64,000 nt of DNA from Verrucomicrobiaceae bacterium (GTDB taxonomy: Bacteria > Verrucomicrobiota > Verrucomicrobiia > Verrucomicrobiales > Akkermansiaceae), in NCBI GenBank assembly GCA_027486655.1, contig JAIXOR010000016.1:124001-188000 (forward strand), read 5' to 3'. How positions within the stretch are numbered: position 1 is the stretch's first letter; every line of letters begins with the position of its first letter. Shown in pieces: positions 1 through 64,000 of the stretch. The notes beneath the pieces are model-generated. The model had not been told where the DNA came from. It did not search any database and saw only the letters and a list, made by a program, of their open reading frames with translations. A program made the translations under genes and the position numbers.

Positions 1-1
1 C

Positions 2-367
2 AATATCAATGGCTCACTTGTGCTTTCGGGAATCGCGGACTTCGAAATCGACCCCACCAACGGAATCGGACTCAACCGCTCTTCGGATCTCGCGAATGTC
101 TCTGGGGCCATCACGTATGGCGGCATCCTGAACCTGCTTTATGGAGGGTCGGCATCGGACTTCACCAGCGGCATGATTTTCAACCTGTTCGACGGCACTT
201 CATTCAGCGGAAGTTTCAGCACGTTGAATTTGCCGACATTGACCGGCGGCCTCACATGGCAGAACCACCTCGCCACCAACGGCACTCTAAGCGTCGTGCC
301 TGAGCCCAATGTGGCTGCCCTGCTCGGCGGCATGGGCGTGCTTGCGCTGCTGCGCCGGAGGAGGTGA
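2..367 (+). CDS. PEP-CTERM sorting domain protein, C-terminal part (5' end outside the window)
   Basis: The reading frame is open from the left edge of the window, so this is the 3' part of a longer gene; the first internal start (GTG at 20) is probably not real. The protein ends with a PEP-CTERM signal: VPEP, a hydrophobic stretch (VAALLGGMGVLALL) and a terminal RRRR cluster. Such signals direct exported proteins to exosortase for cleavage and envelope or extracellular-matrix attachment. The visible part before the signal is Gly/Ser/Thr/Asn-rich and resembles the passenger region of beta-strand-repeat proteins, but no specific domain can be assigned. It is followed by a 14-bp tandem repeat, a stem-loop and a two-hairpin element that recurs after the other PEP-CTERM gene at 39111. 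Confidence 0.85.
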   Translation, partial: NINGSLVLSGIADFEIDPTNGIGLNRSSDLANVSGAITYGGILNLLYGGSASDFTSGMIFNLFDGTSFSGSFSTLNLPTLTGGLTWQNHLATNGTLSVVPEPNVAALLGGMGVLALLRRRR

Positions 368-373
368 TGCTGA

Positions 374-409
374 ATTTTGAATGTTAGATTTTGAATGTTA
401 GATTTTGGA
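374..409. repeat. 14-bp tandem repeat, 2.6 copies
   Basis: The unit ATTTTGAATGTTAG occurs at 374-387 and 388-401 and begins a third time at 402-409. It lies just after the PEP-CTERM gene. It is AT-rich compared with its surroundings. No function can be assigned. Confidence 0.85.
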
Positions 410-410
410 T

Positions 411-466
411 ACGGAATAGAAGAGAGAAGGCCACGGACTTCGTATGGGTTCTCCTCTCTCTTCCGT
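411..466 (+). terminator. imperfect stem-loop after the PEP-CTERM gene, possible terminator
   Basis: ACGGAA at 411-416 pairs with TTCCGT at 461-466. After a bulge, GAGAGA pairs with TCTCTC further in. It sits 43 bp after the stop codon and is followed by a weak T-rich stretch. There is no clean U-tract, so the terminator role is inferred from position only. Confidence 0.35.
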
Positions 467-504
467 TTCGAATTTCATGCTTTGGATTTAGTGCTTTCTG
501 AATT

Positions 505-562
505 TTGCCTCTGGAGGGGCAATCCAAGGGCGGTGCGCGTTATGGGTTTCCGTGCGCCGCCC
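505..562 (+). other. two-hairpin structured element, copy 1
   Basis: Hairpin 1 is TTGCC (505-509) paired with GGCAA (518-522), with loop TCTGGAGG. Hairpin 2 is GGGCGGTGCGCG (528-539) paired with CGTGCGCCGCCC (551-562), with two wobble pairs and loop TTATGGGTTTC. A second copy at 39951-40012 keeps the loops but changes paired bases on both sides of the stems, which argues for selection on structure. Both copies follow a PEP-CTERM gene by about 110-140 bp and precede another secreted-protein gene. The rest of 368-754 holds only the tandem repeat and the stem-loop. An RNA regulator, an mRNA-processing site or a palindromic repeat are all possible. Confidence 0.65.
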
Positions 563-754
563 AACCTGTTTCCAGCCTTCTCACTCCGACTTTCCCGAAA
601 ATTGCCGCCATCCAGAACTGTATGGTTGCAGCTCCATGAGACCGCTTCACCGGGCCATGCCCACACTCGCCACCACGCGACTGCAAGGACCCATCGCGCC
701 AGCGCCGACCGGAGCGAGTGCGCCACTTCAAACCACCACGAATCGAAAGCTTCC

Positions 755-2338
755 ATGAATCCACTGAAATTTCCTGGCTTTATCTCGAATGAATCCCTCC
801 CGGGTAATTCGATCTCACGGGCGCATGCCGCCATCACCAGATTCCGCGTCACCCGTTCACGCATCGCGCTGGTGGTTTCCGCCGCCCTTTGCATGCCCAT
901 ATCGGCACAGCCCGCAGACCATCCTTTCGTCGCCGGGCAAGGCGACAACTCGCAGGTGCGCAGCAGCGACGCCAACTGGATGGCCCACACCCGCTTTGGG
1001 ATGTTCATCCACTTCGGGCTGTATTCCATTCCAGCAGCTGTCTGGCAGGGACAGCAAACCGGACGCAACACCTACGCGGAGTGGATTCGTGCGCAGTGGG
1101 GTTGGCCCAATCCCGAAGGCATTCCCAAGGAGAAATATCATGTTTTGCTCAAGCAATTCAATCCGGTGAATTTCGACGCCGACGAATGGATCAGCCTCGC
1201 CGCCAAGGCGGGCATGAAGTATTTTGTCATCACCACCAAGCACCACGACGGCTTCGCGCTTTGGAATTCGGCGGTTTCCAACTACGACATCGCCGCCACA
1301 CCCTTCGGCGCGAACGGACGCGACCCACTCGGCGAACTGGCCAAGGCTTGCCGGAAATATGACGTCAAACTCGGGTTCTACTATTCGCACTGGCTCGATT
1401 GGGAACACCCGGGCGGTGCGCTTCCGCCTTGGCCGGAGCGTTCCGAAGACCCAGCCATCACTCAACCCACGGATGCCGAATTCGCGAAATACTGGGAAGG
1501 CAAGTGCCTGCCGCAGGTGACCGAGTTGATCGAGCGATATAAGCCAGATATGTTTTGGTTCGATTCCTGGGGTGGCAGACCGCGGGATCAGGTCACGCCC
1601 GCGCGCCGCGACCAGTTGATCAAGCTGATCCGCGACAAGGCACCGGGCTGTATGATCAACGGCCGCATCGCATCCTATGATCCGGCCGGTGCGGACTTTG
1701 TTTCGATGGGCGATAACCAGTTCCCCGATGCAGCAAACGCGCCCAAAGTGCCGTGGGAAACGCCCGGCACGATGAACCATTCCTGGGGCTACAACCGCCT
1801 CGATTTCCAGTGGAAGTCGTTCGACCAACTGCTCGATACCCTCATCACCAACGCCCACCACGGCGGGGCCATCACGCTCAACGTCGGCCCGATGGGCAAC
1901 GGCTCGTTCCAAGTAGCCGCCAAGCGTCGCCTGAAAGAATTCGCAGCGTGGATGGACATCAACGAGTCGGCCTTGCAGCCCACCCTGCGCAGTCCTTTCC
2001 CGGAAGGCAGCCTGCCCGATGGCATCCGCGGCACTCTTGGTGTCGATCCGGCGAAACCCTGCTTCAATCTGATCCTGCTCAAGCCGCGCCCGGCCGGCGA
2101 GCTTGTCATCCCGCAGCCGCTTTCAGTTGGAAAAGATACCGCTTTCCGCGCCATGGTGCTGGAAACCCGCGAGTTCCTACCCGTGAAAACCGACGATCAA
2201 GGGCGTCTTGTCATCAGCGTTTCGCGGGAGTTGGAAGGCATCAACCACGCCGTCATTCGCGTTGGTCCCGCCGCCACCACGCCCTATTTCTATGAAGATG
2301 GGCTGCCGGTGGAACCGGTGAAGCCAGGCAAGTTCTAG
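755..2338 (+). CDS. secreted GH29 alpha-L-fucosidase (1 of 5)
   Basis: Exo-acting retaining alpha-L-fucosidase predicted to act outside the cytoplasm. The GH29 barrel starts near residue 70 with the family hallmark RFGMFIHFGLYS, followed by TKHHDGFALW and FYYSHWLDW. The expected nucleophile is Asp270 in MFWFDSWGG. LNVGPMGNG and a C-terminal beta domain follow. The open frame runs back to 395, but that extension crosses the hairpin element, so I place the start at ATG 755; the protein is then 527 aa, a normal GH29 length. The first 30 residues precede a hydrophobic signal segment (IALVVSAALCMPISA), giving an unusually long N-region, so the start is not certain. The GH36 gene follows after 74 bp. 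Confidence 0.9.
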   Translation: MNPLKFPGFISNESLPGNSISRAHAAITRFRVTRSRIALVVSAALCMPISAQPADHPFVAGQGDNSQVRSSDANWMAHTRFGMFIHFGLYSIPAAVWQGQQTGRNTYAEWIRAQWGWPNPEGIPKEKYHVLLKQFNPVNFDADEWISLAAKAGMKYFVITTKHHDGFALWNSAVSNYDIAATPFGANGRDPLGELAKACRKYDVKLGFYYSHWLDWEHPGGALPPWPERSEDPAITQPTDAEFAKYWEGKCLPQVTELIERYKPDMFWFDSWGGRPRDQVTPARRDQLIKLIRDKAPGCMINGRIASYDPAGADFVSMGDNQFPDAANAPKVPWETPGTMNHSWGYNRLDFQWKSFDQLLDTLITNAHHGGAITLNVGPMGNGSFQVAAKRRLKEFAAWMDINESALQPTLRSPFPEGSLPDGIRGTLGVDPAKPCFNLILLKPRPAGELVIPQPLSVGKDTAFRAMVLETREFLPVKTDDQGRLVISVSRELEGINHAVIRVGPAATTPYFYEDGLPVEPVKPGKF

Positions 2339-2352
2339 AAAACATCATCTGT

Positions 2353-2375
2353 AGCGTCGGTCTGCGACCGTCGCT
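2353..2375. repeat. REP-like perfect-arm palindrome between GH29 and GH36 genes
   Basis: AGCGTCGGTC (2353-2362), a 3-nt loop TGC and GACCGTCGCT (2366-2375) form a 10-position stem with a single T:T mismatch. No U-tract follows, so it is more like an intergenic palindromic repeat or an mRNA-stabilising hairpin than an intrinsic terminator. No second copy was noticed in the window. Confidence 0.5.
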
Positions 2376-2412
2376 AAATGGCCCCGAGGCCGGGATGCTA
2401 AAGAGAAAGCCA

Positions 2413-5214
2413 ATGAAGAAGCTTCGCACACCTCAACTTATGAATCTCATCCAAAGAACATTCCTTCTTTCCACCGGACTCAGTGTCTTGCAGATGGCTC
2501 ACGCCGCGCCAGTTCCAGTCCGTGCCACATTCTCCGAAGATGGAAGGACCCTTGGCATCACCGCACCAGGCATCGATTCGTTCGTCTCGGAATTCTCCGC
2601 AACCGTGGAAATCGACGGCGTCCAGAAGGTGCTGCGCTCCAGCGAGGGAAATCCGCGCAAGCCTTCGGGCAAGACGGTGGAAAAAACGCCTTATGGCACC
2701 GCTCAAGTCTCTGTTTCCACCGTGGAGTTTCCCACCGAAAAACTCTCAGTGGACCTGCGGGCCGGCCAAATCCCTGGAGTTCCGGGAGTGTTGGTCCAGC
2801 CGATTTTGCATAACCGCAGTTCGCAAGCGATCAAGCTCGTCTCACTGGCGGCCGTCGATATGCCGTCATCAACAGGCACCTTGTCGTTGCCCCGCGCTGG
2901 CGACAAAGTCTGGTTGAATCCTCAAGCTGCGGCCACCATCCGTGAAGGCCATGGCAAGTGCCAGGCGGATCGATCGACGGACGGAAACCCGCTCACCATC
3001 GGCGGCAAGGTATTCGCCCGCGGCCTCGGCACCCATGCCCGCAGCGAGATCGAGTTTTCCCTTGGCGGCGCATTCAAACGTTTCCAGGCCTCCGTCGGTG
3101 CCGACGACGAGAAACCAGGAGCCACCCTTGGCTTTGAAGTGCTGGTCGATGGCCAGAAACGCTTCGAATCCGGCGTGATGAAAACCGGCGATGCGGCCAA
3201 AGACGTGGATGTCGATGTCACCGGAGCGAAAAGCCTGCTGCTTGTCGTCAACGATGGCGGAGACGGCATCACCGACGACCACGCGGATTGGGCGGAGGCG
3301 CGCTTGGTTGTCGATCCTGACGTAAAAGCATCGTTCGCAGGACAAGCCGCGCTAGATCTAACAGGTTCCGCAAGCGACTGGCTCGCGACGGCTTACGCGC
3401 AGAGCACGAATGGCGGCCCGCCCAACTACATCGGCACGCTTTCCGAGCTGAGCGGTGGCCTCAACCTCCGCGAATACGGCTCGCTTTACCGCAAGGACGG
3501 CACGGGCTTCCTGTTTGCACCCGTCGGCGAACCCATTGCTTATCTTCAAAACCAAATCACCGGCACACCCGATGGCAAGGCAACGCTGAAGATCGTTTCC
3601 GAAATGAGCGGCATCACCGTCGATCCCGGCGAGTCCCGCGCCGGACAGCAGGCAGTGTTGCTGATGGAACCGCCTCGCCAAGCGCTGGATCGCTGGTCCG
3701 AATGGGTCGCCAAGACCCACGGCAGTCGCACCGCCAAAGGCGCGCTCGCCGGTTGGTGCAGTTGGTATCACCTCACCAAAAACATCAAGGAAAGCGACGT
3801 CATGGGAATCGTGGATGCCGTGAAAGCCGACCCCACCCGACTGCGCCCGCAGGTGATCCAGATCGACGACGGCTATCAGGACATCGACGGCAAGTGGGAT
3901 GCCAATGAGAAGTTCCCCAAAGGCATGCCCTACTATGCCAAGCGCATCGCGGAAACCGGTGCCCGCCCCGGCATCTGGATGGCAATGACTATGATCGGAG
4001 TGAAACATCCATGGCTCCAGGATCCCGCCAACATGGAGGCGGTCTGGGACAAGAAGTTCAAATTGGAATCCGGCTTCCGTCCGGACGAATCCGGCTGGCT
4101 CGATCCGACCCATCCACGGGCCATCGCACACATCACCGAACGTATCCGCCATGCCGTGGACAGCGGGTTCACCTACCTGAAGCTCGATTTCAACAACATC
4201 GGCAATGGCGGCTGGTATGAGAAAAAGAAAACCTCATTGCAGATCATGCGCGAACACTACCAGCGCATCCGCAAGGCCGCCGGAGAGGATACCTACATCC
4301 TCGCCTGCATCATCGAGCCGAATCGTAGCGTGCTCGGCTTGGTGGATGCCCATCGCGACAGCCATGATGCTCATCGTGGCGGCGTGCGTTCCGCCATCAA
4401 CGACGCGTTGCGGTCCTATCAACTCAACGAGCGCTGGTTTGCGATCGATAACGATATCTATTACATTGCGCCGGATGCCAGCGAAGTGGGCAACGTGCAA
4501 GGCGGATGGAACCTCCACCACACTTGGCTCAGCATGATGGGACTTTCTGGCGGCGCGGCGCTCACCTCCGATCCCTGGCACTGGGACGTGCTCAAACCGC
4601 AGCGCCGCACCGTGGAAATCATGCAGCCTCCTGCAAAAATGCGTTCCGAAGTGCTCGACCTCGGCATGTCGAAGGACTGGCCGCGCATCACCAGCTTGAT
4701 CAAGCGCCCGTCGGGGAATTCAGCGGTCGCCCTGTTGTGGAACCCTGCGGAACAAGCGCAAAGCATCACACTCGATCTCACCCAAGCCGGGCTCGATCCG
4801 GCCCGCACCTACGCGGTGTGGTCGTTCTGGGATAACAAGTTCCTCGGCACCACCAAGGGAACCTGGAGCACGCCATCGCTCGAAGGCTGGGCCTGCCAAC
4901 ACCTCGTCTTCACGCCCATCGATGGTGCTGCTGCTGACAAGCCGGTGTTGATCGGTTCCGACCTCCACATTTCCTCGGCCGTGGCGGAGATCAAGACCAT
5001 CACCACTTCACGCAAAGGCATCATGGTTTCTCTAACAGACGCCGGAGCACGCGAAGGAAAATTGTTTTTCCACAGCACCAAACCGCTCAAGCTCAAGAAA
5101 GCCACCGGACTCGAAGTCAGGACGGTCGAGCCCGCGGGCGAAAAAGTATGGTCCATCGAGATTCGCAACCGCCAAGCGCATTCCGGGCAGTCCCTACAAC
5201 TGATCACTCCATGA
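2413..5214 (+). CDS. secreted GH36-type alpha-galactosidase with NPCBM domain
   Basis: Predicted exported alpha-galactosidase (melibiase type), 933 aa. A signal peptide ends near LQMAHA. Residues about 175-300 form an NPCBM carbohydrate-binding module (KVFARGLGTHARSEIEF, GDGITDDHADW). The catalytic barrel carries GWCSWYHLT, the IQIDDGYQ strand, and YLKLDFNN with probable nucleophile Asp592; a C-terminal beta domain follows. ATG 2413 is preferred because AAGAGAAA lies just upstream, whereas ATG 2395 has no spaced ribosome-binding site. Its stop codon overlaps the next start (ATGA at 5211). Other alpha-galactoside-cleaving GH36-like activities cannot be excluded. Confidence 0.88.
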   Translation: MKKLRTPQLMNLIQRTFLLSTGLSVLQMAHAAPVPVRATFSEDGRTLGITAPGIDSFVSEFSATVEIDGVQKVLRSSEGNPRKPSGKTVEKTPYGTAQVSVSTVEFPTEKLSVDLRAGQIPGVPGVLVQPILHNRSSQAIKLVSLAAVDMPSSTGTLSLPRAGDKVWLNPQAAATIREGHGKCQADRSTDGNPLTIGGKVFARGLGTHARSEIEFSLGGAFKRFQASVGADDEKPGATLGFEVLVDGQKRFESGVMKTGDAAKDVDVDVTGAKSLLLVVNDGGDGITDDHADWAEARLVVDPDVKASFAGQAALDLTGSASDWLATAYAQSTNGGPPNYIGTLSELSGGLNLREYGSLYRKDGTGFLFAPVGEPIAYLQNQITGTPDGKATLKIVSEMSGITVDPGESRAGQQAVLLMEPPRQALDRWSEWVAKTHGSRTAKGALAGWCSWYHLTKNIKESDVMGIVDAVKADPTRLRPQVIQIDDGYQDIDGKWDANEKFPKGMPYYAKRIAETGARPGIWMAMTMIGVKHPWLQDPANMEAVWDKKFKLESGFRPDESGWLDPTHPRAIAHITERIRHAVDSGFTYLKLDFNNIGNGGWYEKKKTSLQIMREHYQRIRKAAGEDTYILACIIEPNRSVLGLVDAHRDSHDAHRGGVRSAINDALRSYQLNERWFAIDNDIYYIAPDASEVGNVQGGWNLHHTWLSMMGLSGGAALTSDPWHWDVLKPQRRTVEIMQPPAKMRSEVLDLGMSKDWPRITSLIKRPSGNSAVALLWNPAEQAQSITLDLTQAGLDPARTYAVWSFWDNKFLGTTKGTWSTPSLEGWACQHLVFTPIDGAAADKPVLIGSDLHISSAVAEIKTITTSRKGIMVSLTDAGAREGKLFFHSTKPLKLKKATGLEVRTVEPAGEKVWSIEIRNRQAHSGQSLQLITP

Positions 5215-6188
5215 AAACCAAACTAAGATCCTTGATTCTGGGCATCAACACCATGCTTGCCGCCACCGCCCTGGCGGCGGAGCTACCGGAAAAAGCCTAT
5301 CTTTTTTCCTATTTCATCAACAATGGCGAAGACGGCCTGCACCTGGCTTGGAGTGCCGATGGTCTGAAATGGCAGGCACTCAACGAGGGGAAATCGTTTC
5401 TCAAACCCGAGGTCGGCAAATCGAAACTGATGCGCGATCCGTGCATCACCACCGGCCCGGATGGAACCTTCCACATGGTGTGGACGGATAGTTGGGACAG
5501 CGGCACCATCGGTCATGCGTCATCGAAGGATCTCATCACATGGTCGGCGCAGAAGGACCTTGCGGTGATGGCCCATGAGCCAAGCACCCGCAATTGCTGG
5601 GCACCGGAAATCGTTTTCGACGCGAAGGACAAACAGTTCCGCATCTTCTGGGCATCGACCGTCCCGGGAAAATTTCCGGAGACCGAGCATGGCGGGCAGA
5701 ACGACCTGAACCACCGGATGTATTCGACCACCACCAAGGACTTTGTTTCCTTCACCCCGACCACGCTTTATTTCGATCCCGGGCATAATGTGATCGATTC
5801 CACTCTAACGGAATTCCGCGGCAACACGGTGATGATATATAAAGACGAAACTAAAGTTCCCGAGGCGAAAAAGAACCTGAAATTCGCCACCACCCCCAGC
5901 CCGGCCGGGCCGTTCAAGCCGGTGCCGGGAGATATCACACCGCCCGGAAGCTGAGTCGAAGGGCCCACCGCATTACATGTGGGTGACGAGGTGTTTCTCT
6001 ACTTTGATGCCTACACCCGCCACCGCTATGAGGCGCTGGCGACTAGGGATTTCAAAACCTGGCGCGATGTTTCCAGCGAACTCTCCGTGCCGGCCGGCAT
6101 GCGCCACGGCACCGCCTTCGCGGTTCCCGGAGCCGTCGTGGGCCGACTTCTGGAACTCTCGAAGCCTCCGGTGGGTGCACAGCCATGA
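5211..6188 (+). pseudogene. GH43/117-like beta-propeller glycosidase interrupted by an in-frame TGA
   Basis: A five-bladed-propeller glycosidase of the arabinosidase type. It has a signal peptide (SLILGINTMLAATALAA), early blade motifs MRDPCITTGPDGTFHMVWTD and NCWAPEIVFDA, and a late blade HVGDEVFLYFDAYTRHRYEAL. One frame runs from ATG 5211 to the TGA at 6186-6188 (325 codons) but has a TGA at 5952-5954, codon 248. The text around it reads PPGS-stop-VEGPTAL; related propellers normally have Trp there (SWVEGP), so a single TGG-to-TGA change is the simplest explanation. No frameshift is needed. The product would be a 247-residue truncated propeller lacking the final blades. Sequencing error or readthrough are alternatives. 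Confidence 0.8.
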
Positions 6189-6221
6189 GCCAGCTTGACG
6201 CCATTGCTTTATTGAATGGGC

Positions 6222-6238
6222 GGAATCATCCCGATTCC
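6222..6238. other. small stem-loop after the broken propeller gene
   Basis: GGAATC (6222-6227) and GATTCC (6233-6238) form a 6-bp stem with loop ATCCC, 34 bp after the stop codon. No U-tract follows. Apart from this and the operator-like element at 6425, I see nothing in the 323-bp gap 6189-6511. Confidence 0.3.
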
Positions 6239-6424
6239 CCGTCGTGCCCGAATCCGTCGGTCCGGTGACAGGATTCGCGGGTATGGTGGCGTTAAGGCCA
6301 AGTCATACCGTTCATCCACTGGGGGATTCGGTTGAAGAGCGTTGGATGTTGGAATTACAGCAAGTTGCAAGAACCGGGCACGGAAAGATCCGTCCCCGTT
6401 TGTTGAGAAAATCCAAGCCATCGG

Positions 6425-6479
6425 TATGGCCAATTCATGGCCAATTGCGGCCATGGCCGTGGTCGGAATTTTGATCTAG
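6425..6479 (+). promoter_or_regulatory. operator/promoter-like element upstream of the long operon, copy 1
   Basis: Three direct-repeat units, TGGCCAATTCA, TGGCCAATTG and CGGCCATGGC, spaced 11 then 10 bp apart, are followed by GGAATTTTGATCTAG. The same layout occurs at 38982-39037 upstream of a PEP-CTERM gene. Helically phased repeats suit a multimeric regulator binding one DNA face. The element ends 32 bp before ATG 6512, so it may include the promoter, although no clear -35/-10 pair can be named. It also overlaps an upstream in-frame ATG at 6437, which argues against that start. Confidence 0.6.
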
Positions 6480-6511
6480 GTTTCCCAGCCACCGCGTGTG
6501 CGATCAACCCA

Positions 6512-9500
6512 ATGAATCCCCAAGATGAAAATCTCCAAACCCCGTTTCCGTGGCGCCTTGGGAAACTGGCGGCAGGTTGCCGCAGCCTTTGCGGCTGTGC
6601 CCTGATCTTACTCTCCTCAGCGGCTTCAGCTCAGACCGGCACCGGACTCACCGGCAAGTACTACGACGACACCACCTTCACCACGGTGGTGACCACCCGC
6701 ACGGATACGGGGGTGAATTTCAACTTCACCACGTCCATCCCCAGCGGCACGGCGATCACGGCGGCGGATACCTATTCCATCGCTTGGTCGGGGCAGATTG
6801 AGCCGGCATATTCGGAGTTGTATACGTTCTTTGTCACGGCGGATGACGGGGCGCGGCTTTGGGTGAACGATGAGTTGATCGTGCAGCGTACCTTTTCGCA
6901 GGGCACGGGCGAGATGCGCGGGCAGATGCGATTGAAGGCCGGACATCGGGTGAATGTGCGTTTGGAATACATCCAACAGACGGGAAATGCATCCGTGAAG
7001 CTGGAGTGGGCTTCGGCTTCGCAAACGAGACAGGTGGTGCCGACGCTGCGGCTGTATCCGACGACGGAGATTCCCAATGGCGGCGCGGTGATGCGCGAGG
7101 TGTGGCACGGACTGGCGGGGGCGAGCATCAGCACGATGACGTCGAATGCGAACTATCCTAACAAACCGGCCTCACGCGAGTTTCTGACCTCGTTCGAGTG
7201 CCTGGCGCAGAGCTGGGAGGATTCGTTCGGCACGCGGGTCACGGGTTTCATCCGGCCGTTGGTCTCAGGAAATTACAGCTTCGCCGTGAGCGGTGACGAG
7301 GTGGTGCAACTCTACCTCAGCACGGACGCGAGCCCTGCCAACAGGACGCTCATCGCGAGCACGACAACCGCGACGGCATTCCGTGATTTTTCGGCGAATC
7401 CCTCCCAGCAATCCGCACCGCGCGCGCTTGTGGCCGGCCAGCGGTATTATGTGGAACTGCTGCACAAGGAGGACACCGGTGCGGATCATTGGTCGGTGGC
7501 GTGGATGCCACCGGGTGAGACGGCGTTCAGCATCATCCCGGGCACGGTGTTGATGATGCCGGGCACGGATCTGGCCACGCCGAGCACCTCGAATTATTTC
7601 AACACGCTCGCCACCGAGCAGCCGCGTCTGGGGGCGACGCGGGAGCGCTTTGCGTGGTTGAAAGCGGCCTACCTGAGTCCGACGGCGAGTGCGGCGAAAA
7701 CGCGGGCCCAGTGGGTGGTGAGCACGGCAAACAGCGATGTGGCGAACAACACCCGTCACTATGGCAACGAGATCCCGCGCATGGCCCTGGCCTGGTGGCT
7801 CACGGGGGACAGTGTCTATGCGGAGAAGGTCTGGTCGAACATCAGTGAAACGATGGCGAATGGCGACTTCGGCGTGAAATGGAAGGGCTTCACGTTGCGG
7901 CAACTGGCCTTTGCCTACGATTGGCTCTATCCGTATTGGGACAGCACGCGGCGCGCGACACTGCTGAATTTCCTGGTGACCAAAGGCCTGAATTCGCAGG
8001 CGAACACCTACGGCAACAACATCGGCATCCTGAACGACAGCGGCTTCATCCAGACGGCTCTCGCGGTGGGCACGGGCAATGAAGGCGCGGCCGAGCCCGA
8101 TCTCTCCCAGGCGGTGAACCAGCTCGTGCAGAAGATCAACCAATGGGAACCGAACAACGGCGCCTGGCATGAAGGCACCGACTACGGCACTCTCGCCAAG
8201 CTCGGACTCGGGGACGGCATGTTGTCGATGGAAACCGCGCTGGGTTCCACGTTCGGTGTCAGCCGCATCCCGGGTTTCTTCACGGCACGACGCGAGCCAT
8301 TGAGCATCGCGAGCAACACACGCCAGCGTTTCACCTTTTCCGACATCGGCACGGGCAGCAACAACATGATGGGTTGGGCGAACTGGTGGGCCCGGCGCTT
8401 CGACGCGCCTGAGACCTATGACTTCAGCCGGCAAGTCGGCAACAGCACCTGGAATGCGCTGTTGGTCCCGGAAACAACGATTTCCCCCGCCCAAGGCCAG
8501 ATCCACCCGGACCAGTGCTTCATCGGCCCGGCCGACAGCAGTTACAAGGGTTTCCAATATGTGGCGACAATGCGCCATAACTGGAGCGACCCCAAGGCCA
8601 CTTTCGTCGGCGGCATGGGCGGCACCTACATGAGCCATGGCATGTTGCAGAGCGGCACATTCCAACTCTCCGCCCGCGGCGTGAAGTGGTTCGTGGACTT
8701 GAGCAGCGAGAGCTACAGTGTGCCGAGCCACAACATCACCACGCCGCGCTCCGGTGCGGATCGCTGGGACTACTACCGCAACCGCGCGGAAGGGCACAAC
8801 TGCCTGATCGTGAACCCCACCTCGCAACCCGACCGCATCTGGAATGCGCCGTCCGCGCCAATGATCGCCTATCAATCCACGCAGAACGGGGAAAGGAGTT
8901 TCGCCGTCTGGGACCTGACGAACAATATCACCGGCGTGACCAAGGTGCAGCGCGGCATCCAGCTCCTCGGGCAGAGGAAACAAGTGCTCGTTCAGGATGA
9001 AATCGTGAACCCCACGCCGACCACATGCTGGTGGTTCGCGCATTGTTCGGCGAGCGTGGTCACGGAAATCAGCGCCGATGGCAGCAGCATCACCCTGAAA
9101 TCGGGCACGGAAAGGTTATGGGGCAAAATCGTGGGCGGTGGCGGCGTGTGGACGGTGCGTTCCGCCCTGCCTTTGCCTACTTCACCCGCACCTGCTGAAA
9201 ACGCGGACAACAGCGGCTACAAGAAACTCTCCATCCAGCTCACGAACGTCACGAACACCACGCTTGCCGTGTGGTTCGTGCCGCTCGCTCCGGGAGAAAC
9301 GGCTCCCACGACGACCCCCGCGATCACCGCGTTGAACACTTGGAATCTCGCCGCGCAAAACGAATCTCCCATTGTGCGGAACAGCGGCGCGGACAGTGTC
9401 GGCGGCGCTCCCGTGGATGTGGACCTGCGCGCGCTGGCAAGCGATGACTGGACTCCCGTGTCGCAGATGACGTTCGCGGCCGGTAACGCGGTCGGCGGCA

Positions 9501-12500
9501 CGGTCGTCATGCAGCCGGATGGTTTCACCGCGCGTTTCACGCCGACACCTGCCTTCCCCAGCGCGCAGAATTTCACGTTCACCGCGACCGATACGGACGG
9601 GGCGACGAGTCTTGCCGCTACCATCACCATCGGAGCCTCGCCGGTCATCACGAACTGGACCGCCACCGCGGGTGGCAACTGGAGCACGGCCTCCAACTGG
9701 GAATCAAGCCAAGCCGCCGTGAGCGGCCGTGGCAGCGAGGTGCGCGTGCTCAACGGCGTCACGCTCGCCCCGGGGGCGGCTTTCACCATCACCAACGACC
9801 GGCCCGGCACCACCCAGATGAACGTGCTTTCGCTGCGTGGCAGCCATGCCAGCGGCAGCGCCACCGTGACGACGACCGGCAATCCATTCCAACTCGTGAC
9901 CAATGGCGCGACGCTGCCGCGCATGGAGTTGAGCGGACCCACGAGTGGATTCACCCATACGGTCAGCAACAACATCGAACTCGCCGCGGACACGACGTTC
10001 AACGGGGGCAACACCGGCCGGGTGAACTTCAATGGCGTGATCTCCGGGGCCGGTGGTTTCACCCGCACCGGCAGCTACACGACGCTCTTTTTCGGAAACA
10101 ACAACTCCTATCAGGGTCCGACGATCATTTCCTCGGGCAGCTTGACGGTGGGCTTGTCGAGTTCCTCCACGGTCGGCAGCCTGGGCCTCGGGGATGTGAC
10201 GACGAGCGGCACGCTCACGTTTCAGCGGGGCAATGCCTATGACGTGACCAATGCCATCAGCGGCACCGGCGGCATCGTTCAGAATGGCACCGGCACGCTC
10301 ACGCTGAATCCGGAGAACAGCTACACCGGCAGCACGCAGATTTATTCGGGCGTGCTCGTCGCGGCTTCGCTGAACAGTGTGAACGGCGGAGAACCCGCGC
10401 TGCCGGAGAGCAGCCTCGGAGCGCCGACCACGGTGTCGACCGGCACCATTGGCCTCGCATCCAGCAGCAGCGCCACGCTGCGCTACGTCGGCACGGGTGA
10501 AACGACCGACCGCGTGGTGAACCTCCGCTCGACCGCCGGTGGAACGATCGAACACGCGGGCACGGGCTTGCTGAAATTCAGCAGCAATTTCACCGCCACC
10601 GGAGCGAGCACCAAGACGCTCACGCTCAGCGGATCCACGGCTGGCGTCGGCGAACTCGCGGGCGCGGTGGTGGATAACAGCACGACGAACAAAACGAATC
10701 TCGCCAAGTCCGGTACCGGCACTTGGGTGCTGGGCGGCGTTCATTCCTACACCGGCACGACGACTGTGGGCGGGGGATCGCTTGTCGTGAACGGCAGCAT
10801 CGCCAGTCCCGCCGCGCTCACGATCAGCAGTGGCGCGCGGCTTGCGGGCGGCGGCAGCATCGCATCGCCTGTCACGGTCACCGGCACGATCGCTCCGGGT
10901 GATCCGTTTGGAACCATGACCACCGCGAGCACGATGAGCTTCGGTTCTGCAAGCCGTCTAACCTGGGAAGCGGGTGGCAATTCGTTGACTTCGGCGGACC
11001 GGTTGAGCACCGGAGCCTTGAGCATCACCACCGGAGCGAAGATCGACCTCGCACTGAACAGCGCGGGCAGCACGGTGAACTTCCTCCATAGCTTCTGGCG
11101 CACGGCCCGTAGTTTCCCAATCGTCACCGCGACATCCGTCACGGGCTCCTTCTCCATCGGAACGATCAGTGCCGATGCCGGTGGCCGTGCCGCCGCGACC
11201 TATGGCAGCTTCTCGCTGCAACACACCACCACGGGAGTGAACCTGCTGTGGACGCCGATCCCCGGATTTCCCGTGATCGATGACCCGGTGATCAGCCTGG
11301 TTTCCCCGACGGAAAGCGTGGTGTCCGTCATGGACGCCGCGCTGAGCCTGCGACTGGCGGTCGATCTAACGGGCGGCATCGGAACCTCCGTGGTATGGAC
11401 GCAGGTGAGCGGTCCCGGCACGGTGGTTTTTGAAAACGCCGCCGCCGCCGATACCCGGGCGGCATTTTCCGCCGCAGGCTCCTACACGCTGCGCTGCACG
11501 GCCACGAACGCGGTCGGCTCCGGCAGCATGGATATCACCGTACTGGTCGAACAAACGGCAAGCATCAGCCTGCGTGACGGGGAGGAAAACTACGGTCATC
11601 AGGCCACCTTCGTGCGTGGCGATACCACCACTTGGAACAGCGGAGCCCGCGACCAGATTCTTCTCGGTCGCACCAACGCTGCGTTCCGCAGCTTGATCTC
11701 CTTTGACATTCCGCCGCTGGAGCCCGGAGAGACCGTCGAAGGCGTGTCCCTCGACTTCTGGGTCGCGCAGATCGGGTCGGGAAGCGGCGCGCTCGGCACC
11801 GTCGAACTCCGGAAACTGAACCGCGCTTTCGACGAGGGAACGGGCGATGGCATCACGGCCTCCAACGGAACCGGCACCGGGGCCGACTGGGCCACACGCA
11901 CCGGAGATCCCGCCGATCCCTGGACCACGGCCGGACTTGGCTCCGGCACCGACTACGACCCCGGCGTGCTCGCCAGTGTCAGCGGCATCGTGCCCACCGC
12001 GCTCGCCGTGGGCTCCCAAGTGACATTCAGCAGCACTGGAAGTGCGATCCGGAGTGTTGTCACCAACGCCGCCGGAGCAAGCGAACCGCTCGGACTCATG
12101 CTGAAGACCAACACCGACACCACGCTTTCGAACCACTTCATCCGCCTCGCCTCCGACGACCACGCCACGCTCGAATGGCGTCCGCAACTGACGGTTCTAA
12201 CAAGTATGCGTCCGGCCCCGGTTCTCAATCCCGGCACCGCCCCTGCGGCGCTTGTGGGCACCGCCGCCGCACTGAACGGCAGCGTCAGTAATGCTACCGC
12301 TGCCGCCTGGAGTCTCGTCAGCGGACCCGGCTCCGTTTCCTTCGCCGCCGCCACCTCGCCTGTCACCACCGTGATGTTCAGCAAGCCCGGCACCTACACT
12401 CTGCGCCTGAGTGCTGCAAATGGTTTCGGTGAGACCAGCCAAACACTGAGTGTTACTACTGCAGGCACCGCGCTAACGAATCGCGAATTCTGGCGGCAGA

Positions 12501-12862
12501 CGCACTTCGGCACCACCGCTAACACCGGCGATGCAGCCGACGATGCCGATCCGAACCATGACGGAGAAGAGAACTTCCTCGAATTCGCCACCGGCCAGGA
12601 CCCGAGCGCCTCCACCCTTGTCGTCAGCTCCCTGACAAAGGACGCCACGGGTCTCGAATTCACCTATGCTCGCAGCAAGTCCGCCGTCCAGGACGGCATC
12701 ACTTACTCCGTCGAATACAGCGATCTCCTCACGCCGCCATGGACCACCGTCGGTCCCGGCACGGTTATCGCCGACGATGGCAGGCTTGAAACCGTGCGCG
12801 TCACCATCCCCGCTGGTCCGTCCGGCAGCCGCTTCCTCCACCTCAAGGTATCCAAACCATGA
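6512..12862 (+). CDS. giant secreted PA14 - heparinase II/III-like - beta-strand repeat protein (paralog A, altered active site)
   Basis: 2,116 aa. Order: signal peptide (ALILLSSAASA); PA14 domain about 45-150; second PA14-like domain about 165-330; alpha/alpha toroid about 360-620 with HEGTDY; heparinase II/III beta-domain about 640-960; Ig/cadherin-like; autotransporter-associated beta-strand repeats about 1050-1560; PKD-like about 1590-1680; DNRLRE/CBM96-like about 1683-1894; Ig-like; Ca-binding DADPNHDGEENFLEF near 2010; C-terminal beta domain. The family signature is changed: His709-Gly-Met711-Leu-Gln713 replaces the HGHYD of its neighbour, while His762 of EGHN remains. Lyase activity is therefore doubtful and a binding role is possible. 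Start 6512 is chosen because 6437 lies inside the operator-like repeat. Confidence 0.85.
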   Translation: MNPQDENLQTPFPWRLGKLAAGCRSLCGCALILLSSAASAQTGTGLTGKYYDDTTFTTVVTTRTDTGVNFNFTTSIPSGTAITAADTYSIAWSGQIEPAYSELYTFFVTADDGARLWVNDELIVQRTFSQGTGEMRGQMRLKAGHRVNVRLEYIQQTGNASVKLEWASASQTRQVVPTLRLYPTTEIPNGGAVMREVWHGLAGASISTMTSNANYPNKPASREFLTSFECLAQSWEDSFGTRVTGFIRPLVSGNYSFAVSGDEVVQLYLSTDASPANRTLIASTTTATAFRDFSANPSQQSAPRALVAGQRYYVELLHKEDTGADHWSVAWMPPGETAFSIIPGTVLMMPGTDLATPSTSNYFNTLATEQPRLGATRERFAWLKAAYLSPTASAAKTRAQWVVSTANSDVANNTRHYGNEIPRMALAWWLTGDSVYAEKVWSNISETMANGDFGVKWKGFTLRQLAFAYDWLYPYWDSTRRATLLNFLVTKGLNSQANTYGNNIGILNDSGFIQTALAVGTGNEGAAEPDLSQAVNQLVQKINQWEPNNGAWHEGTDYGTLAKLGLGDGMLSMETALGSTFGVSRIPGFFTARREPLSIASNTRQRFTFSDIGTGSNNMMGWANWWARRFDAPETYDFSRQVGNSTWNALLVPETTISPAQGQIHPDQCFIGPADSSYKGFQYVATMRHNWSDPKATFVGGMGGTYMSHGMLQSGTFQLSARGVKWFVDLSSESYSVPSHNITTPRSGADRWDYYRNRAEGHNCLIVNPTSQPDRIWNAPSAPMIAYQSTQNGERSFAVWDLTNNITGVTKVQRGIQLLGQRKQVLVQDEIVNPTPTTCWWFAHCSASVVTEISADGSSITLKSGTERLWGKIVGGGGVWTVRSALPLPTSPAPAENADNSGYKKLSIQLTNVTNTTLAVWFVPLAPGETAPTTTPAITALNTWNLAAQNESPIVRNSGADSVGGAPVDVDLRALASDDWTPVSQMTFAAGNAVGGTVVMQPDGFTARFTPTPAFPSAQNFTFTATDTDGATSLAATITIGASPVITNWTATAGGNWSTASNWESSQAAVSGRGSEVRVLNGVTLAPGAAFTITNDRPGTTQMNVLSLRGSHASGSATVTTTGNPFQLVTNGATLPRMELSGPTSGFTHTVSNNIELAADTTFNGGNTGRVNFNGVISGAGGFTRTGSYTTLFFGNNNSYQGPTIISSGSLTVGLSSSSTVGSLGLGDVTTSGTLTFQRGNAYDVTNAISGTGGIVQNGTGTLTLNPENSYTGSTQIYSGVLVAASLNSVNGGEPALPESSLGAPTTVSTGTIGLASSSSATLRYVGTGETTDRVVNLRSTAGGTIEHAGTGLLKFSSNFTATGASTKTLTLSGSTAGVGELAGAVVDNSTTNKTNLAKSGTGTWVLGGVHSYTGTTTVGGGSLVVNGSIASPAALTISSGARLAGGGSIASPVTVTGTIAPGDPFGTMTTASTMSFGSASRLTWEAGGNSLTSADRLSTGALSITTGAKIDLALNSAGSTVNFLHSFWRTARSFPIVTATSVTGSFSIGTISADAGGRAAATYGSFSLQHTTTGVNLLWTPIPGFPVIDDPVISLVSPTESVVSVMDAALSLRLAVDLTGGIGTSVVWTQVSGPGTVVFENAAAADTRAAFSAAGSYTLRCTATNAVGSGSMDITVLVEQTASISLRDGEENYGHQATFVRGDTTTWNSGARDQILLGRTNAAFRSLISFDIPPLEPGETVEGVSLDFWVAQIGSGSGALGTVELRKLNRAFDEGTGDGITASNGTGTGADWATRTGDPADPWTTAGLGSGTDYDPGVLASVSGIVPTALAVGSQVTFSSTGSAIRSVVTNAAGASEPLGLMLKTNTDTTLSNHFIRLASDDHATLEWRPQLTVLTSMRPAPVLNPGTAPAALVGTAAALNGSVSNATAAAWSLVSGPGSVSFAAATSPVTTVMFSKPGTYTLRLSAANGFGETSQTLSVTTAGTALTNREFWRQTHFGTTANTGDAADDADPNHDGEENFLEFATGQDPSASTLVVSSLTKDATGLEFTYARSKSAVQDGITYSVEYSDLLTPPWTTVGPGTVIADDGRLETVRVTIPAGPSGSRFLHLKVSKP

Positions 12863-15800
12863 TGTCCCGATTTCTATTCCTCTTCAGCTTCCTGCTGGCA
12901 TCGCTTCTGCACTCTCCACAGGCGAGTGCCCAGTCCGGCACCGGACTGACCGCGAAATACTACGACACTAGTATTTTCACCACGCTCGTCACGACCCGCA
13001 CGGACGCGACGGTGAACTTCGACTGGGCCACCGCCATTCCATCAGGCACCGCGATCACCAACGCCGACTATTTCTCGGTCGTCTGGACCGGCCAGATCGA
13101 ACCGGCGTTCACGGAACCTTATGTGTTTTACCTCACCGCAGACGACTCCGCGACGCTTTGGATCAATGACCAGGTGGTCTGCCATCGCTCCTTTCCTCAA
13201 TCCGGTAATCCGCCCGTCATCGGACAGATCAAGCTTGAGGCCGGCCAAAAGGTGAACATCCGGCTCGAATACTCAGAGCAGACCAGCAGCGCACGGGTGA
13301 AATTGGAATGGGCCAGCGCATCACTGCCGCGCGAGGTGGTCCCGCCCGCCCGGCTTTACCCGACCCGTGTGGCCAAGGCGGGCGGCTCGCTGCTCAAGGA
13401 GAACTGGCTCGGCATTGCAGGCACGGCTATCTCGTCGCTGACGGGAAACGCGAACTACCCGAACAGACCCGCTGGCCGCGAGTTCATCACCAGCTTCGAA
13501 GGCCTGGCCCAAGATTGGGCGGACAACTATGGATCCCGCGTCACCGGATTCATCGTGCCGAAAGTGACGGGCAATTACGTCTTCGCCGCCAGCGGTGACG
13601 ACACCGTGGAGCTATGGCTCAGCACCGATGCAAATCCGGCGAACCGGACTAGAATTGCGAACGTCGCCGCCCCTACCGCTTTCCGCCAGTGGGACGCTGC
13701 TCCCGCCACCCAGCAATCCGCCCCGCGCACGCTGGTGCAGGGCCAGCGCTATTACGTCGAGCTTTTGCACAAGGAAGGCACCGGCACCGACCACTGGAGC
13801 GTCGGCTGGAAAAAGCCGGGTGACGCCGCGTTCTCGGTCGTTCCCGGCGAATGCCTGCTGCAGGCCGGCCTTGATCGAACCCAGCCTGCCCAGGCAAGCA
13901 TCTGCAACACGATCGCCACCGGGCATCCGCGTCTTTACGCGACCGATGAAAGCTTCGCCCGCCTGCGCGCCATCTGGCAGAGCGGGACGCCCATCACGCC
14001 GAAAACCTGGACGGACTCCATCATCGCCGAAGCCGACGCCGTCATCCCCACCACGCCGGTTTCCTATCCTTTGAATGTCGATAGCGCCCGCGTGGTGATG
14101 AACAACATGTATAAACTCGGTCTCGCCTGGCAGATCACTGGCGACTCCAAGTATCCGGAACGAGCCTACACCGAGTTGGCCGCCGTCGGCGCCTTCGCCG
14201 ACTGGTTCGACGGTCGCGGATTGCTCGCCACCTCCGAGACCATCCACGGCTTCGCCATCGCCTACGACTGGATGTATGGCTATTGGACCCAGCCGCGACG
14301 AGACACGATCCGCGCCGCCATCATCAACAATGGCCTCAACAGAGCCCTCGGCCTTTACAAGTCGAACTTCTGGGCACTCCGCAGCAATTGCACGAGCGCC
14401 AACTGGAACATCGTTTGCAACAGCGGCATCGCCACCGGAGCGCTGGCCGTGGGTACCGAGAGCGAGCCGCTTTGCGAAGAGATCCTCGCGCGGGCGATGA
14501 ACTCCCTCCGCTCGAATCTCGTACGCTTCACCACCGATCAGGGCGGACTGCACGAAGGCCCGAACTATCTGGAATACGCGCAGCGCTACGCCATCCGCGG
14601 CCTCGCCGGTCTCGAGTGGTCGCTCGGCAGCGACTTCGGCCTCAGCGCGACGCAGGGTTTTTCCGAGACCGCCACCTTTCCGATCTACACGGCGGGTCCT
14701 TCCAATGTCACATTCGCCGCGAGCGACGACGCCGAAAGTTCCCCACGACGCGGCTGGCTCTGGCCTTGGTCCGCACGTCGTTATAACCAGCCGATCCACA
14801 ACGCTTGGAACGCAGCGAACACCAGACCGATCGCACTCGACGCCCTGTGGTATGCGGACGGCGGCCTTACTCCCTCCAGCGCCGGGTCTCAGCCCGACCT
14901 CGCGTTCAAAGGCGAAACCGGCACGCCGTTCAAGTTGCAGGAATACATCGCGATGCGCGGCTCATGGAAAGATGCCCGCACCACCTTTGTCGCGGCCAAG
15001 GCTGGAGAAATCCTCACGTCTCACGGTCACTACGATGTCGGCACCTTCGCCCTCGACGCGCTCGGCAAACGTTGGTTCCGCGATCTCGGGAAGGAGCTTT
15101 ACTCGATCGGAGTCCGGGGCACGGAGCTCTACCGCTACCGCGCCGAGGGCCACAATACGCTGGTGATCGATCCGGGCGCGGGAGCGGGGAACCTGAACCC
15201 GTCGAACAGCCCGCTCATCGCGTTCCAAGGGAAGGCCGGCGGCGCGGGAGCGTTTTCGATCTACGATCTAACCGCCGCGCACAGTGGCGTCAGCAGGGTA
15301 TGGCGCGGTTTCCGGCTCATCAACAAGCGCAGAGAGGTTTTGGTACAGGATGAGATCCAGGCGGCCACCGGCAAGAACGTGTGGTGGTTCGCGCACTACG
15401 CCAGCCCGTCCACCACCGCACAACTGGGGCCGGATGGCACCTCGGTGATGCTGACGCAAGGAACCGAGCGGCTCTGGTGCAAGATCGTCAGCGGCGGCGG
15501 CACCTTCCAAATCCTGGATGCCGCGCCGCTTCCGACTTCGCCGAATCCGGCGGCGCAGACGGTGAACTCCAGTTACAAAAAAATCGCAATCAACCTCACC
15601 AACGTCACGAATACGACGCTTTCGGTTTGGTTCGTGCCACTCGAAACCGGCGAGCCAATCCCCACCACTCTGCCGACCATCACGCCGCTCAACACCTGGC
15701 AACTCTCCTCAGAAAACTATCCGCCGACCGTCGCTGACAGAACAGTTGTCAGCGTCAACAATCAACCGGTGGACATCGATCTCTCGACACTCGCCGAGGA

Positions 15801-18800
15801 TGATAACACTCCCGCATCCTCACTTGGCTATCAAGTCTCGAATGCGGTCGCAGGCTCGGTGGTTTTGCTCGCCGACGGACTCACCGCACGCTTCACACCG
15901 ACACCGGGCGCGGTCGGCCTCGCGGGCTTTGATTTCACCGCTACCGACTCGGGTGCCCTCGTCAGCAACGTCGGGACCATCGCCGTCGGTGGATCACCGA
16001 TCACTTACACTTGGAGCTCCCTTGCCAGCGGAAACTGGAGCACCGCTTCCAACTGGATTTCAAATACTCCTGTCACCAGTTATCGCGGCGGGAACCTTCG
16101 CTTTCTCACCGGCCAAACCGTGACAGGCACGATCACCGCCACCAACGACATCGCCGGAACCATGCAGATGAACAGTCTCACTCTAGGCGGCAGCGGCAGT
16201 GCGACGGTGAACCTCGGCGGCAATCCGCTGCAACTCGTGGCGAACGGCCCCACGCTTCCCGCCATTTCGCTCAGCGGACCAACCGGCGGCTTCACCTACA
16301 ACGTCAACCACAACATCGATCTCGCTGCGGACACGACCTTCAACGGTGGCAATTCGGGCCGGGTGAATTTCAACGGCGTGATCTCGGGCACGGGTGGTTT
16401 CACCCGCACGGGGAGCTACACCACGCTCTTCTTTGGAAACAACAACACCTATCAGGGACCGACAGTCATCACCTCGGGCAACCTGACGGTTGGCTTGTCG
16501 GGCAGCACGTCCACCGTGGGCAGCCTCGGCACCGGAGACGTGACGACGAGCGGCACGATCACGTTCCAGCGGTCGAATGCCTACGATGTGACGAATCAAA
16601 TCAGAGGTGCCGGCGGAATCATTCAGAACGGCACCGGCGCCCTCACGCTGAACCCGGAGAACACGTATACAGGCAGCACGCAGATTTACACGGGAGTGCT
16701 CGTCGCCGCGTCGCTCAACAGTGTCAATGGCGGTGAACCTCTGTTGGCCGGCAGTAGTCTGGGTGCTCCGACTTCAGTCGCCAGCGGCACCATCGGCCTG
16801 GCATCCGGTGCAAGTGCCACGCTGCGATATGTCGGCACGGGGGAAACGACCGACCGCGTGATCAATCTGCGCTCCACCGCCGGCGGCACCATCGAGCAGG
16901 CGGGCACGGGCTTGTTGAAATTCACCAGCGATTTCACCACCACCGGAGCAAGCACGAAAACCCTCACACTTGCGGGTTCGACTTCGGGTATCGGAGAACT
17001 CGCCGGTGCGGTGGTGAACAACAGTACCACGAACAGGACCAACCTCGCGAAGTCCGGAACGGGAACCTGGCTGCTCAGCGGCACCAACACTTACACTGGC
17101 ACCACGGCGGTGAGCGCGGGCTCGCTGGTGATCGATGGCAGCATCGCCAGCCCTGCCACTCTAACAATCAGCAGCGGCGCACGACTCGCTGGAAGCGGCA
17201 GCATCGCATCTCCGGTCACCGTCACGGGCACGCTGGCTCCCGGCAATCCGCTTGGAGTCATGACCACGACAAGCACGATGAGCTTCGGCTCCGCGAGCCG
17301 CTTGAATTGGGAGATCGGCGGCAATGCTCTGGCACTCGCGGATCGCTTGAGCACGGGGGCGCTGAGTATCACCAACGGTTCGAGGATCGACCTTGTGTTC
17401 AATGGCACCGGCAGCACGGTGAACTTCCTGCACAGCTTCTGGCGGACGCCCCGCAGCTTCCCCGTGGTGAACGCGACCTCGCTCACGGGCAGCTTCACCC
17501 TCGGCACGATCAGCAACGATGCCGGCGGGCGCGCGGCTGCGACGTATGGCAGCTTTGCCCTGCAACACACGCCGACTGGCATGAATTTGCTTTGGACACC
17601 CATCGCTGGATTTCCGGTGATCGATGACCCGACGATCGCGCCCGTTTCTCCCGCAGCGAACGTCGTCTCGCTGGTGGATGCGGCCTTGAGTCTCCGATTG
17701 AATGTCAACGTCACCGGTGGCGCGGGGAGCACCGTGGCTTGGACTCAACTCAGCGGTCCCGGCACAGCGACGTTTTTCAATCCGTCCGTCGCCGACACCC
17801 AGGTTGGTTTTTCCGCAGCAGGTACTTACACGCTGCGCTGCACGGTTACGAACCAAGTCGGAGCAACCAGCACGGACCTCACCGTGCATGTTGCCCAACA
17901 AACAAGCATCACGCTGCGTGAAGGTGAGGCGGACTACGCTCATCAGGCCACCTTCGTGCGAGGCGACAGCAGCACGTGGAATAGCGGCGCCCGCGATCAG
18001 ATGCTCGTCGGCCGCACCAATGCTCCGTTCCGTGCCTTGCTCTCGTTCGATATCCCGGCTCTTGAGCCGGGCTTCAGCGTGGACAGCGTCTCGCTCGATT
18101 TCTGGATCTCCCAAGCAGGCTCCGGCTCTGGCACGCTCGGCACATTGGAGCTCCGCGAATTGAACAGCACCTTCCTCGAAGGAACGGGCGATGGCAGCAA
18201 TGCCACCAACGGCGCGGGCACCGGCACGGATTGGTCCACCCGCACAGGCGATGCCGTCGATCCCTGGGCCACCGCCGGTCTCGGCTCGGGCACCGACTAC
18301 AATCCCACCGTGCTCGCCAGCACCAGCGGCATCGTGCCAGCCAGTCTCGCCGTGGGATCACAGTTGTCACTCAGCAGCACCGGCACCGCTTTGAGAAACG
18401 CGGTCACCAACGCAGCCGGTGCCACCGAACCACTCGGACTCCTGCTCAAGACCTCCACCGATACCACCCTCGGGACTCATTTCATCCGCCTGGCCTCGAA
18501 CGATCATGCCACGCTCGAATGGCGACCTCGGCTCACCCTTCAAACCAGCAATCGCCCCGCGCCCAACGTGAATCCCGGCACGGCTCCGTCTGCGGTGGTC
18601 GGTGCCAACGCCGCTTTGAACGGCGGCGTGACTGACGCGACAAGCTCGACGTGGAGTCTGGTCAGCGGACCGGGACTGGTCTGGTTCATCAATGCCACCA
18701 CGATCAAGTTCAGCGCACCTGGTGTGTATTTGCTGCGGCTTTCCGCCGTGAACGGAAACGGCGAAACGAGTCGAACTCTCAGCGTGACCGTGACTGGAAG

Positions 18801-19191
18801 CGCCATGACTTTGATAGAAATCTGGCGGCAGGACAACTTCGGCAACCACACGAACACCGGCACCGCCGCCGACACCTTCGACGCGAATGGCGACGGCGAG
18901 CTGAACCTCCTCGAATTCGCCACCGGCCAGAACCCGAACGCTTCCACCCGGGTCGTTAGCTCGCTGATAAAAAATGCCGCGGATATGGAATTCACATACA
19001 TTCGCAGTAAAGCCGCCGTTCAGGACGGTGTAACATACTCCGTCGAATACTGCGATCTTCTCACGCCCCCATGGGCCGCCGTCAATCCCGGCACGGTCAT
19101 AACCGACGACGGCACGCTGCAAACCATGCGTGCGCAAATCCCCGCGGGTCTATCCGGCATGCGCTTTGTCCGACTCAAAGTCTCTAACTAG
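12859..19191 (+). CDS. giant secreted PA14 - heparinase II/III-like polysaccharide lyase with beta-strand repeats (paralog B, intact motif)
   Basis: 2,110 aa, the tandem paralog of the gene before it, overlapping its stop (ATGA). The signal peptide is followed by two PA14-type domains, an alpha/alpha toroid with GGLHEGPNYLEYA, a beta-domain, beta-strand repeats, PKD-like, DNRLRE-like, Ig-like and the same calcium-binding tail (DANGDGELNLLEF). Here the heparinase II/III signature is complete: His722, His724 and Asp726 in SHGHYDVGTF, and His765 in AEGHN. The family cleaves uronic-acid polysaccharides by beta-elimination after metal- or Tyr/His-assisted catalysis; the substrate here is unknown. 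The C-terminal halves of A and B are nearly collinear, indicating tandem duplication with faster change in the catalytic half. Confidence 0.88.
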   Translation: MMSRFLFLFSFLLASLLHSPQASAQSGTGLTAKYYDTSIFTTLVTTRTDATVNFDWATAIPSGTAITNADYFSVVWTGQIEPAFTEPYVFYLTADDSATLWINDQVVCHRSFPQSGNPPVIGQIKLEAGQKVNIRLEYSEQTSSARVKLEWASASLPREVVPPARLYPTRVAKAGGSLLKENWLGIAGTAISSLTGNANYPNRPAGREFITSFEGLAQDWADNYGSRVTGFIVPKVTGNYVFAASGDDTVELWLSTDANPANRTRIANVAAPTAFRQWDAAPATQQSAPRTLVQGQRYYVELLHKEGTGTDHWSVGWKKPGDAAFSVVPGECLLQAGLDRTQPAQASICNTIATGHPRLYATDESFARLRAIWQSGTPITPKTWTDSIIAEADAVIPTTPVSYPLNVDSARVVMNNMYKLGLAWQITGDSKYPERAYTELAAVGAFADWFDGRGLLATSETIHGFAIAYDWMYGYWTQPRRDTIRAAIINNGLNRALGLYKSNFWALRSNCTSANWNIVCNSGIATGALAVGTESEPLCEEILARAMNSLRSNLVRFTTDQGGLHEGPNYLEYAQRYAIRGLAGLEWSLGSDFGLSATQGFSETATFPIYTAGPSNVTFAASDDAESSPRRGWLWPWSARRYNQPIHNAWNAANTRPIALDALWYADGGLTPSSAGSQPDLAFKGETGTPFKLQEYIAMRGSWKDARTTFVAAKAGEILTSHGHYDVGTFALDALGKRWFRDLGKELYSIGVRGTELYRYRAEGHNTLVIDPGAGAGNLNPSNSPLIAFQGKAGGAGAFSIYDLTAAHSGVSRVWRGFRLINKRREVLVQDEIQAATGKNVWWFAHYASPSTTAQLGPDGTSVMLTQGTERLWCKIVSGGGTFQILDAAPLPTSPNPAAQTVNSSYKKIAINLTNVTNTTLSVWFVPLETGEPIPTTLPTITPLNTWQLSSENYPPTVADRTVVSVNNQPVDIDLSTLAEDDNTPASSLGYQVSNAVAGSVVLLADGLTARFTPTPGAVGLAGFDFTATDSGALVSNVGTIAVGGSPITYTWSSLASGNWSTASNWISNTPVTSYRGGNLRFLTGQTVTGTITATNDIAGTMQMNSLTLGGSGSATVNLGGNPLQLVANGPTLPAISLSGPTGGFTYNVNHNIDLAADTTFNGGNSGRVNFNGVISGTGGFTRTGSYTTLFFGNNNTYQGPTVITSGNLTVGLSGSTSTVGSLGTGDVTTSGTITFQRSNAYDVTNQIRGAGGIIQNGTGALTLNPENTYTGSTQIYTGVLVAASLNSVNGGEPLLAGSSLGAPTSVASGTIGLASGASATLRYVGTGETTDRVINLRSTAGGTIEQAGTGLLKFTSDFTTTGASTKTLTLAGSTSGIGELAGAVVNNSTTNRTNLAKSGTGTWLLSGTNTYTGTTAVSAGSLVIDGSIASPATLTISSGARLAGSGSIASPVTVTGTLAPGNPLGVMTTTSTMSFGSASRLNWEIGGNALALADRLSTGALSITNGSRIDLVFNGTGSTVNFLHSFWRTPRSFPVVNATSLTGSFTLGTISNDAGGRAAATYGSFALQHTPTGMNLLWTPIAGFPVIDDPTIAPVSPAANVVSLVDAALSLRLNVNVTGGAGSTVAWTQLSGPGTATFFNPSVADTQVGFSAAGTYTLRCTVTNQVGATSTDLTVHVAQQTSITLREGEADYAHQATFVRGDSSTWNSGARDQMLVGRTNAPFRALLSFDIPALEPGFSVDSVSLDFWISQAGSGSGTLGTLELRELNSTFLEGTGDGSNATNGAGTGTDWSTRTGDAVDPWATAGLGSGTDYNPTVLASTSGIVPASLAVGSQLSLSSTGTALRNAVTNAAGATEPLGLLLKTSTDTTLGTHFIRLASNDHATLEWRPRLTLQTSNRPAPNVNPGTAPSAVVGANAALNGGVTDATSSTWSLVSGPGLVWFINATTIKFSAPGVYLLRLSAVNGNGETSRTLSVTVTGSAMTLIEIWRQDNFGNHTNTGTAADTFDANGDGELNLLEFATGQNPNASTRVVSSLIKNAADMEFTYIRSKAAVQDGVTYSVEYCDLLTPPWAAVNPGTVITDDGTLQTMRAQIPAGLSGMRFVRLKVSN

Positions 19192-19222
19192 CTAACTACA
19201 AATCCGTAGCCATCATCATTTT

Positions 19223-20626
19223 ATGAAACGAGCCATCCTGCCACTGTTCATCAGCCTTGTAGGCACCGCATTTGCTGCTCCATCCGCCGCCCAGTTCGGT
19301 GAAATGACCACCCTCGACAGCTTCGGCGGTCCTTCATCCGGCACCTACAAACCCACACCCGCCGAAGCCGAACGCATCGCATGGTTTCGCGAAGCCAGAT
19401 TCGGCATGTTCATGCACTGGGGGCTCTACTCGAAGATGGCCGGTTACTGGAAGGGCAAGAAAGTCACTGGCGGCGAATGGGCGCTGAAGCTGCAGAGACT
19501 CCCGATCGAGGAATACCGCGAACTCGCCAAGGAGTTCAATCCGGTGAAGTTCAATGCCGATGAATGGGTGCTGCTGGCGAAGTCCGCAGGCATGAAATAT
19601 ATGGTGATCACTTCCAAGCATCACGATGGATTCGCGATGTTTGATTCGGACGCAAGCCCCTACAACATCGTGGACGCCACTCCCTTCAAGCGCGATCCGA
19701 TCAAGGAACTCAAGGAGGCCTGCGACCGCCACGGCCTCAAGCTCGGACTCTACTACTCCCACGGCCAGGATTGGAACGAACCCGACGCCTATGGCAACAA
19801 CTGGTCGTTTCCGGGCTACAAGCGAAACATGGACAAGTATCTCGATGAGAAATCGATTCCGCAGATCCGCGAGCTCTGCTTGAAATACAAACCAGCCATC
19901 CTGTGGTTCGACACCGCCGGCGACATCACTCCGGCCCGCGCCGAACAGATCGCAAGGATGGCGCGGGAACTGGTTCCCGGCATCCTCATCAACAGCCGCA
20001 TCCAACTCGGCAAGCCGCGTGGCCTGCCCATCACCGACTTCGATGGCAGTGGCGACAACGAGGCATTCCACCAGTATCACAATGTGCCGTGGGAACTTTG
20101 CGGGACGCTCAACAGAAGCTGGGCTTTCAAGGAATGGGACAAGGATTTCCGGCCCGTTAGTGAGTTGCTTTTCCATTTGATCGACGCCGCTTCCAAGAAT
20201 GGCAACTACCTGCTCAACGTCGGCCCCACTGCCGAGGGTGTCATCACCGAACCATACGCCTCGCGCCTCCGTGAAATGGGCTCGTGGCTCAAGGTCAATG
20301 GCGAGGCGATCTACGGCTGCGGCGGTACCGTCTGGGGCAACGAGTTCGGCGACTTTGGAACGGTGGACGGCAAACGGAAATTCATCGCCGCACCCGCCAA
20401 CTGGCGCTGCACTACCCAACCCGGCAAGGTTTACATCCACGTCCTCAACTGGCCGAAAGATGGCAAACTCGAACTGCCCGCCTTGAAGCAAAAAGTCACC
20501 AAGGCCCACCTGCTCGCGACTCCCACGGCCGTCGTCAAAATCGGGCAATCCGCGGACAAGGTCGTTCTGAGCTTGCCGGCGAACGCGCCCGATCCGATTG
20601 CCTCGGTGGTTTGCCTGAGCCTGTGA
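19223..20626 (+). CDS. secreted GH29 alpha-L-fucosidase (2 of 5)
   Basis: 467 aa. The signal peptide (AILPLFISLVGTAFA) is followed by the GH29 barrel: RFGMFMHWGLYS, SKHHDGFAMF, LGLYYSHGQDW, nucleophile Asp230 in ILWFDTAGD, and LLNVGPTAEG. A short C-terminal beta domain follows, with no extra binding module. This is the most compact and canonical fucosidase of the set. It starts 31 bp after paralog B and ends 13 bp before the next gene, consistent with operon membership. Confidence 0.93.
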   Translation: MKRAILPLFISLVGTAFAAPSAAQFGEMTTLDSFGGPSSGTYKPTPAEAERIAWFREARFGMFMHWGLYSKMAGYWKGKKVTGGEWALKLQRLPIEEYRELAKEFNPVKFNADEWVLLAKSAGMKYMVITSKHHDGFAMFDSDASPYNIVDATPFKRDPIKELKEACDRHGLKLGLYYSHGQDWNEPDAYGNNWSFPGYKRNMDKYLDEKSIPQIRELCLKYKPAILWFDTAGDITPARAEQIARMARELVPGILINSRIQLGKPRGLPITDFDGSGDNEAFHQYHNVPWELCGTLNRSWAFKEWDKDFRPVSELLFHLIDAASKNGNYLLNVGPTAEGVITEPYASRLREMGSWLKVNGEAIYGCGGTVWGNEFGDFGTVDGKRKFIAAPANWRCTTQPGKVYIHVLNWPKDGKLELPALKQKVTKAHLLATPTAVVKIGQSADKVVLSLPANAPDPIASVVCLSL

Positions 20627-20639
20627 AGACGATCTATCC

Positions 20640-22919
20640 ATGCGTAATCCAGTCATTATCGTCTGCCTGATTCTAGGGTGTGTTTTCCCGGCGTTCTCCC
20701 AGCAATATCAGAAGCATGTCTTCAAAACCGTCCCCTTCGGCGGCGGCGGATGCGTGACCGGGATCATCACTTGCCCCACCAAGAAGAATCTCATCTTCGC
20801 CCGCACCGATGTCGGTGGGGCTTTCCGCTGGGTGGAATCGACCAAAAGCTGGAAGAGCCTGCATTTCGCCGCGCCCCGGCCGGGCCTGCTCTGCGTGGAA
20901 AGCATCGCGATCGATCCGTCGTCGCCGAACCGCGTTTATTGCGTGGCCGGACAAGGCTATTTCGACGGCGGGGCCACCAAGTTGATGCGCTCGCTGAATT
21001 ACGGCGAAACCTGGGAGTTGGTTGATGTAACAAAACACTTCAAGGCCAACGGGAACGCCGCTGCAAAAGGGGCAGGGGAGCGACTGCGGGTCGATCCTAA
21101 CAAGGGGAACATCCTTTACTTCGGCTCACGCACCACCGGCTTGTGGAAGAGCAACGATTACGGATCGACGTGGAGCAAGATCACTTCACTGCCAGTGGAC
21201 ACGACACCTTTCGATAAGGGCATCCACTTCGTCGAGTTTGTCACTGAGACCTACGGCTCGGGCGTGGAAACCCCGGCGATCTACGTCGGGGTGGGACGCA
21301 AAGGTGATCCATCGGGAACTTCGGAGACCGCGAATGTTTTTCTCTCAAAGGACAAAGGCGCGACATGGATTCCCATTTCCACCCGCAAGGGAAACGGAAC
21401 GGCATTCCCCAATCCTGACCACACGCCCGGACGCAGTGCTTACGGCGGCGGAAAGATCTACATTACCTATGGCGATGCACCCAAGGCCTGCCTCTGGCGC
21501 TACGATCTCCGCAAGGACCTCTGGGAGGATGTCTCGCCGGACGATCCTGCGAAGATCTTCGGAGTGTCGCTCGATAACCGGAAAAACCCATCAGTCATCG
21601 GGCTCAGCACCAACGCCCAATACCTTTGGCAAGGCTGGCGTCCGAAGTCCAACACCTACGGCGATGACATCTTCCGCGGTGCGATCGATCCCACCGGCAA
21701 GCTTTCCTGGGACAAGCGCCTTATCAACAGCAAGGCGGCGGTTTACGATCCAAAGTGCATTTTCCAAAACGGTGGTCTTCACTGGGCCTGGTGTGCGGAG
21801 ATCGATCCGTTCAACAAGAACCGCATCTTCGTCACCTCGGGCAACGGGATCTATTCGTCGGACAATTTCACCGAAACCCCATCGGTCTGGTATGCCAACG
21901 TGCGCGGCTTGGAGGAGACGATCACCATGGACGCCGCGTCGATGCCCGGTGGCAAGTTTCTCCTCGCCCTCGGGGATATCTCCGGCGCGACCTACGACGA
22001 CCCCACGAAATACGGCGTGCGCTTCGTGCCTGCCCAAGCGGTGACAACGTCGGTCGATTACGCCCGGTTCTCGCCGAACAAAACCCTGCTGCGCTCGGGC
22101 AGCAACCGCAAAGCCAGCGGCATCGAAGGCCCGGTCATGTTCTCCGATGATGGCGGACTCACATGGGTCGGCGTGCCGATCAGCTCGGTGCCGCTGTCGC
22201 CCGCCGTGCCGAATCCGCCCACTCCGCGTGACAAGGGATTGAACTACGGTTGGTCAGCCATCAGCGCTGATGGAAAGATCATCGCCTACAGCAATGACTG
22301 GAAGGTGAACGATGTGAAATATTACGGGATTTTCTACACTTTGGATCGTGGCAAAACGTGGAAGGAATTCCCATGGACCTCCGATCCGAAATCCAAAACC
22401 TTCGTGGTTTCCGACAAGATCAATCCGAAGGTGTTTTATGTCATGCTCGGAAAACAAGTCCTCGTTTACACATGGAACGGCACGGGCTTCGACATGAAAA
22501 CCCACGCCACCCCCGCGCCCATGCGCGCGAAGATCCGGGTCAACCCACTCGTTGAAGGGGAATTCCTCGGTTGGGGAAACAACAAGTTGTTCCTGTTTTC
22601 CGAGAAAGGTGCCAGGAGCGTGCCGCTCACCGGTTTCACCGCATGCGCCATGGCAGGGTGGGGGAAACCTGCCCCGGGTCGCACCAATGCCACCATTTTC
22701 GCTTACGGGAGATATGGAAAGGAGACCGTGAACCGCATCTATCGATCGGATGATTCCGGCACCACCTGGGTGCGTGTCACCGATGACACCCAGCAATTCG
22801 GAGGCGCTCCAAGCAATGATCTGCTCATCGGCGATATGAATACCCATGGCCGGGTGTTTTTCGCAAACTGCGGTATCGGCCTGGTCTATGGCGACATCGA
22901 ACGCTCATCCAATCAATGA
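20640..22919 (+). CDS. secreted GH74-like beta-propeller glycosidase
   Basis: 759 aa. Signal peptide, then two seven-bladed-propeller-like halves. The start of the mature protein (GGGGCVTGIITCPTKKNLIFARTD) and GERLRVDPNKGNILYFGSR match the GH74 endo-xyloglucanase type. At least six Asp-box-like turns are seen (SLNYGETW, SNDYGSTW, SKDKGATW, SDDGGLTW, TLDRGKTW, SDDSGTTW). Asp boxes also occur in sialidases, but the N-terminal motifs favour GH74. It would cut inside a polysaccharide backbone; the substrate is not evident. The stop overlaps the next start (ATGA at 22916). Confidence 0.8.
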   Translation: MRNPVIIVCLILGCVFPAFSQQYQKHVFKTVPFGGGGCVTGIITCPTKKNLIFARTDVGGAFRWVESTKSWKSLHFAAPRPGLLCVESIAIDPSSPNRVYCVAGQGYFDGGATKLMRSLNYGETWELVDVTKHFKANGNAAAKGAGERLRVDPNKGNILYFGSRTTGLWKSNDYGSTWSKITSLPVDTTPFDKGIHFVEFVTETYGSGVETPAIYVGVGRKGDPSGTSETANVFLSKDKGATWIPISTRKGNGTAFPNPDHTPGRSAYGGGKIYITYGDAPKACLWRYDLRKDLWEDVSPDDPAKIFGVSLDNRKNPSVIGLSTNAQYLWQGWRPKSNTYGDDIFRGAIDPTGKLSWDKRLINSKAAVYDPKCIFQNGGLHWAWCAEIDPFNKNRIFVTSGNGIYSSDNFTETPSVWYANVRGLEETITMDAASMPGGKFLLALGDISGATYDDPTKYGVRFVPAQAVTTSVDYARFSPNKTLLRSGSNRKASGIEGPVMFSDDGGLTWVGVPISSVPLSPAVPNPPTPRDKGLNYGWSAISADGKIIAYSNDWKVNDVKYYGIFYTLDRGKTWKEFPWTSDPKSKTFVVSDKINPKVFYVMLGKQVLVYTWNGTGFDMKTHATPAPMRAKIRVNPLVEGEFLGWGNNKLFLFSEKGARSVPLTGFTACAMAGWGKPAPGRTNATIFAYGRYGKETVNRIYRSDDSGTTWVRVTDDTQQFGGAPSNDLLIGDMNTHGRVFFANCGIGLVYGDIERSSNQ

Positions 22920-24748
22920 AAACCAATCGATCATTTTCGCTCGGCATCGCGCTGATTTCGGCTGCCTCACCCGTTTGGGCGGCACCACCGTCCAGCGATT
23001 ACGAACTGCTATTTGCAGACGAGTTCGACAGCAACGCCCTCAACGCGGCGCACTGGAGATACCGCGAGGACGTCCGCAAGGGCGGTTATTTCAACGGGCT
23101 CAATCTCAAGGAAAACGTCAGTGTTTCCGGCGGACAATTGCGCATCGTTGCGCGCCACGAGAAAATCAAGGGCAAGCCCGAATACACCGGCGGCGGAATC
23201 ATCAGCAAATACCAGTTCGGCTACGGATATTACGAGTGCCTCTCTCGTCCGTTCATGGCGGGCAAGGGCGTCCACACCTCGTTCTGGCAGCGGGGCGGAT
23301 CGGTGCCGAACAACAACATCTTCGAGATCGATTCCTATGAAATCGATTCCACCCAGTATCTATCCACCAACAACCTCTACCTCTTGCTCGCCCGCAAGGG
23401 CTACAGGGAAAGCCCTTGGCCGCATCGGGGGCATGTGCCGTTCAAGTTCCAACAGGACGGCTCGTTTCTGGATGCCTACGAATACACTCCCGACGGCATC
23501 GTTTTCTATGACAACGGCAAGGTCGTCGCCAAGGCCGAGTGGGAGGATCTCACCGCCGCCCAGTGTGTCTGGCTCACCGCGCTCAATGGCTGCGGCAAGG
23601 TGGATGAAGGCAAACTTCCCGGTGAATCGACCTTCGACTACTTCCGCTATTACGCCAAGGACTACCCAGGCGTGAACCTGCTGCCTAACGGAAGTTTCGA
23701 ATACAATCAGGACAAGATCGACCCCTCAGAACCAATCTGCTGGGTGGTCGAGGGCGACAATTTGGCAGTGAAAGTGGTCGAGGGAAATTCCGCCCACGAC
23801 CGCCATCACCTCAGACTCGGGCGGCAGGGCAAGGCTTACAGCACGACGCTCCGGCAGAAGCTCGAATTCATCCGCAATGGCGATTGCACGCTCACCGCAA
23901 TGGTCCGCCGGTCCCGCGGTTCGCAATCCGCAAGCCTCCGGGTGACTGGCTGCGGCGGGCCGGACGCCTCCGTTGAAATTCCAGCCGGCGAAACGTGGAC
24001 GAAAATCTGTCTTCCGAAAATTTCGGTCACCAATCACACCGCGATGATTTCGATCCAGGCAAGCGGCGAAGCGATGCAATGGCTGGAGTTCGACGATGTG
24101 CGCTTCATGAAACCGGCATTGCCAGATCAAAAGGTCCGCGAGCCGAAACCGTTCGTGGTCTGCGGCGATCCGATCTGGTCGCTGGCCCGCAAGGAGCCGA
24201 TCACCTTCACCGGCGATGACAAATTCTACTTCTTCGACCGCAACGTCGGCTATGGCGACGCCATCACGGTTTCCTTCATCATGAACCCTGCCAAGCTCGC
24301 CGCTACTTCGCCGATCGAGCGCATTCCGGCCAAGGGCAATGCAGGTTGGGCTGTGCAGTTGCGGGCGGATGGCGATCTGGTTTTCCGCATCGGCAGCGGC
24401 GAGAATCATACCGATGTCGTCGCCAAGGCCGCCTACGTGGCGGGGAGTGAAACGCGGGTGACCTGTGTGTTCGATAAAGGCACAGCCAGCATCTATGCGA
24501 ACGGGAAACTGTTTCAAAAACAATCCGGCATCCCACAAACCACCAAGGATGACACCAAGGCCGGCCGACTCGGAGCGGTCGGTGACACCTTCGAGGCCAT
24601 CGGCGATGTCACAGTGGCGGCGGAGAACCAAAAACCCCGCAAGGCCGCGAAGTCCGTCAAATACGTCGGCACAGTGCGTGACGTCCGCATCCACAACCGC
24701 GCCCTGCGCAGCAGCGAAGTCGCGGTCCTGTCATCTGAATCGTACTAA
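22916..24748 (+). CDS. secreted GH16 endo-glycosidase with C-terminal lectin-like domains
   Basis: 610 aa. A signal peptide ends near SPVWA. The GH16 beta-jelly-roll spans about 25-255; its active site is E137-I-D139-S-Y-E142 (nucleophile, assisting Asp, acid/base), the ExDxxE form with a beta-bulge. LLFADEFDSNALNAAHW near the N-terminus is typical of the family. A CBM4/9-like domain (about 258-400) and a LamG/concanavalin-like domain (about 425-605, ending in RDVRIHNRALRSSEV) follow. GH16 enzymes cut beta-1,3/1,4-glucans or galactans; in this galactosidase- and fucosidase-rich context a galactan is plausible but unproven. Confidence 0.88.
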   Translation: MKTNRSFSLGIALISAASPVWAAPPSSDYELLFADEFDSNALNAAHWRYREDVRKGGYFNGLNLKENVSVSGGQLRIVARHEKIKGKPEYTGGGIISKYQFGYGYYECLSRPFMAGKGVHTSFWQRGGSVPNNNIFEIDSYEIDSTQYLSTNNLYLLLARKGYRESPWPHRGHVPFKFQQDGSFLDAYEYTPDGIVFYDNGKVVAKAEWEDLTAAQCVWLTALNGCGKVDEGKLPGESTFDYFRYYAKDYPGVNLLPNGSFEYNQDKIDPSEPICWVVEGDNLAVKVVEGNSAHDRHHLRLGRQGKAYSTTLRQKLEFIRNGDCTLTAMVRRSRGSQSASLRVTGCGGPDASVEIPAGETWTKICLPKISVTNHTAMISIQASGEAMQWLEFDDVRFMKPALPDQKVREPKPFVVCGDPIWSLARKEPITFTGDDKFYFFDRNVGYGDAITVSFIMNPAKLAATSPIERIPAKGNAGWAVQLRADGDLVFRIGSGENHTDVVAKAAYVAGSETRVTCVFDKGTASIYANGKLFQKQSGIPQTTKDDTKAGRLGAVGDTFEAIGDVTVAAENQKPRKAAKSVKYVGTVRDVRIHNRALRSSEVAVLSSESY

Positions 24749-24762
24749 TACCTTTAATTCCC

Positions 24763-26574
24763 ATGAAATCCTCACTCAGTTCCCTAACGGCGTTCGTCGT
24801 CTCTGTCTTGTCTCTGTACCAACCGCTGCATGGCCAGACTTCGGTCCGTGGTCCGCTGCAGCCAGAGCACAAGCCACCCCACAAGTTCCAGACGTTCTCC
24901 GAAGCTCGTTGGGATGCCAGTTCGCTTGCTCCGAAGGGTGCCGCGAAGTGGTGGCAGGATGCACGCTTCGGCATGTTCATCCACTTTGGCGTCGCCAGCC
25001 TGAAAGGCGTCGAACTCGGCTGGGGGCGTGGCACACGCCTGAAGCCCGATACCTCCCAAGTCGGACCGATCCCCGACGAAATCTACGACAATCTCTACAA
25101 GGAATTCACCATCGAGAAGTTCGATGCGAAAAAGTGGGTGGAGTTGGCGCGGCAGACCGGCATGAAATACATCGTCGTGATCACCAAACACCACGACGGC
25201 TTCCACATGTGGGACACGGCGTTTTCGGATTACAAGATTACCAAGTCACCCTTTGGTCGCGACTACCTCAAGGAACTCGTCGATGCCGCCCATGCTGCCA
25301 AGATGCCCATCGGCGTTTATTTTTCCCAGAGGGATTGGGTTCATCCCGACTACGACCCGCGCGGAGCCTATCCCGGGCGTGACCACAAGAGATACATCGA
25401 ATACCAGATCAACGCCGTGCGCGAATTGCTCACCAAGTATGGCAAGATCGACATCCTCTGGTTCGACGCCGCCTGGTGGGGCGGAATGTTCAAGGAAACC
25501 GACTGGGATTCCGAGCGTCTCTACCGCGTGGCTCGCGAATGCCAGCCCAACATTCTGATCAACAACCGCGCCTCGATCCCAGGTGATTTCGACACACCCG
25601 AGCAACACGTCGGCGGCTTCCAGGCCAACCGCCCCTGGGAATCGGTGATCACCCTGACCGGAAGTTGGGGATACAAACCGGAATCTCCACTCAAGACGCC
25701 GAAGCAAGTCATGGACTTGCTCATCCAGTGCGTCACTGGCGACGGCAACCTGATGCTGAACGTCGGCCCGATGCCCACGGGAGAGGTGGCGCCAAAGGAA
25801 ATCGAAGTGCTCAAGGTGGTCGGTGACTGGATGGGAAAATACGGTGAAAGTGTTTACCAAACACGCGGCGGTCCGCTGCGCAACGCCGCCTGGGGCGGCA
25901 CCACCTACCGGGGGGATACGGTCTATGTCCACGTCCTGAGCTGGCCCGGTGAAACGCTGAAGTTGCAGTCGATTGAGGAAAAAATCCTCTCCGCCAAAGC
26001 GCTCACAGGTGGTGAGGTGAAGTTCGAGCAAACACCGACGGGCATTTCGCTGACTCTGGCGGAAAAAGACCGCAATGCGCTGAACTCGGTGATTGAACTC
26101 AAGCTGGATAGACCTGTTTCCAAAATCTACTCGGGCAATGGCACCGCTTCGATTTTCGATGGTCCCGGCTACGGCCAGCTCTTTTCAGGCGCGGCCACGT
26201 TGGAAACGAGTTCTAACGCGACCGGCAAGAGCGCGTCATCCGCCATCCATACAAAGAGCGAAACGAGCCCGTGGGCCGTTATCGATCTTGGAGCGCGCAA
26301 GAACGTCAAAGGCGTGCGCATCACCAACCCGACCGGCACCACCAAGGCCAACGGACTGGAAATGCTGGTCTCCGAGGACAAGGCAACATGGACCTCCGTC
26401 TGGAAAGCGGACTCCGACGCGGCGGTGTGGGAGGTGCCGGTCACCCAGTTCACCGCCGGGGCACATGTTCCCGGCGTGCCGGCAAGGTATTTGAAACTCC
26501 AACTCCACCCGGCAAAGGCCGCGCCGCTTGCGCTCAAGCAGGTCGAGGTCTTCGGCGACGCATCCAAACCATGA
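24763..26574 (+). CDS. secreted GH29 alpha-L-fucosidase with F5/8C-type (CBM32-like) C-terminus (3 of 5)
   Basis: 603 aa. After the signal peptide, the catalytic domain has DARFGMFIHFGVAS, TKHHDGFHMW, VYFSQRDW, nucleophile Asp235 in ILWFDAAWWGG, a TPEQHVGG segment that may hold the acid/base Glu, and LNVGPMPTGE. Residues about 460-600 look like an F5/8 type C discoidin module (WAVIDLGARKNVKGVRI ... ALKQVEVFGD). It closely resembles the next gene in layout, and its stop overlaps that gene's start. Confidence 0.9.
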   Translation: MKSSLSSLTAFVVSVLSLYQPLHGQTSVRGPLQPEHKPPHKFQTFSEARWDASSLAPKGAAKWWQDARFGMFIHFGVASLKGVELGWGRGTRLKPDTSQVGPIPDEIYDNLYKEFTIEKFDAKKWVELARQTGMKYIVVITKHHDGFHMWDTAFSDYKITKSPFGRDYLKELVDAAHAAKMPIGVYFSQRDWVHPDYDPRGAYPGRDHKRYIEYQINAVRELLTKYGKIDILWFDAAWWGGMFKETDWDSERLYRVARECQPNILINNRASIPGDFDTPEQHVGGFQANRPWESVITLTGSWGYKPESPLKTPKQVMDLLIQCVTGDGNLMLNVGPMPTGEVAPKEIEVLKVVGDWMGKYGESVYQTRGGPLRNAAWGGTTYRGDTVYVHVLSWPGETLKLQSIEEKILSAKALTGGEVKFEQTPTGISLTLAEKDRNALNSVIELKLDRPVSKIYSGNGTASIFDGPGYGQLFSGAATLETSSNATGKSASSAIHTKSETSPWAVIDLGARKNVKGVRITNPTGTTKANGLEMLVSEDKATWTSVWKADSDAAVWEVPVTQFTAGAHVPGVPARYLKLQLHPAKAAPLALKQVEVFGDASKP

Positions 26575-28319
26575 CGCCCATGAAATCCCTTTTCCTTGCC
26601 GCCCTGTGTGCCGCGCTGGCAGCGCCAGCCGCAAACGCCCAGCTTCCAAAAGCCATGGCCGAGCTGCCACCGCTCACCGAGACTCCCGCACAGCGCGATG
26701 CCCGGATGCAATGGTGGCGCGACGCGAAATTCGGTTTGTTCATCCACTGGGGGCCGGTTGCCATCCAGGGTGTGGAAATCGGTTGGGGTCGCAAGGCACC
26801 GCGCACCTACGACATCAACGGCCACACTGGCCGCGGCTCCGACCCGGAATACGACAATCTTTACAAGCAGTTCAACCCCGTGAAATTCAACGCGGCGGAG
26901 TGGGTGAAGATCGCGCAAGACGCCGGCATGAAATACCTCGTGCTCGTCTGCAAGCATCACGACGGGTTCTCGATGTTCCACACCGAGTTCTCCGATTACT
27001 CCATCGCCAACGCCCCATTCAAGCGGGACATCGTCAAGGAACTCGCCGACGCCTGCCACAAGGCGGGGCTGCGCTTCGGCGTCTATTATTCCCAGCGCGA
27101 TTGGTATCACCCGGACTATCTGCTCGGAGACAATCGGAAATACAATGATTTCTATCAGAAGCAAGTCCGCGAGCTGCTCACCAATTATGGCAAGGTGGAC
27201 ATCCTTTGGTTCGATCACGTCGCCGGGTTCTGGTCGGATTATACCTACGATCAGCTCTACCCGATGATCTACAAGCTCCAGCCCGACATCCTGGTCAATG
27301 ACCGCGGGGCGAAATTCTGTGGCAGGGGCCGCGATAAAAAGCAAAGCACCCTCAGCCAGCTCCCCGAATCCCGCGAGGCGCGCAAGATCGTCAATGGCGA
27401 CTTTTACACCCCCGAACAACGCATCGGCGGCATGGACCTGAACCGGGATTGGGAATCGTGCATCACCATCTGCAAACAATGGGCATGGAAACCGAATGAT
27501 ACGATGAAGTCGTTTTCGGAATGCATCCGCACGTTGGTGACCAGCGTCAGCGGCGGTGGCAACCTGCTCTTCAACGTCGGCCCCATGCCCACCGGCGAGA
27601 TCGAACTGCGCCAGGTGGAGCGGCTGAAAGAGATGGGAGCCTGGCTCGGCAAATACGGAAATAGTCTCTACGGCACCCGGGGCGGGCCTTATCGCAATGG
27701 CCGTTGGGGCGGCAGCACCCACAAGGACAAAACCGTCTGGCTGCATGTCTTCGAATGGAATGGCGACACGCTCTGTCTTTCCGCGCTCCCGGCGAAGGTG
27801 GTAGGCATCAGGTCGCTAACCGGTGGAAAGCCGTCTTTCCAACAGACCGCTTCCGGCCTGGATGTCACTGTCGCGAAATCCGACCAGGATCCGGTGAACA
27901 CGGTGATCGAACTCACCCTTGATCAGGCGTTGCCCACGAAACTTGCGCTCGGCTCCACCCGTTCCCTAGCGAACGATCCGAACTACGGCGAGGTGCTTCT
28001 CACACAATCCGCCATCAAAATGGAGAAGTCCAAGCCGCTGGTGCTCGACCTCGGCGGCACTCCATCGGTCACCGGCATTTCCATGGTGCTGGCCAAGGGG
28101 AAAATTGCCGCGAAAACCCTGTCGGTCGCCATTTCACACGATGGAATGAATTGGGAAAACGTCCGCAGTTTCGACCGGTTGACGTCTCCCCTCGAAGTCT
28201 CCCTGTCACGCGCTGTCGCCGGGGCTGATGTGCTCGGGCGTCCCGTGCGCTCGATCCGCATCGAGGCCGATGCGCCACTGCAACTGGATCAGGTCAAGGT
28301 GCTTGGAAAGGCAAAGTGA
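26571..28319 (+). CDS. secreted GH29 alpha-L-fucosidase with F5/8C-like C-terminus (4 of 5)
   Basis: 582 aa from ATG 26571, which overlaps the previous stop; ATG 26580 (MKSLFLAAL) is an equally good start. Signal peptide, then DAKFGLFIHWGPVA, CKHHDGFSMF, VYYSQRDW, nucleophile Asp215 in ILWFDHVAGF, TPEQRIGG and FNVGPMPTGE. The last 130 residues are a weaker discoidin-like module. Versus gene 3 it has an insert of about 25 residues (RGRDKKQSTLSQLPESREAR) between the nucleophile and the TPEQ segment. The two genes are probably an old tandem duplication with diverged linkage preference. Confidence 0.9.
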   Translation: MTPMKSLFLAALCAALAAPAANAQLPKAMAELPPLTETPAQRDARMQWWRDAKFGLFIHWGPVAIQGVEIGWGRKAPRTYDINGHTGRGSDPEYDNLYKQFNPVKFNAAEWVKIAQDAGMKYLVLVCKHHDGFSMFHTEFSDYSIANAPFKRDIVKELADACHKAGLRFGVYYSQRDWYHPDYLLGDNRKYNDFYQKQVRELLTNYGKVDILWFDHVAGFWSDYTYDQLYPMIYKLQPDILVNDRGAKFCGRGRDKKQSTLSQLPESREARKIVNGDFYTPEQRIGGMDLNRDWESCITICKQWAWKPNDTMKSFSECIRTLVTSVSGGGNLLFNVGPMPTGEIELRQVERLKEMGAWLGKYGNSLYGTRGGPYRNGRWGGSTHKDKTVWLHVFEWNGDTLCLSALPAKVVGIRSLTGGKPSFQQTASGLDVTVAKSDQDPVNTVIELTLDQALPTKLALGSTRSLANDPNYGEVLLTQSAIKMEKSKPLVLDLGGTPSVTGISMVLAKGKIAAKTLSVAISHDGMNWENVRSFDRLTSPLEVSLSRAVAGADVLGRPVRSIRIEADAPLQLDQVKVLGKAK

Positions 28320-28407
28320 GTGTAGACAGGATGAACTGAACTGACAGTAACGACAATATCAACAAACTAATCCCATCAACCGCGTCAATGACGTCAACCA
28401 CTCTCTT

Positions 28408-31365
28408 ATGAACAAATCCCTCATTCTCGCGCTTTGCGCATCCCTGCCGCTGGGAGCCAGCCCCCTCGAAGAAGATTTCAAGAACCCGCCTGTCACGACC
28501 CGGCCTTATGTCTGGTGGCACTGGATGGGCTCGAACTTTTCAAAAGAGGGCATCACCAAGGACCTCGAGGCCATGAAAGCCTCGGGTCTCGGCGGAGCGA
28601 CGATTTTCAATATCACGTCCGCCGTGCAGGAGAGCCACGCGCCGACCGTGAACAATCCATGGCCCGATCAAACCTACCGCAGCCCGAAATACTGGGAGGC
28701 CATGCGGCATGCCGCCGAAGAGGCGGAACGCCTTGGCCTGGAAATCGGCCTGCACAACACCGTCGGTTATTCGACGACCGGCGGCCCATGGATCAGCGAG
28801 GAGCGCGGGATGCAGCGCCTTGTCTGGAGCGAAACCCCCGTCACCGGTGGCTCGGCGACTGATGTGGTTCTGCCCGCCCCGAAGTTCGAAGCGGTCAGAA
28901 GCTGGGGCAGCAGCGGCTTGAAGGTCTCCTTCTACCGTGATGTCGCTGTGCTCGCCGTACCGGCGGCCACGGACAAGCCTGCCGCCACCAAAGACGTGCT
29001 TGATCTCACCGGCAAGCTTTCGCCCGATGGCAAATTGCGCTGGGATGCTCCGCCCGGCCAGTGGGTGGTTTATCGCTTCGGCCATGCCGCCAAGGGGACG
29101 CCGCCGCATCCCGTGCCGGATGAATTGCTCGGGAAAACCCTAGAGGCGGACAAGATGAGCCTGGAGCAAACCCGCTACCACTGGGAGCAGGTCATCGGGC
29201 AGCTCAAGCAACATCTTGGCAAGCATCTCGGCAAAAGCTTCCGTCATTTTCTCATCGACAGCTATGAGGCCGGTGGCCAGACATGGACTCCGCGATTCCG
29301 CGAGGAGTTCCAGAAGCGCAAAGGCTATGACCCCCTGCCCTGGCTTGTCACGCTCGGCCCGCCGATCACCGGTGATGACAAAAAGCCACGCGCCAGGGTT
29401 CTGGATACTGAAAGCGATACCGCCCGTTTCGAGTGGGATTACCGCGATGTAACCAATGCGCTTTTCAACGAGTATGGCTGGGAACCCGCCGCCGAAATGA
29501 TCCGTGCCACCGGCTCGACAGTCCAGTTCGAACCCTATGGCGGACCGGTCGATACCGTGTTCGGTTCCGCTCTCGCCGATCTCCCCATGGGTGAATTCTG
29601 GACCGGCGGCGACGGCCGCATCAACGGCACCATTGTCGCCGCCGGGCGCGCTGCCGGACGCCATGTGATCGCCGCGGAGGCATTCACCGGTCGGCCCGAG
29701 GTCAGCAAATGGACCGAAACCCCGGCGCAACTGAAACGCTCCGCCGACGGCGCGTTTGCCTCCGGCGTCAACCGCATGGTCCTGCACCACTGGGTGCACC
29801 AGCCATTCGACGACCGATATCAACCCGGCATGGGTATGGGATGGTGGGGCACGCATTTCAGCCGCCACCAGACCTGGGCCGAATCTGGAAAGGAGTTCTA
29901 CCGTTATCTCGGTCGTGTCCAGGCCATTTTGCAACGCGGGGAAACTCCCGTGCACCATGTGAGCGTCGGCTCCGAAGGCGGCGGCGATTTGATTCCTCCT
30001 TCGGTGTTTCTTGCCAGACTCAAGGTCGAGGACGGCAAAATTGTCCTGCCTTCCGGACGCCGCTACATATTCATTAATGTCCCCCACAAAGGCGCGCTGC
30101 TGCCGGAGATGGCACGCGAGATCAAACGCCTGCTGGCTGCCGGAGCCACGGTCGTCTCGCCGCGTCCGACGCATTCCCCGAGCCTCGCCAATTTCCCCGC
30201 CGCGGATACCGAGGTGAAAGCGCTCGCCACAGAACTTTGGGGCGATGCCAAGGAGCCCGTGCGCAAACTCGGCAAAGGCACGCTCCATGCCCGCGGCGAT
30301 GTCAATGCGGCCCTTTCCGCTCTGAAGCTCACGCCGTTTTTCGCCATCTCCGGAGCCAATGCCGGACAGATCCCTGTGCGCCATCGCCGCGATGGTGACA
30401 CCGATTTGTTTTTCGTCGCCAACATGGACAAAGCCCCGCGATCCTTCGTGCTGTCAACCCTGGTCTCCGACCGGCAGCCGGAACTTTGGGACGCCGAAAC
30501 CGGAACCATCATGGACGCCCCGCTCTGGCGCGCCGCCGGCGATCGCACCGAGGTCAATCTTTCCCTTGGAACTCATAAATCCGTGTTCGTGGTCTTTCGC
30601 CGTCCGGTTGCCGCGAAGTTCGATCCGATGGTCGCTATCGAGGCGCCGGAGGGAGCGATGATCACCGCTGATGCGCAAGGAAAATCGGTCGTGCGCGCCG
30701 CCAGCGCTCTCGCTGGCACCGCCCGTTTCACTTCCGGTGCCACGTGTGCCTTTGACCTCACGCCCGCCGCGCCCATCACGCTCGACAAGCCATGGGATGT
30801 CACCCTCGCGCCAAAACTGGGCAAGGAGTCAAAACTCCACATGCCAGCGCTGGTTTCGCTTTCGACTTTGCCCGATCCCGCCGCGAAGTATTTTTCCGGC
30901 ACCGCCACCTACCGTTGCGACATCGATGTCCCGGTGGACTTGCTCGGCAGCGGACGCCGCCTCCAGCTCGATCTCGGCACGGTGCGGGATCTCGTCCGGG
31001 TCACCATCAATGGCCGCGATCTCGGGGTCTGGTGGCATGGTCCATTCACCCGGGATGTCACCGACGCGCTCAAACCCGGCAAAAACACGCTTGAACTCGC
31101 AGTCACCAACACCTGGCACAATCGCCTCGTCGGGGACGAAAACGAACCGGTCGATTTCCAGTTCGGCACGGATCGCGGACCCAAAATGGGCCGCGCGATG
31201 AAAGGCTATCCGGATTGGTTTCTCAAGAATCAGCCGCGCCCGTCGTCCGGCCGCGTCGGTTTTGTCATCTGGTATTACCACCGCGCCGACACCCCGCTGA
31301 TCCCGTCCGGCCTGCTTGGTCCGGTCCGCCTCGTCCCGCTCGCTGAATCGATCCTTAAACCATGA
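28408..31365 (+). CDS. secreted GH106-like alpha-L-rhamnosidase
   Basis: 985 aa. A short signal peptide is followed at once by PYVWWHWMGSNFSKEGITKD and LEAMKASGLGGATIFN, the opening signature of the GH106 / rhamnosidase-like family. The middle holds the large barrel (HFLIDSYEAGGQTW, FEPYGGPVDTVFG). The C-terminal 200 residues include a galactose-binding-like beta-sandwich (VTINGRDLGVWWHGPF). GH106 enzymes invert and release alpha-L-rhamnose, often from rhamnogalacturonan-type chains. An 88-bp gap with no evident structure precedes it; its stop overlaps the GH78 start (ATGA at 31362), so the two rhamnosidase-type genes are coupled. Confidence 0.82.
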   Translation: MNKSLILALCASLPLGASPLEEDFKNPPVTTRPYVWWHWMGSNFSKEGITKDLEAMKASGLGGATIFNITSAVQESHAPTVNNPWPDQTYRSPKYWEAMRHAAEEAERLGLEIGLHNTVGYSTTGGPWISEERGMQRLVWSETPVTGGSATDVVLPAPKFEAVRSWGSSGLKVSFYRDVAVLAVPAATDKPAATKDVLDLTGKLSPDGKLRWDAPPGQWVVYRFGHAAKGTPPHPVPDELLGKTLEADKMSLEQTRYHWEQVIGQLKQHLGKHLGKSFRHFLIDSYEAGGQTWTPRFREEFQKRKGYDPLPWLVTLGPPITGDDKKPRARVLDTESDTARFEWDYRDVTNALFNEYGWEPAAEMIRATGSTVQFEPYGGPVDTVFGSALADLPMGEFWTGGDGRINGTIVAAGRAAGRHVIAAEAFTGRPEVSKWTETPAQLKRSADGAFASGVNRMVLHHWVHQPFDDRYQPGMGMGWWGTHFSRHQTWAESGKEFYRYLGRVQAILQRGETPVHHVSVGSEGGGDLIPPSVFLARLKVEDGKIVLPSGRRYIFINVPHKGALLPEMAREIKRLLAAGATVVSPRPTHSPSLANFPAADTEVKALATELWGDAKEPVRKLGKGTLHARGDVNAALSALKLTPFFAISGANAGQIPVRHRRDGDTDLFFVANMDKAPRSFVLSTLVSDRQPELWDAETGTIMDAPLWRAAGDRTEVNLSLGTHKSVFVVFRRPVAAKFDPMVAIEAPEGAMITADAQGKSVVRAASALAGTARFTSGATCAFDLTPAAPITLDKPWDVTLAPKLGKESKLHMPALVSLSTLPDPAAKYFSGTATYRCDIDVPVDLLGSGRRLQLDLGTVRDLVRVTINGRDLGVWWHGPFTRDVTDALKPGKNTLELAVTNTWHNRLVGDENEPVDFQFGTDRGPKMGRAMKGYPDWFLKNQPRPSSGRVGFVIWYYHRADTPLIPSGLLGPVRLVPLAESILKP

Positions 31366-33782
31366 ACCGCATCTCCGGCTTTCTCTGCATTTTTTGCGCC
31401 GTTGCCATGAACTCCCGGGCCGGGGAGGCGGACCCGCGCGGGCCGATCGAATATCCCGGAATGAAGGTGGTGGCGGATAAAACCGGCGTTCATGCCCCGG
31501 GCTACCCATTCATGAACAACACGAGGAAACCGGATCCATGGCAGGCGGAATGGATTCGGATGCGCGACGGAACAAAATCCACCACGGCGATGTTCCGCAA
31601 GGAAATCACGCTCGACGCGGTGCCAGCCCGGGTGTCGGCGTGGATGACCGCGGACTCGATCTACCGGCTTTACATCAATGGCCGCCTCGTTTCCCGCGGA
31701 CCGGTGGACATCGGCTACGAATACACCGTCGCCGCGGAGAAAAGGGACATCAACGAGGTGTCAACGAAACGCTGGTTCTACGATTACCGGGATTTGACAC
31801 CGTATTTCACCAAAGGCCGCAATGTCATCACGGCGGAGGTATTCGGAAAGTGGCGCGGCGATCCGTCGCGGGTCTTTGCCCGCTGGCACGACGCCATCTC
31901 GCGGGGCAACCCCGGATTTCTTTTCGAAGCCCGGATCACCACGGCTGACCGCAAGGAGAGCACCGTGAAATCCGACGCAAGCTGGAAAGCCGCACCGGCA
32001 GACCAGTATCCTGATTCCACGACCTACGACATCACCAAAGAACCCAGAGGCTGGCGCTTGGCGGGCTTCGACGACTCGGCCTGGCCGGCTGCCGTTGAAA
32101 TCGCGAACATCTGGGAGCCCATGATTCCGAGCGAAATGCCCCCGCTCATGGAGGCCAGCTATCCGGTCCTGCGCGTCAATGGATTGTCCGCCAACCGCAT
32201 CGTCACTTCGGACTCACGCTTCACCGTGTTTTTCGACCGGGTGTTGAGTGCCTATCCGCGCTTGAAGGTGAAAGGTGGAAAGGGCGCGCGCATGGAAATC
32301 CGTGCTCACGGCGCGCTGCTGGTCACGTTGGCCGGCGGCGAACAATTCATCGAATTTCCCTTCATGGCAGAGGTGGCTCCTTCCTACACCGTTACCCTGA
32401 AAAATGTTACGGAGCCGTTGGAAATCCTCGATGCCGGGGCGACCTTCACCTCTCAGCCAGTGGAATACAGAGGCGCGTTTTCATGCAGCGATCCAAAGCT
32501 GAACGAACTCTGGGATGTCTCACGCTGGACCGTGCAAATCTGCCTCCAGACCCATCATCTCGATTCCCCGAACCACCAGGAGCCGCTCGCTTGCCACGGC
32601 GATTACATGATCGAAGCTATGGTGTCCCATCACGCGTTCGCCCAACCATGGCTCGCGCGGCAGGACCTGCGGAAATCGGCCTGGATTTACAGGAATATCA
32701 ACTACAGGAATTTCCACACGAGTTACTCGCTGGCCTGGCTCCGGATGCTGATGGATTATTATGATTTCACCGGTGACATGGCATTGGTGGAGGAACTGGC
32801 CCCCTACGTCCATGAATTGCTCGACACCTATACCTCGTGGCGCGGCAAAAACGGCCTCATCTCGGAAGCGCCCAACTACATGTTCATGGATTGGGTCAAG
32901 ATCAACGGCATCGAGTGCCATCATCCGCCGGCCGTCATCGGTCAGGGATATCTCACGGCTTTCTACTACCACGGGATGGAATTGGCTTCCCGCGTCGCCA
33001 CACTGACCCGTGACAAGGCCCGCGTGGAAAAATACGCGCGGCTCCGGCGGGAAGTCGCCAACGCTTTCAAGCGCGAGTTGTGGAATGCGGAAAAAGGCCT
33101 CTACCGCGATGGCAAACCATTCCAGACGACGGTCAAGCCGCACCTATGGCTCCCGGCCGACACGGGCATCGAAACGTTCAGTCCGCACGTGAACTTGCTG
33201 GCCGTGCTCTTCAATCTCGCCCCCAAGGAGCGCCATGCCCCCATCGTCGAAAAAGTGCTCGCGGAGAAGCCGCTTAACACCCAGCCGTGGTTCATGCACT
33301 GGGTTTTCCAATCGATCGATCACGCCGGGTTGTTTGATCAATACGGCACCGCGCAGATGCGCCGCTGGAAGGTGCTCCGGGACACCCGCTCGTTTCTGGA
33401 AACATGGACCAAGGGCGACAAAAGCCACGGCTGGTGCTCGACGCCACTGGTGCAAATGTCCTCGCGCATTCTCGGCGTGAGTCCGGCGTCTCCCGGCTTC
33501 AGGACCATCACGATCCGCCCACAACTCTGCGACCTAACATGGGCCAAGGGAATCGTGCCAACACCGCATGGCGACGTGGCGGTGGACTGGAAACTCGATG
33601 GCAACAAACTGAGTCTGGATGTCACGGTGCCCGCCGGCTCGGAGGCGGAAATCATCCTTCCCACCAACCGCTTCGCTCAGCCGCGCGTGACGCTCAATGG
33701 TTCACCATCCGCTGCCAAGGTGCGTGTCAAAGAAGGCCGCAGCCAGCTTGAGCTAACTGGAATTTTCATACCGAAATCGTAA
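31362..33782 (+). CDS. secreted GH78 alpha-L-rhamnosidase
   Basis: 806 aa. Signal peptide, an N-terminal beta-sandwich (WQAEWIRMRDG ... YINGRLVSRGPVDIGYEYT), further beta domains, then the (alpha/alpha)6 GH78 catalytic domain from about residue 375 and a C-terminal beta-sandwich (ILGVSPASPGFRTITIRPQ). The catalytic-domain entry reads LDSPNHQEPLACHGDYMIEA rather than the common CPQRDERLGWTGD, so this is a variant subfamily. Inverting release of alpha-L-rhamnose is expected, though some relatives act on other 6-deoxyhexoses. Confidence 0.88.
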   Translation: MNRISGFLCIFCAVAMNSRAGEADPRGPIEYPGMKVVADKTGVHAPGYPFMNNTRKPDPWQAEWIRMRDGTKSTTAMFRKEITLDAVPARVSAWMTADSIYRLYINGRLVSRGPVDIGYEYTVAAEKRDINEVSTKRWFYDYRDLTPYFTKGRNVITAEVFGKWRGDPSRVFARWHDAISRGNPGFLFEARITTADRKESTVKSDASWKAAPADQYPDSTTYDITKEPRGWRLAGFDDSAWPAAVEIANIWEPMIPSEMPPLMEASYPVLRVNGLSANRIVTSDSRFTVFFDRVLSAYPRLKVKGGKGARMEIRAHGALLVTLAGGEQFIEFPFMAEVAPSYTVTLKNVTEPLEILDAGATFTSQPVEYRGAFSCSDPKLNELWDVSRWTVQICLQTHHLDSPNHQEPLACHGDYMIEAMVSHHAFAQPWLARQDLRKSAWIYRNINYRNFHTSYSLAWLRMLMDYYDFTGDMALVEELAPYVHELLDTYTSWRGKNGLISEAPNYMFMDWVKINGIECHHPPAVIGQGYLTAFYYHGMELASRVATLTRDKARVEKYARLRREVANAFKRELWNAEKGLYRDGKPFQTTVKPHLWLPADTGIETFSPHVNLLAVLFNLAPKERHAPIVEKVLAEKPLNTQPWFMHWVFQSIDHAGLFDQYGTAQMRRWKVLRDTRSFLETWTKGDKSHGWCSTPLVQMSSRILGVSPASPGFRTITIRPQLCDLTWAKGIVPTPHGDVAVDWKLDGNKLSLDVTVPAGSEAEIILPTNRFAQPRVTLNGSPSAAKVRVKEGRSQLELTGIFIPKS

Positions 33783-33860
33783 AACTCGCCAACCCTGCCT
33801 TCCGGTCGATGAGGATAAAGAAACCCTCCTGATAAAACTGAACCCTCACCCGTCCTCACC

Positions 33861-35294
33861 ATGAAAACGAAACACATCCTCACAGTCGCCTCTTTCTCGC
33901 TCTTGTTAGCCGTCCAGCCCCTGTGCGCCGATGACGCCGCCTCCGGCCAGGCCGCCGCTCTCGGCCAGGCCAAACAGGTCTCCGCCTCGCCCAACACCCA
34001 CCCCGAGGCCCAATGGTTCCCGGACGCGGGCCTCGGTCTCTTCATCCACTGGGGTGTAGTCTCCTCCCGAGCCTCAGGCGATCTTTCCTGGTCCATGCTG
34101 GCCAACAAGCCATGGCGCGACCAGACCATCACGCCGAACGCCTACTACGCCACCATCCGCGACTGGAAACCGGACCGTGTGGACTATGACGCCATGCTCG
34201 CCGCGGCCAAGGCGGCCGGTTTCGGCTATGCGGTCATGGTCACCAAGCACCATGACGGCTTCACCCTCTGGCCCTCCGAAGCCGGCGACCTCGGCACGAA
34301 GTCCAGTTTCGACGGACGCGACTTTGTCCGCGAGTTCACCGACGCCTGTCGCAAGCACAACCTCAAGGTCGGCCTCTACTACTCGCCGCCCGACTGGTGG
34401 TTCGACCGCGCGTATAAGAATTTCAACTACCGGGGAAATCCCGCCCTCGGCATGGACCACGAGCCGGTTACGCTCCCACCCAGGCCCGCCGATCACAACG
34501 CGAAACGCGCCGCCCTCGTCCGCACCCAAGTCACCGAGCTCCTGACCCGCTACGGCAAGATCGATCTCATCTGGTTCGATGGGGGCGGCGGCGAGATCCC
34601 CAACGATGAGGTCCGCCGACTGCAACCCGGCATCGTGATCAATAAACGCAATGGCGGCAAAGGCGACTACGGCGACTCCGAGGTCACACTGCCCGCGAAG
34701 CGCTTCAACGGCTGGTTCGAAACCTGCGCCACCTGTTGGCCGTCCCGCAAATGGGCCTACACCCAAGAGTATGGTTTCGACACCGCGCAGTTCGCCCTGA
34801 CCAAGCTCGTCCTTCTCCGCGCCTGGGGCGGCAACCTCCTCGCCAACCTTGGCCCCAAGGGCGACGGCACCGTCCCTCCCCAAGCCCTCGAATGCTGGTC
34901 CGACATGGAGAAATGGATGAAGCACAGCCGCGAATCCGTCATCGACACCCGCGGCGGCTCCTGGCCCGAGCAGGTCAACGTACCAGTGACCACCCGCCCA
35001 GGCGCGGCCTACCTGCACTTCCTCCCCGCTCTGCCCGATCGCTACCCCGGCACCCCGGCGGACGAGAAAAAATTCGCTCTCACCCGACAGATCATGCCGG
35101 CCTTGCCCAAGCCCGTTTCCGACGCCGTCTGGAAAAACGCCCCGCGTCCGCAGCGTGTCATCCTTCTCCGCACCGGCCAGGAGCTTCCATTTCGCTATGA
35201 GGACTCCACGCTCACCGTCCCGCTTCCCCCGGATCTCCGCGACATAGGCACCGTTAACGTCGTCAAGGTCGAGTTAGCCGCCTCCACCCACTGA
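33861..35294 (+). CDS. secreted GH29 alpha-L-fucosidase (5 of 5, divergent)
   Basis: 477 aa. A signal peptide (ILTVASFSLLLAVQPLCA) precedes an Ala-rich linker. The barrel shows DAGLGLFIHWGVVSS, TKHHDGFTLW, LYYSPPDWWFD, nucleophile Asp240 in LIWFDGGGGE and LLANLGPKGDG. It differs from the other four in having GLGLF for RFGMF and a Cys-containing ETCATCWPS segment, so it may have a distinct linkage preference. It starts 78 bp after the GH78 gene and ends 14 bp before the next gene. Confidence 0.9.
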   Translation: MKTKHILTVASFSLLLAVQPLCADDAASGQAAALGQAKQVSASPNTHPEAQWFPDAGLGLFIHWGVVSSRASGDLSWSMLANKPWRDQTITPNAYYATIRDWKPDRVDYDAMLAAAKAAGFGYAVMVTKHHDGFTLWPSEAGDLGTKSSFDGRDFVREFTDACRKHNLKVGLYYSPPDWWFDRAYKNFNYRGNPALGMDHEPVTLPPRPADHNAKRAALVRTQVTELLTRYGKIDLIWFDGGGGEIPNDEVRRLQPGIVINKRNGGKGDYGDSEVTLPAKRFNGWFETCATCWPSRKWAYTQEYGFDTAQFALTKLVLLRAWGGNLLANLGPKGDGTVPPQALECWSDMEKWMKHSRESVIDTRGGSWPEQVNVPVTTRPGAAYLHFLPALPDRYPGTPADEKKFALTRQIMPALPKPVSDAVWKNAPRPQRVILLRTGQELPFRYEDSTLTVPLPPDLRDIGTVNVVKVELAASTH

Positions 35295-35308
35295 ACCTCT
35301 CTTTCACC

Positions 35309-36409
35309 ATGTCACCCCGTCACATCGCACTCCTGCTCCTTCCGCTCGGCCTCGCGTCATCCTCGGTCTTGTCCGCCGCCAGCCCGCTGCCCTCCGCCCC
35401 GGACTGGAAACTGGCACAGTCCCAGGCTGCCGACTCCGACATCGCCGGGTGGTGGCAGGTTCAAACCTCCGTTGTTCGCGAGGACGGATGGTCGCTTTGG
35501 TGCGCCTCGCCCGTCATTGATGAAGAGGGCCGCGTGAACCTGCTGGTCTCTCGCTGGCCCTCCGGCGGAGATTGGGAGGAGGGCTGGCGCCGCCACTCGG
35601 AGATCGCCCTTTACCGCGCCGAGACCCGCGCGCTCGAAGGGCCTTTTCGCTATGTCAAAACCGTGCTCAAGGGTGACGGCGAGGGCTGGGACGCCGCCGG
35701 AATGCATAATTCCTGCATCCGCAAGGTGGACGGTCGTTACGTCCTCCTCCACATCGCCAACGACTGGAAAGGCGGCCTCAAGGGCCACGGCCCCAACCAG
35801 CGCATCGGCATGCGCATCGCCGACTCCCTCGAAGGTCCCTGGCGCAAGGCCGGCAAGGATGGCCTCATTCTTGAACCCGATGCATGGTGCGCTGGTTCCG
35901 CCTGCGGGGTCAACAACCCCGCCTATGTGCGCGCGCCCGATGGCCGGCACTTGATCTACTTCAAAGCCTTCCCCGGCCCTCGCCGCCAGGGCATCAGCAT
36001 GGGCGTGGCGGTCGCCGACAACCTGGAAGGTCCATACCGCATACACCCGACCCCCATCACCGCCAATGATCGTCACATCGAGGACGGCACCGCCTTCATT
36101 TGGGGCGACAAGATTTGCCTCATCACCACCGACAATCAGGGCATGATCGAGGCCGGCGGCGGCCTGCTGTGGATCTCCGACGATGGCATCCGTTTCCGCC
36201 CCAAGCCCCTTCACGCTTTCCACCCGCTCCGGCTCTACCTGCCTAACGGCGTGCCACCCGGGGCCAAAAAAATCTACGGCAACGAGACCAAGTTCGAACG
36301 ACCCCAGATGCTCACCTTCGACAACCGTCCCGTGGCTCTCTACCTCCCATCCGGCACCTCGCTCGACGGCGACAACGGAACCGAGGTCCACCTCCTCCGG
36401 CTCAAATAA
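35309..36409 (+). CDS. secreted GH43/117-like five-bladed propeller glycosidase
   Basis: 366 aa. Signal peptide, then repeating propeller blades: MHNSCIRKVDGRYVLLHIA, GVNNPAYVRAPDGRHLIYFKA, RHIEDGTAFIWGDKICLIT and FERPQMLTFDNRPVALYLP. The pattern of a polar residue followed by a beta-strand and a genomic 'DG.y.L' turn suits GH43 and GH117 hydrolases. Specific activity cannot be read from sequence. It is the only intact propeller of this type in the locus, because the relative at 5211 is broken. Confidence 0.7.
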   Translation: MSPRHIALLLLPLGLASSSVLSAASPLPSAPDWKLAQSQAADSDIAGWWQVQTSVVREDGWSLWCASPVIDEEGRVNLLVSRWPSGGDWEEGWRRHSEIALYRAETRALEGPFRYVKTVLKGDGEGWDAAGMHNSCIRKVDGRYVLLHIANDWKGGLKGHGPNQRIGMRIADSLEGPWRKAGKDGLILEPDAWCAGSACGVNNPAYVRAPDGRHLIYFKAFPGPRRQGISMGVAVADNLEGPYRIHPTPITANDRHIEDGTAFIWGDKICLITTDNQGMIEAGGGLLWISDDGIRFRPKPLHAFHPLRLYLPNGVPPGAKKIYGNETKFERPQMLTFDNRPVALYLPSGTSLDGDNGTEVHLLRLK

Positions 36410-36496
36410 TCTCCCTCTTCACCGTCGTCGCCCCTGCCCGCTAAACCTTTACCTGCCATGCTGATTCCCCGCCGCTTCTCCATTAACCAAGTTCCC

Positions 36497-38734
36497 ATGA
36501 AATCCCTTCGCAGCCTGTTGATTTTCCTTGTTCCTCTTTGTATGAGCGCGGTGGGTGCCGCGCCTGACCCAGGCTCTGTCCTGTGGTATCGCGCCCCGGC
36601 CGGGCCATGGCTGGAGGCCCTGCCGGTCGGCAACGGGCGCATGGGAGCCATGGTCTTTGGCGGACTGGCCCGCGATCGGATCCAATTCAACGAGCAGACC
36701 CTGGTGCCCGGCAACAGCCAGACCAAGGGCGTTCAGCACTACCAACCGTTCGGCGACATTTCCATCGAGTTTCCCGGCGCGCCCGCCAACACGCCCGCCG
36801 ACTACCGGCGTTTGCTGGATCTCGATTCCGCCGCCGTCCGTGTGAGCTATTCCATCGATGGAGTGACCTTTGGGCGCGAGGTGATCGCCAGCCATCCGGA
36901 CAATCTGATTGCCGTGCGCCTGACCGCCAGCCGTCCGGGCCGTGTGGCATTCACGGCAAAGCTCTCCGATTTCCGCAAACAACCGATCACCCTGAACGGT
37001 GACACGCTTGGCTTCGAGGGCAAACTTTCCAACGGCCTCGCCTACGCCGCCGCGCTGCGTGTGGTCGTTGAAAATGGCTCGGTGCAAGCATCGGGCGACG
37101 GCATCAACGTCACCGGCGCGGATGCGGCGACCCTCTATCTAGCCGCCGCCACCGACTTCGCCCCCGTGCCCGCGAAAAATTTCCGCAGCGGTGTGGCACC
37201 GGCGCCCGTGGTGGCCGCGCGTGTGGCCAAAGCTCCGGCATTTGCCGATTTCCGTGCCGCCCAGCTCGCGGATTATCAGGAACTCTACCGCCGGGTCAGC
37301 CTGGACCTCGGGACCTCGAACGTTTCGGCCTTGCCCACCAACGAGCGTCTTGCCGCCCACAAGTCCGGAAAACCCGATCCTGCGCTTGCCGCCCTGCTTT
37401 TCCAATACGGACGTTATCTCCTCATAGGCAGCTCCCGTCCCGGTGGCCAGCCGCCCAATCTCCAAGGGCTCTGGAACGACTCGGCCAAGCCCGCGTGGTT
37501 TTCTGCCTACACCACGAACATCAATCTCGAGATGAACTACTGGCCGGCCGAGGTCACCGCGCTTTCCGAGTGCCATCAGCCACTCTTCGACTGGATCGAT
37601 GTTCTCGCCGAGGTGCAAAAATCGACAACCGATCCGCGCCTGAAAGTGCCCGTCGGCTGGGTGGCCTACAGCACCAACAACCAATACGGTGGCAACACCG
37701 GTTGGGCGATCCACCTGCCGGGCAGTGCCTGGCTGGTGCGCCATTTCTGGGAACACTATGCCTTTACCGGCGACCGCGCTTTCCTCGAAAAGCGTGCCTT
37801 CCCGCATCTGCGCGATCTATCCGAAATGTGGATGGGCCGTCTCGTGCCCGGCCCTGATGGCAAACTCATCACGCCCGACGGATGGTCGCCGGAACATGGA
37901 CCGGTGAAAAATCCCGATGGACGCATCGTTCTCCAGGAGGGCAACCGCACACCGCAGCCCGGGGCATCCTACGATCAGCAAATCGTCCACGATCTCTTCA
38001 CCAACACGCTCGCGGCCGCCGACGCGCTCAATGCCGACCCCACCTTCCGCAAGCGCGTCGCCGACACCCGCCAGGCTCTCCTCGGCCCGCGCATCGGCCG
38101 CTGGGGACAAATCATGGAATGGATGGATGATGTCGATGATCCGAAAAACCAGCACCGCCATGTTTCCCATCTCTTCGCGCTTTTTCCAGGCCGCCAAATC
38201 AGCATCGGCAGCACTCCCGAACTCGCCGCCGCCGCCAAGGTCAGTCTTCTGGCCCGTGGCAATGGCGGGGTGGGCTGGAGCCGCGCGTGGAAAATCAGTT
38301 TCTGGTCCAGACTGCACGACGGCGAGCAAGCCGAGCGCGTGCTCCGCGGGTTGCTTTCGCCCGTGCCTGCCACGGGACCGGGTTCCGGCGGTTCCTATCC
38401 GAATCTCTTCGGAGCTTGTCCGCCGTTCCAGATCGACTCGAATTTCGGCGCGACAGCGGGCATTGCCGAGATGTTGCTTCAAAGTCATGATGTCACTTCC
38501 GATGGCGCGACCGTCATTGATCTTCTGCCCACGTTGCCGAAAGCCTGGCCGGACGGATCGGTGAAAGGATTGCGTGCCCGTGGTGGCTTCACCATCGATA
38601 TCGAATGGAAAAACGGCAAACTCACCCAAGCGACGATCCTTTCGAAAGCCGGTAATCCGGTCCGCCTCCGCCACAGCGCGGTGACGCGGTCTGCCAACAT
38701 TCCGGCCGGTGGAATCTACCAATTTACCCCTTAA
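36497..38734 (+). CDS. secreted GH95 alpha-L-fucosidase/galactosidase
   Basis: 745 aa from ATG 36497 ([21 protein letters not shown] signal); the upstream in-frame ATG 36458 would put 13 polar residues before it. The N-terminal beta-sandwich begins [28 protein letters not shown], typical of GH95. The toroid carries the activating Asn pair N341 and N343 in [12 protein letters not shown] and the acid Asp647 in [13 protein letters not shown]. Some members cleave 1,2-alpha-L-fucosides and others L-galactosides. It is the last gene of the long run of packed + strand genes. Confidence 0.93.
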
Positions 38735-38822
38735 TCCCATTCTCATCTCCATGTTTGCCTGCGGTCTTCCGTTTGTATGTCGACGGCTCACCTTGTCACT
38801 TCTGCCCATCTCGATTCACCGA

Positions 38823-38956
38823 ATGGCCAACAGCCAGACTGCAACCCATGCCCCCCCCGGCAAGACCATCGTCGATGCCATGCGCAGCCACGGTGCACCC
38901 ATAAGGTCTCCATTCCCACCGTAGCGAAACACCTGAAGGATATGGTGGGGAAGTAA
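38823..38956 (+). pseudogene. possible small DNA-binding-like gene remnant with a frameshift
   Basis: From ATG 38823 the frame encodes GKTIVDAMRSHG and then stops at a TAG. Shifting by one base near 38895-38903 continues as THKVSIPTVAKHLKDMVGK to a TAA at 38956, which looks like a helix-turn-helix end. The joined product would be about 43 residues. It may be a decayed regulator or recombination-gene end, or chance. The 376-bp gap 38735-39110 otherwise holds only the operator-like element and a short hairpin. Confidence 0.25.
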
Positions 38957-38981
38957 GGAGCTTCGCCCCCCGGCTTTAGTG

Positions 38982-39037
38982 TATGGCCAATTTATGACCA
39001 ATCGTGACCATAGCGGAAGGCAGGGATTTTGATCTAG
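38982..39037 (+). promoter_or_regulatory. operator/promoter-like element, copy 2
   Basis: TGGCCAATTTA, TGACCAATCG and TGACCATAGC repeat with 11- and 10-bp spacing and are followed by GGGATTTTGATCTAG. It matches the element at 6425-6479 in unit order, spacing and the downstream box. It ends 73 bp before the PEP-CTERM start at 39111. The shared signal implies co-regulation of this gene with the long hydrolase operon. Confidence 0.6.
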
Positions 39038-39053
39038 CTTGTTGGTCTCCTCC

Positions 39054-39075
39054 CATCCGGACCCTATGCCGGATG
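39054..39075 (+). other. 7-bp perfect hairpin in the leader of the PEP-CTERM gene
   Basis: CATCCGG (39054-39060) pairs with CCGGATG (39069-39075) around loop ACCCTATG. It lies between the operator-like element and ATG 39111, so it may affect leader stability or be a protein site. No matching hairpin follows copy 1 of the element. Confidence 0.4.
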
Positions 39076-39110
39076 ATCGAAAAACAATAGACGCAGTCCA
39101 AACCATATTC

Positions 39111-39839
39111 ATGAAATCCACTCCACTTATCCGTAATCTCCTCGCATCCCTGGCCTTGGCCGCAGGCTCCTCCGCCAACGCCGCTGTCATCGCGGAATAT
39201 ACTTTTCCGCTGGTTAGCGGAGCTGTTAGCCAACCCACCACGTCCACCGCCACAACCGTAGCTTCCGGTGTCTCCGCATCGACCTTTGGCGGCGCAGGGG
39301 TTTCATACTCAATCGGTCTAGCCGACAGCGGAAGCACCTCCGACCTTGGCAATGCCTTCTTGAACCGCGCCAATACAGCAGCAACGAAAAGTGAGAGTCA
39401 TTATTTCTCGTTCACAGTCACGCCTGATATTGGCAAGACGCTCAATCTCACTTCCGTCAACTTTTTCTACGGCGACGCCCAGACCGAAGCTTCTCCCATC
39501 GTCTTAAACCTCGGTCTCTACACATCGGTGGACTCCTATGCCGCTCAAGTCGGCAGCACGTTGTCATGGTCTCCTGCCACTACCACCAAGGTAGCCCCCG
39601 CCGATTACTTCACAACGGCGTCAGGAGCCCAATATGCCTCTCTCGATCTTTCCGGCCCGGCCTTCCAAAACCTCACCACCGCTACCACCTTCCGGATCTA
39701 CGGCTGGGATAACTCCACCGCGGCCGGCCAACTCCGCATCGATGACGTTCAACTCAACGGCACGGTCGTCCCCGAGCCAAGTGCCGCTCTTCTCGGCGGT
39801 CTCGGCCTACTTGCCCTCCTGCGCCGCAGTCGCGCCTGA
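39111..39839 (+). CDS. PEP-CTERM sorting domain protein
   Basis: 242 aa from ATG 39111 (MKSTPLIRNLLASLALAAGSSANA signal peptide); the longer frame to 39039 is rejected because it would start beside the regulatory element. The body is a single beta-rich domain of unknown family (SFTVTPDIGKTLNLTSVNFFYGD, FRIYGWDN). The end has VVPEPSAALLGGLGLLALLRRSRA: PEP motif, hydrophobic helix and basic tail. It is expected to be exported, processed by an exosortase and placed in the envelope or matrix. No exosortase gene is in the window. The two-hairpin element lies 112 bp after it. Confidence 0.88.
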   Translation: MKSTPLIRNLLASLALAAGSSANAAVIAEYTFPLVSGAVSQPTTSTATTVASGVSASTFGGAGVSYSIGLADSGSTSDLGNAFLNRANTAATKSESHYFSFTVTPDIGKTLNLTSVNFFYGDAQTEASPIVLNLGLYTSVDSYAAQVGSTLSWSPATTTKVAPADYFTTASGAQYASLDLSGPAFQNLTTATTFRIYGWDNSTAAGQLRIDDVQLNGTVVPEPSAALLGGLGLLALLRRSRA

Positions 39840-39950
39840 AATGCATTCCTTCCGCTGAATCCACGGGAACTATTCACGGTCGATTGCACCCACCGATCAC
39901 CCGACTCCCAACCCAAAGCCTATCAAGAGAAATCTGAATCGCTTCCACAC

Positions 39951-40012
39951 TTTGTCTCTGGAGGGACAAACCCATGGGCAGTGCGTGGTTATTGGGTTTC
40001 CACGCACTGCCC
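39951..40012 (+). other. two-hairpin structured element, copy 2
   Basis: Hairpin 1 is TTTGTC (39951-39956) with GACAAA (39965-39970), loop TCTGGAGG as in copy 1. Hairpin 2 is a perfect 13-bp stem, GGGCAGTGCGTGG (39976-39988) with CCACGCACTGCCC (40000-40012), loop TTATTGGGTTT. Compared with copy 1 at 505, both strands change together (TTGCC/GGCAA versus TTGTC/GACAA). It is in the leader of the beta-strand-repeat gene, ending 79 bp before ATG 40092. The linker CCCA can also pair with TGGG in the hairpin-2 loop, an alternative rather than simultaneous fold. Confidence 0.68.
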
Positions 40013-40091
40013 AACACTTTCGTTTCGTGTCCTTTTCCCTGTTCTAAAAAATTCATCTCCAAACCCTCTCACACAAAAACCATATCAACCA

Positions 40092-43000
40092 ATGAAACCG
40101 AAATACAACGCATTCCTCCGTGCCTCCCGCCTCGCCCTGCTCACCATCTCGCTGTCCACATCCGTTCATGCCGGCACGACTTGGGATGGTGGTGGCGCCG
40201 CCAATACCAACATCGACCTCGCCGATAACTGGGATGGCACCGCGCCAGGCGTGGTCAATGCCCTGAACGGGACCACCGTCGCGATCTTCGCCACCGGTGG
40301 CAATGCTGCGGCCATGAATGTCCCGGCCCGCTTCACCACAATCACCTTCAACCGCAACGACGCGGGCGGCTTTGCCATCAGCGGCGCTTCCACCTTGTCG
40401 GCCAACCAAGCCACGGCGGGAGGCACCATCAACCTCGCAGTTTCCGACACCGCGGGCAACGGCGTTTCTTCCATCAGCTCCGCCTTCCAGGTCAACACCG
40501 ATACCGGGGGGAGCAACCGCCTCCTCAATATCAAGAACGATGAGAAAGACGTGCCCGCCGGTTCGCTCCTGGTCAGTGGAGGCATCTCCGCATCCACGCC
40601 CGCCAACAACTATCAGATCCGTGCCGGCGGCACCGGAGTCACCGTTCTCAGCGGTACGCTGAGCCACGTCAGCGGCATCCAGCAGGTCAACTCCGGCACC
40701 TCCTCGGGCAAGGTCATTGTCAATGGAAGCCAGAATCTTGGCTCGGCTTCGGTGAACATCCCCAGTTCGACGAGCGGCACGGTGTCATCGGCCTACACGA
40801 TCCAAATGGGTTCCTCCACTGCGGATATCCAGTCTTGGGGGACCACTACCATCAACCAGAACGCGACGGTTCTCGTGAAATCCACGGCAACGCTCAGCGG
40901 TGCTGTCTCGGTGGGCGCGAATGGTGCGAATCTCGTCGTGGACGGTGCCTTGAACGCAACCACGTTGTCTCTCGGCGGTGCGACCGCAGCGTGCAACCTA
41001 AAGATCGGCGGCAGTGCCAGCTTCTCCGGTAACATCGCGATTGGTGCGACTGCGGGCAATCTCATCGTCGGAAACGCAGCCACGAATGGAACCCTCTCGC
41101 TCTCCAGCGGTACCATCAGCAACAATGTGACCATCGGCGGACCCAACCCGAACGAGAACAATCTCAAGCTCACGAAAATCAGCAGCGGCATCCTCAACCT
41201 CAACGGTACGCACACCTACACCGGGGACACCAATGTCAATGTCGGCACCCTGAACCTCGGCGGCACGCTCGCCTCCCCCATCACCGTCAACGCCGGTGCG
41301 ACACTCACCGGCGAGGGCTCGACCACCGGCTCGCTCACCTTCGCCACCGGCTCCAGCGCCCTCAGCTTCGATCCCGTGACTCCGACTGCAGCACTCACTG
41401 CGGACACGGTTGATGTCTCCGCCACGGGCTCCCTTGTTCTGGTGAGCCCGACCGCCGCCACCACGCCTTTGTCCACTTACACAGTTCTGAAACGCGTCAC
41501 CGGAAGCTTCGCTCCCGGGGATCTCGCGAAGTTCGCCATGGCCTCCCGCGGCGGCAGCTTGTCGATCTCGGAAGACGGCAAGGAAATCAAACTTACCGCC
41601 GCTGCGTCCACGCCGGTCTCGCTTACGTGGAAGGGCAACGCTGCCAATCCCACCTTCTGGGATGTCGCCACCACACTCAACTGGGATAACAGCGGAGCCG
41701 AACGTTTCTATGCCGGTGATGCGGTCACCTTCAATGACACGGGCTCGCCCATCGTGGCCGTTCAGGGAACCACGGTTTCCCCTGGCAACATCCTGTTCGA
41801 TAATACGACCGCCAATGCCTACACCGTCAGCGGTGGCAGCATCGGGGGGGCTGGTTCGCTCACCAAGAACAACACCGGCACGGTGACCCTCGCAAACTCG
41901 CTGGCCCACACCAACGGCATCGTCGTCAATGCAGGTGTCCTCGATCTCGGTTCGGCGAACAACACCTTCACCGGTGGAGTCAACGTTGCGGGTGGCGAGC
42001 TGAAATTCGGCGGGGCGGCGCTCCCGGCCACCGGTTCGCTTAACTCTCAGGCGGTCACGCTCAATGGCGGCAAAATCACTCGCACCGCCAATACCACCAT
42101 CACCAACGAATCCCAAATCTTCACCATCAATACCAACGGTAGCGAAATCAGAGTCGAAAGCAGTGCCACCACCACTTGGCGCATTGGTGGTAAGATCTCC
42201 GGTGCGGGAAACTGGATCAAGTCCGGGACCGGCGTGTTGGCCCTCGGCCGTTTCAGCGACTCGAATCCTGCCAATGATTTCACCGGCACGGTCACCGTCA
42301 CGCAAGGCACTCTCGATGTCCGCCACGGCAATTCCCTCGGATCTACTGCCGCCGGCACCTTCATCCAGGGCGCGTTGCTCATGATGCAGAATTTCGGGCA
42401 GACCGCTGGCACCTACACCGTGGACGAGCCTCTCGACTTCTCCGGCGCTTCGTTTCTCACCGGTTACAGCCAGGAAGCCAAGATCTTCACCCAGCAGTTC
42501 AACGGCACCATCAACGTACAAGCCGGCACCACCCTCGGGATCGCCACCGCGCGTGCCGGATCCACCACCGCGCCGACTCTTGAGCTCAACGGCACGACCA
42601 TCACCACCGGTGCGGGCAGCGTCCTGAACCTCGGCACCCGGGCCGCCAGCTACCCGGGTGCCTTCACCGCCGCCACCCAGACCATCAACATCGGCGCCGC
42701 CATCAGCGGCCCTGGCGCGGTAACGGCCCAAGGCGATGCCGGCTCGGTCTACACCCTCAGTGCCCCCGGCTACTCCGGCAACACCACCGTCAACAGCGGC
42801 ACGCTGAAACTCGGCGCGGTCAATGTGAACAACGATGCCTCCACCATCACCGTTGAAAGCGGCGCGAAGATCGACATCGCCTTCTCCGGCAATGACACTG
42901 TCGGCACGCTCATCCTTGGCGGAACCAACGTGGGCCCCGGCACTTACAATGCCAGCCACCCAACCTACGGCTCATATTTTACTGCCACCGATAGCGGAAG

Positions 43001-43385
43001 TATCGTGGTCCCAGCACCCGTCGGCGGCTACTCCGCCTGGCAAAACGCCAACGGAGCCGGCGTTCAAACCGTCGATCAGGACCACGACAACGACGGCGTG
43101 GACAATGGCGTCGAATACTTCATGGGCGGCAATACCAATACCACCGGTTTCACCGCCACCCCGGCGCTCAATTCCTCGAATAACATTACCTGGACCATGG
43201 GCGATACTTATTCCGGAACCTACGGCACCGACTACGTCGTGCAAACCTCCAGCAACCTGACCGCCTGGTCTCCTGTTGCCATCGGCGATGTGGTCATCGA
43301 CAACACCATCCCCAACAAGTCCGTTTCCTACACCCTGACGGGAGTCGGCAAGCGCTTCGTCCGCCTCCTGGTGAACCCGAACTGA
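40092..43385 (+). CDS. secreted autotransporter-associated beta-strand repeat protein
   Basis: 1,097 aa from ATG 40092 (signal peptide SRLALLTISLSTSVHA); the open frame back to 39981 crosses the hairpin element. The mature protein opens with GTTWDGGGAANTNIDLADNWDG and contains many beta-helix-type repeats of the autotransporter-associated class (GILNLNGTHTYTGDTNVNVG, GTVTLANSLAHTNGIVVNAG, APGYSGNTTVNSGTLKLG). A calcium-loop-like DQDHDNDGVDNGVEYFMGG at about residue 997 and a final beta domain ending GKRFVRLLVNPN match the tails of the giant hydrolases. No outer-membrane autotransporter barrel is present. A role in the cell surface, adhesion or polysaccharide holding is inferred. Confidence 0.85.
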   Translation: MKPKYNAFLRASRLALLTISLSTSVHAGTTWDGGGAANTNIDLADNWDGTAPGVVNALNGTTVAIFATGGNAAAMNVPARFTTITFNRNDAGGFAISGASTLSANQATAGGTINLAVSDTAGNGVSSISSAFQVNTDTGGSNRLLNIKNDEKDVPAGSLLVSGGISASTPANNYQIRAGGTGVTVLSGTLSHVSGIQQVNSGTSSGKVIVNGSQNLGSASVNIPSSTSGTVSSAYTIQMGSSTADIQSWGTTTINQNATVLVKSTATLSGAVSVGANGANLVVDGALNATTLSLGGATAACNLKIGGSASFSGNIAIGATAGNLIVGNAATNGTLSLSSGTISNNVTIGGPNPNENNLKLTKISSGILNLNGTHTYTGDTNVNVGTLNLGGTLASPITVNAGATLTGEGSTTGSLTFATGSSALSFDPVTPTAALTADTVDVSATGSLVLVSPTAATTPLSTYTVLKRVTGSFAPGDLAKFAMASRGGSLSISEDGKEIKLTAAASTPVSLTWKGNAANPTFWDVATTLNWDNSGAERFYAGDAVTFNDTGSPIVAVQGTTVSPGNILFDNTTANAYTVSGGSIGGAGSLTKNNTGTVTLANSLAHTNGIVVNAGVLDLGSANNTFTGGVNVAGGELKFGGAALPATGSLNSQAVTLNGGKITRTANTTITNESQIFTINTNGSEIRVESSATTTWRIGGKISGAGNWIKSGTGVLALGRFSDSNPANDFTGTVTVTQGTLDVRHGNSLGSTAAGTFIQGALLMMQNFGQTAGTYTVDEPLDFSGASFLTGYSQEAKIFTQQFNGTINVQAGTTLGIATARAGSTTAPTLELNGTTITTGAGSVLNLGTRAASYPGAFTAATQTINIGAAISGPGAVTAQGDAGSVYTLSAPGYSGNTTVNSGTLKLGAVNVNNDASTITVESGAKIDIAFSGNDTVGTLILGGTNVGPGTYNASHPTYGSYFTATDSGSIVVPAPVGGYSAWQNANGAGVQTVDQDHDNDGVDNGVEYFMGGNTNTTGFTATPALNSSNNITWTMGDTYSGTYGTDYVVQTSSNLTAWSPVAIGDVVIDNTIPNKSVSYTLTGVGKRFVRLLVNPN

Positions 43386-43413
43386 GGCACGCGATCCGTC
43401 AGACTGCTTCCAA

Positions 43414-43443
43414 GAAGCCTGGTCCTTGTCATGGCCGGGCTTC
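43414..43443 (+). terminator. strong stem-loop between beta-strand repeat and DUF5703 genes
   Basis: GAAGCCTGG-T-CC pairs with GGCCGGGCTTC (about 11 bp with one wobble and one bulged T). It lies 29 bp after the stop at 43385. No T-run follows, so it may reduce rather than stop readthrough. Confidence 0.4.
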
Positions 43444-43474
43444 AGTTGCGAAATGAACCAACCGAGAAGAGCTT

Positions 43475-46400
43475 TTGAAACGTATTGAATCATCACGAAT
43501 TGATTTTGCGCGGCGCCTTGCGGTCTGCCTGATCGTTGCGGCGCAAGGGATGCTCCTTTCCGCCACCGCCACCACGGTCGCCCCGCCGACCGTGGTCTGG
43601 ACCACGCCCAGCACCAACGCGCTCGGTTCGATGCCCTTGGGCAATGGCGACATCTCGATGAACGCTTGGGTGGAGTCCTCCGGCGATTTGATTTTCTACC
43701 TGGGAAAGTCGGATAGCTGGGAGGACAACTCGCGACTCGCCAAACTCGGCCGGGTGCGCGTGAAACTCAATCCCGTCCTCCCGACAGGCACGGGATTCAC
43801 CCAGACGCTGGATCCCGCCAAGGGCGAAATTTCCATCACCGGCGGCGCAGGCTCCACCGCCGTGACCGTGCGCCTGTGGGTGGATGCAAACCATCCCGTC
43901 GCCCATGTCAGCGTGGATAGCGCCTCACCCGTCACCGCCACCGCGTCCTTCGAACTCTGGCGCACGGCACAAACCACCATCGCTTCCGAATCGAGTGATA
44001 TCAACTTCAACAATCCCGCCGGCACCACCCAGGTCGTCGAGCCGGACACCGTGCTCGCCGGCATCGCCGATGGCGTCGGCTGGTATCACCACAACCACCG
44101 CTCGCTCGGCCCGAATGAGACGATGCAATTCCAGGATTTGCAGGGCGCGCCGACCTTCACAGACATTATCCTCGGCCGCACCTTCGGCGCGTTGATCCGC
44201 TCGGCCGGTGCCACCCGCACCAATGACCAAACGCTCTCCCGCACCGCCGCTATCAGCCACCGCTTCGATGTTTATGCACTAACAAAACATCCTGCCACCG
44301 CCGCCGAGTGGCTCACCGCAATGCAATCCACCTACGCGGCGGTCGAGGCAGTGCCCTTCTCCACCCGCCAGGCCGCGCACCTCGCTTGGTGGGCGGATTT
44401 CTGGAACCGCAGCCACATTTCCATCACGCCTTCAGCCGCCACTGCGGACCAAACCGCCCCGGCAGACCTCACCCGCGGCTATGCCTTGCAACGCTTCATC
44501 ACCGCATGCGCCGGACGCGGTGCCTATCCGATCAAGTTTAACGGCTCGCTCTTCACCATGCCCTACGGCAGCAATCCGGGCGATGCCGACTACCGCCGCT
44601 GGGGCCTCGGCTATTGGTGGCAAAACACCCGGCTGCCCTACGCCGGTCTGTGCACCTCTGGTGACTTCGACATGATGCCATCGCTTTTCCGGATGTATTT
44701 CGATGACGTGCTGCCCGTCGCCCGCTACCGCGCCGGTCATTATTATACCGATCCGAAATTCGACGACACCTGTTTCATGTCGGAAGTCACCTATCCGTGG
44801 GGAGCCGTCCTCAGCACGTCCTACGGTTGGACCACTACGGCGGCGAACCGCCCTCCCGGCGATGGAAAACTCCAAACCGGCGAATGGCACAAACGCGAAT
44901 GGGTCAGCGGCCTTGAGCTGACGTTCATGGCGCTCGACTACTACGATCACACCGGCGACACCGCGTTCCTATCAGGAAAACTGCTGCCAGCCGCGCTGCC
45001 CATCATCCGCTGGTTCGACAAATACTACACCACCGACGCCAACGGTAAATTGGTGATGAATCCGTCCCAGGCGCTTGAAACCTGGTGGAACACCTCCAAC
45101 CCGATGCCCGAGGTCGCCGGTCTCCACGCCGTGGTCGGCCGCCTGCTCGCCCTGCCGGATCCACTGCTCCTCGCCGCGGACCGCAGTTACCTAACAACCT
45201 TCCAGGCAAAGATCCCACCTCTGCCCACCCGCACCCTCAACGGCACGACGATGCTGGCTGCCGCCCAGACCTACTCGAATTATAGAAACACCGAACTGCC
45301 CGAAATGTATGGTGTCTTCCCCTTCCGGTTGGTCTCCCACGAGAAACCCAACCTCGCCCTCGGCACCGCCGCTTACACCAACGCCATCGCCAACGACAAA
45401 GGCAGCACCGGATGGCGGCAGGACGATATTTTCCACGCCTATCTCGGCCAAGCCAACGAGGCACGCAGCCGTCTCATCACCCGCGCCCGCAGCAAGGATG
45501 CGAACTGCCGCTTCCCCGCATTCTGGGGGCCCAACTTCGACTGGACCCCGGACCAATGCCACGGCGGCGTGTTAATGAAAGCCACTCAAGCCATGCTGCT
45601 CCAGTCCGAGGGTGACCGCATTTTCCTACTCCCGGCATGGCCTGCCGATTGGAATGTGAACTTCAAACTGCGCGCTCCCAAGCAAACGACCGTCGAGGGC
45701 GTAGTGGAGAACGGCGTGCTCACGGATCTAACAGTCGCACCAGCGTCTCGCCGTGATGATATCATGATCGGCTCCGGATTCACGGATCCGGATCAGCCCA
45801 GCGTCTCGGTAAACATCACCAGCCCGACTGCCAATCCCGCCGCAATTGAAAACGCATCGATGGACATCCATCTCGCCAGCACCGCAACGGTCACCAACAC
45901 CAGCGACACAGCCACCTTCTCTTGGTCGAAACGATCAGGCCCCGGCAGCGTGACGTTTTCAGATATCACTTCTAACAATACACGCGCCCGCTTTTCCGCA
46001 CCCGGCAGCTATCAACTTCAAGTCGCCGCCACTGTTTCTAACAACGGCAGCCCGGTCACCACCACCGCCAGCCTCAGCGTGGTGATATCACCACAAGCGG
46101 AAGTCACCACCACGTTCCGCCAAGGGGAAAACGGTTACACCCACACCGCCACTTTCCTGCGGGCCGATAATCCGACGTGGAACTCCGGCCAGCGCGATCA
46201 ATTGCTCATCGGCAAGCTCAGCGGCGGACAAGCCATGCGCACCATCCTGTCCTACGACCTCACCACCATCCCTCCCCCGTCTGCTGGTGAAATCACCTCC
46301 GCCACATTGGACATCTGGACCCTCAGCACCAATTCGCCCGGCACCGTAGGACAATTGCAACTCCGCTCGCTTCTGGGCACACCCACCGAAGGCAGCGGTA

Positions 46401-47392
46401 CCATCGGCAGCGCCACCGGAGACGGTGCCACATGGAACAGCCGCACCGGCACAGCAGCTTGGACCGCCGCAGGTGGTGATTACCCGGCCACCTCCCTTGC
46501 CACGATGGACGGCTACCTCGCTGCGATGGATGTGCAGAAAACGTTTCCCTCCACCACCGCATTGCTCGATGCCGTGAAGCAGGCCGTCGCCAATGGCACT
46601 CCTCTCAACCTCACCATCCTCTCGCCCACTACCGAAAACGGCGCTGCCAACAGTTATACCCGCGTCCACTCGGACGAAGCAGCGGACATCACCAAGCGAC
46701 CCAGGCTCACTATCACCTACGGAGCCAATCCCAATCTGCCCACCGTCTCACCCGGAGCCGCGCCGACTAACGCCACCAGCGCTGTGCCCGCTACTCTCGG
46801 CGGCTCGGCTTCCAGTGCCACTAGCACCCTCTGGAGCAAGGTGAGCGGCCCCGGTGCGGTCACCTTCGGCGACGCTTCGTCCGCCACCAGCCAAGCCACC
46901 TTCAGTCAGGCCGGCGAATACTTGCTGCGCCTCACCGCGGAAAACGCCACTGGCAAAACCTCTGCTGATCTCTCCATCTCCGTCGCAGCAAACCCCGGAG
47001 TGTTCATCGATTGGCAGCAAATCCACTGGCCCGGCGTTAGCGACCTCGGCGTGATCGCACCGGAGGCCGATCCCGACTTCGATGGTCTCGCCAACCTCGC
47101 CGAATTCGCCCTCGGCCTCCCGCCCCGGACCCCATCCACCCAGCCCCTGGCTGTGTCGCAGACGACCCCGCAAATGCTTGTGACCTTCAACAAGTCCCGC
47201 CACGCAACCGGAGTAAACACCGCCGTCGAGTGGAGCGATCTGCTCACCCCAGGATCCTGGAGCACCCACGGCGTATCAGCTCCCACCGTCGTCCAGCCGG
47301 ACACCCATCCGGATCGTATCGACCTCCGCGTCACACTCCCGCCCGGCACAGATCGGCGCTTCGTCCGGCTGAAAATCACAGCACTGCCGTAG
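43475..47392 (+). CDS. secreted GH95-like DUF5703 (alpha/alpha)6 protein fused to PKD/DNRLRE/calcium-binding tail
   Basis: 1,305 aa. The start is TTG 43475, preceded at a good distance by GAGAAGAG; no in-frame ATG gives a complete signal peptide (RRLAVCLIVAAQGMLLSATA). Residues about 35-760 form a DUF5703-type glycosidase-like protein: an N-terminal beta-sandwich (SMPLGNGDISMNAWVE, FYLGKSDSWEDNSRLAKLGRV) and a toroid (WGLGYWWQNTRLPYAG). Then come PKD-like (about 770-870), DNRLRE-like (about 875-1083), Ig-like and EADPDFDGLANLAEFALG near 1197, as in the giant lyases. A hydrolase acting on the same polymer is likely, but no activity is assigned to this family by sequence alone. Confidence 0.82.
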   Translation: MKRIESSRIDFARRLAVCLIVAAQGMLLSATATTVAPPTVVWTTPSTNALGSMPLGNGDISMNAWVESSGDLIFYLGKSDSWEDNSRLAKLGRVRVKLNPVLPTGTGFTQTLDPAKGEISITGGAGSTAVTVRLWVDANHPVAHVSVDSASPVTATASFELWRTAQTTIASESSDINFNNPAGTTQVVEPDTVLAGIADGVGWYHHNHRSLGPNETMQFQDLQGAPTFTDIILGRTFGALIRSAGATRTNDQTLSRTAAISHRFDVYALTKHPATAAEWLTAMQSTYAAVEAVPFSTRQAAHLAWWADFWNRSHISITPSAATADQTAPADLTRGYALQRFITACAGRGAYPIKFNGSLFTMPYGSNPGDADYRRWGLGYWWQNTRLPYAGLCTSGDFDMMPSLFRMYFDDVLPVARYRAGHYYTDPKFDDTCFMSEVTYPWGAVLSTSYGWTTTAANRPPGDGKLQTGEWHKREWVSGLELTFMALDYYDHTGDTAFLSGKLLPAALPIIRWFDKYYTTDANGKLVMNPSQALETWWNTSNPMPEVAGLHAVVGRLLALPDPLLLAADRSYLTTFQAKIPPLPTRTLNGTTMLAAAQTYSNYRNTELPEMYGVFPFRLVSHEKPNLALGTAAYTNAIANDKGSTGWRQDDIFHAYLGQANEARSRLITRARSKDANCRFPAFWGPNFDWTPDQCHGGVLMKATQAMLLQSEGDRIFLLPAWPADWNVNFKLRAPKQTTVEGVVENGVLTDLTVAPASRRDDIMIGSGFTDPDQPSVSVNITSPTANPAAIENASMDIHLASTATVTNTSDTATFSWSKRSGPGSVTFSDITSNNTRARFSAPGSYQLQVAATVSNNGSPVTTTASLSVVISPQAEVTTTFRQGENGYTHTATFLRADNPTWNSGQRDQLLIGKLSGGQAMRTILSYDLTTIPPPSAGEITSATLDIWTLSTNSPGTVGQLQLRSLLGTPTEGSGTIGSATGDGATWNSRTGTAAWTAAGGDYPATSLATMDGYLAAMDVQKTFPSTTALLDAVKQAVANGTPLNLTILSPTTENGAANSYTRVHSDEAADITKRPRLTITYGANPNLPTVSPGAAPTNATSAVPATLGGSASSATSTLWSKVSGPGAVTFGDASSATSQATFSQAGEYLLRLTAENATGKTSADLSISVAANPGVFIDWQQIHWPGVSDLGVIAPEADPDFDGLANLAEFALGLPPRTPSTQPLAVSQTTPQMLVTFNKSRHATGVNTAVEWSDLLTPGSWSTHGVSAPTVVQPDTHPDRIDLRVTLPPGTDRRFVRLKITALP

Positions 47393-47497
47393 CCCTTGTT
47401 CAATTCTCGCGGCAGGACAATTTCAACCTGCGGGAAGGTAGAGTATTTCAACACTTCCCACTGGAACTTCAGCCTAGAACGCGTATTTCCGATTAAA

Positions 47498-47519
47498 AAC
47501 CGTGAACAGAAACCGTGAA
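47498..47519. repeat. 9-bp direct repeat beside the tRNA fragment
   Basis: AACCGTGAA occurs at 47498-47506 and 47511-47519, a 13-bp period, in an AT-rich stretch about 80 bp before the tRNA fragment. Integrase arm-binding sites often look like this, but that role is only inferred. A GGGAAG/CTTCCC inverted repeat at 47432-47459 is the only other structure seen in 47393-47600. Confidence 0.45.
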
Positions 47520-47600
47520 TTTTTGCAGCTTCTAGCAAAGGTTGACTTGAGCAAAAATGCCGATAAATACTGGTTCCACAAGTTTCGAACATGTCGCTTA

Positions 47601-47651
47601 GGCAGGCTCATAACCTGAAGGTCGTAGGTTCAAATCCTACTCCCGCAACCA
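47601..47651 (+). tRNA. 3' fragment of a tRNA with anticodon CAU (Met-type), probable integration attachment site
   Basis: The fragment holds the anticodon arm AGG-CTCATAA-CCT (anticodon CAT at 47609-47611), variable loop GAAGGTC, T-arm GTAGG-TTCAAAT-CCTAC, acceptor strand TCCCGCA, discriminator A and encoded CCA (47649-47651). The matching 5' acceptor strand TGCGGGA and D-arm are missing immediately upstream, and the outer anticodon-stem pair is a G:A mismatch, so identity to a tRNA begins inside the anticodon stem. Tyrosine-integrase islands that insert into tRNA genes leave this kind of duplicate at their far end. The stretch 47652-47896 after it shows no gene. Confidence 0.8.
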
Positions 47652-47896
47652 CTTTCGAAGCCATGGTCCCCAGTAGATCGTGGCTTTTTGGTTTTCCGGG
47701 GCAAGGGGTCCTGAAACCAGGTGCTGTGGTAGAGTCCGCAACGGAATCTATCAGAAGCAGATGGCGATGATGTCGACTTTGGATTGGATTTCGCCATGGA
47801 TCATCGGCCGTGGCTTTGTGGTTTATACGGGACCTTGTCGCGGTTGAGCGTTCGTTGATTCGTAAGGATCTCAAGGCCGACCGGGTATTCAAGGGG

Positions 47897-49546
47897 ATGG
47901 CAGGGAGGTTTGGAAATGGGTTTGGCCGGTGGGTGATCCGCCGGGGGCTGGGCTTGGCCGTGGTTTTGGGGGCGGGGCTGGCGGTGGCGGAGGATGGTCG
48001 ATCGCCTGCGGCGGCTTCGCTGGTGGGGATGCGTGAGGCATGGGATCGGCCGGCGGAGGGGCCAGTGGAGGTGGCTTTCGTGGAGGCGGAGAGGAACTCG
48101 CGTCTGGCGGCGGAGGCGTTTTTCCGGAGCCGGAAATACATCGATGGCTGGCTGGCGCACGCGGATCCGGAGAGTGGCTTGATCCCGCGGAATCTGAAGG
48201 ATCGGTATTGGAATGGTCGGGATGCGGCTGCGGACAACTACTCGTTCATGGTGCTCACTGCGGCGATGACCGACCGGCCCTTGCTGGAGGGGCGGCTCCG
48301 CGAGATGCTGCGCACGGAGATGCGGCTGACGCGGCGGGTGGACCGTTTGCCGGATGACTATGACTTCCGCACCCGTTCGTGGCGGCGGGCGTCGATCGAT
48401 CGCGATGCGATGATCTTCGACGGTGCGGAGTATGCCAAGGACGGGCTGCTTTACATCACCGAGTGGTCCGGCCGCGGGCCGTGGACCGAGCGGATGACGG
48501 GCATCATCGAGGACATTTGGAAAGATCCGGCGATCGAAACCCCTTTCGGCCGGATCCCGACGGAGAACTTCGAGGTGAATGGCGACTTGCTCCAGGTGGG
48601 GTCGCGTCTGTTCTGGCTGACCGGCGACCGCGTGCATCTGGAGCGGGCGGCGAGGATCGGCGACTACTTTCTGTTAGGAAAACGTCACCCGACGCGGGAT
48701 GCGGACTCTCTGACGCTGGGGGATCATTCCTGCGAGGTGATCAACGGTTTGTCGGAGTTGTATTTCGCCGTATCGAGGGCGTGGCCTGAGAAGCGGGAGG
48801 CGTATCGCGCGCCCTTGCATGAGATGTTCGACCGCATTCTGGAAACGGCGGTGGATGAGACCGGGCTGATGTTCAGCACGGTGAATCCGCGGAGTGGCAA
48901 GGTGATCGATGCAAGCCTGACGGACAACTGGGGCTACAACTACGATGGATTCCACACCGTGTGGCAGGTGGATGGCGTCGTGAGGTATCGGGATGCGGTT
49001 CGCAAGGCCTTGTCCGGGTTGAAGAGGCATCATTCCGGACGGGCATGGGAAGCCGGGAGTGCGGATGGACTGGCGGATGCGATCGAAGGTGCGATCACCC
49101 TGCTCAACCGCGAGCCGGTTCCCAGCGCCCATGAGTGGGTGGATTCCGAAATCCGGTTGATGTGGGGCAAGCAGCGTCCGGACGGAGTGATCGAGGGCTG
49201 GCATGGCGACGGGAACTTCGCGCGCACCTCGTTGATGTATGCCTTGCTGAAGACCCAGGGTTGCCGGTTGGAGCCGTGGCGGGCGGACCTGAGGGTGGGG
49301 GCGACGCGCGAGGGGGACCGCATCCGGCTGCACCTTTCAGCGGCGGAGCCATGGAGCGGGCGTTTGATCTTCGACAGGCCGCGGCATCGCACGATCATGA
49401 ATCTTCCGGTGGATTACCCGCGGATCAACCAGTTTCCCGAGTGGTTCACGCTGCCGCCGGAGCTTCATCCGGACGGCCTGGCGCTCATGCTGGAGCCGGG
49501 GCGGGCGCGGCATCTCGAAGTGGACTCCCGCGGAGTGGTCCGCTGA
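47897..49546 (+). CDS. secreted six-hairpin (alpha/alpha)6 glycosidase-like protein
   Basis: 549 aa from ATG 47897; GTG 47810 and GTG 47933 are alternative starts. A signal peptide (IRRGLGLAVVLGAGLAVA) follows basic residues. The rest is alpha-helical with toroid-like motifs: NLKDRYWNGRDAAADNYSFMVLTA, FEVNGDLLQVGSRLFWLTGD, TDNWGYNYDGFHTVWQVDG and WGKQRPDGVIEGWHGDGNFARTSLMYALL. I do not recognise a numbered GH family. Its position beside a GH105-like gene, transporter and regulator suggests sugar processing. It is the first complete gene right of the tRNA fragment. Confidence 0.7.
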   Translation: MAGRFGNGFGRWVIRRGLGLAVVLGAGLAVAEDGRSPAAASLVGMREAWDRPAEGPVEVAFVEAERNSRLAAEAFFRSRKYIDGWLAHADPESGLIPRNLKDRYWNGRDAAADNYSFMVLTAAMTDRPLLEGRLREMLRTEMRLTRRVDRLPDDYDFRTRSWRRASIDRDAMIFDGAEYAKDGLLYITEWSGRGPWTERMTGIIEDIWKDPAIETPFGRIPTENFEVNGDLLQVGSRLFWLTGDRVHLERAARIGDYFLLGKRHPTRDADSLTLGDHSCEVINGLSELYFAVSRAWPEKREAYRAPLHEMFDRILETAVDETGLMFSTVNPRSGKVIDASLTDNWGYNYDGFHTVWQVDGVVRYRDAVRKALSGLKRHHSGRAWEAGSADGLADAIEGAITLLNREPVPSAHEWVDSEIRLMWGKQRPDGVIEGWHGDGNFARTSLMYALLKTQGCRLEPWRADLRVGATREGDRIRLHLSAAEPWSGRLIFDRPRHRTIMNLPVDYPRINQFPEWFTLPPELHPDGLALMLEPGRARHLEVDSRGVVR

Positions 49547-49615
49547 GGGGAAATCCGGGCTCGGCATCCGGCGGTGGATCTGACAGGACTCGCGCGGGCC
49601 CGGGATGGCTCCGCA

Positions 49616-50878
49616 ATGATGGAAGACGAACCTGGGAATGAATCCGGCATGGAGCCGAGGATGGTGCGGAGAAACTTCGCCTGTCTGGTGTGGATGGGTT
49701 CGGTGTTCGCGATGGGTTGGTCCGAGGTGGTGGTGGTGCTGCAACCCCTGCTGGTTCACTATGGAGCGAGCAACACGCAGATCGGCATGGTGCAGGGTGT
49801 GTTGATCGCGACCTTGCCGGGGATGTTCCTCTCGCCATGGATCACGCGGCGGTTCCGGCGGAAGAAGGTCTATCTGTTTGTGACCGACTCGTTGTATCTG
49901 CTGCCGGTGGGGGTGGTGGGAGCGGTGGTCTGGGCCGGCGGCGCGGGTGGGGATGCGGCGATGGTGGGCTTCATCGTTTGGGCGATGTTGCTGGGGCAGG
50001 TGGCGGCGGGTTTTGGCGGTTTGCCGAACCAGGAGTTTTTCACCGCCTGCATTCCGATGCGCCTGCGCGGGCGGCTTGCCGGGGTTTCCGCGGGGTTGGG
50101 TGGCTTGCTGGGATTGGCGGCGGGGGGCATCGCGGCCTGGGTGCTGGCGGTGTTGCCGAAGCCGCAGGCGTATGGGGCCTTGTTGGTTCTCGCGTGGTTC
50201 CTTTGCCAGATCGCGGACTCGGCGGTGCTGCTGGCGAAAGAGCCGCCGACTCCGGTCGAGCGTTCCCCGCGGCCTTGGGGGAAGGCGATGTGGCGGGCGT
50301 TTTTCGGCGATCGGAGGTTTTTGAAAGTGGCGTTGGCGGTGTGTTTGATTTCCCCGGTGATGGGGCAGCTTGCGGTGTTTTCGAGCGTGTTTGCGTTTCG
50401 GGAGCTCGGCTTCAAGGCGCAGATGGCAGCCTGGCTGGGGATGACGGCCTCCGGGGCGAGGCTGGCGCTGAGTCCGGCCGCCGGCTGGCTGACGGATTCA
50501 TGGGGGGCGCGGCCCTCGTTGTTGCTCTGGGCGGGGCTTTCCTGTGCGGGGATGGCGATGCTGGCGATTGCGCCCGGCGTGGTCACGGTGTTTGCAGCGG
50601 CGGCGATCGCCGCGGTGGCGGGCAGTGGATTTTCCGGAGCGATGAATGCCCTCACGAGTGGGATTCCCAAGCCGGAGCATCGGGCGGGTCACTTCACGTT
50701 GCTGGGGTTCTGCATGATCGCCGCGAACTCGGCCGGGCCGGTCCTGGCCGGAGCCTTGTTCGATGCCTTGCCCTATCGTGGTGGTTTCGCGGTGCTGGCA
50801 GCGATGTTTGCCGGGCTGATGGTCTTCTGTTATCTCCTGCTGCGCGACTTGAGCGCGAGGCCGGAAGACTACGTGTGA
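49616..50878 (+). CDS. major facilitator superfamily transporter
   Basis: About 420 aa with 12 predicted membrane helices. The loop between helices 2 and 3 carries the MFS-like basic motif (WITRRFRRKKVYLF); a similar GWLTDSWGARPS lies between helices 8 and 9. The start is uncertain: ATG 49616 or 49619, or ATG 49661 (MVRRNFACLVW), which has GGAG six bases upstream and the usual short N-terminus. In this gene order it probably imports the sugar released by the neighbouring glycosidases; the substrate is unknown. Confidence 0.88.
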   Translation: MMEDEPGNESGMEPRMVRRNFACLVWMGSVFAMGWSEVVVVLQPLLVHYGASNTQIGMVQGVLIATLPGMFLSPWITRRFRRKKVYLFVTDSLYLLPVGVVGAVVWAGGAGGDAAMVGFIVWAMLLGQVAAGFGGLPNQEFFTACIPMRLRGRLAGVSAGLGGLLGLAAGGIAAWVLAVLPKPQAYGALLVLAWFLCQIADSAVLLAKEPPTPVERSPRPWGKAMWRAFFGDRRFLKVALAVCLISPVMGQLAVFSSVFAFRELGFKAQMAAWLGMTASGARLALSPAAGWLTDSWGARPSLLLWAGLSCAGMAMLAIAPGVVTVFAAAAIAAVAGSGFSGAMNALTSGIPKPEHRAGHFTLLGFCMIAANSAGPVLAGALFDALPYRGGFAVLAAMFAGLMVFCYLLLRDLSARPEDYV

Positions 50879-50980
50879 AAGGCTCCCGGAGTCCTCGACC
50901 GGGCGACGCAAAAAAGCACCTGCATGACGCAACAATGCCCCTCCCTCGGACAGGGGGGCTGTTTAGTCTGAAACCATTCA

Positions 50981-51853
50981 TTGAACTGGAACCCAACAGA
51001 TGGCGCTCCGCGTTTCGGAATCCGCGCCCATGACATCGGAACATTCCCTGCGGACGAGCTTGCCCGCCGTGTTTCCGAGGCGGGCCTGGATTGCGTGCAG
51101 CTGGCCTTGGCCAAGGCGATTTCCGGCGTGGATTTCCGCCCGGGTTCGCTAGGGCCCGAGCTGGCCGCAGCCATTGCGGGGGACTTCCGCCGTCACCGGG
51201 TGGGCATCGAGGTGCTGGGCTGTTACGTGAATCCAATCCATCCGGACCTGGAAGCGCGTGCGGCCGGCATTGCATGGTTCAAGGAACACCTTCGGCATGC
51301 GCGTGATTTCGGCTGCCAGATCGTGGCCTTGGAAAGTGGATCGCTGCACGCCGACCAAAGGCCTCATCATCCGGGAAACGAGTCCTCGGAGGCCTTCGAG
51401 GATCTTGTGGCGGTGCTTGCGGATCTGGTTGACGAAGCGGCGCATCACGGAGTGGTGGTGGGCATCGAACCGGTGCACGGGCACGTGCTGTCCACACCGG
51501 AAAAAACCCGCGTGCTGCTCGAGCGGATCACCTCGCCCCATCTGCAAGTGGTTTTCGATCCGGTGAATCTGCTTTCCCGCGATGACGCCGGGGATTCCGC
51601 CGGGGTCACGCGCCGTGCGCTGGAGGCCTTCGGCGATCGCATCTCGGTGGTGCATCTCAAGGATTTCCGGAGCGGTTCGGAAGGACTCGTCCCGTGTGCC
51701 GCCGGTTTGGGCGATTATGATTCCGCGCCTTTGCTGGAATGGCTTGCAAGGCACAAACCCACGGTGGCTGTCCTGTTGGAGGAGGCGGGGCCCGAAAGAA
51801 TCGCCGCCAGCCTCGCTTGTCTTCAGCGTCCTCTCACCCATCCCATTTCATGA
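50981..51853 (+). CDS. xylose isomerase-like TIM-barrel sugar isomerase/epimerase
   Basis: 290 aa, starting with TTG 50981 (no ATG in a suitable place; upstream ribosome-binding site not clear). The family metal-binding positions are visible as VVGIEPVHGH (Glu), VVFDPVNLL (Asp), VVHLKDF (His) and VLLEEAG (Glu). Cytoplasmic, predicted to interconvert a keto- and aldo-sugar or epimerise one. Its stop overlaps the GH105-like start (ATGA at 51850), so the two are probably translationally coupled. Confidence 0.85.
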   Translation: MNWNPTDGAPRFGIRAHDIGTFPADELARRVSEAGLDCVQLALAKAISGVDFRPGSLGPELAAAIAGDFRRHRVGIEVLGCYVNPIHPDLEARAAGIAWFKEHLRHARDFGCQIVALESGSLHADQRPHHPGNESSEAFEDLVAVLADLVDEAAHHGVVVGIEPVHGHVLSTPEKTRVLLERITSPHLQVVFDPVNLLSRDDAGDSAGVTRRALEAFGDRISVVHLKDFRSGSEGLVPCAAGLGDYDSAPLLEWLARHKPTVAVLLEEAGPERIAASLACLQRPLTHPIS

Positions 51854-53643
51854 ACAAGCCTTTGGACACTGTCAGGAGGATCGGGGACAAGCTCATCCGC
51901 GACACTCCCTTTGAATACCGCCTCGAGGTCACCAAGGTGGTGCCCACCCTTGACCGGATGCACTTCGTGGACTTCGGCCGGACCTTCGGGCTCGGCCGGC
52001 CGGCGGTGGCTTACGCATGGACCACGCTCACCTGTGAGGAGGACATGGAGCTCATCCTCCAGATCGAGCACAACGACGGCTGCCTGCTCCGCTTGAACGG
52101 TGAGACGATCTATCAGAACGAAGGCGACCGTGACATCCGCCTTCATTTCGACGAACGCAGTCTGGTCATGTCCCACGAGTGCCGTCTCCCGCTGCGCAAG
52201 GGGGCGAACACGCTGCTGGTGAAATCCGAAACCCGCGGTGCCGAGTGGACGGTTTTCCTGCAACCTCCGGCGACCAAGGGCGCGGTGATCCGTGACGGTG
52301 CGAACCCGCCGGGCATCGGCCTGCATGGCATCGACCGCGTGGATCCTGCGATCGCCGGGCTTTCCAACTGGCTGGTGGCAGGTCCGTTTCCGAATCCGGT
52401 GATGGGTGGATTCCGCGATGGTCTGCGTGTGCCGCACGGGCCGGAGAATGAGTTCCGTTTTGGCACGATGTATCCCGGTCTGGACGGACCGGTCACCTGG
52501 ACGATTCCGAAGGTGGAGATCCTCGGCGGCCTGATCGACCCGCTGCCCTGGGGAACCAACTATCATTGGAACTATCACAACGGCGGAGTGGCCTGGGCGA
52601 TGCAGGAACTTTCCCGCCTCTCCGGGGATGGGCGCTATGGCGAATACGCCTCGCGGTTCTGCGATTTCCACCTCAACGGCATCCCGTTCGTGGAGCATCA
52701 GGTCAAGACGCTCCATGCGGTGGATTGCGCCAATCATTTCATCATCGACACCCCGCTGTTGGATTTCACGCTTGCTCCGTCGCTGCCCTTCATCCGGAGG
52801 TTGCGGGAAGAGCCCGTGTTTCCTGGGCGTGAGCGTTACCTTGCATGGATCGGCCGGATGATCCGCTATGCCCGCGAGGAGCAGGTGCGTTTGCCCGGTC
52901 ATGGGATCTTCACGCGGACCACGCCGGTGGAATACACGACCTGGGTGGACGACATGTTCATGGGCATTCCGTTTCTGGTGCAGGCTTCTCTTTTCAGCGG
53001 GGATCCGGAGCTGCTGGATGATGCGGCACGGCAGGTGCTCGGTTTCAACACGCAGGTCTGGGATGAGGAGGCCGAGCTCTACATGCACGCCCGGTATTTT
53101 GGAAATCCGGCCAAGCTGCCGCATTGGTCGCGTTGCAACGGCTGGGCAAGCTGGGCGATGAGCGAGGTGCTTGCGCAGCTTCCGGCGGGCCATCGCGATC
53201 ATGCGGCGATCCTGGCGCACTTCCGTCGTCACTGCGCGTCGCTGCTCCGCCATCAGCACGAGTCCGGATTGTGGCCGAACGTGCTCGATCGACCGGATTC
53301 CGCTCTGGAGGTCTCCGGCTCGGCAATCTTCGTCATGGCGATGGCCCGTGGGGTGATGAGTGGCTGGCTGGAGCGCGACCGTTTCCTGCCTGCGGTGCTG
53401 CGGGGCTGGGACGGGCTGGAATCCCGGATCGAGGCGGATGGCACCGTGCATGCGATCTGCATGGGCACGATGTGCACCGAGGATGTGTCATACTATGTCA
53501 ACCGGCCGTTTTATGAAAACGACACCCACGGGCTCTTTGCGGTGCTGTTTGCGGGCATCGAGGTGGAGCGGCTGATCCAGGCGGAGGCGGCCTCCGGAGA
53601 GCTCGGCGGCGCGGTCGAGACCAGGGTGGCGGCGGCTGTCTGA
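51850..53643 (+). CDS. GH105/GH88-like unsaturated glycuronyl hydrolase with N-terminal beta domain
   Basis: 597 aa, no signal peptide, so probably cytoplasmic. Residues 1-170 form a beta-sandwich (LEVTKVVPTLDRMHFVDFG ... LRLNGETIYQNEGDRDIRL). The toroid from about 230 carries GH105 features: the WVDDMFMG motif with Asp367-Asp368, HWSRCNGWASWAMSEVL and RPDSALEVSGSAIFVMAMARG. Such enzymes hydrate the unsaturated uronic acid left by polysaccharide lyases, making it a possible partner for the heparinase II/III-like lyase of region 1, though it lies beyond the tRNA fragment. Confidence 0.83.
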   Translation: MNKPLDTVRRIGDKLIRDTPFEYRLEVTKVVPTLDRMHFVDFGRTFGLGRPAVAYAWTTLTCEEDMELILQIEHNDGCLLRLNGETIYQNEGDRDIRLHFDERSLVMSHECRLPLRKGANTLLVKSETRGAEWTVFLQPPATKGAVIRDGANPPGIGLHGIDRVDPAIAGLSNWLVAGPFPNPVMGGFRDGLRVPHGPENEFRFGTMYPGLDGPVTWTIPKVEILGGLIDPLPWGTNYHWNYHNGGVAWAMQELSRLSGDGRYGEYASRFCDFHLNGIPFVEHQVKTLHAVDCANHFIIDTPLLDFTLAPSLPFIRRLREEPVFPGRERYLAWIGRMIRYAREEQVRLPGHGIFTRTTPVEYTTWVDDMFMGIPFLVQASLFSGDPELLDDAARQVLGFNTQVWDEEAELYMHARYFGNPAKLPHWSRCNGWASWAMSEVLAQLPAGHRDHAAILAHFRRHCASLLRHQHESGLWPNVLDRPDSALEVSGSAIFVMAMARGVMSGWLERDRFLPAVLRGWDGLESRIEADGTVHAICMGTMCTEDVSYYVNRPFYENDTHGLFAVLFAGIEVERLIQAEAASGELGGAVETRVAAAV

Positions 53644-53694
53644 GGCTCGCTGTTTTATCGTCTTGTGTCCGGAGGAGGACGGCCTATCCATCCA

Positions 53695-54879
53695 GTGATC
53701 CGAAACCCAGTGACATCCCGGAAGAAAAAACGCATCGCGCTGATCGGACTGCCCGTTCTCCAGTCCGTGAACAATCTGTGCAACGCCGCCATCGCCCGGC
53801 GCGCGGAGGAGGGAGGGGACTGGAAGTTCGTGCTGAGTGCCGAGGCTTCGCTGGATGCGTTCCGTTTCCTGCGCACTCTGGATTGTGACGGGGCGATCGT
53901 GCGCATCATGAACACCGCGATGCTGCGCGAGGCGAAGAAAGTGCAGTTCCCCATCGTCAATGTTTCCTCATGGCTGGAGAAACCCGGTGTTCCCACCGTG
54001 CGGCATGACTACGATGCGGTGGGGCGCCTGGCTGCCGAGCACCTGTTGGAGAAAGGCTTCCGGCGCTTTGGCTGTGTGGTGGTGCCGGGCGGGTGGTACA
54101 TCGAGCAACGGCACAACGCGTTGGTGCGCACCCTGAGGGCCCACGGAGCCTCATTGAAGACCTTCCAGTTGCAAACGACCATGCCGGAGCTGGTCCAGCC
54201 GCTTGCGCAGGCGGAGAAACGCCGGTTTGTCGAATGGGTGCGCACGCTTCAGCGTCCGGCGGCCCTGGTGCTGATGGATGACTGGGATGCGCCCGCATTG
54301 ATGGAGTTGTGTCGGGAGGCCGGCTACGAGGTGCCTCGCGATCTGGTGATGATCACCACCGGTTGCCACAGCGAGGTGGAGCCGCTTTGCCGGGTGCCGC
54401 TCAGTGCGGTGCAGGAGGACCAGGAATTGCAGGCACGCCTCGCGGTGGAGTGCCTGGATGTGATCATGTCCGACCGGCAGCCGCGCGAGACGATGATCAA
54501 CGTGCCGCCGCTCGGTGTGGTCGAGCGGGCGTCCACGGCCACCATGGCGATCGAGGACCGGGAAGTGGCTCATGCCGTCGAGTTCATCCGTGCGCATGGC
54601 TTCGAGCCGATCAATGTGGCGGATGTGAGCAGCCGGGTGGATGTGGCCCGGGTGACGCTGGAGCGGCGTTTCCGACAGGTGATGGGCACGACGATGCACG
54701 GTTATCTTACCGAACTCAGGGTGCGGCGCGCAAAGGAGCTTTTGCTTTCCGATCCACCGGTGAGTCTGCAAGCCGTGGCACAGCAGTGCGGGCTGGCGGA
54801 CCGCCGCCGGCTCAACCAGGTGTTCCTGAGTGTGGCTGGCAAGTCCCCCGCGGCCTGGCTGCGGGAAGTGCGGGAATGA
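53695..54879 (+). CDS. AraC-family transcription regulator with periplasmic-binding-like sugar sensor (XylR type)
   Basis: About 394 aa. The first 270 residues are a LacI/periplasmic-binding-like effector domain (KKRIALIGLPVLQSVNNLC, YDAVGRLAAEHLLEKGFRRFGCV, VLMDDWDAPALMELCREAGYEVP). The last 100 hold two AraC helix-turn-helix motifs (VADVSSRVDVARVTLERRFRQ, VSLQAVAQQCGLADRRRLNQVF). GTG 53695 lies 16 bp after GGAGGAGG; GTG 53665 and GTG 53710 are alternatives. It is the obvious regulator of the 47.9-53.6 kb module and a candidate for the TGRCCAAT-type sites of region 1, the latter being speculation. Confidence 0.88.
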   Translation: MIRNPVTSRKKKRIALIGLPVLQSVNNLCNAAIARRAEEGGDWKFVLSAEASLDAFRFLRTLDCDGAIVRIMNTAMLREAKKVQFPIVNVSSWLEKPGVPTVRHDYDAVGRLAAEHLLEKGFRRFGCVVVPGGWYIEQRHNALVRTLRAHGASLKTFQLQTTMPELVQPLAQAEKRRFVEWVRTLQRPAALVLMDDWDAPALMELCREAGYEVPRDLVMITTGCHSEVEPLCRVPLSAVQEDQELQARLAVECLDVIMSDRQPRETMINVPPLGVVERASTATMAIEDREVAHAVEFIRAHGFEPINVADVSSRVDVARVTLERRFRQVMGTTMHGYLTELRVRRAKELLLSDPPVSLQAVAQQCGLADRRRLNQVFLSVAGKSPAAWLREVRE

Positions 54880-54898
54880 TGCCCCGGGTTCCGGGCTT

Positions 54899-55894
54899 TC
54901 AGCGTTTGAGGAAATCCGCGACGACCATGCGGTGATCGCTGTGGCGGGTGGTGACCACGCGGGATCGCACCGGTGAGAAGTGCCGGGTGGCGTAGAGGTG
55001 ATCGATCCTCAGAATGGGCAGCCTGCGCTGGAATGTGTTGCCCCAGCCGGTGCCTGCGGCGGCGAAGGCATCCACGAAATCGCGCGAAAGCTGGCGGTGC
55101 ACGATGTCGGTGGCGGGCGAGTTGAAATCCCCGCCGAGCAGGGTGGGGGTGTGGGGGAAATTCGTGGTTTTTTCCAGGATCTGCTGGGTGAGTGCGAGTT
55201 CGGAGCGGCGCAGGCTGCGGTTGGTGCGGTGTTCGTTCCAGGTGGCTCGCTGCCAGAAGCGGAGATTGGTGGCGGCGGACGCGAGGTGCACATTGACCAC
55301 CTCCATCTGGCTGCCGTCCGGCAGGGCGATGGTGACCTGTTGGTCGCGCTGGGCGGGGTTGCGGACTTCCCTGACGATCCGCCAGCGGGTGATCACGCCG
55401 TTGGTGAGGTGGGCCCGGTAATCGCCGCGGCCGCCATAGAGTGCGGTGGCGATCTGGCTGACCTGATAGGGCAGGGCGTCCTGGAGCAGCACGACATCGG
55501 GTTCCCAGGCGGCGAGGTCCGGCGAGGGATTGCCGAAGGAAAACGTGTGGCAGTTCAGGGTGACGACGCGAAGCACCGGTTGGCCGTCGTATCGAGCGGC
55601 AGGGCCCGGCAGCGGCGGGGCCTTGCCAAGGTTGGCCAGCACGCGGGCCTCATCCGCACCGACCAGCAGCGTCACGGCCCAGACCGCGGTCATGACCAGC
55701 GAAAGCGGTGCGCGCAGGAAGTAGAAGGCGGTCATCGCCGCGATCAGCCCGAGCCCGCCCCAGCTCCAGATCGGCAGCACAGTGAAGGCGGCGAAGCGGT
55801 CCGGTTGCCTCGCGAAACAATAGACCGTGAACAAATGCAGCAGCAGCGAGGCTCCCACGAGCGTCCATCCGGTGCGGCGTCTCAGGGCGGACAT
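54899..55894 (-). CDS. membrane-anchored endonuclease/exonuclease/phosphatase family protein
   Basis: 331 aa. Three hydrophobic helices occupy residues 10-90, followed by an EEP domain facing out or into the periplasm. Family motifs: TLNCHTF, VNVHLASA, LLGGDFNSPATD and TTRHSDHRMVVADF. The usual Mg-binding Glu of LLQE is Asp here (VVLLQDA), a conservative change that could weaken activity. Substrate unknown. It follows ebfC by 45 bp and ends 19 bp from the convergent regulator gene. Confidence 0.85.
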   Translation of the reverse strand: MSALRRRTGWTLVGASLLLHLFTVYCFARQPDRFAAFTVLPIWSWGGLGLIAAMTAFYFLRAPLSLVMTAVWAVTLLVGADEARVLANLGKAPPLPGPAARYDGQPVLRVVTLNCHTFSFGNPSPDLAAWEPDVVLLQDALPYQVSQIATALYGGRGDYRAHLTNGVITRWRIVREVRNPAQRDQQVTIALPDGSQMEVVNVHLASAATNLRFWQRATWNEHRTNRSLRRSELALTQQILEKTTNFPHTPTLLGGDFNSPATDIVHRQLSRDFVDAFAAAGTGWGNTFQRRLPILRIDHLYATRHFSPVRSRVVTTRHSDHRMVVADFLKR

Positions 55895-55939
55895 GACGGG
55901 AAGATGGGGGGTGGAGTCCCGGAGGGCGGACCCGGGATC

Positions 55940-56245
55940 CTAGAGGCCCGGGATGCCAAGACCGCCGGTGAGTTTCTTCATCTCCGCCGCGGCCTTTTCC
56001 TTGCCGGTGTGGATGGCTTCCTGCACGGCCTTGAGCACGAGGTCCTCGAGGAATTCGACATCGGACGGATCCACCACCGAGGGGTCGATGCGGATCGAGA
56101 GCACATCGCCCGCGCAGGTGGCCGTGGCGGTCACCTTGCCACCGCCCGCGCTGGCTTCCACCGTTTGGTTGGCGAGTTCTTCCTGCTTGGCGGCCAGCCC
56201 GGCCTGCATCTGCTGGGCTTGTTTCATCAGTTTGGCGATGTTCAT
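55940..56245 (-). CDS. ebfC: YbaB/EbfC family nucleoid-associated protein
   Basis: 101 aa, normal length. The N-terminal helix MNIAKLMKQAQQMQAGLAAKQEEL and the strand GGGKVTATATCAGDVLSIRIDPSVV, then VLKAVQEAIHTGKEKAAAEMKKLTGGLGIPGL, are diagnostic. Dimeric tweezer-like DNA-binding protein of the cytoplasm. It lies 69 bp downstream of dnaX on the same strand, the classic dnaX-ybaB order. Confidence 0.95.
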   Translation of the reverse strand: MNIAKLMKQAQQMQAGLAAKQEELANQTVEASAGGGKVTATATCAGDVLSIRIDPSVVDPSDVEFLEDLVLKAVQEAIHTGKEKAAAEMKKLTGGLGIPGL

Positions 56246-56314
56246 GATGGATTGGGGATAAGGGTTGTCGGGTGAAAGGATGGAAGCGGGGTTCGGCGGC
56301 TCTTTGCCAGGGTC

Positions 56315-57799
56315 TCAACCGGAGACCACCTTGCCCTTGAATTTCTCCAAGGCGGACTCGATCAGCGGATCCTGATAGAAGGTTTCCTCCACGGCGGGCT
56401 GGGGTGGGGGAGCGGGGGCGGCGGGCTCGGGTTTCGACTCATCCTTCCACGGCGGAGGCTCGGGTTCGGGCGGGACTTCAGTGACCTCGGGGGCCTCCTC
56501 TATCATCGACTCAAGCGCGGCGAAGCCACCTGCGGGAGACTTCGGCCTGGGCGCGGGCTCGGGCACGACGGCGGCCGGTGCGGGCACTTCTTCAGCCGGG
56601 GGAGCGGCCTCCCTGGGTGGCGATGGCGCTGCAGCGGTGGCTGAGCGCAGGTCGGTCCCGCAGTGGTCGGCGGCCTTGGTCAGCACCTTGATGACGTCGG
56701 TGATGCGCACCTCGGCCAGCACCTGGATTGCCTTGATGATTCCGAGTTCGAAATGCAGGCGCTTGTTGGTGGCCCACTTCATGCGTCCCTCGGTGTCCGC
56801 GAAGACATCGATGGCGGCCAGGATGCGGTCCGGCGCGTAGTCCTCGGCAAGGCCGAGCAGTTGCTGCCAGAGTTCCGAGGGGATGCCCTCGCCGTCGGCC
56901 GATGGATCGAGCTTGGCAACCAGCAGCGCGCGCAGGCAGCCGATGAGTTCGCCGAGCAGTTGCGAGAGTTCGCGTCCGCTTTCCGCTTCTTTCTGGATCA
57001 GCGAGAGGGCGGCGGGTGTTTCACGGTCGAGCAGGGTGGCGGTGAGCCGCGCCACTTTTTCCCGGGAGGTGAAGCCGAAGACGTCGAGCACGTTTTCCTC
57101 GGTGATGTGGTCGCCGCAGAAGGCCACCAGCTGGTCGAGCATGGATTGGGCGTCGCGCATGCCGCCGTCGGCCCCTTTGGCGATGGCCCAGGCGGCGGTG
57201 GGATCGAGGGTGATGCCTTCGTTGCCGGCGATGTGGAGCAGGTGCTTGGCGATGGTTTCCGTGGGGATCGGCCGCAGGTCGAAGCGCTGGCAGCGCGACA
57301 GGATGGTGGGCAGGATCTTGTTGGCCTCGGTGGTGGCGAAGATGAACTTCACGTGCGGCGGCGGCTCTTCCAGCGTTTTGAGCAACGCGTTGAAGGCCGC
57401 GTTGGAGAGCATGTGCACCTCGTCGATGTAGTAGATCTTGAACTGACCGCGGGCCGGGGCGAAGCGGACCGACTCACGGAGGTCGCGCACCTGTTCCACG
57501 CCGTTGTTGGAGGCACCGTCGATTTCCAGCACGTCGAGCGAGCGGCCTTCGGCGATCTCGATGCAGACGTCCTCGTCCGGGTCGAAGTCGGCCTTCGGTC
57601 CCTGGGTGCAGTTGAGCGCCTTGGCGAGGATGCGGGCGGTGGATGTCTTGCCGGTGCCGCGCGGGCCGACGAACAGGTAGGCGTGGGCGAGCCGCTTTTG
57701 GGCGATCGCATTGCGCAGGGTACGGACGACGTGGTCCTGGCCGAGGACGTCGTCGAAGGTTTTGGGTCGGTATTTCCGGGCGAAGACCTGGTAGCTCAC
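56315..57799 (-). CDS. dnaX: DNA polymerase III subunit gamma/tau
   Basis: 494 aa. GTG at 57799-57797 begins VSYQVFARKYRPKTFDDVLG, the conserved start of DnaX; the longer open frame to 58342 is not used. Walker A is GPRGTGKTS, the DExx-type box is IYYIDEVHML, sensor 1 is FIFATTEANKI. It is the clamp-loader ATPase of the replisome. The zinc-binding loop between Walker A and EGRSLDV has only two Cys (NCTQGPKADFDPDEDVCIEI) instead of four. After domain III a Pro/Ala/Glu-rich linker (about 385-475) precedes a short tail, so a long tau C-terminus is lacking. No A-rich slippery site was noticed. The GH75-like gene diverges from it across 106 bp. Confidence 0.95.
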   Translation of the reverse strand: MSYQVFARKYRPKTFDDVLGQDHVVRTLRNAIAQKRLAHAYLFVGPRGTGKTSTARILAKALNCTQGPKADFDPDEDVCIEIAEGRSLDVLEIDGASNNGVEQVRDLRESVRFAPARGQFKIYYIDEVHMLSNAAFNALLKTLEEPPPHVKFIFATTEANKILPTILSRCQRFDLRPIPTETIAKHLLHIAGNEGITLDPTAAWAIAKGADGGMRDAQSMLDQLVAFCGDHITEENVLDVFGFTSREKVARLTATLLDRETPAALSLIQKEAESGRELSQLLGELIGCLRALLVAKLDPSADGEGIPSELWQQLLGLAEDYAPDRILAAIDVFADTEGRMKWATNKRLHFELGIIKAIQVLAEVRITDVIKVLTKAADHCGTDLRSATAAAPSPPREAAPPAEEVPAPAAVVPEPAPRPKSPAGGFAALESMIEEAPEVTEVPPEPEPPPWKDESKPEPAAPAPPPQPAVEETFYQDPLIESALEKFKGKVVSG

Positions 57800-57905
57800 G
57801 GGGGCGAGTGTAGGGATGCCGGCGGGTTTGTCATGGCCGAGTTTCGGAGAAATTTTTTGGCAATTCCCGGATTGGCTCGACCCGGGAATCCCGTAGGATG
57901 CCGCC

Positions 57906-59420
57906 ATGCATGGATCGGGACAATCGGGCGGCCGGCGGAAGATCCCGGCGGCGTGGCTGGGCATCGGCTTTCTGGCCATGCTGGCGGCTGGCGTGGGCCT
58001 TTGTTTCACCGCGGTGCCGGGCAAGGTGAAACGCGGACTCAAGGAGATTTTCGCGCCCACGCCGGTGGTGAAGGCCCCGGATGAGGCGGATATCCGCCGC
58101 CAGGTCGAGGCCAGGCTCCGGTCGGAAATGGAGCGTGAGCTGGAACGCGAGATCGAGGCGATGAAGAAAGCGGCTGCTGAAAAAGAGGCACGCGATGCGC
58201 GGGAAGAGGCCGAGTCCGCCGCCCGGGAGGCGGAGAACGCCGGGCTGCCCCCCGCCGGGTCGGTCACTGATGTCCGCAAGCTCCGCTCCGGCATCCCGTT
58301 CAGGACCGAGGTGAAGTTCGAGAACGGCGGCCTGGCCTCCAAGGAGCGGGTGGACGAGGCCAGCTACACCGCGTTCTATCAGCTTTCACTGCGCGTTCCC
58401 GCCGCGGCCCGCACGATGGCCGAGCTGGAGGTGACCCATCCGGGGTTGTCCGCCATGCTGCCCGGCCTCCCGCCGTTGCTGGACAAGGCGGAGATCTCCC
58501 CCTGGTTCCGGAAACTCTACGAAAACAAAACGACCCGCGTGCGCCGGGATGCCAACTCGCTCAGCGAAATCCTCACCAAGCACAACTTTTACGACTGCGA
58601 GACCATCCTCCACCTGCGCTCCGCCTCCGGCAAACCGGTGTTCCTGATGCGGGCGGAGATGGATGTGGTCTCGGACGGCTCCGATGGCGACCGACTTGCC
58701 ACCATGCCCGATGAGATCGTCAACTCGACCCACTACCAACCCTTCACCAGCTACGGTTGGCCGAAGAAAAGCACCACGCCCAACCCGATGGTCGCGGGCT
58801 GGGAGCGCCGGATCGTCGGGGCGGAAAAAGAACTCGCCGACCGCGCCACCACGGCCGAGCGCAAGACCTGGCTGCGCGACCGCATCGCCTACCTGAAACG
58901 CGGCATCGCCGATCTCAAGGCGCGCAGTTTCCTGATCGCGGAGTATGATCCGTTCATCGTCATTCCGGTAAACCTGCTCACGGCCAACGACCCCTTCGCT
59001 CCGAAAGTGGGGGACTATGCCGTCGTCGCCCACGGCGGGAAGCTCTACCCGTGCATCGTCGGCGATGGCGGTCCCACCTTCAAAGTGGGCGAGGCCTCGC
59101 TGCGCATGGCCCGCGAGATCAATCCGAAGTCCTCGCCCTACAGCCGGCCGGAATCCGACCTCAAGGTGACCTACCTCGTTTTCCCGGGATCCCGGGATGC
59201 GGAGAAAGGCCCGCCGGATTACGAACGCTGGCGGCAGCGCTGCCACGAGTTGCTGGGTGAAATCGGCGGCACGGGCGGGACCCCTCTGCATGTCTGGCAG
59301 GACCTTTTGCCGAAGCCCGCCGCGCCTGCGGAGGCTACTCCTTCTCCAGCATCCTCCGGAGCTTCTCCCGCCTCAGCGCCCCGAGCACCCGGAGCAGCAG
59401 AAGCAGGCAAATCAGAGTGA
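57906..59420 (+). CDS. membrane-anchored GH75 (chitosanase)-like protein
   Basis: 504 aa. One N-terminal membrane helix ([21 protein letters not shown], residues 17-37), then a charged coiled coil (about 60-115), then a domain with [40 protein letters not shown] and [18 protein letters not shown], as in bacterial GH75 proteins. The C-terminus is a low-complexity Pro/Ala/Ser tail. Activity on chitosan or another substrate is not proven by sequence. Its last 86 bp overlap the convergent membrane-protein gene. Confidence 0.7.
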
Positions 59421-59712
59421 CCCCCAGCTCAAGCATCGGTGCGGCCCCGCGCGGGCGCTCGCCGGCCACCAGCTTGACCACATCCGGCAGGTTGCCCAGC
59501 CCGCGCGTGGTTCCCAACAGCGCCAGCACCCCGGCCCCGATGAGTCCGTGCCACTTCATCTTCAGCGAGAACAACCCGCAAATCAGCAGTCCGCCACCCA
59601 GCGTGAGCGCCCCTTGCAGAAAGGCAAGCCCGTCGGTTTTCCCCAGCATCCGCTGCGCCATCACCCCGAGCGCGAGCACCGCCACCCCACTGAAAAACAC
59701 GTGAATCCGCAT
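59335..59712 (-). CDS. small integral membrane protein of unknown function
   Basis: 125 aa from the ATG at 59712-59710 ([20 protein letters not shown]). Three to four hydrophobic helices: 5-22, 32-50 ([19 protein letters not shown]), 55-68 and 95-115 ([21 protein letters not shown]), ending in a basic [12 protein letters not shown] tail. It does not match a family I know. The 3' end overlaps the end of the GH75-like gene by 86 bp, so one of the two 3' ends is constrained by the other; the overlap includes that gene's low-complexity tail. It diverges from the aminotransferase gene. Confidence 0.6.
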
Positions 59713-59798
59713 GGCGGAAGCTGACCTCCGCCACGCCACTCCGCAAGCCCCGGCCTCCGCGGGGTTTACAAGTGGGCGCGCTCCGCCAGAATGCCCCC

Positions 59799-60635
59799 AT
59801 GACGACGCTTTGGTGCAACGGCCAATGGCTCGATGCCTGGGACTTCCCCGCATCGCCGACCGATCGCGGATTCATGCACGGGCTGGGCTTGTTCGAGACC
59901 CTGCTGGCCGTCGATGGCAGGCCGGTTTTTGCGGAGCTCCACTTGCAGCGCCTGCTGGAAAGCTGCTCGCGCCTCGGCTGGAAGCCCGCCATTCCGGACC
60001 TGCATGAGACGATCGCCGAACTCCTCTCACACAACGAACTGGGCAGCGGCCGCTCCCGCATCCGCATCGCGGTCTCCGCCGGCAGCGGACGGGTGCAGGA
60101 TCTCACGCTGGGCGCGGACCACATCGTCTGGATCACCGCCACCGCCGCGGCCATGCCACCCGCCACCACCTGCGCCAACCTCTCACCGTGGCGCAGGAAC
60201 GAACACTCCGCCCTGGCCGGCATGAAGTCCGCCTCCTATGCGGAAAACCTCATCGCCCTCGAACACGCGGACCGCCTCGGCTTCGAGGAAACCTTGTTTC
60301 TCAACACCGCCGGCCACCTCTGCGAGGCCGCCACCTCGAATGTCTTCCTCGTTTGCGATGGAGCCCTCCGCACCCCGGCGCTCGATGCCGGCTGCCTGCC
60401 CGGCATCACCCGCTCGGTCGTGCTCGGACTGGCCGCCGACCTCGGAATCCCCTGCGAAGAAGCACTTTTCGACGCATCCTGGCTCGACCGGGCGGACGAA
60501 ATCTTCCTCACCTCCTCCATCCGCGGGGTGATGGGGCTGTCGCGATTTGGCGATCGCCCGCTGCCGCACGGGCCGGTCACCGCCCGCCTCCGCGAGGCTT
60601 GGAACCTTGCCGCGATCGGAAAGAGCTCCCACTGA
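59799..60635 (+). CDS. class IV aminotransferase (branched-chain aminotransferase / aminodeoxychorismate lyase type)
   Basis: 278 aa from ATG 59799. PLP-dependent fold-type IV enzyme: TDRGFMHGLGLFETLLAVDG at the N-terminus, catalytic Lys143 in GMKSASYAENLIALEHA, then ETLFLNTAGHLCEAATSNVFLV and LTSSIRGVMGLSRFGD. It could be 4-amino-4-deoxychorismate lyase (PabC), D-amino acid or branched-chain aminotransferase; the motifs do not decide. Cytoplasmic. 72 bp separate it from the next gene. Confidence 0.9.
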   Translation: MTTLWCNGQWLDAWDFPASPTDRGFMHGLGLFETLLAVDGRPVFAELHLQRLLESCSRLGWKPAIPDLHETIAELLSHNELGSGRSRIRIAVSAGSGRVQDLTLGADHIVWITATAAAMPPATTCANLSPWRRNEHSALAGMKSASYAENLIALEHADRLGFEETLFLNTAGHLCEAATSNVFLVCDGALRTPALDAGCLPGITRSVVLGLAADLGIPCEEALFDASWLDRADEIFLTSSIRGVMGLSRFGDRPLPHGPVTARLREAWNLAAIGKSSH

Positions 60636-60707
60636 TTCCACGTTTTTGCATTGATGCGGAAAACCGCAGAACACAGCCTGCCTCCACCAACCAGACCCCA
60701 CACGATC

Positions 60708-61751
60708 ATGTCACGCTCCGTCACGCTCTTCACCGGTCAATGGGCCGATCTCCCGCTCGAAAAACTCGCGCCGCTCGCCTATGAAATGGGCTACGACGGC
60801 TTGGAACTCGCCTGCTGGGGCGACCACTTCGACGTCGATGCCGCCGCCTCCAGCAAGACCTACGTCAAGGAACGCTGGGAACTCCTCGGCGATCACGGCC
60901 TCAACTGCTTCGCGATCTCCAACCACCTCGTCGGCCAGGCTGTCTGCGACCTCATCGACGAGCGCCACAAGGCCATCCTCGCCCCGGACGTCTGGGGCGA
61001 TGGCGATCCCGAGGGCGTCCGCAAACGCGCCGCCAAGAAGATGATCACCACCGCCAAGGCCGCGCGCGCCTTCTTCAATGCCAAACCCGGACGCAACGGG
61101 TCCGATGATTTCCCCGCCGTGGTCAACGGCTTCACCGGATCCTCGATCTGGCACTCGATCTACGCGTTCCCGCCGACCTCCCAGGAATACTACGAGAAGG
61201 GCTTCAAGGACTTCGCCAAACGCTGGCTGCCCATTCTCGATGCCTTTGACAAGGTGGACGTCAACTTCGCCCTCGAAGTCCACCCCACCGAGATCGCCTT
61301 CGACATCGCCTCCGCCAAGCGCGCCCTCGCCGCCGTCGGCCACCACAAGCGCTTCGGTTTCAACTACGACCCCTCCCACCTCGGCTATCAGGGCGTCGAC
61401 TACGTCAAATTCATCCGTGAGTTCTCGGATCGCATCTATCACTGCCACATGAAGGACGCCTGGTGGGGTCATGGCGATGGCACCGTGGGCGTCTTCGGCG
61501 GCCACACGAACTTCGGCGATGCCCGCCGTTTCTGGGACTTCCGCTCCCCCGGCCGTGGCGACATCGACTTCGAGGACATCATCGTCGCGCTCAACGACAT
61601 CGGCTACCGCGGCCCTCTCTCCGTCGAGTGGGAGGACATCCGCATGGACCGCGTCCACGGCGGTGCGGAAGCCGCCAGCTTCGTCCGCAGCCTGGATTTC
61701 CCGGTCAGCTCGGTGGCCTTCGACGCCGCCTTCGACAAGAAAAACCAGTAA
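60708..61751 (+). CDS. xylose isomerase-like TIM-barrel sugar isomerase/epimerase
   Basis: 347 aa from ATG 60708. Barrel protein with metal-binding residues in [13 protein letters not shown] (Glu/His), [12 protein letters not shown] (Asp/His), [11 protein letters not shown] (His) and [11 protein letters not shown] (Glu). The opening [32 protein letters not shown] is typical of IolE/hydroxypyruvate isomerase-like proteins. Specific substrate unknown. Longer than the homolog at 50981, with a distinct insertion ([20 protein letters not shown]). Confidence 0.88.
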
Positions 61752-61862
61752 GTGTTCCCCAGTCGGGGAGGTCACCCGCTGGCCTCCCCGCCCGGCCCCG
61801 GATCCGGGAGGAAATTGTGTCTTGAACGCCCGCCCCGCTCCCAAGCAGGATGCTGGCAGCGA

Positions 61863-63629
61863 ATGCCTGCCTCCGACCATCACCCGGAAATCATCTACGA
61901 GGGAATCCCCGCGTCTCCGGGCATTGCCATCGCTCCGGTCCATGTGATCGCCCGCGGCTTCTCCGCGCCGGAGGTCTATCAGATCGATGAGGCCGCCGTC
62001 TCAGGAGAGCAGAACCGTTTCCAGGAAGCCGTCGAACTCACGAAACGCCAGCTCGTCGAGTTGCAGAGCCGCCTGGAGGACCTTTCCGGTGAAAACGAAA
62101 GCGGCATCTTCGAGGCCCACGCCATGATGCTGGAGGACAAGGCCGTGGTCGACCGCGTCCGCAAGGCCATTGCCAGCCGCCAGCAGAACGCCGAATACGC
62201 GTTCTACGCCGTGATGCAGAACTTCCTGGAGGCCATGCGCCGGATTCCGGATCCCTATCTGCGCGAACGCACGGCGGATATCGAGGACGTCGCCCAGCGC
62301 GTGCTGCGGAACTTTTCTCCGGACAGCGATGCCCGCCACCAGGGCCCGGATGACCGGCACATCCTCGTGGCATACGACCTCGCCCCGTCGGACACCGCGT
62401 CGATGAACCGCCGCCACGTCCTCGGCTTCGCCACCGAGCAGGGCAGCGTGAACTCCCACACCGCCATTCTCGCCCGTGCCTTCGGCGTGCCGGCCGTGGT
62501 GGGCCTCGAATGCGCGGTCATCGATGTGATGGCCCTCACGCCCGCCATTCTCGACGGATACACCGGGAAACTCATCCTGCATCCCTCGCCGGAGACGCTC
62601 GAGCGATACCGCCGGCTGGACGATGCCAAGGCCCGCGTCCGCAGCTCCCTGGACGCCAAGCGTGGTGCCGCCACCGAGACGGTCGATGGCCGCCAGATCA
62701 CCGTTTCCGCAAACATCGAGATCGTCGAGGAACTGCCGCTCGTGAAACGCAGCGGAGCCAAAGGCATCGGCCTTTACCGGACCGAGTTCCTCCTCCTCAA
62801 CAGCGAGGAAATGCCGGACGAAGCCGCGCAAACCGACATCTACGCCAAGGTCGCCCGCGAGATGGCCCCCCATCCGGTGATCATCCGCACGCTGGACGCC
62901 GGCGGTGACAAGCTGCCGGTGGAGCCCCTCACCGAACCGGAACCCAATCCCTTCCTCGGCTGGCGCGGCATCCGCGTCTCGCTCGCCCGGCCCGCGATGT
63001 TCCGCGAACAGATCCGCGCCGTCCTCCGCGCCAGCGCCCAGGGCAAGGTCGCGGTGATGTTCCCGATGATCTCCGGTCTCTCCGAAGTCTGGCGCTGCAA
63101 GGAGATGGTGCGCCGCTGCATGGACGAGCTCGACAAGGAGGGCGTCCCCTTCGACAAGGACCTGCCCGTCGGCGTGATGATCGAGGTGCCGGCCGCCGCC
63201 CTCTGCGCGGACCTGCTCGCTCCGGAAGTGGACTTCTTTTCCATCGGCACCAACGACCTCATCCAATACACGGTCGCCGCAGACCGTGTGAACCCCCACG
63301 TCGCCGAGCTCTACCGGCCCACCCATCCGGCCGTGATCCGCTTGATCAAGCGCACCATCGACGCCGCCACCGACAATGGCATCTGGACCGGAATCTGCGG
63401 GGAAATGGCCGGTGACATCCGCCTCACGCCGCTGCTCATCGGGCTGGGCGTCGAGGAGCTTTCCGTCGGCCCGCAACAAGTGCCGCTCGTCGGCCAGGCC
63501 ATCCGCTCGCTCAGCTACGCCCAGTGCGCCGCGATGTCCGATGAGGCGCTGCGCCACAGCCGCAGCCAGGGCGTGCTCGATCTCTCGATGGAGCTTGCCC
63601 GCAAGCACTACGGCGAGCTGCTCGATTGA
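61863..63629 (+). CDS. ptsI: phosphoenolpyruvate-protein phosphotransferase (PTS enzyme I)
   Basis: 588 aa, the usual enzyme I length, from ATG 61863 (the in-frame ORF before it lacks a plausible start). Domain order: N-terminal phosphohistidine domain with His199 in EQGSVNSHTAILARAFG, then the PEP-binding barrel with GIGLYRTEFLLLNSEEMP, FLGWRGIRVSL, FFSIGTNDLIQYTVAADR and GICGEMAGD. It moves phosphate from PEP to HPr. No HPr or sugar-specific EII gene is next to it, so it may serve regulation rather than sugar uptake. It converges with amt across 52 bp. Confidence 0.96.
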   Translation: MPASDHHPEIIYEGIPASPGIAIAPVHVIARGFSAPEVYQIDEAAVSGEQNRFQEAVELTKRQLVELQSRLEDLSGENESGIFEAHAMMLEDKAVVDRVRKAIASRQQNAEYAFYAVMQNFLEAMRRIPDPYLRERTADIEDVAQRVLRNFSPDSDARHQGPDDRHILVAYDLAPSDTASMNRRHVLGFATEQGSVNSHTAILARAFGVPAVVGLECAVIDVMALTPAILDGYTGKLILHPSPETLERYRRLDDAKARVRSSLDAKRGAATETVDGRQITVSANIEIVEELPLVKRSGAKGIGLYRTEFLLLNSEEMPDEAAQTDIYAKVAREMAPHPVIIRTLDAGGDKLPVEPLTEPEPNPFLGWRGIRVSLARPAMFREQIRAVLRASAQGKVAVMFPMISGLSEVWRCKEMVRRCMDELDKEGVPFDKDLPVGVMIEVPAAALCADLLAPEVDFFSIGTNDLIQYTVAADRVNPHVAELYRPTHPAVIRLIKRTIDAATDNGIWTGICGEMAGDIRLTPLLIGLGVEELSVGPQQVPLVGQAIRSLSYAQCAAMSDEALRHSRSQGVLDLSMELARKHYGELLD

Positions 63630-63681
63630 TCCGGAGCGGACCGCCAAGACCGGCCGTCCGCCCCGGGAAGTTTCGCGTCCA

Positions 63682-64000
63682 TCAGGGCTCCATCGGATAG
63701 GCGTTCTCGCCATGCTCCGAGCGGTCCATGCCCTCATATTCCTGCTCCTCGGTCACACGCAGGCCGATCAGCGCCTTGACCAGCAGCGCGATGCCGACCG
63801 TGGCGATCGCCGACCACACAATGGTCACCGCCAGGCCCGTCGCCTGGATTCCCAGTTGGGTGCCCACCGCCTTCACCGCGCCCAGGCCGCCCAGTGACGT
63901 CTGGCCGAAAAAGGCGAGCAGCAGGGTGCCGAGAATGCCGCCCACGCCGTGCACCGCAAAGACGTCCAGCGAATCGTCTATGTGAAGCTTCTCACGGATC
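63682..64000 (-). CDS. amt: ammonium transporter, C-terminal part (5' end beyond the window)
   Basis: On the - strand the frame is open to the right edge. The visible part has DDSLDVFAVHGVGGILGTLLLAFF, the pore-lining His helix region of Amt, a further helix (TIVWSAIATVGIALLVKALI) and the regulatory C-tail GLRVTEEQEYEGMDRSEHGENAY, which is the GlnK-responsive segment of Amt proteins. Complete except for the missing N-terminal part. Confidence 0.93.
   Translation of the reverse strand, partial: IREKLHIDDSLDVFAVHGVGGILGTLLLAFFGQTSLGGLGAVKAVGTQLGIQATGLAVTIVWSAIATVGIALLVKALIGLRVTEEQEYEGMDRSEHGENAYPMEP

Follow-up and report, generated by a model that had tools for sequence, protein, structure and literature searches.

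The closest described counterparts of the element examined here are stem-loops in clostridial operons. As far as the available text of one report goes, internal intrinsic terminators that follow the genes for substrate-binding proteins of ABC importers are poorer in U than canonical terminators and have longer GC-rich stems, and stem-loops of such transporter operons reduce the amount of downstream transcript (PMC9045158). Intercistronic stem-loops of the clostridial cip-cel operon are thought to fix the ratio of adjacent gene products in carbohydrate degradation, again according to the accessible portions of the sources (PMC4423207, PMC10311766). A counterpart of another kind is the REP element; in the part of the source that was available, these GTAG- and CGTC-tagged repeats are described as dispersed short palindromes, often 3' of genes, in which some G-T pairs suggest an RNA function (PMC3733652). 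The element reported here resembles the clostridial internal terminators in that a stem-loop lies between the gene of an extracellular protein and downstream genes of the same cluster, and in its long GC-rich stem (13 pairs) and a tail poorer in U than the canonical one. It differs from them, as they are described in the accessible text (PMC9045158), in forming one covarying family with a conserved loop and an additional preceding hairpin, in occurring in many unrelated gene clusters while dispersing as a unit, and in that its terminator role is predicted. With the cip-cel stem-loops, in the same portions of those sources (PMC4423207, PMC10311766), it shares an intercistronic placement in carbohydrate-degrading systems, but its tail is terminator-like and any processing in it is putative.

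Two copies of the element had been proposed in the stretch of 64,000 nucleotides from a Verrucomicrobiaceae bacterium that was analysed here (the window). Both were recovered on the forward strand, at 503–562 (copy 1) and 39950–40012 (copy 2), each a few bases wider than originally drawn. They matched a covariance model of nine source-genome copies (R1) at 77.7 and 77.9 bits, respectively, both being members of its training set, and 51 of their 70 aligned columns were identical. The folding z-score of copy 1 was −3.2 on the forward and −1.5 on the reverse strand, and that of copy 2 was −5.6 and −4.7. According to the fold and the nine-copy alignment, hairpin 1 spans 503–522 (+) in copy 1 (TTGCC...GGCAA) and 39950–39970 (+) in copy 2 (TTGTC...GACAA). 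Hairpin 2 of copy 1 occupies 528–562 (+), with arms at 528–539 and 551–562 and the loop TTATGGGTTTC at 540–550, and hairpin 2 of copy 2 occupies 39976–40012 (+), where arms at 39976–39988 and 40000–40012 pair perfectly around the loop TTATTGGGTTT. The stem changes that the sequence-only reading had seen between the copies were verified, namely TTGCC/GGCAA against TTGTC/GACAA in the first hairpin and a long stem remade as GGGCAGTGCGTGG/CCACGCACTGCCC in the second. Weak, U/C-containing tails follow at 563–572 (+) (AACCTGTTTC) and 40013–40024 (+) (AACACTTTCGTT).

Copy 1 is preceded by a PEP-CTERM gene, the 3' part of which lies at 2–367 (+); the full protein has 868 aa in the genome and carries PATR repeats and the PEP-CTERM signal. 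Between its stop codon and the element, an extra purine/pyrimidine hairpin that is found at a subset of loci occupies 413–469 (+). The gene 3' of copy 1 encodes an alpha-L-fucosidase (755–2338, +; Pfam Alpha_L_fucos, E 1.5e-76). Copy 2 is flanked by a 242-aa PEP-CTERM gene at 39111–39839 (+), with a Pfam match of 18.5 bits that is slightly below the curated cut-off of 20.7, and by the gene of a 1097-aa PATR (autotransporter-repeat) protein at 40092–43385 (+). By pattern search, the window contains two recognisable PEP-CTERM genes; their ends are at 367 and 39839, and a copy of the element follows each. All genes called between 755 and 47392, a run of ~47 kb that begins with the alpha-L-fucosidase gene, lie on the forward strand, and many have signal-peptide-like starts. 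One of the two elements stands at or near the start of this run and the other within it.

Nothing in Rfam reached the gathering thresholds, and permissive scans of each window copy returned weak matches far under the family thresholds. The earlier impression that this is not a known RNA family therefore holds as far as Rfam goes. No description of such an element was found in the available portions of the openly licensed literature on PEP-CTERM/Verrucomicrobia hairpins, RNA motifs, repeats and operons. ANTAR target RNAs, which obey a rule of two hexaloops with a fixed A and G, also consist of two tandem hairpins and take part in terminator-linked control. In the element, however, the first loop is short and variable, the second has about 9–11 nt, and hairpin 2 is itself a terminator-like stem; membership in the ANTAR targets was rejected because these loop lengths and letters break the two-hexaloop rule.

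A DNA search revealed more copies in the source genome, and R1 found ten there, nine of them strong and the tenth weak (29.5 bits). The tenth rose to 48.4 bits with a second model, R2, once it was included among the 26 copies from which R2 was built; R2 scores are circular for these 26 training copies. When 59 genomes were searched with R1, source included, matches were obtained in 11, that is, in 11 of the 37 from the genus and in 0 of the 22 from other families. With R2, matches occurred in 20 of 386 genomes of the order and 23 of 260 genomes of the family at E 0.01, and in 3 of 387 genomes of the phylum at E 0.001, the source genome counted in each case. Absence from the other genomes is unproven because filters were stricter in the large scans and few candidates were scored in each genome. 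Altogether, the covariance-model search among relatives that had been proposed for this element yielded 55 copies in 23 genomes, all within one family of Verrucomicrobiales, and pairing was kept in these further copies. The element measures 57–66 bp and occurs 1–12 times per genome in the 20 genomes that were rescanned. The total retains three weak copies (L167, L168 and L169) and one in G286 (L162), probably a plain terminator, in which the conserved loop is missing. A separate search of named genomes with the hairpin-1 core returned 21 stretches; three of these (L041, L055 and L056) scored 67–74 bits, 16 scored at most 28 bits, and L048 and L054 were unlisted at E 0.1. There were no exact matches of this core in viral contigs.

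Across the family, hairpin 1 has the stem TTGCC(T)C/G(G)GGCAA and a short, variable loop, and ACA is frequent just 5' of it. A short linker separates it from hairpin 2, a GC-rich stem of 13 pairs whose ends are mostly conserved (GGGCGG/CCGCCC at the base and CGG/CCG beside the loop) and whose middle varies freely. The loop of hairpin 2, TA(W)TGGGTTT, is conserved and about 9–11 nt long. Single-base length variation among the copies led us to reject a coding role. The proposal that selection acts on structure through compensatory changes was supported by the alignments. In the nine-copy alignment, 10 of 21 pairs had changed on both sides, with a covariation of 0.327 against 0.170 after shuffling; in the 26-copy alignment, 17 of 21 pairs had done so, with 56 cells against 16.6. 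None of 500 shuffles reached the real value in either alignment, and slid controls were all far below it. A scan of column pairs across 51 copies placed its top five covarying pairs in hairpin 2; 14 of the 40 pairs listed were helix pairs, and the rest were weaker. G-U outnumbered A-C by 53:16 in hairpin 2 and by 35:6 in hairpin 1, where the excess comes mostly from a single near-fixed U-G pair. Three opposite-strand rows of alignment A6 were left out of both the scan and these counts. The excess of G-U over A-C identifies the sense RNA as the molecule that folds. Four alternative pairings were compared within and between copies. Pairing between the 3' arm of hairpin 1 and that of hairpin 2 was somewhat better within copies than across them (2 of 200 shuffles did as well). 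The linker (AATCCC) with loop 2 (GGGTTT), a pairing that looks good by eye, and loop 2 with the 3' arm were both rejected, being no better within copies than between them, as was pairing of both 5' arms, for which 22 of 200 shuffles were equally good. No prominent alternative fold appeared in the column-pair scan.

An upstream gene was called for 51 copies, and by script 50 of these genes were co-directional with the element; 49 is the fairer figure because the gene upstream of L079 lies 1384 nt off with a divergent gene in between. PEP-CTERM genes made up 33 of the 51 (31 by script, together with fragments seen in L113 and L160 that the initial gene calls had missed). The other 18 comprised seven with LFxRLxV-like secreted-type C-termini, judged by eye, four LuxR-type response regulators and seven various genes. 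In the source genome, nine of ten copies lie 3' of PEP-CTERM genes. Conversely, 24 of the 28 PEP-CTERM loci found there with PF07589 are without the element and four have it, in a search that is insensitive here and recovers four of the nine element-bearing PEP-CTERM genes. The earlier statement that a copy stands after each PEP-CTERM gene is thus correct for the window (2/2) and not in general, given that 33 of 51 elements follow such a gene and most PEP-CTERM genes are without one.

The element lies at a median of 99 nt from the upstream stop codon and 111 nt from the called downstream start; genes were called by a codon-score script, so that starts are approximate and start errors make three downstream gaps negative. 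Its strand was that of both neighbours at 45 of 48 loci. Downstream genes within 600 nt were co-directional in 49 of 51 cases by script, with L079, L080 and L110 as exceptions. Because other neighbouring gene pairs are likewise co-directional (82/91), the strand of the element is informative and the orientation of the next gene is not. Among 45 of the 47 listed downstream proteins that were scanned (L097 and L030 were omitted), PATR domains were found in eight, alpha-L-fucosidase in seven, beta-helix in four, and GH97, rhamnosidase N-domain and DUF5703 in three each, counts that may overlap inside one protein.

Individual loci bear on which gene the element serves. The next gene is a convergent GH28 gene at L110 and a convergent ORF without a Pfam match at L080, so that the element can serve only the upstream gene at these two places. 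At L079, the element lies within the leader of a GH51-type gene, the other side being taken by a divergent gene with GntR-like and sugar-binding regulator domains, and it therefore cannot be solely a 3' element. One PEP-CTERM gene, 70–83% identical to that of the source genome, retains the element in G000, G002 and G158, and in G018 hairpin 2 alone is recognisable beside the same gene (15.1 bits), its stem altered yet paired. Counting G018 with its lone hairpin 2, this gene thus retains the element in four genomes of two genera. The genes downstream showed no similarity between G000 and G002 at E 1e-10 and were similar between G002 and G158. Also common to two genera are the order LuxR response regulator, element, alpha-L-fucosidase (L095, L114), with almost identical regulator C-termini, and the order PEP-CTERM, element, ECF-type sigma gene (L092, L096).

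Hairpin 2 reached −20 kcal/mol or lower in 47 of 55 copies, compared with 0.7% of random 38-mers. Past its stem, T was enriched from +3 to +8 and made up 45–67% of tail positions 3–8. The first eight tail bases held at least three T in 47 of 55 copies and at least four in 31 of 55, the values for random 8-mers being 19.5% and 5.7%. A strict tail rule, at least five T in an 8-base window beginning 0–2 bases past the stem, was passed by 27 of 55 copies, compared with 30 of 1511 random places; both window copies failed it (0/2 passed), T enrichment being a property of the family. A consensus terminator scan called nothing at either window copy, and its loop limit of 8 also excludes both.

The element has pairing-selected hairpins, a conserved loop 2, a T/C-rich tail, a single fixed strand and an intercistronic place. 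The reading we favour, tentatively and with somewhat less than even confidence, is that it is a structured RNA in co-directional clusters rich in polysaccharide hydrolases, 3' of genes for secreted, mostly PEP-CTERM, proteins, where it would act in cis as a leaky internal terminator and cap the upstream mRNA at its 3' end. Hairpin 2 and the U-poor tail behind it would stop part of the transcripts past the upstream gene, both hairpins would cap and protect the terminated upstream mRNA, and read-through would yield downstream mRNA in smaller quantity. A putative factor that tunes termination or decay may make contact with the fixed loop and with hairpin 1. In favour of this reading are the stability of hairpin 2, the T enrichment of the tail, the G-U excess, the strand shared with both neighbours, the convergent neighbours at L110 and L080, and retention at one PEP-CTERM gene beside unlike downstream genes, as well as the match of stem, tail and place with the internal terminators of clostridia as described in the available text (PMC9045158) and the short spacing to the next gene at some loci. 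At seven loci whose gene starts are believable, only 19–42 nt separate the element from the next gene, which leaves no room for a separate promoter, so that partial or conditional read-through would be needed. Of the three roles the sequence-only reading had offered, an mRNA-end element fits best. Against a leaky terminator stand the tails, only 27 of 55 of which pass the strict rule, with neither window copy among them, and the consensus scan, which calls none. It is further weakened because a plain terminator needs neither a conserved loop of 9–11 nt nor a first hairpin, and because L079 lies in a leader and 24 of 28 PEP-CTERM loci manage without the element. A dedicated factor may be involved, since a terminator and cap alone leave the conserved loop unexplained, and this loop suggests a dedicated partner. 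The structured RNA signal has clear borders, and with its covariance model and 55 instances it makes RNA-level control of polysaccharide-breakdown and PEP-CTERM genes testable.

The element disperses as a discrete unit. Within a single genome, L079 and L080 have in common 72 bp (93% identity) that end within the tail, with unrelated flanks, and the similarity of copies with unrelated neighbours is higher when both come from one genome (0.684, 124 pairs) than when they come from two (0.608, 1131 pairs). In the source genome, nine of the elements agree pairwise at 73% of positions, compared with 43% of third codon positions at shared amino acids of the PEP-CTERM signals, so that the element is under selection, spreads independently of the gene, or both. 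The shared 72 bp and the higher similarity within genomes would also suit a REP-like mobile DNA repeat without regulatory role, whose hairpins a transposase reads as single-stranded DNA so that pairing is kept, as would the patchy presence in 23 of 260 genomes of the family and the 15 Y1-transposase (Y1_Tnp) matches in the source genome. We regard such a repeat as improbable. REP elements, in the accessible text of the source (PMC3733652), are likewise dispersed short palindromes that often lie downstream of genes, but they measure 20–40 bp and have a high copy number, whereas the element has 57–66 bp, two unlike hairpins and only 1–12 copies per genome. Near their ends, 54 of 55 copies carry no GTAG/CGTC tag on either strand, the remaining one having CTAC near its 5' end; 8 of the 15 Y1_Tnp loci were scanned with the model and gave nothing at E 5, and no genome-wide match coincides with a transposase locus. 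REP membership was rejected on the tag, the transposase link (8 of 15 loci), size and copy number. The fixed strand relative to genes, the G-U excess and the T tail indicate RNA instead, and retention at the same PEP-CTERM gene across several genomes also argues against a mere repeat; the palindromic repeat of the earlier reading is right only in the sense of a dispersing unit. The case is an example of a small RNA element that both moves among loci and is kept by pairing selection. Y1-transposase matches lie at the first bases of source-genome contigs C3, C45, C65, C79 and C80, as if the assembly had broken at repeated insertion sequences. Very unlikely, in our view, is a riboswitch-like 5' leader element controlling the downstream gene. 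It would fit L079, flanked by the gene of a divergent regulator and by a GH51-type gene, and the arrangement of response regulator, element and alpha-L-fucosidase in two genera (L095, L114), but at L110, and probably at L080, no gene of the element's own direction follows, one PEP-CTERM gene with its element precedes unlike genes in G000 and G002, and most copies start close behind the upstream gene (median 99 nt).

Two further alternatives were weighed. One is a conditional terminator or antitermination site, at which hairpin 1 and the TGGGTTT loop would be read by a dedicated factor that gates the downstream genes, the copies forming one regulon. We consider this unlikely. It would explain the conserved loop and hairpin-1 stem, superfluous for a plain terminator, and the downstream genes that are alike in function (PATR 8, alpha-L-fucosidase 7 and beta-helix 4 of 45), and the 3' arms of hairpins 1 and 2 do pair somewhat better within copies (2/200 shuffles). 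However, no alternative fold is prominent, three of the four alternative pairings are no better within copies, and at L080 and L110 there is no co-directional gene that could be controlled. The source genome encodes a NusG paralog of the RfaH/UpxY/LoaP group, under the cut-off of each family, but nothing connects this paralog with the element. The paralog gene lies at 1261–1863 (−) of L148, on source-genome contig C14, with an HTH-type ORF upstream. An undescribed RNA regulon, in which a protein-read loop would conditionally stop or release transcription between PEP-CTERM and hydrolase genes and the site spreads as a small unit, is doubtful to the same degree; if it exists, new gene clusters would enter it by acquiring a copy. 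Somewhat less probable again is the processing site of the sequence-only reading, where a nuclease would cut at or near the element and the hairpins would shield the upstream mRNA or the new 5' end while transcription continues. Tandem stable hairpins between genes of unlike dosage, the seven loci with short spacing to the next start, the extra upstream hairpin at 8 of 55 loci, and the cip-cel intergenic stem-loops reported for selective RNA processing in the available parts of the sources (PMC4423207, PMC10311766) are all consistent with it, but processing does not need a positional T enrichment past hairpin 2.

The extra purine/pyrimidine hairpin (GGAAGAGAGAAAG...CTTTCTCTCTTCC) lies between the stop codon and the element at the eight loci concerned, which are the window locus (413–469) and L104, L085, L086, L116, L118, L159 and L160. 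It was found at none of 24 PEP-CTERM loci without the element and in none of 276 random windows. In L116 and L118, more strong palindromes lie in the ~200-nt spacer between stop codon and element, and the whole spacers fold at −90.6 and −61.6 kcal/mol, respectively.
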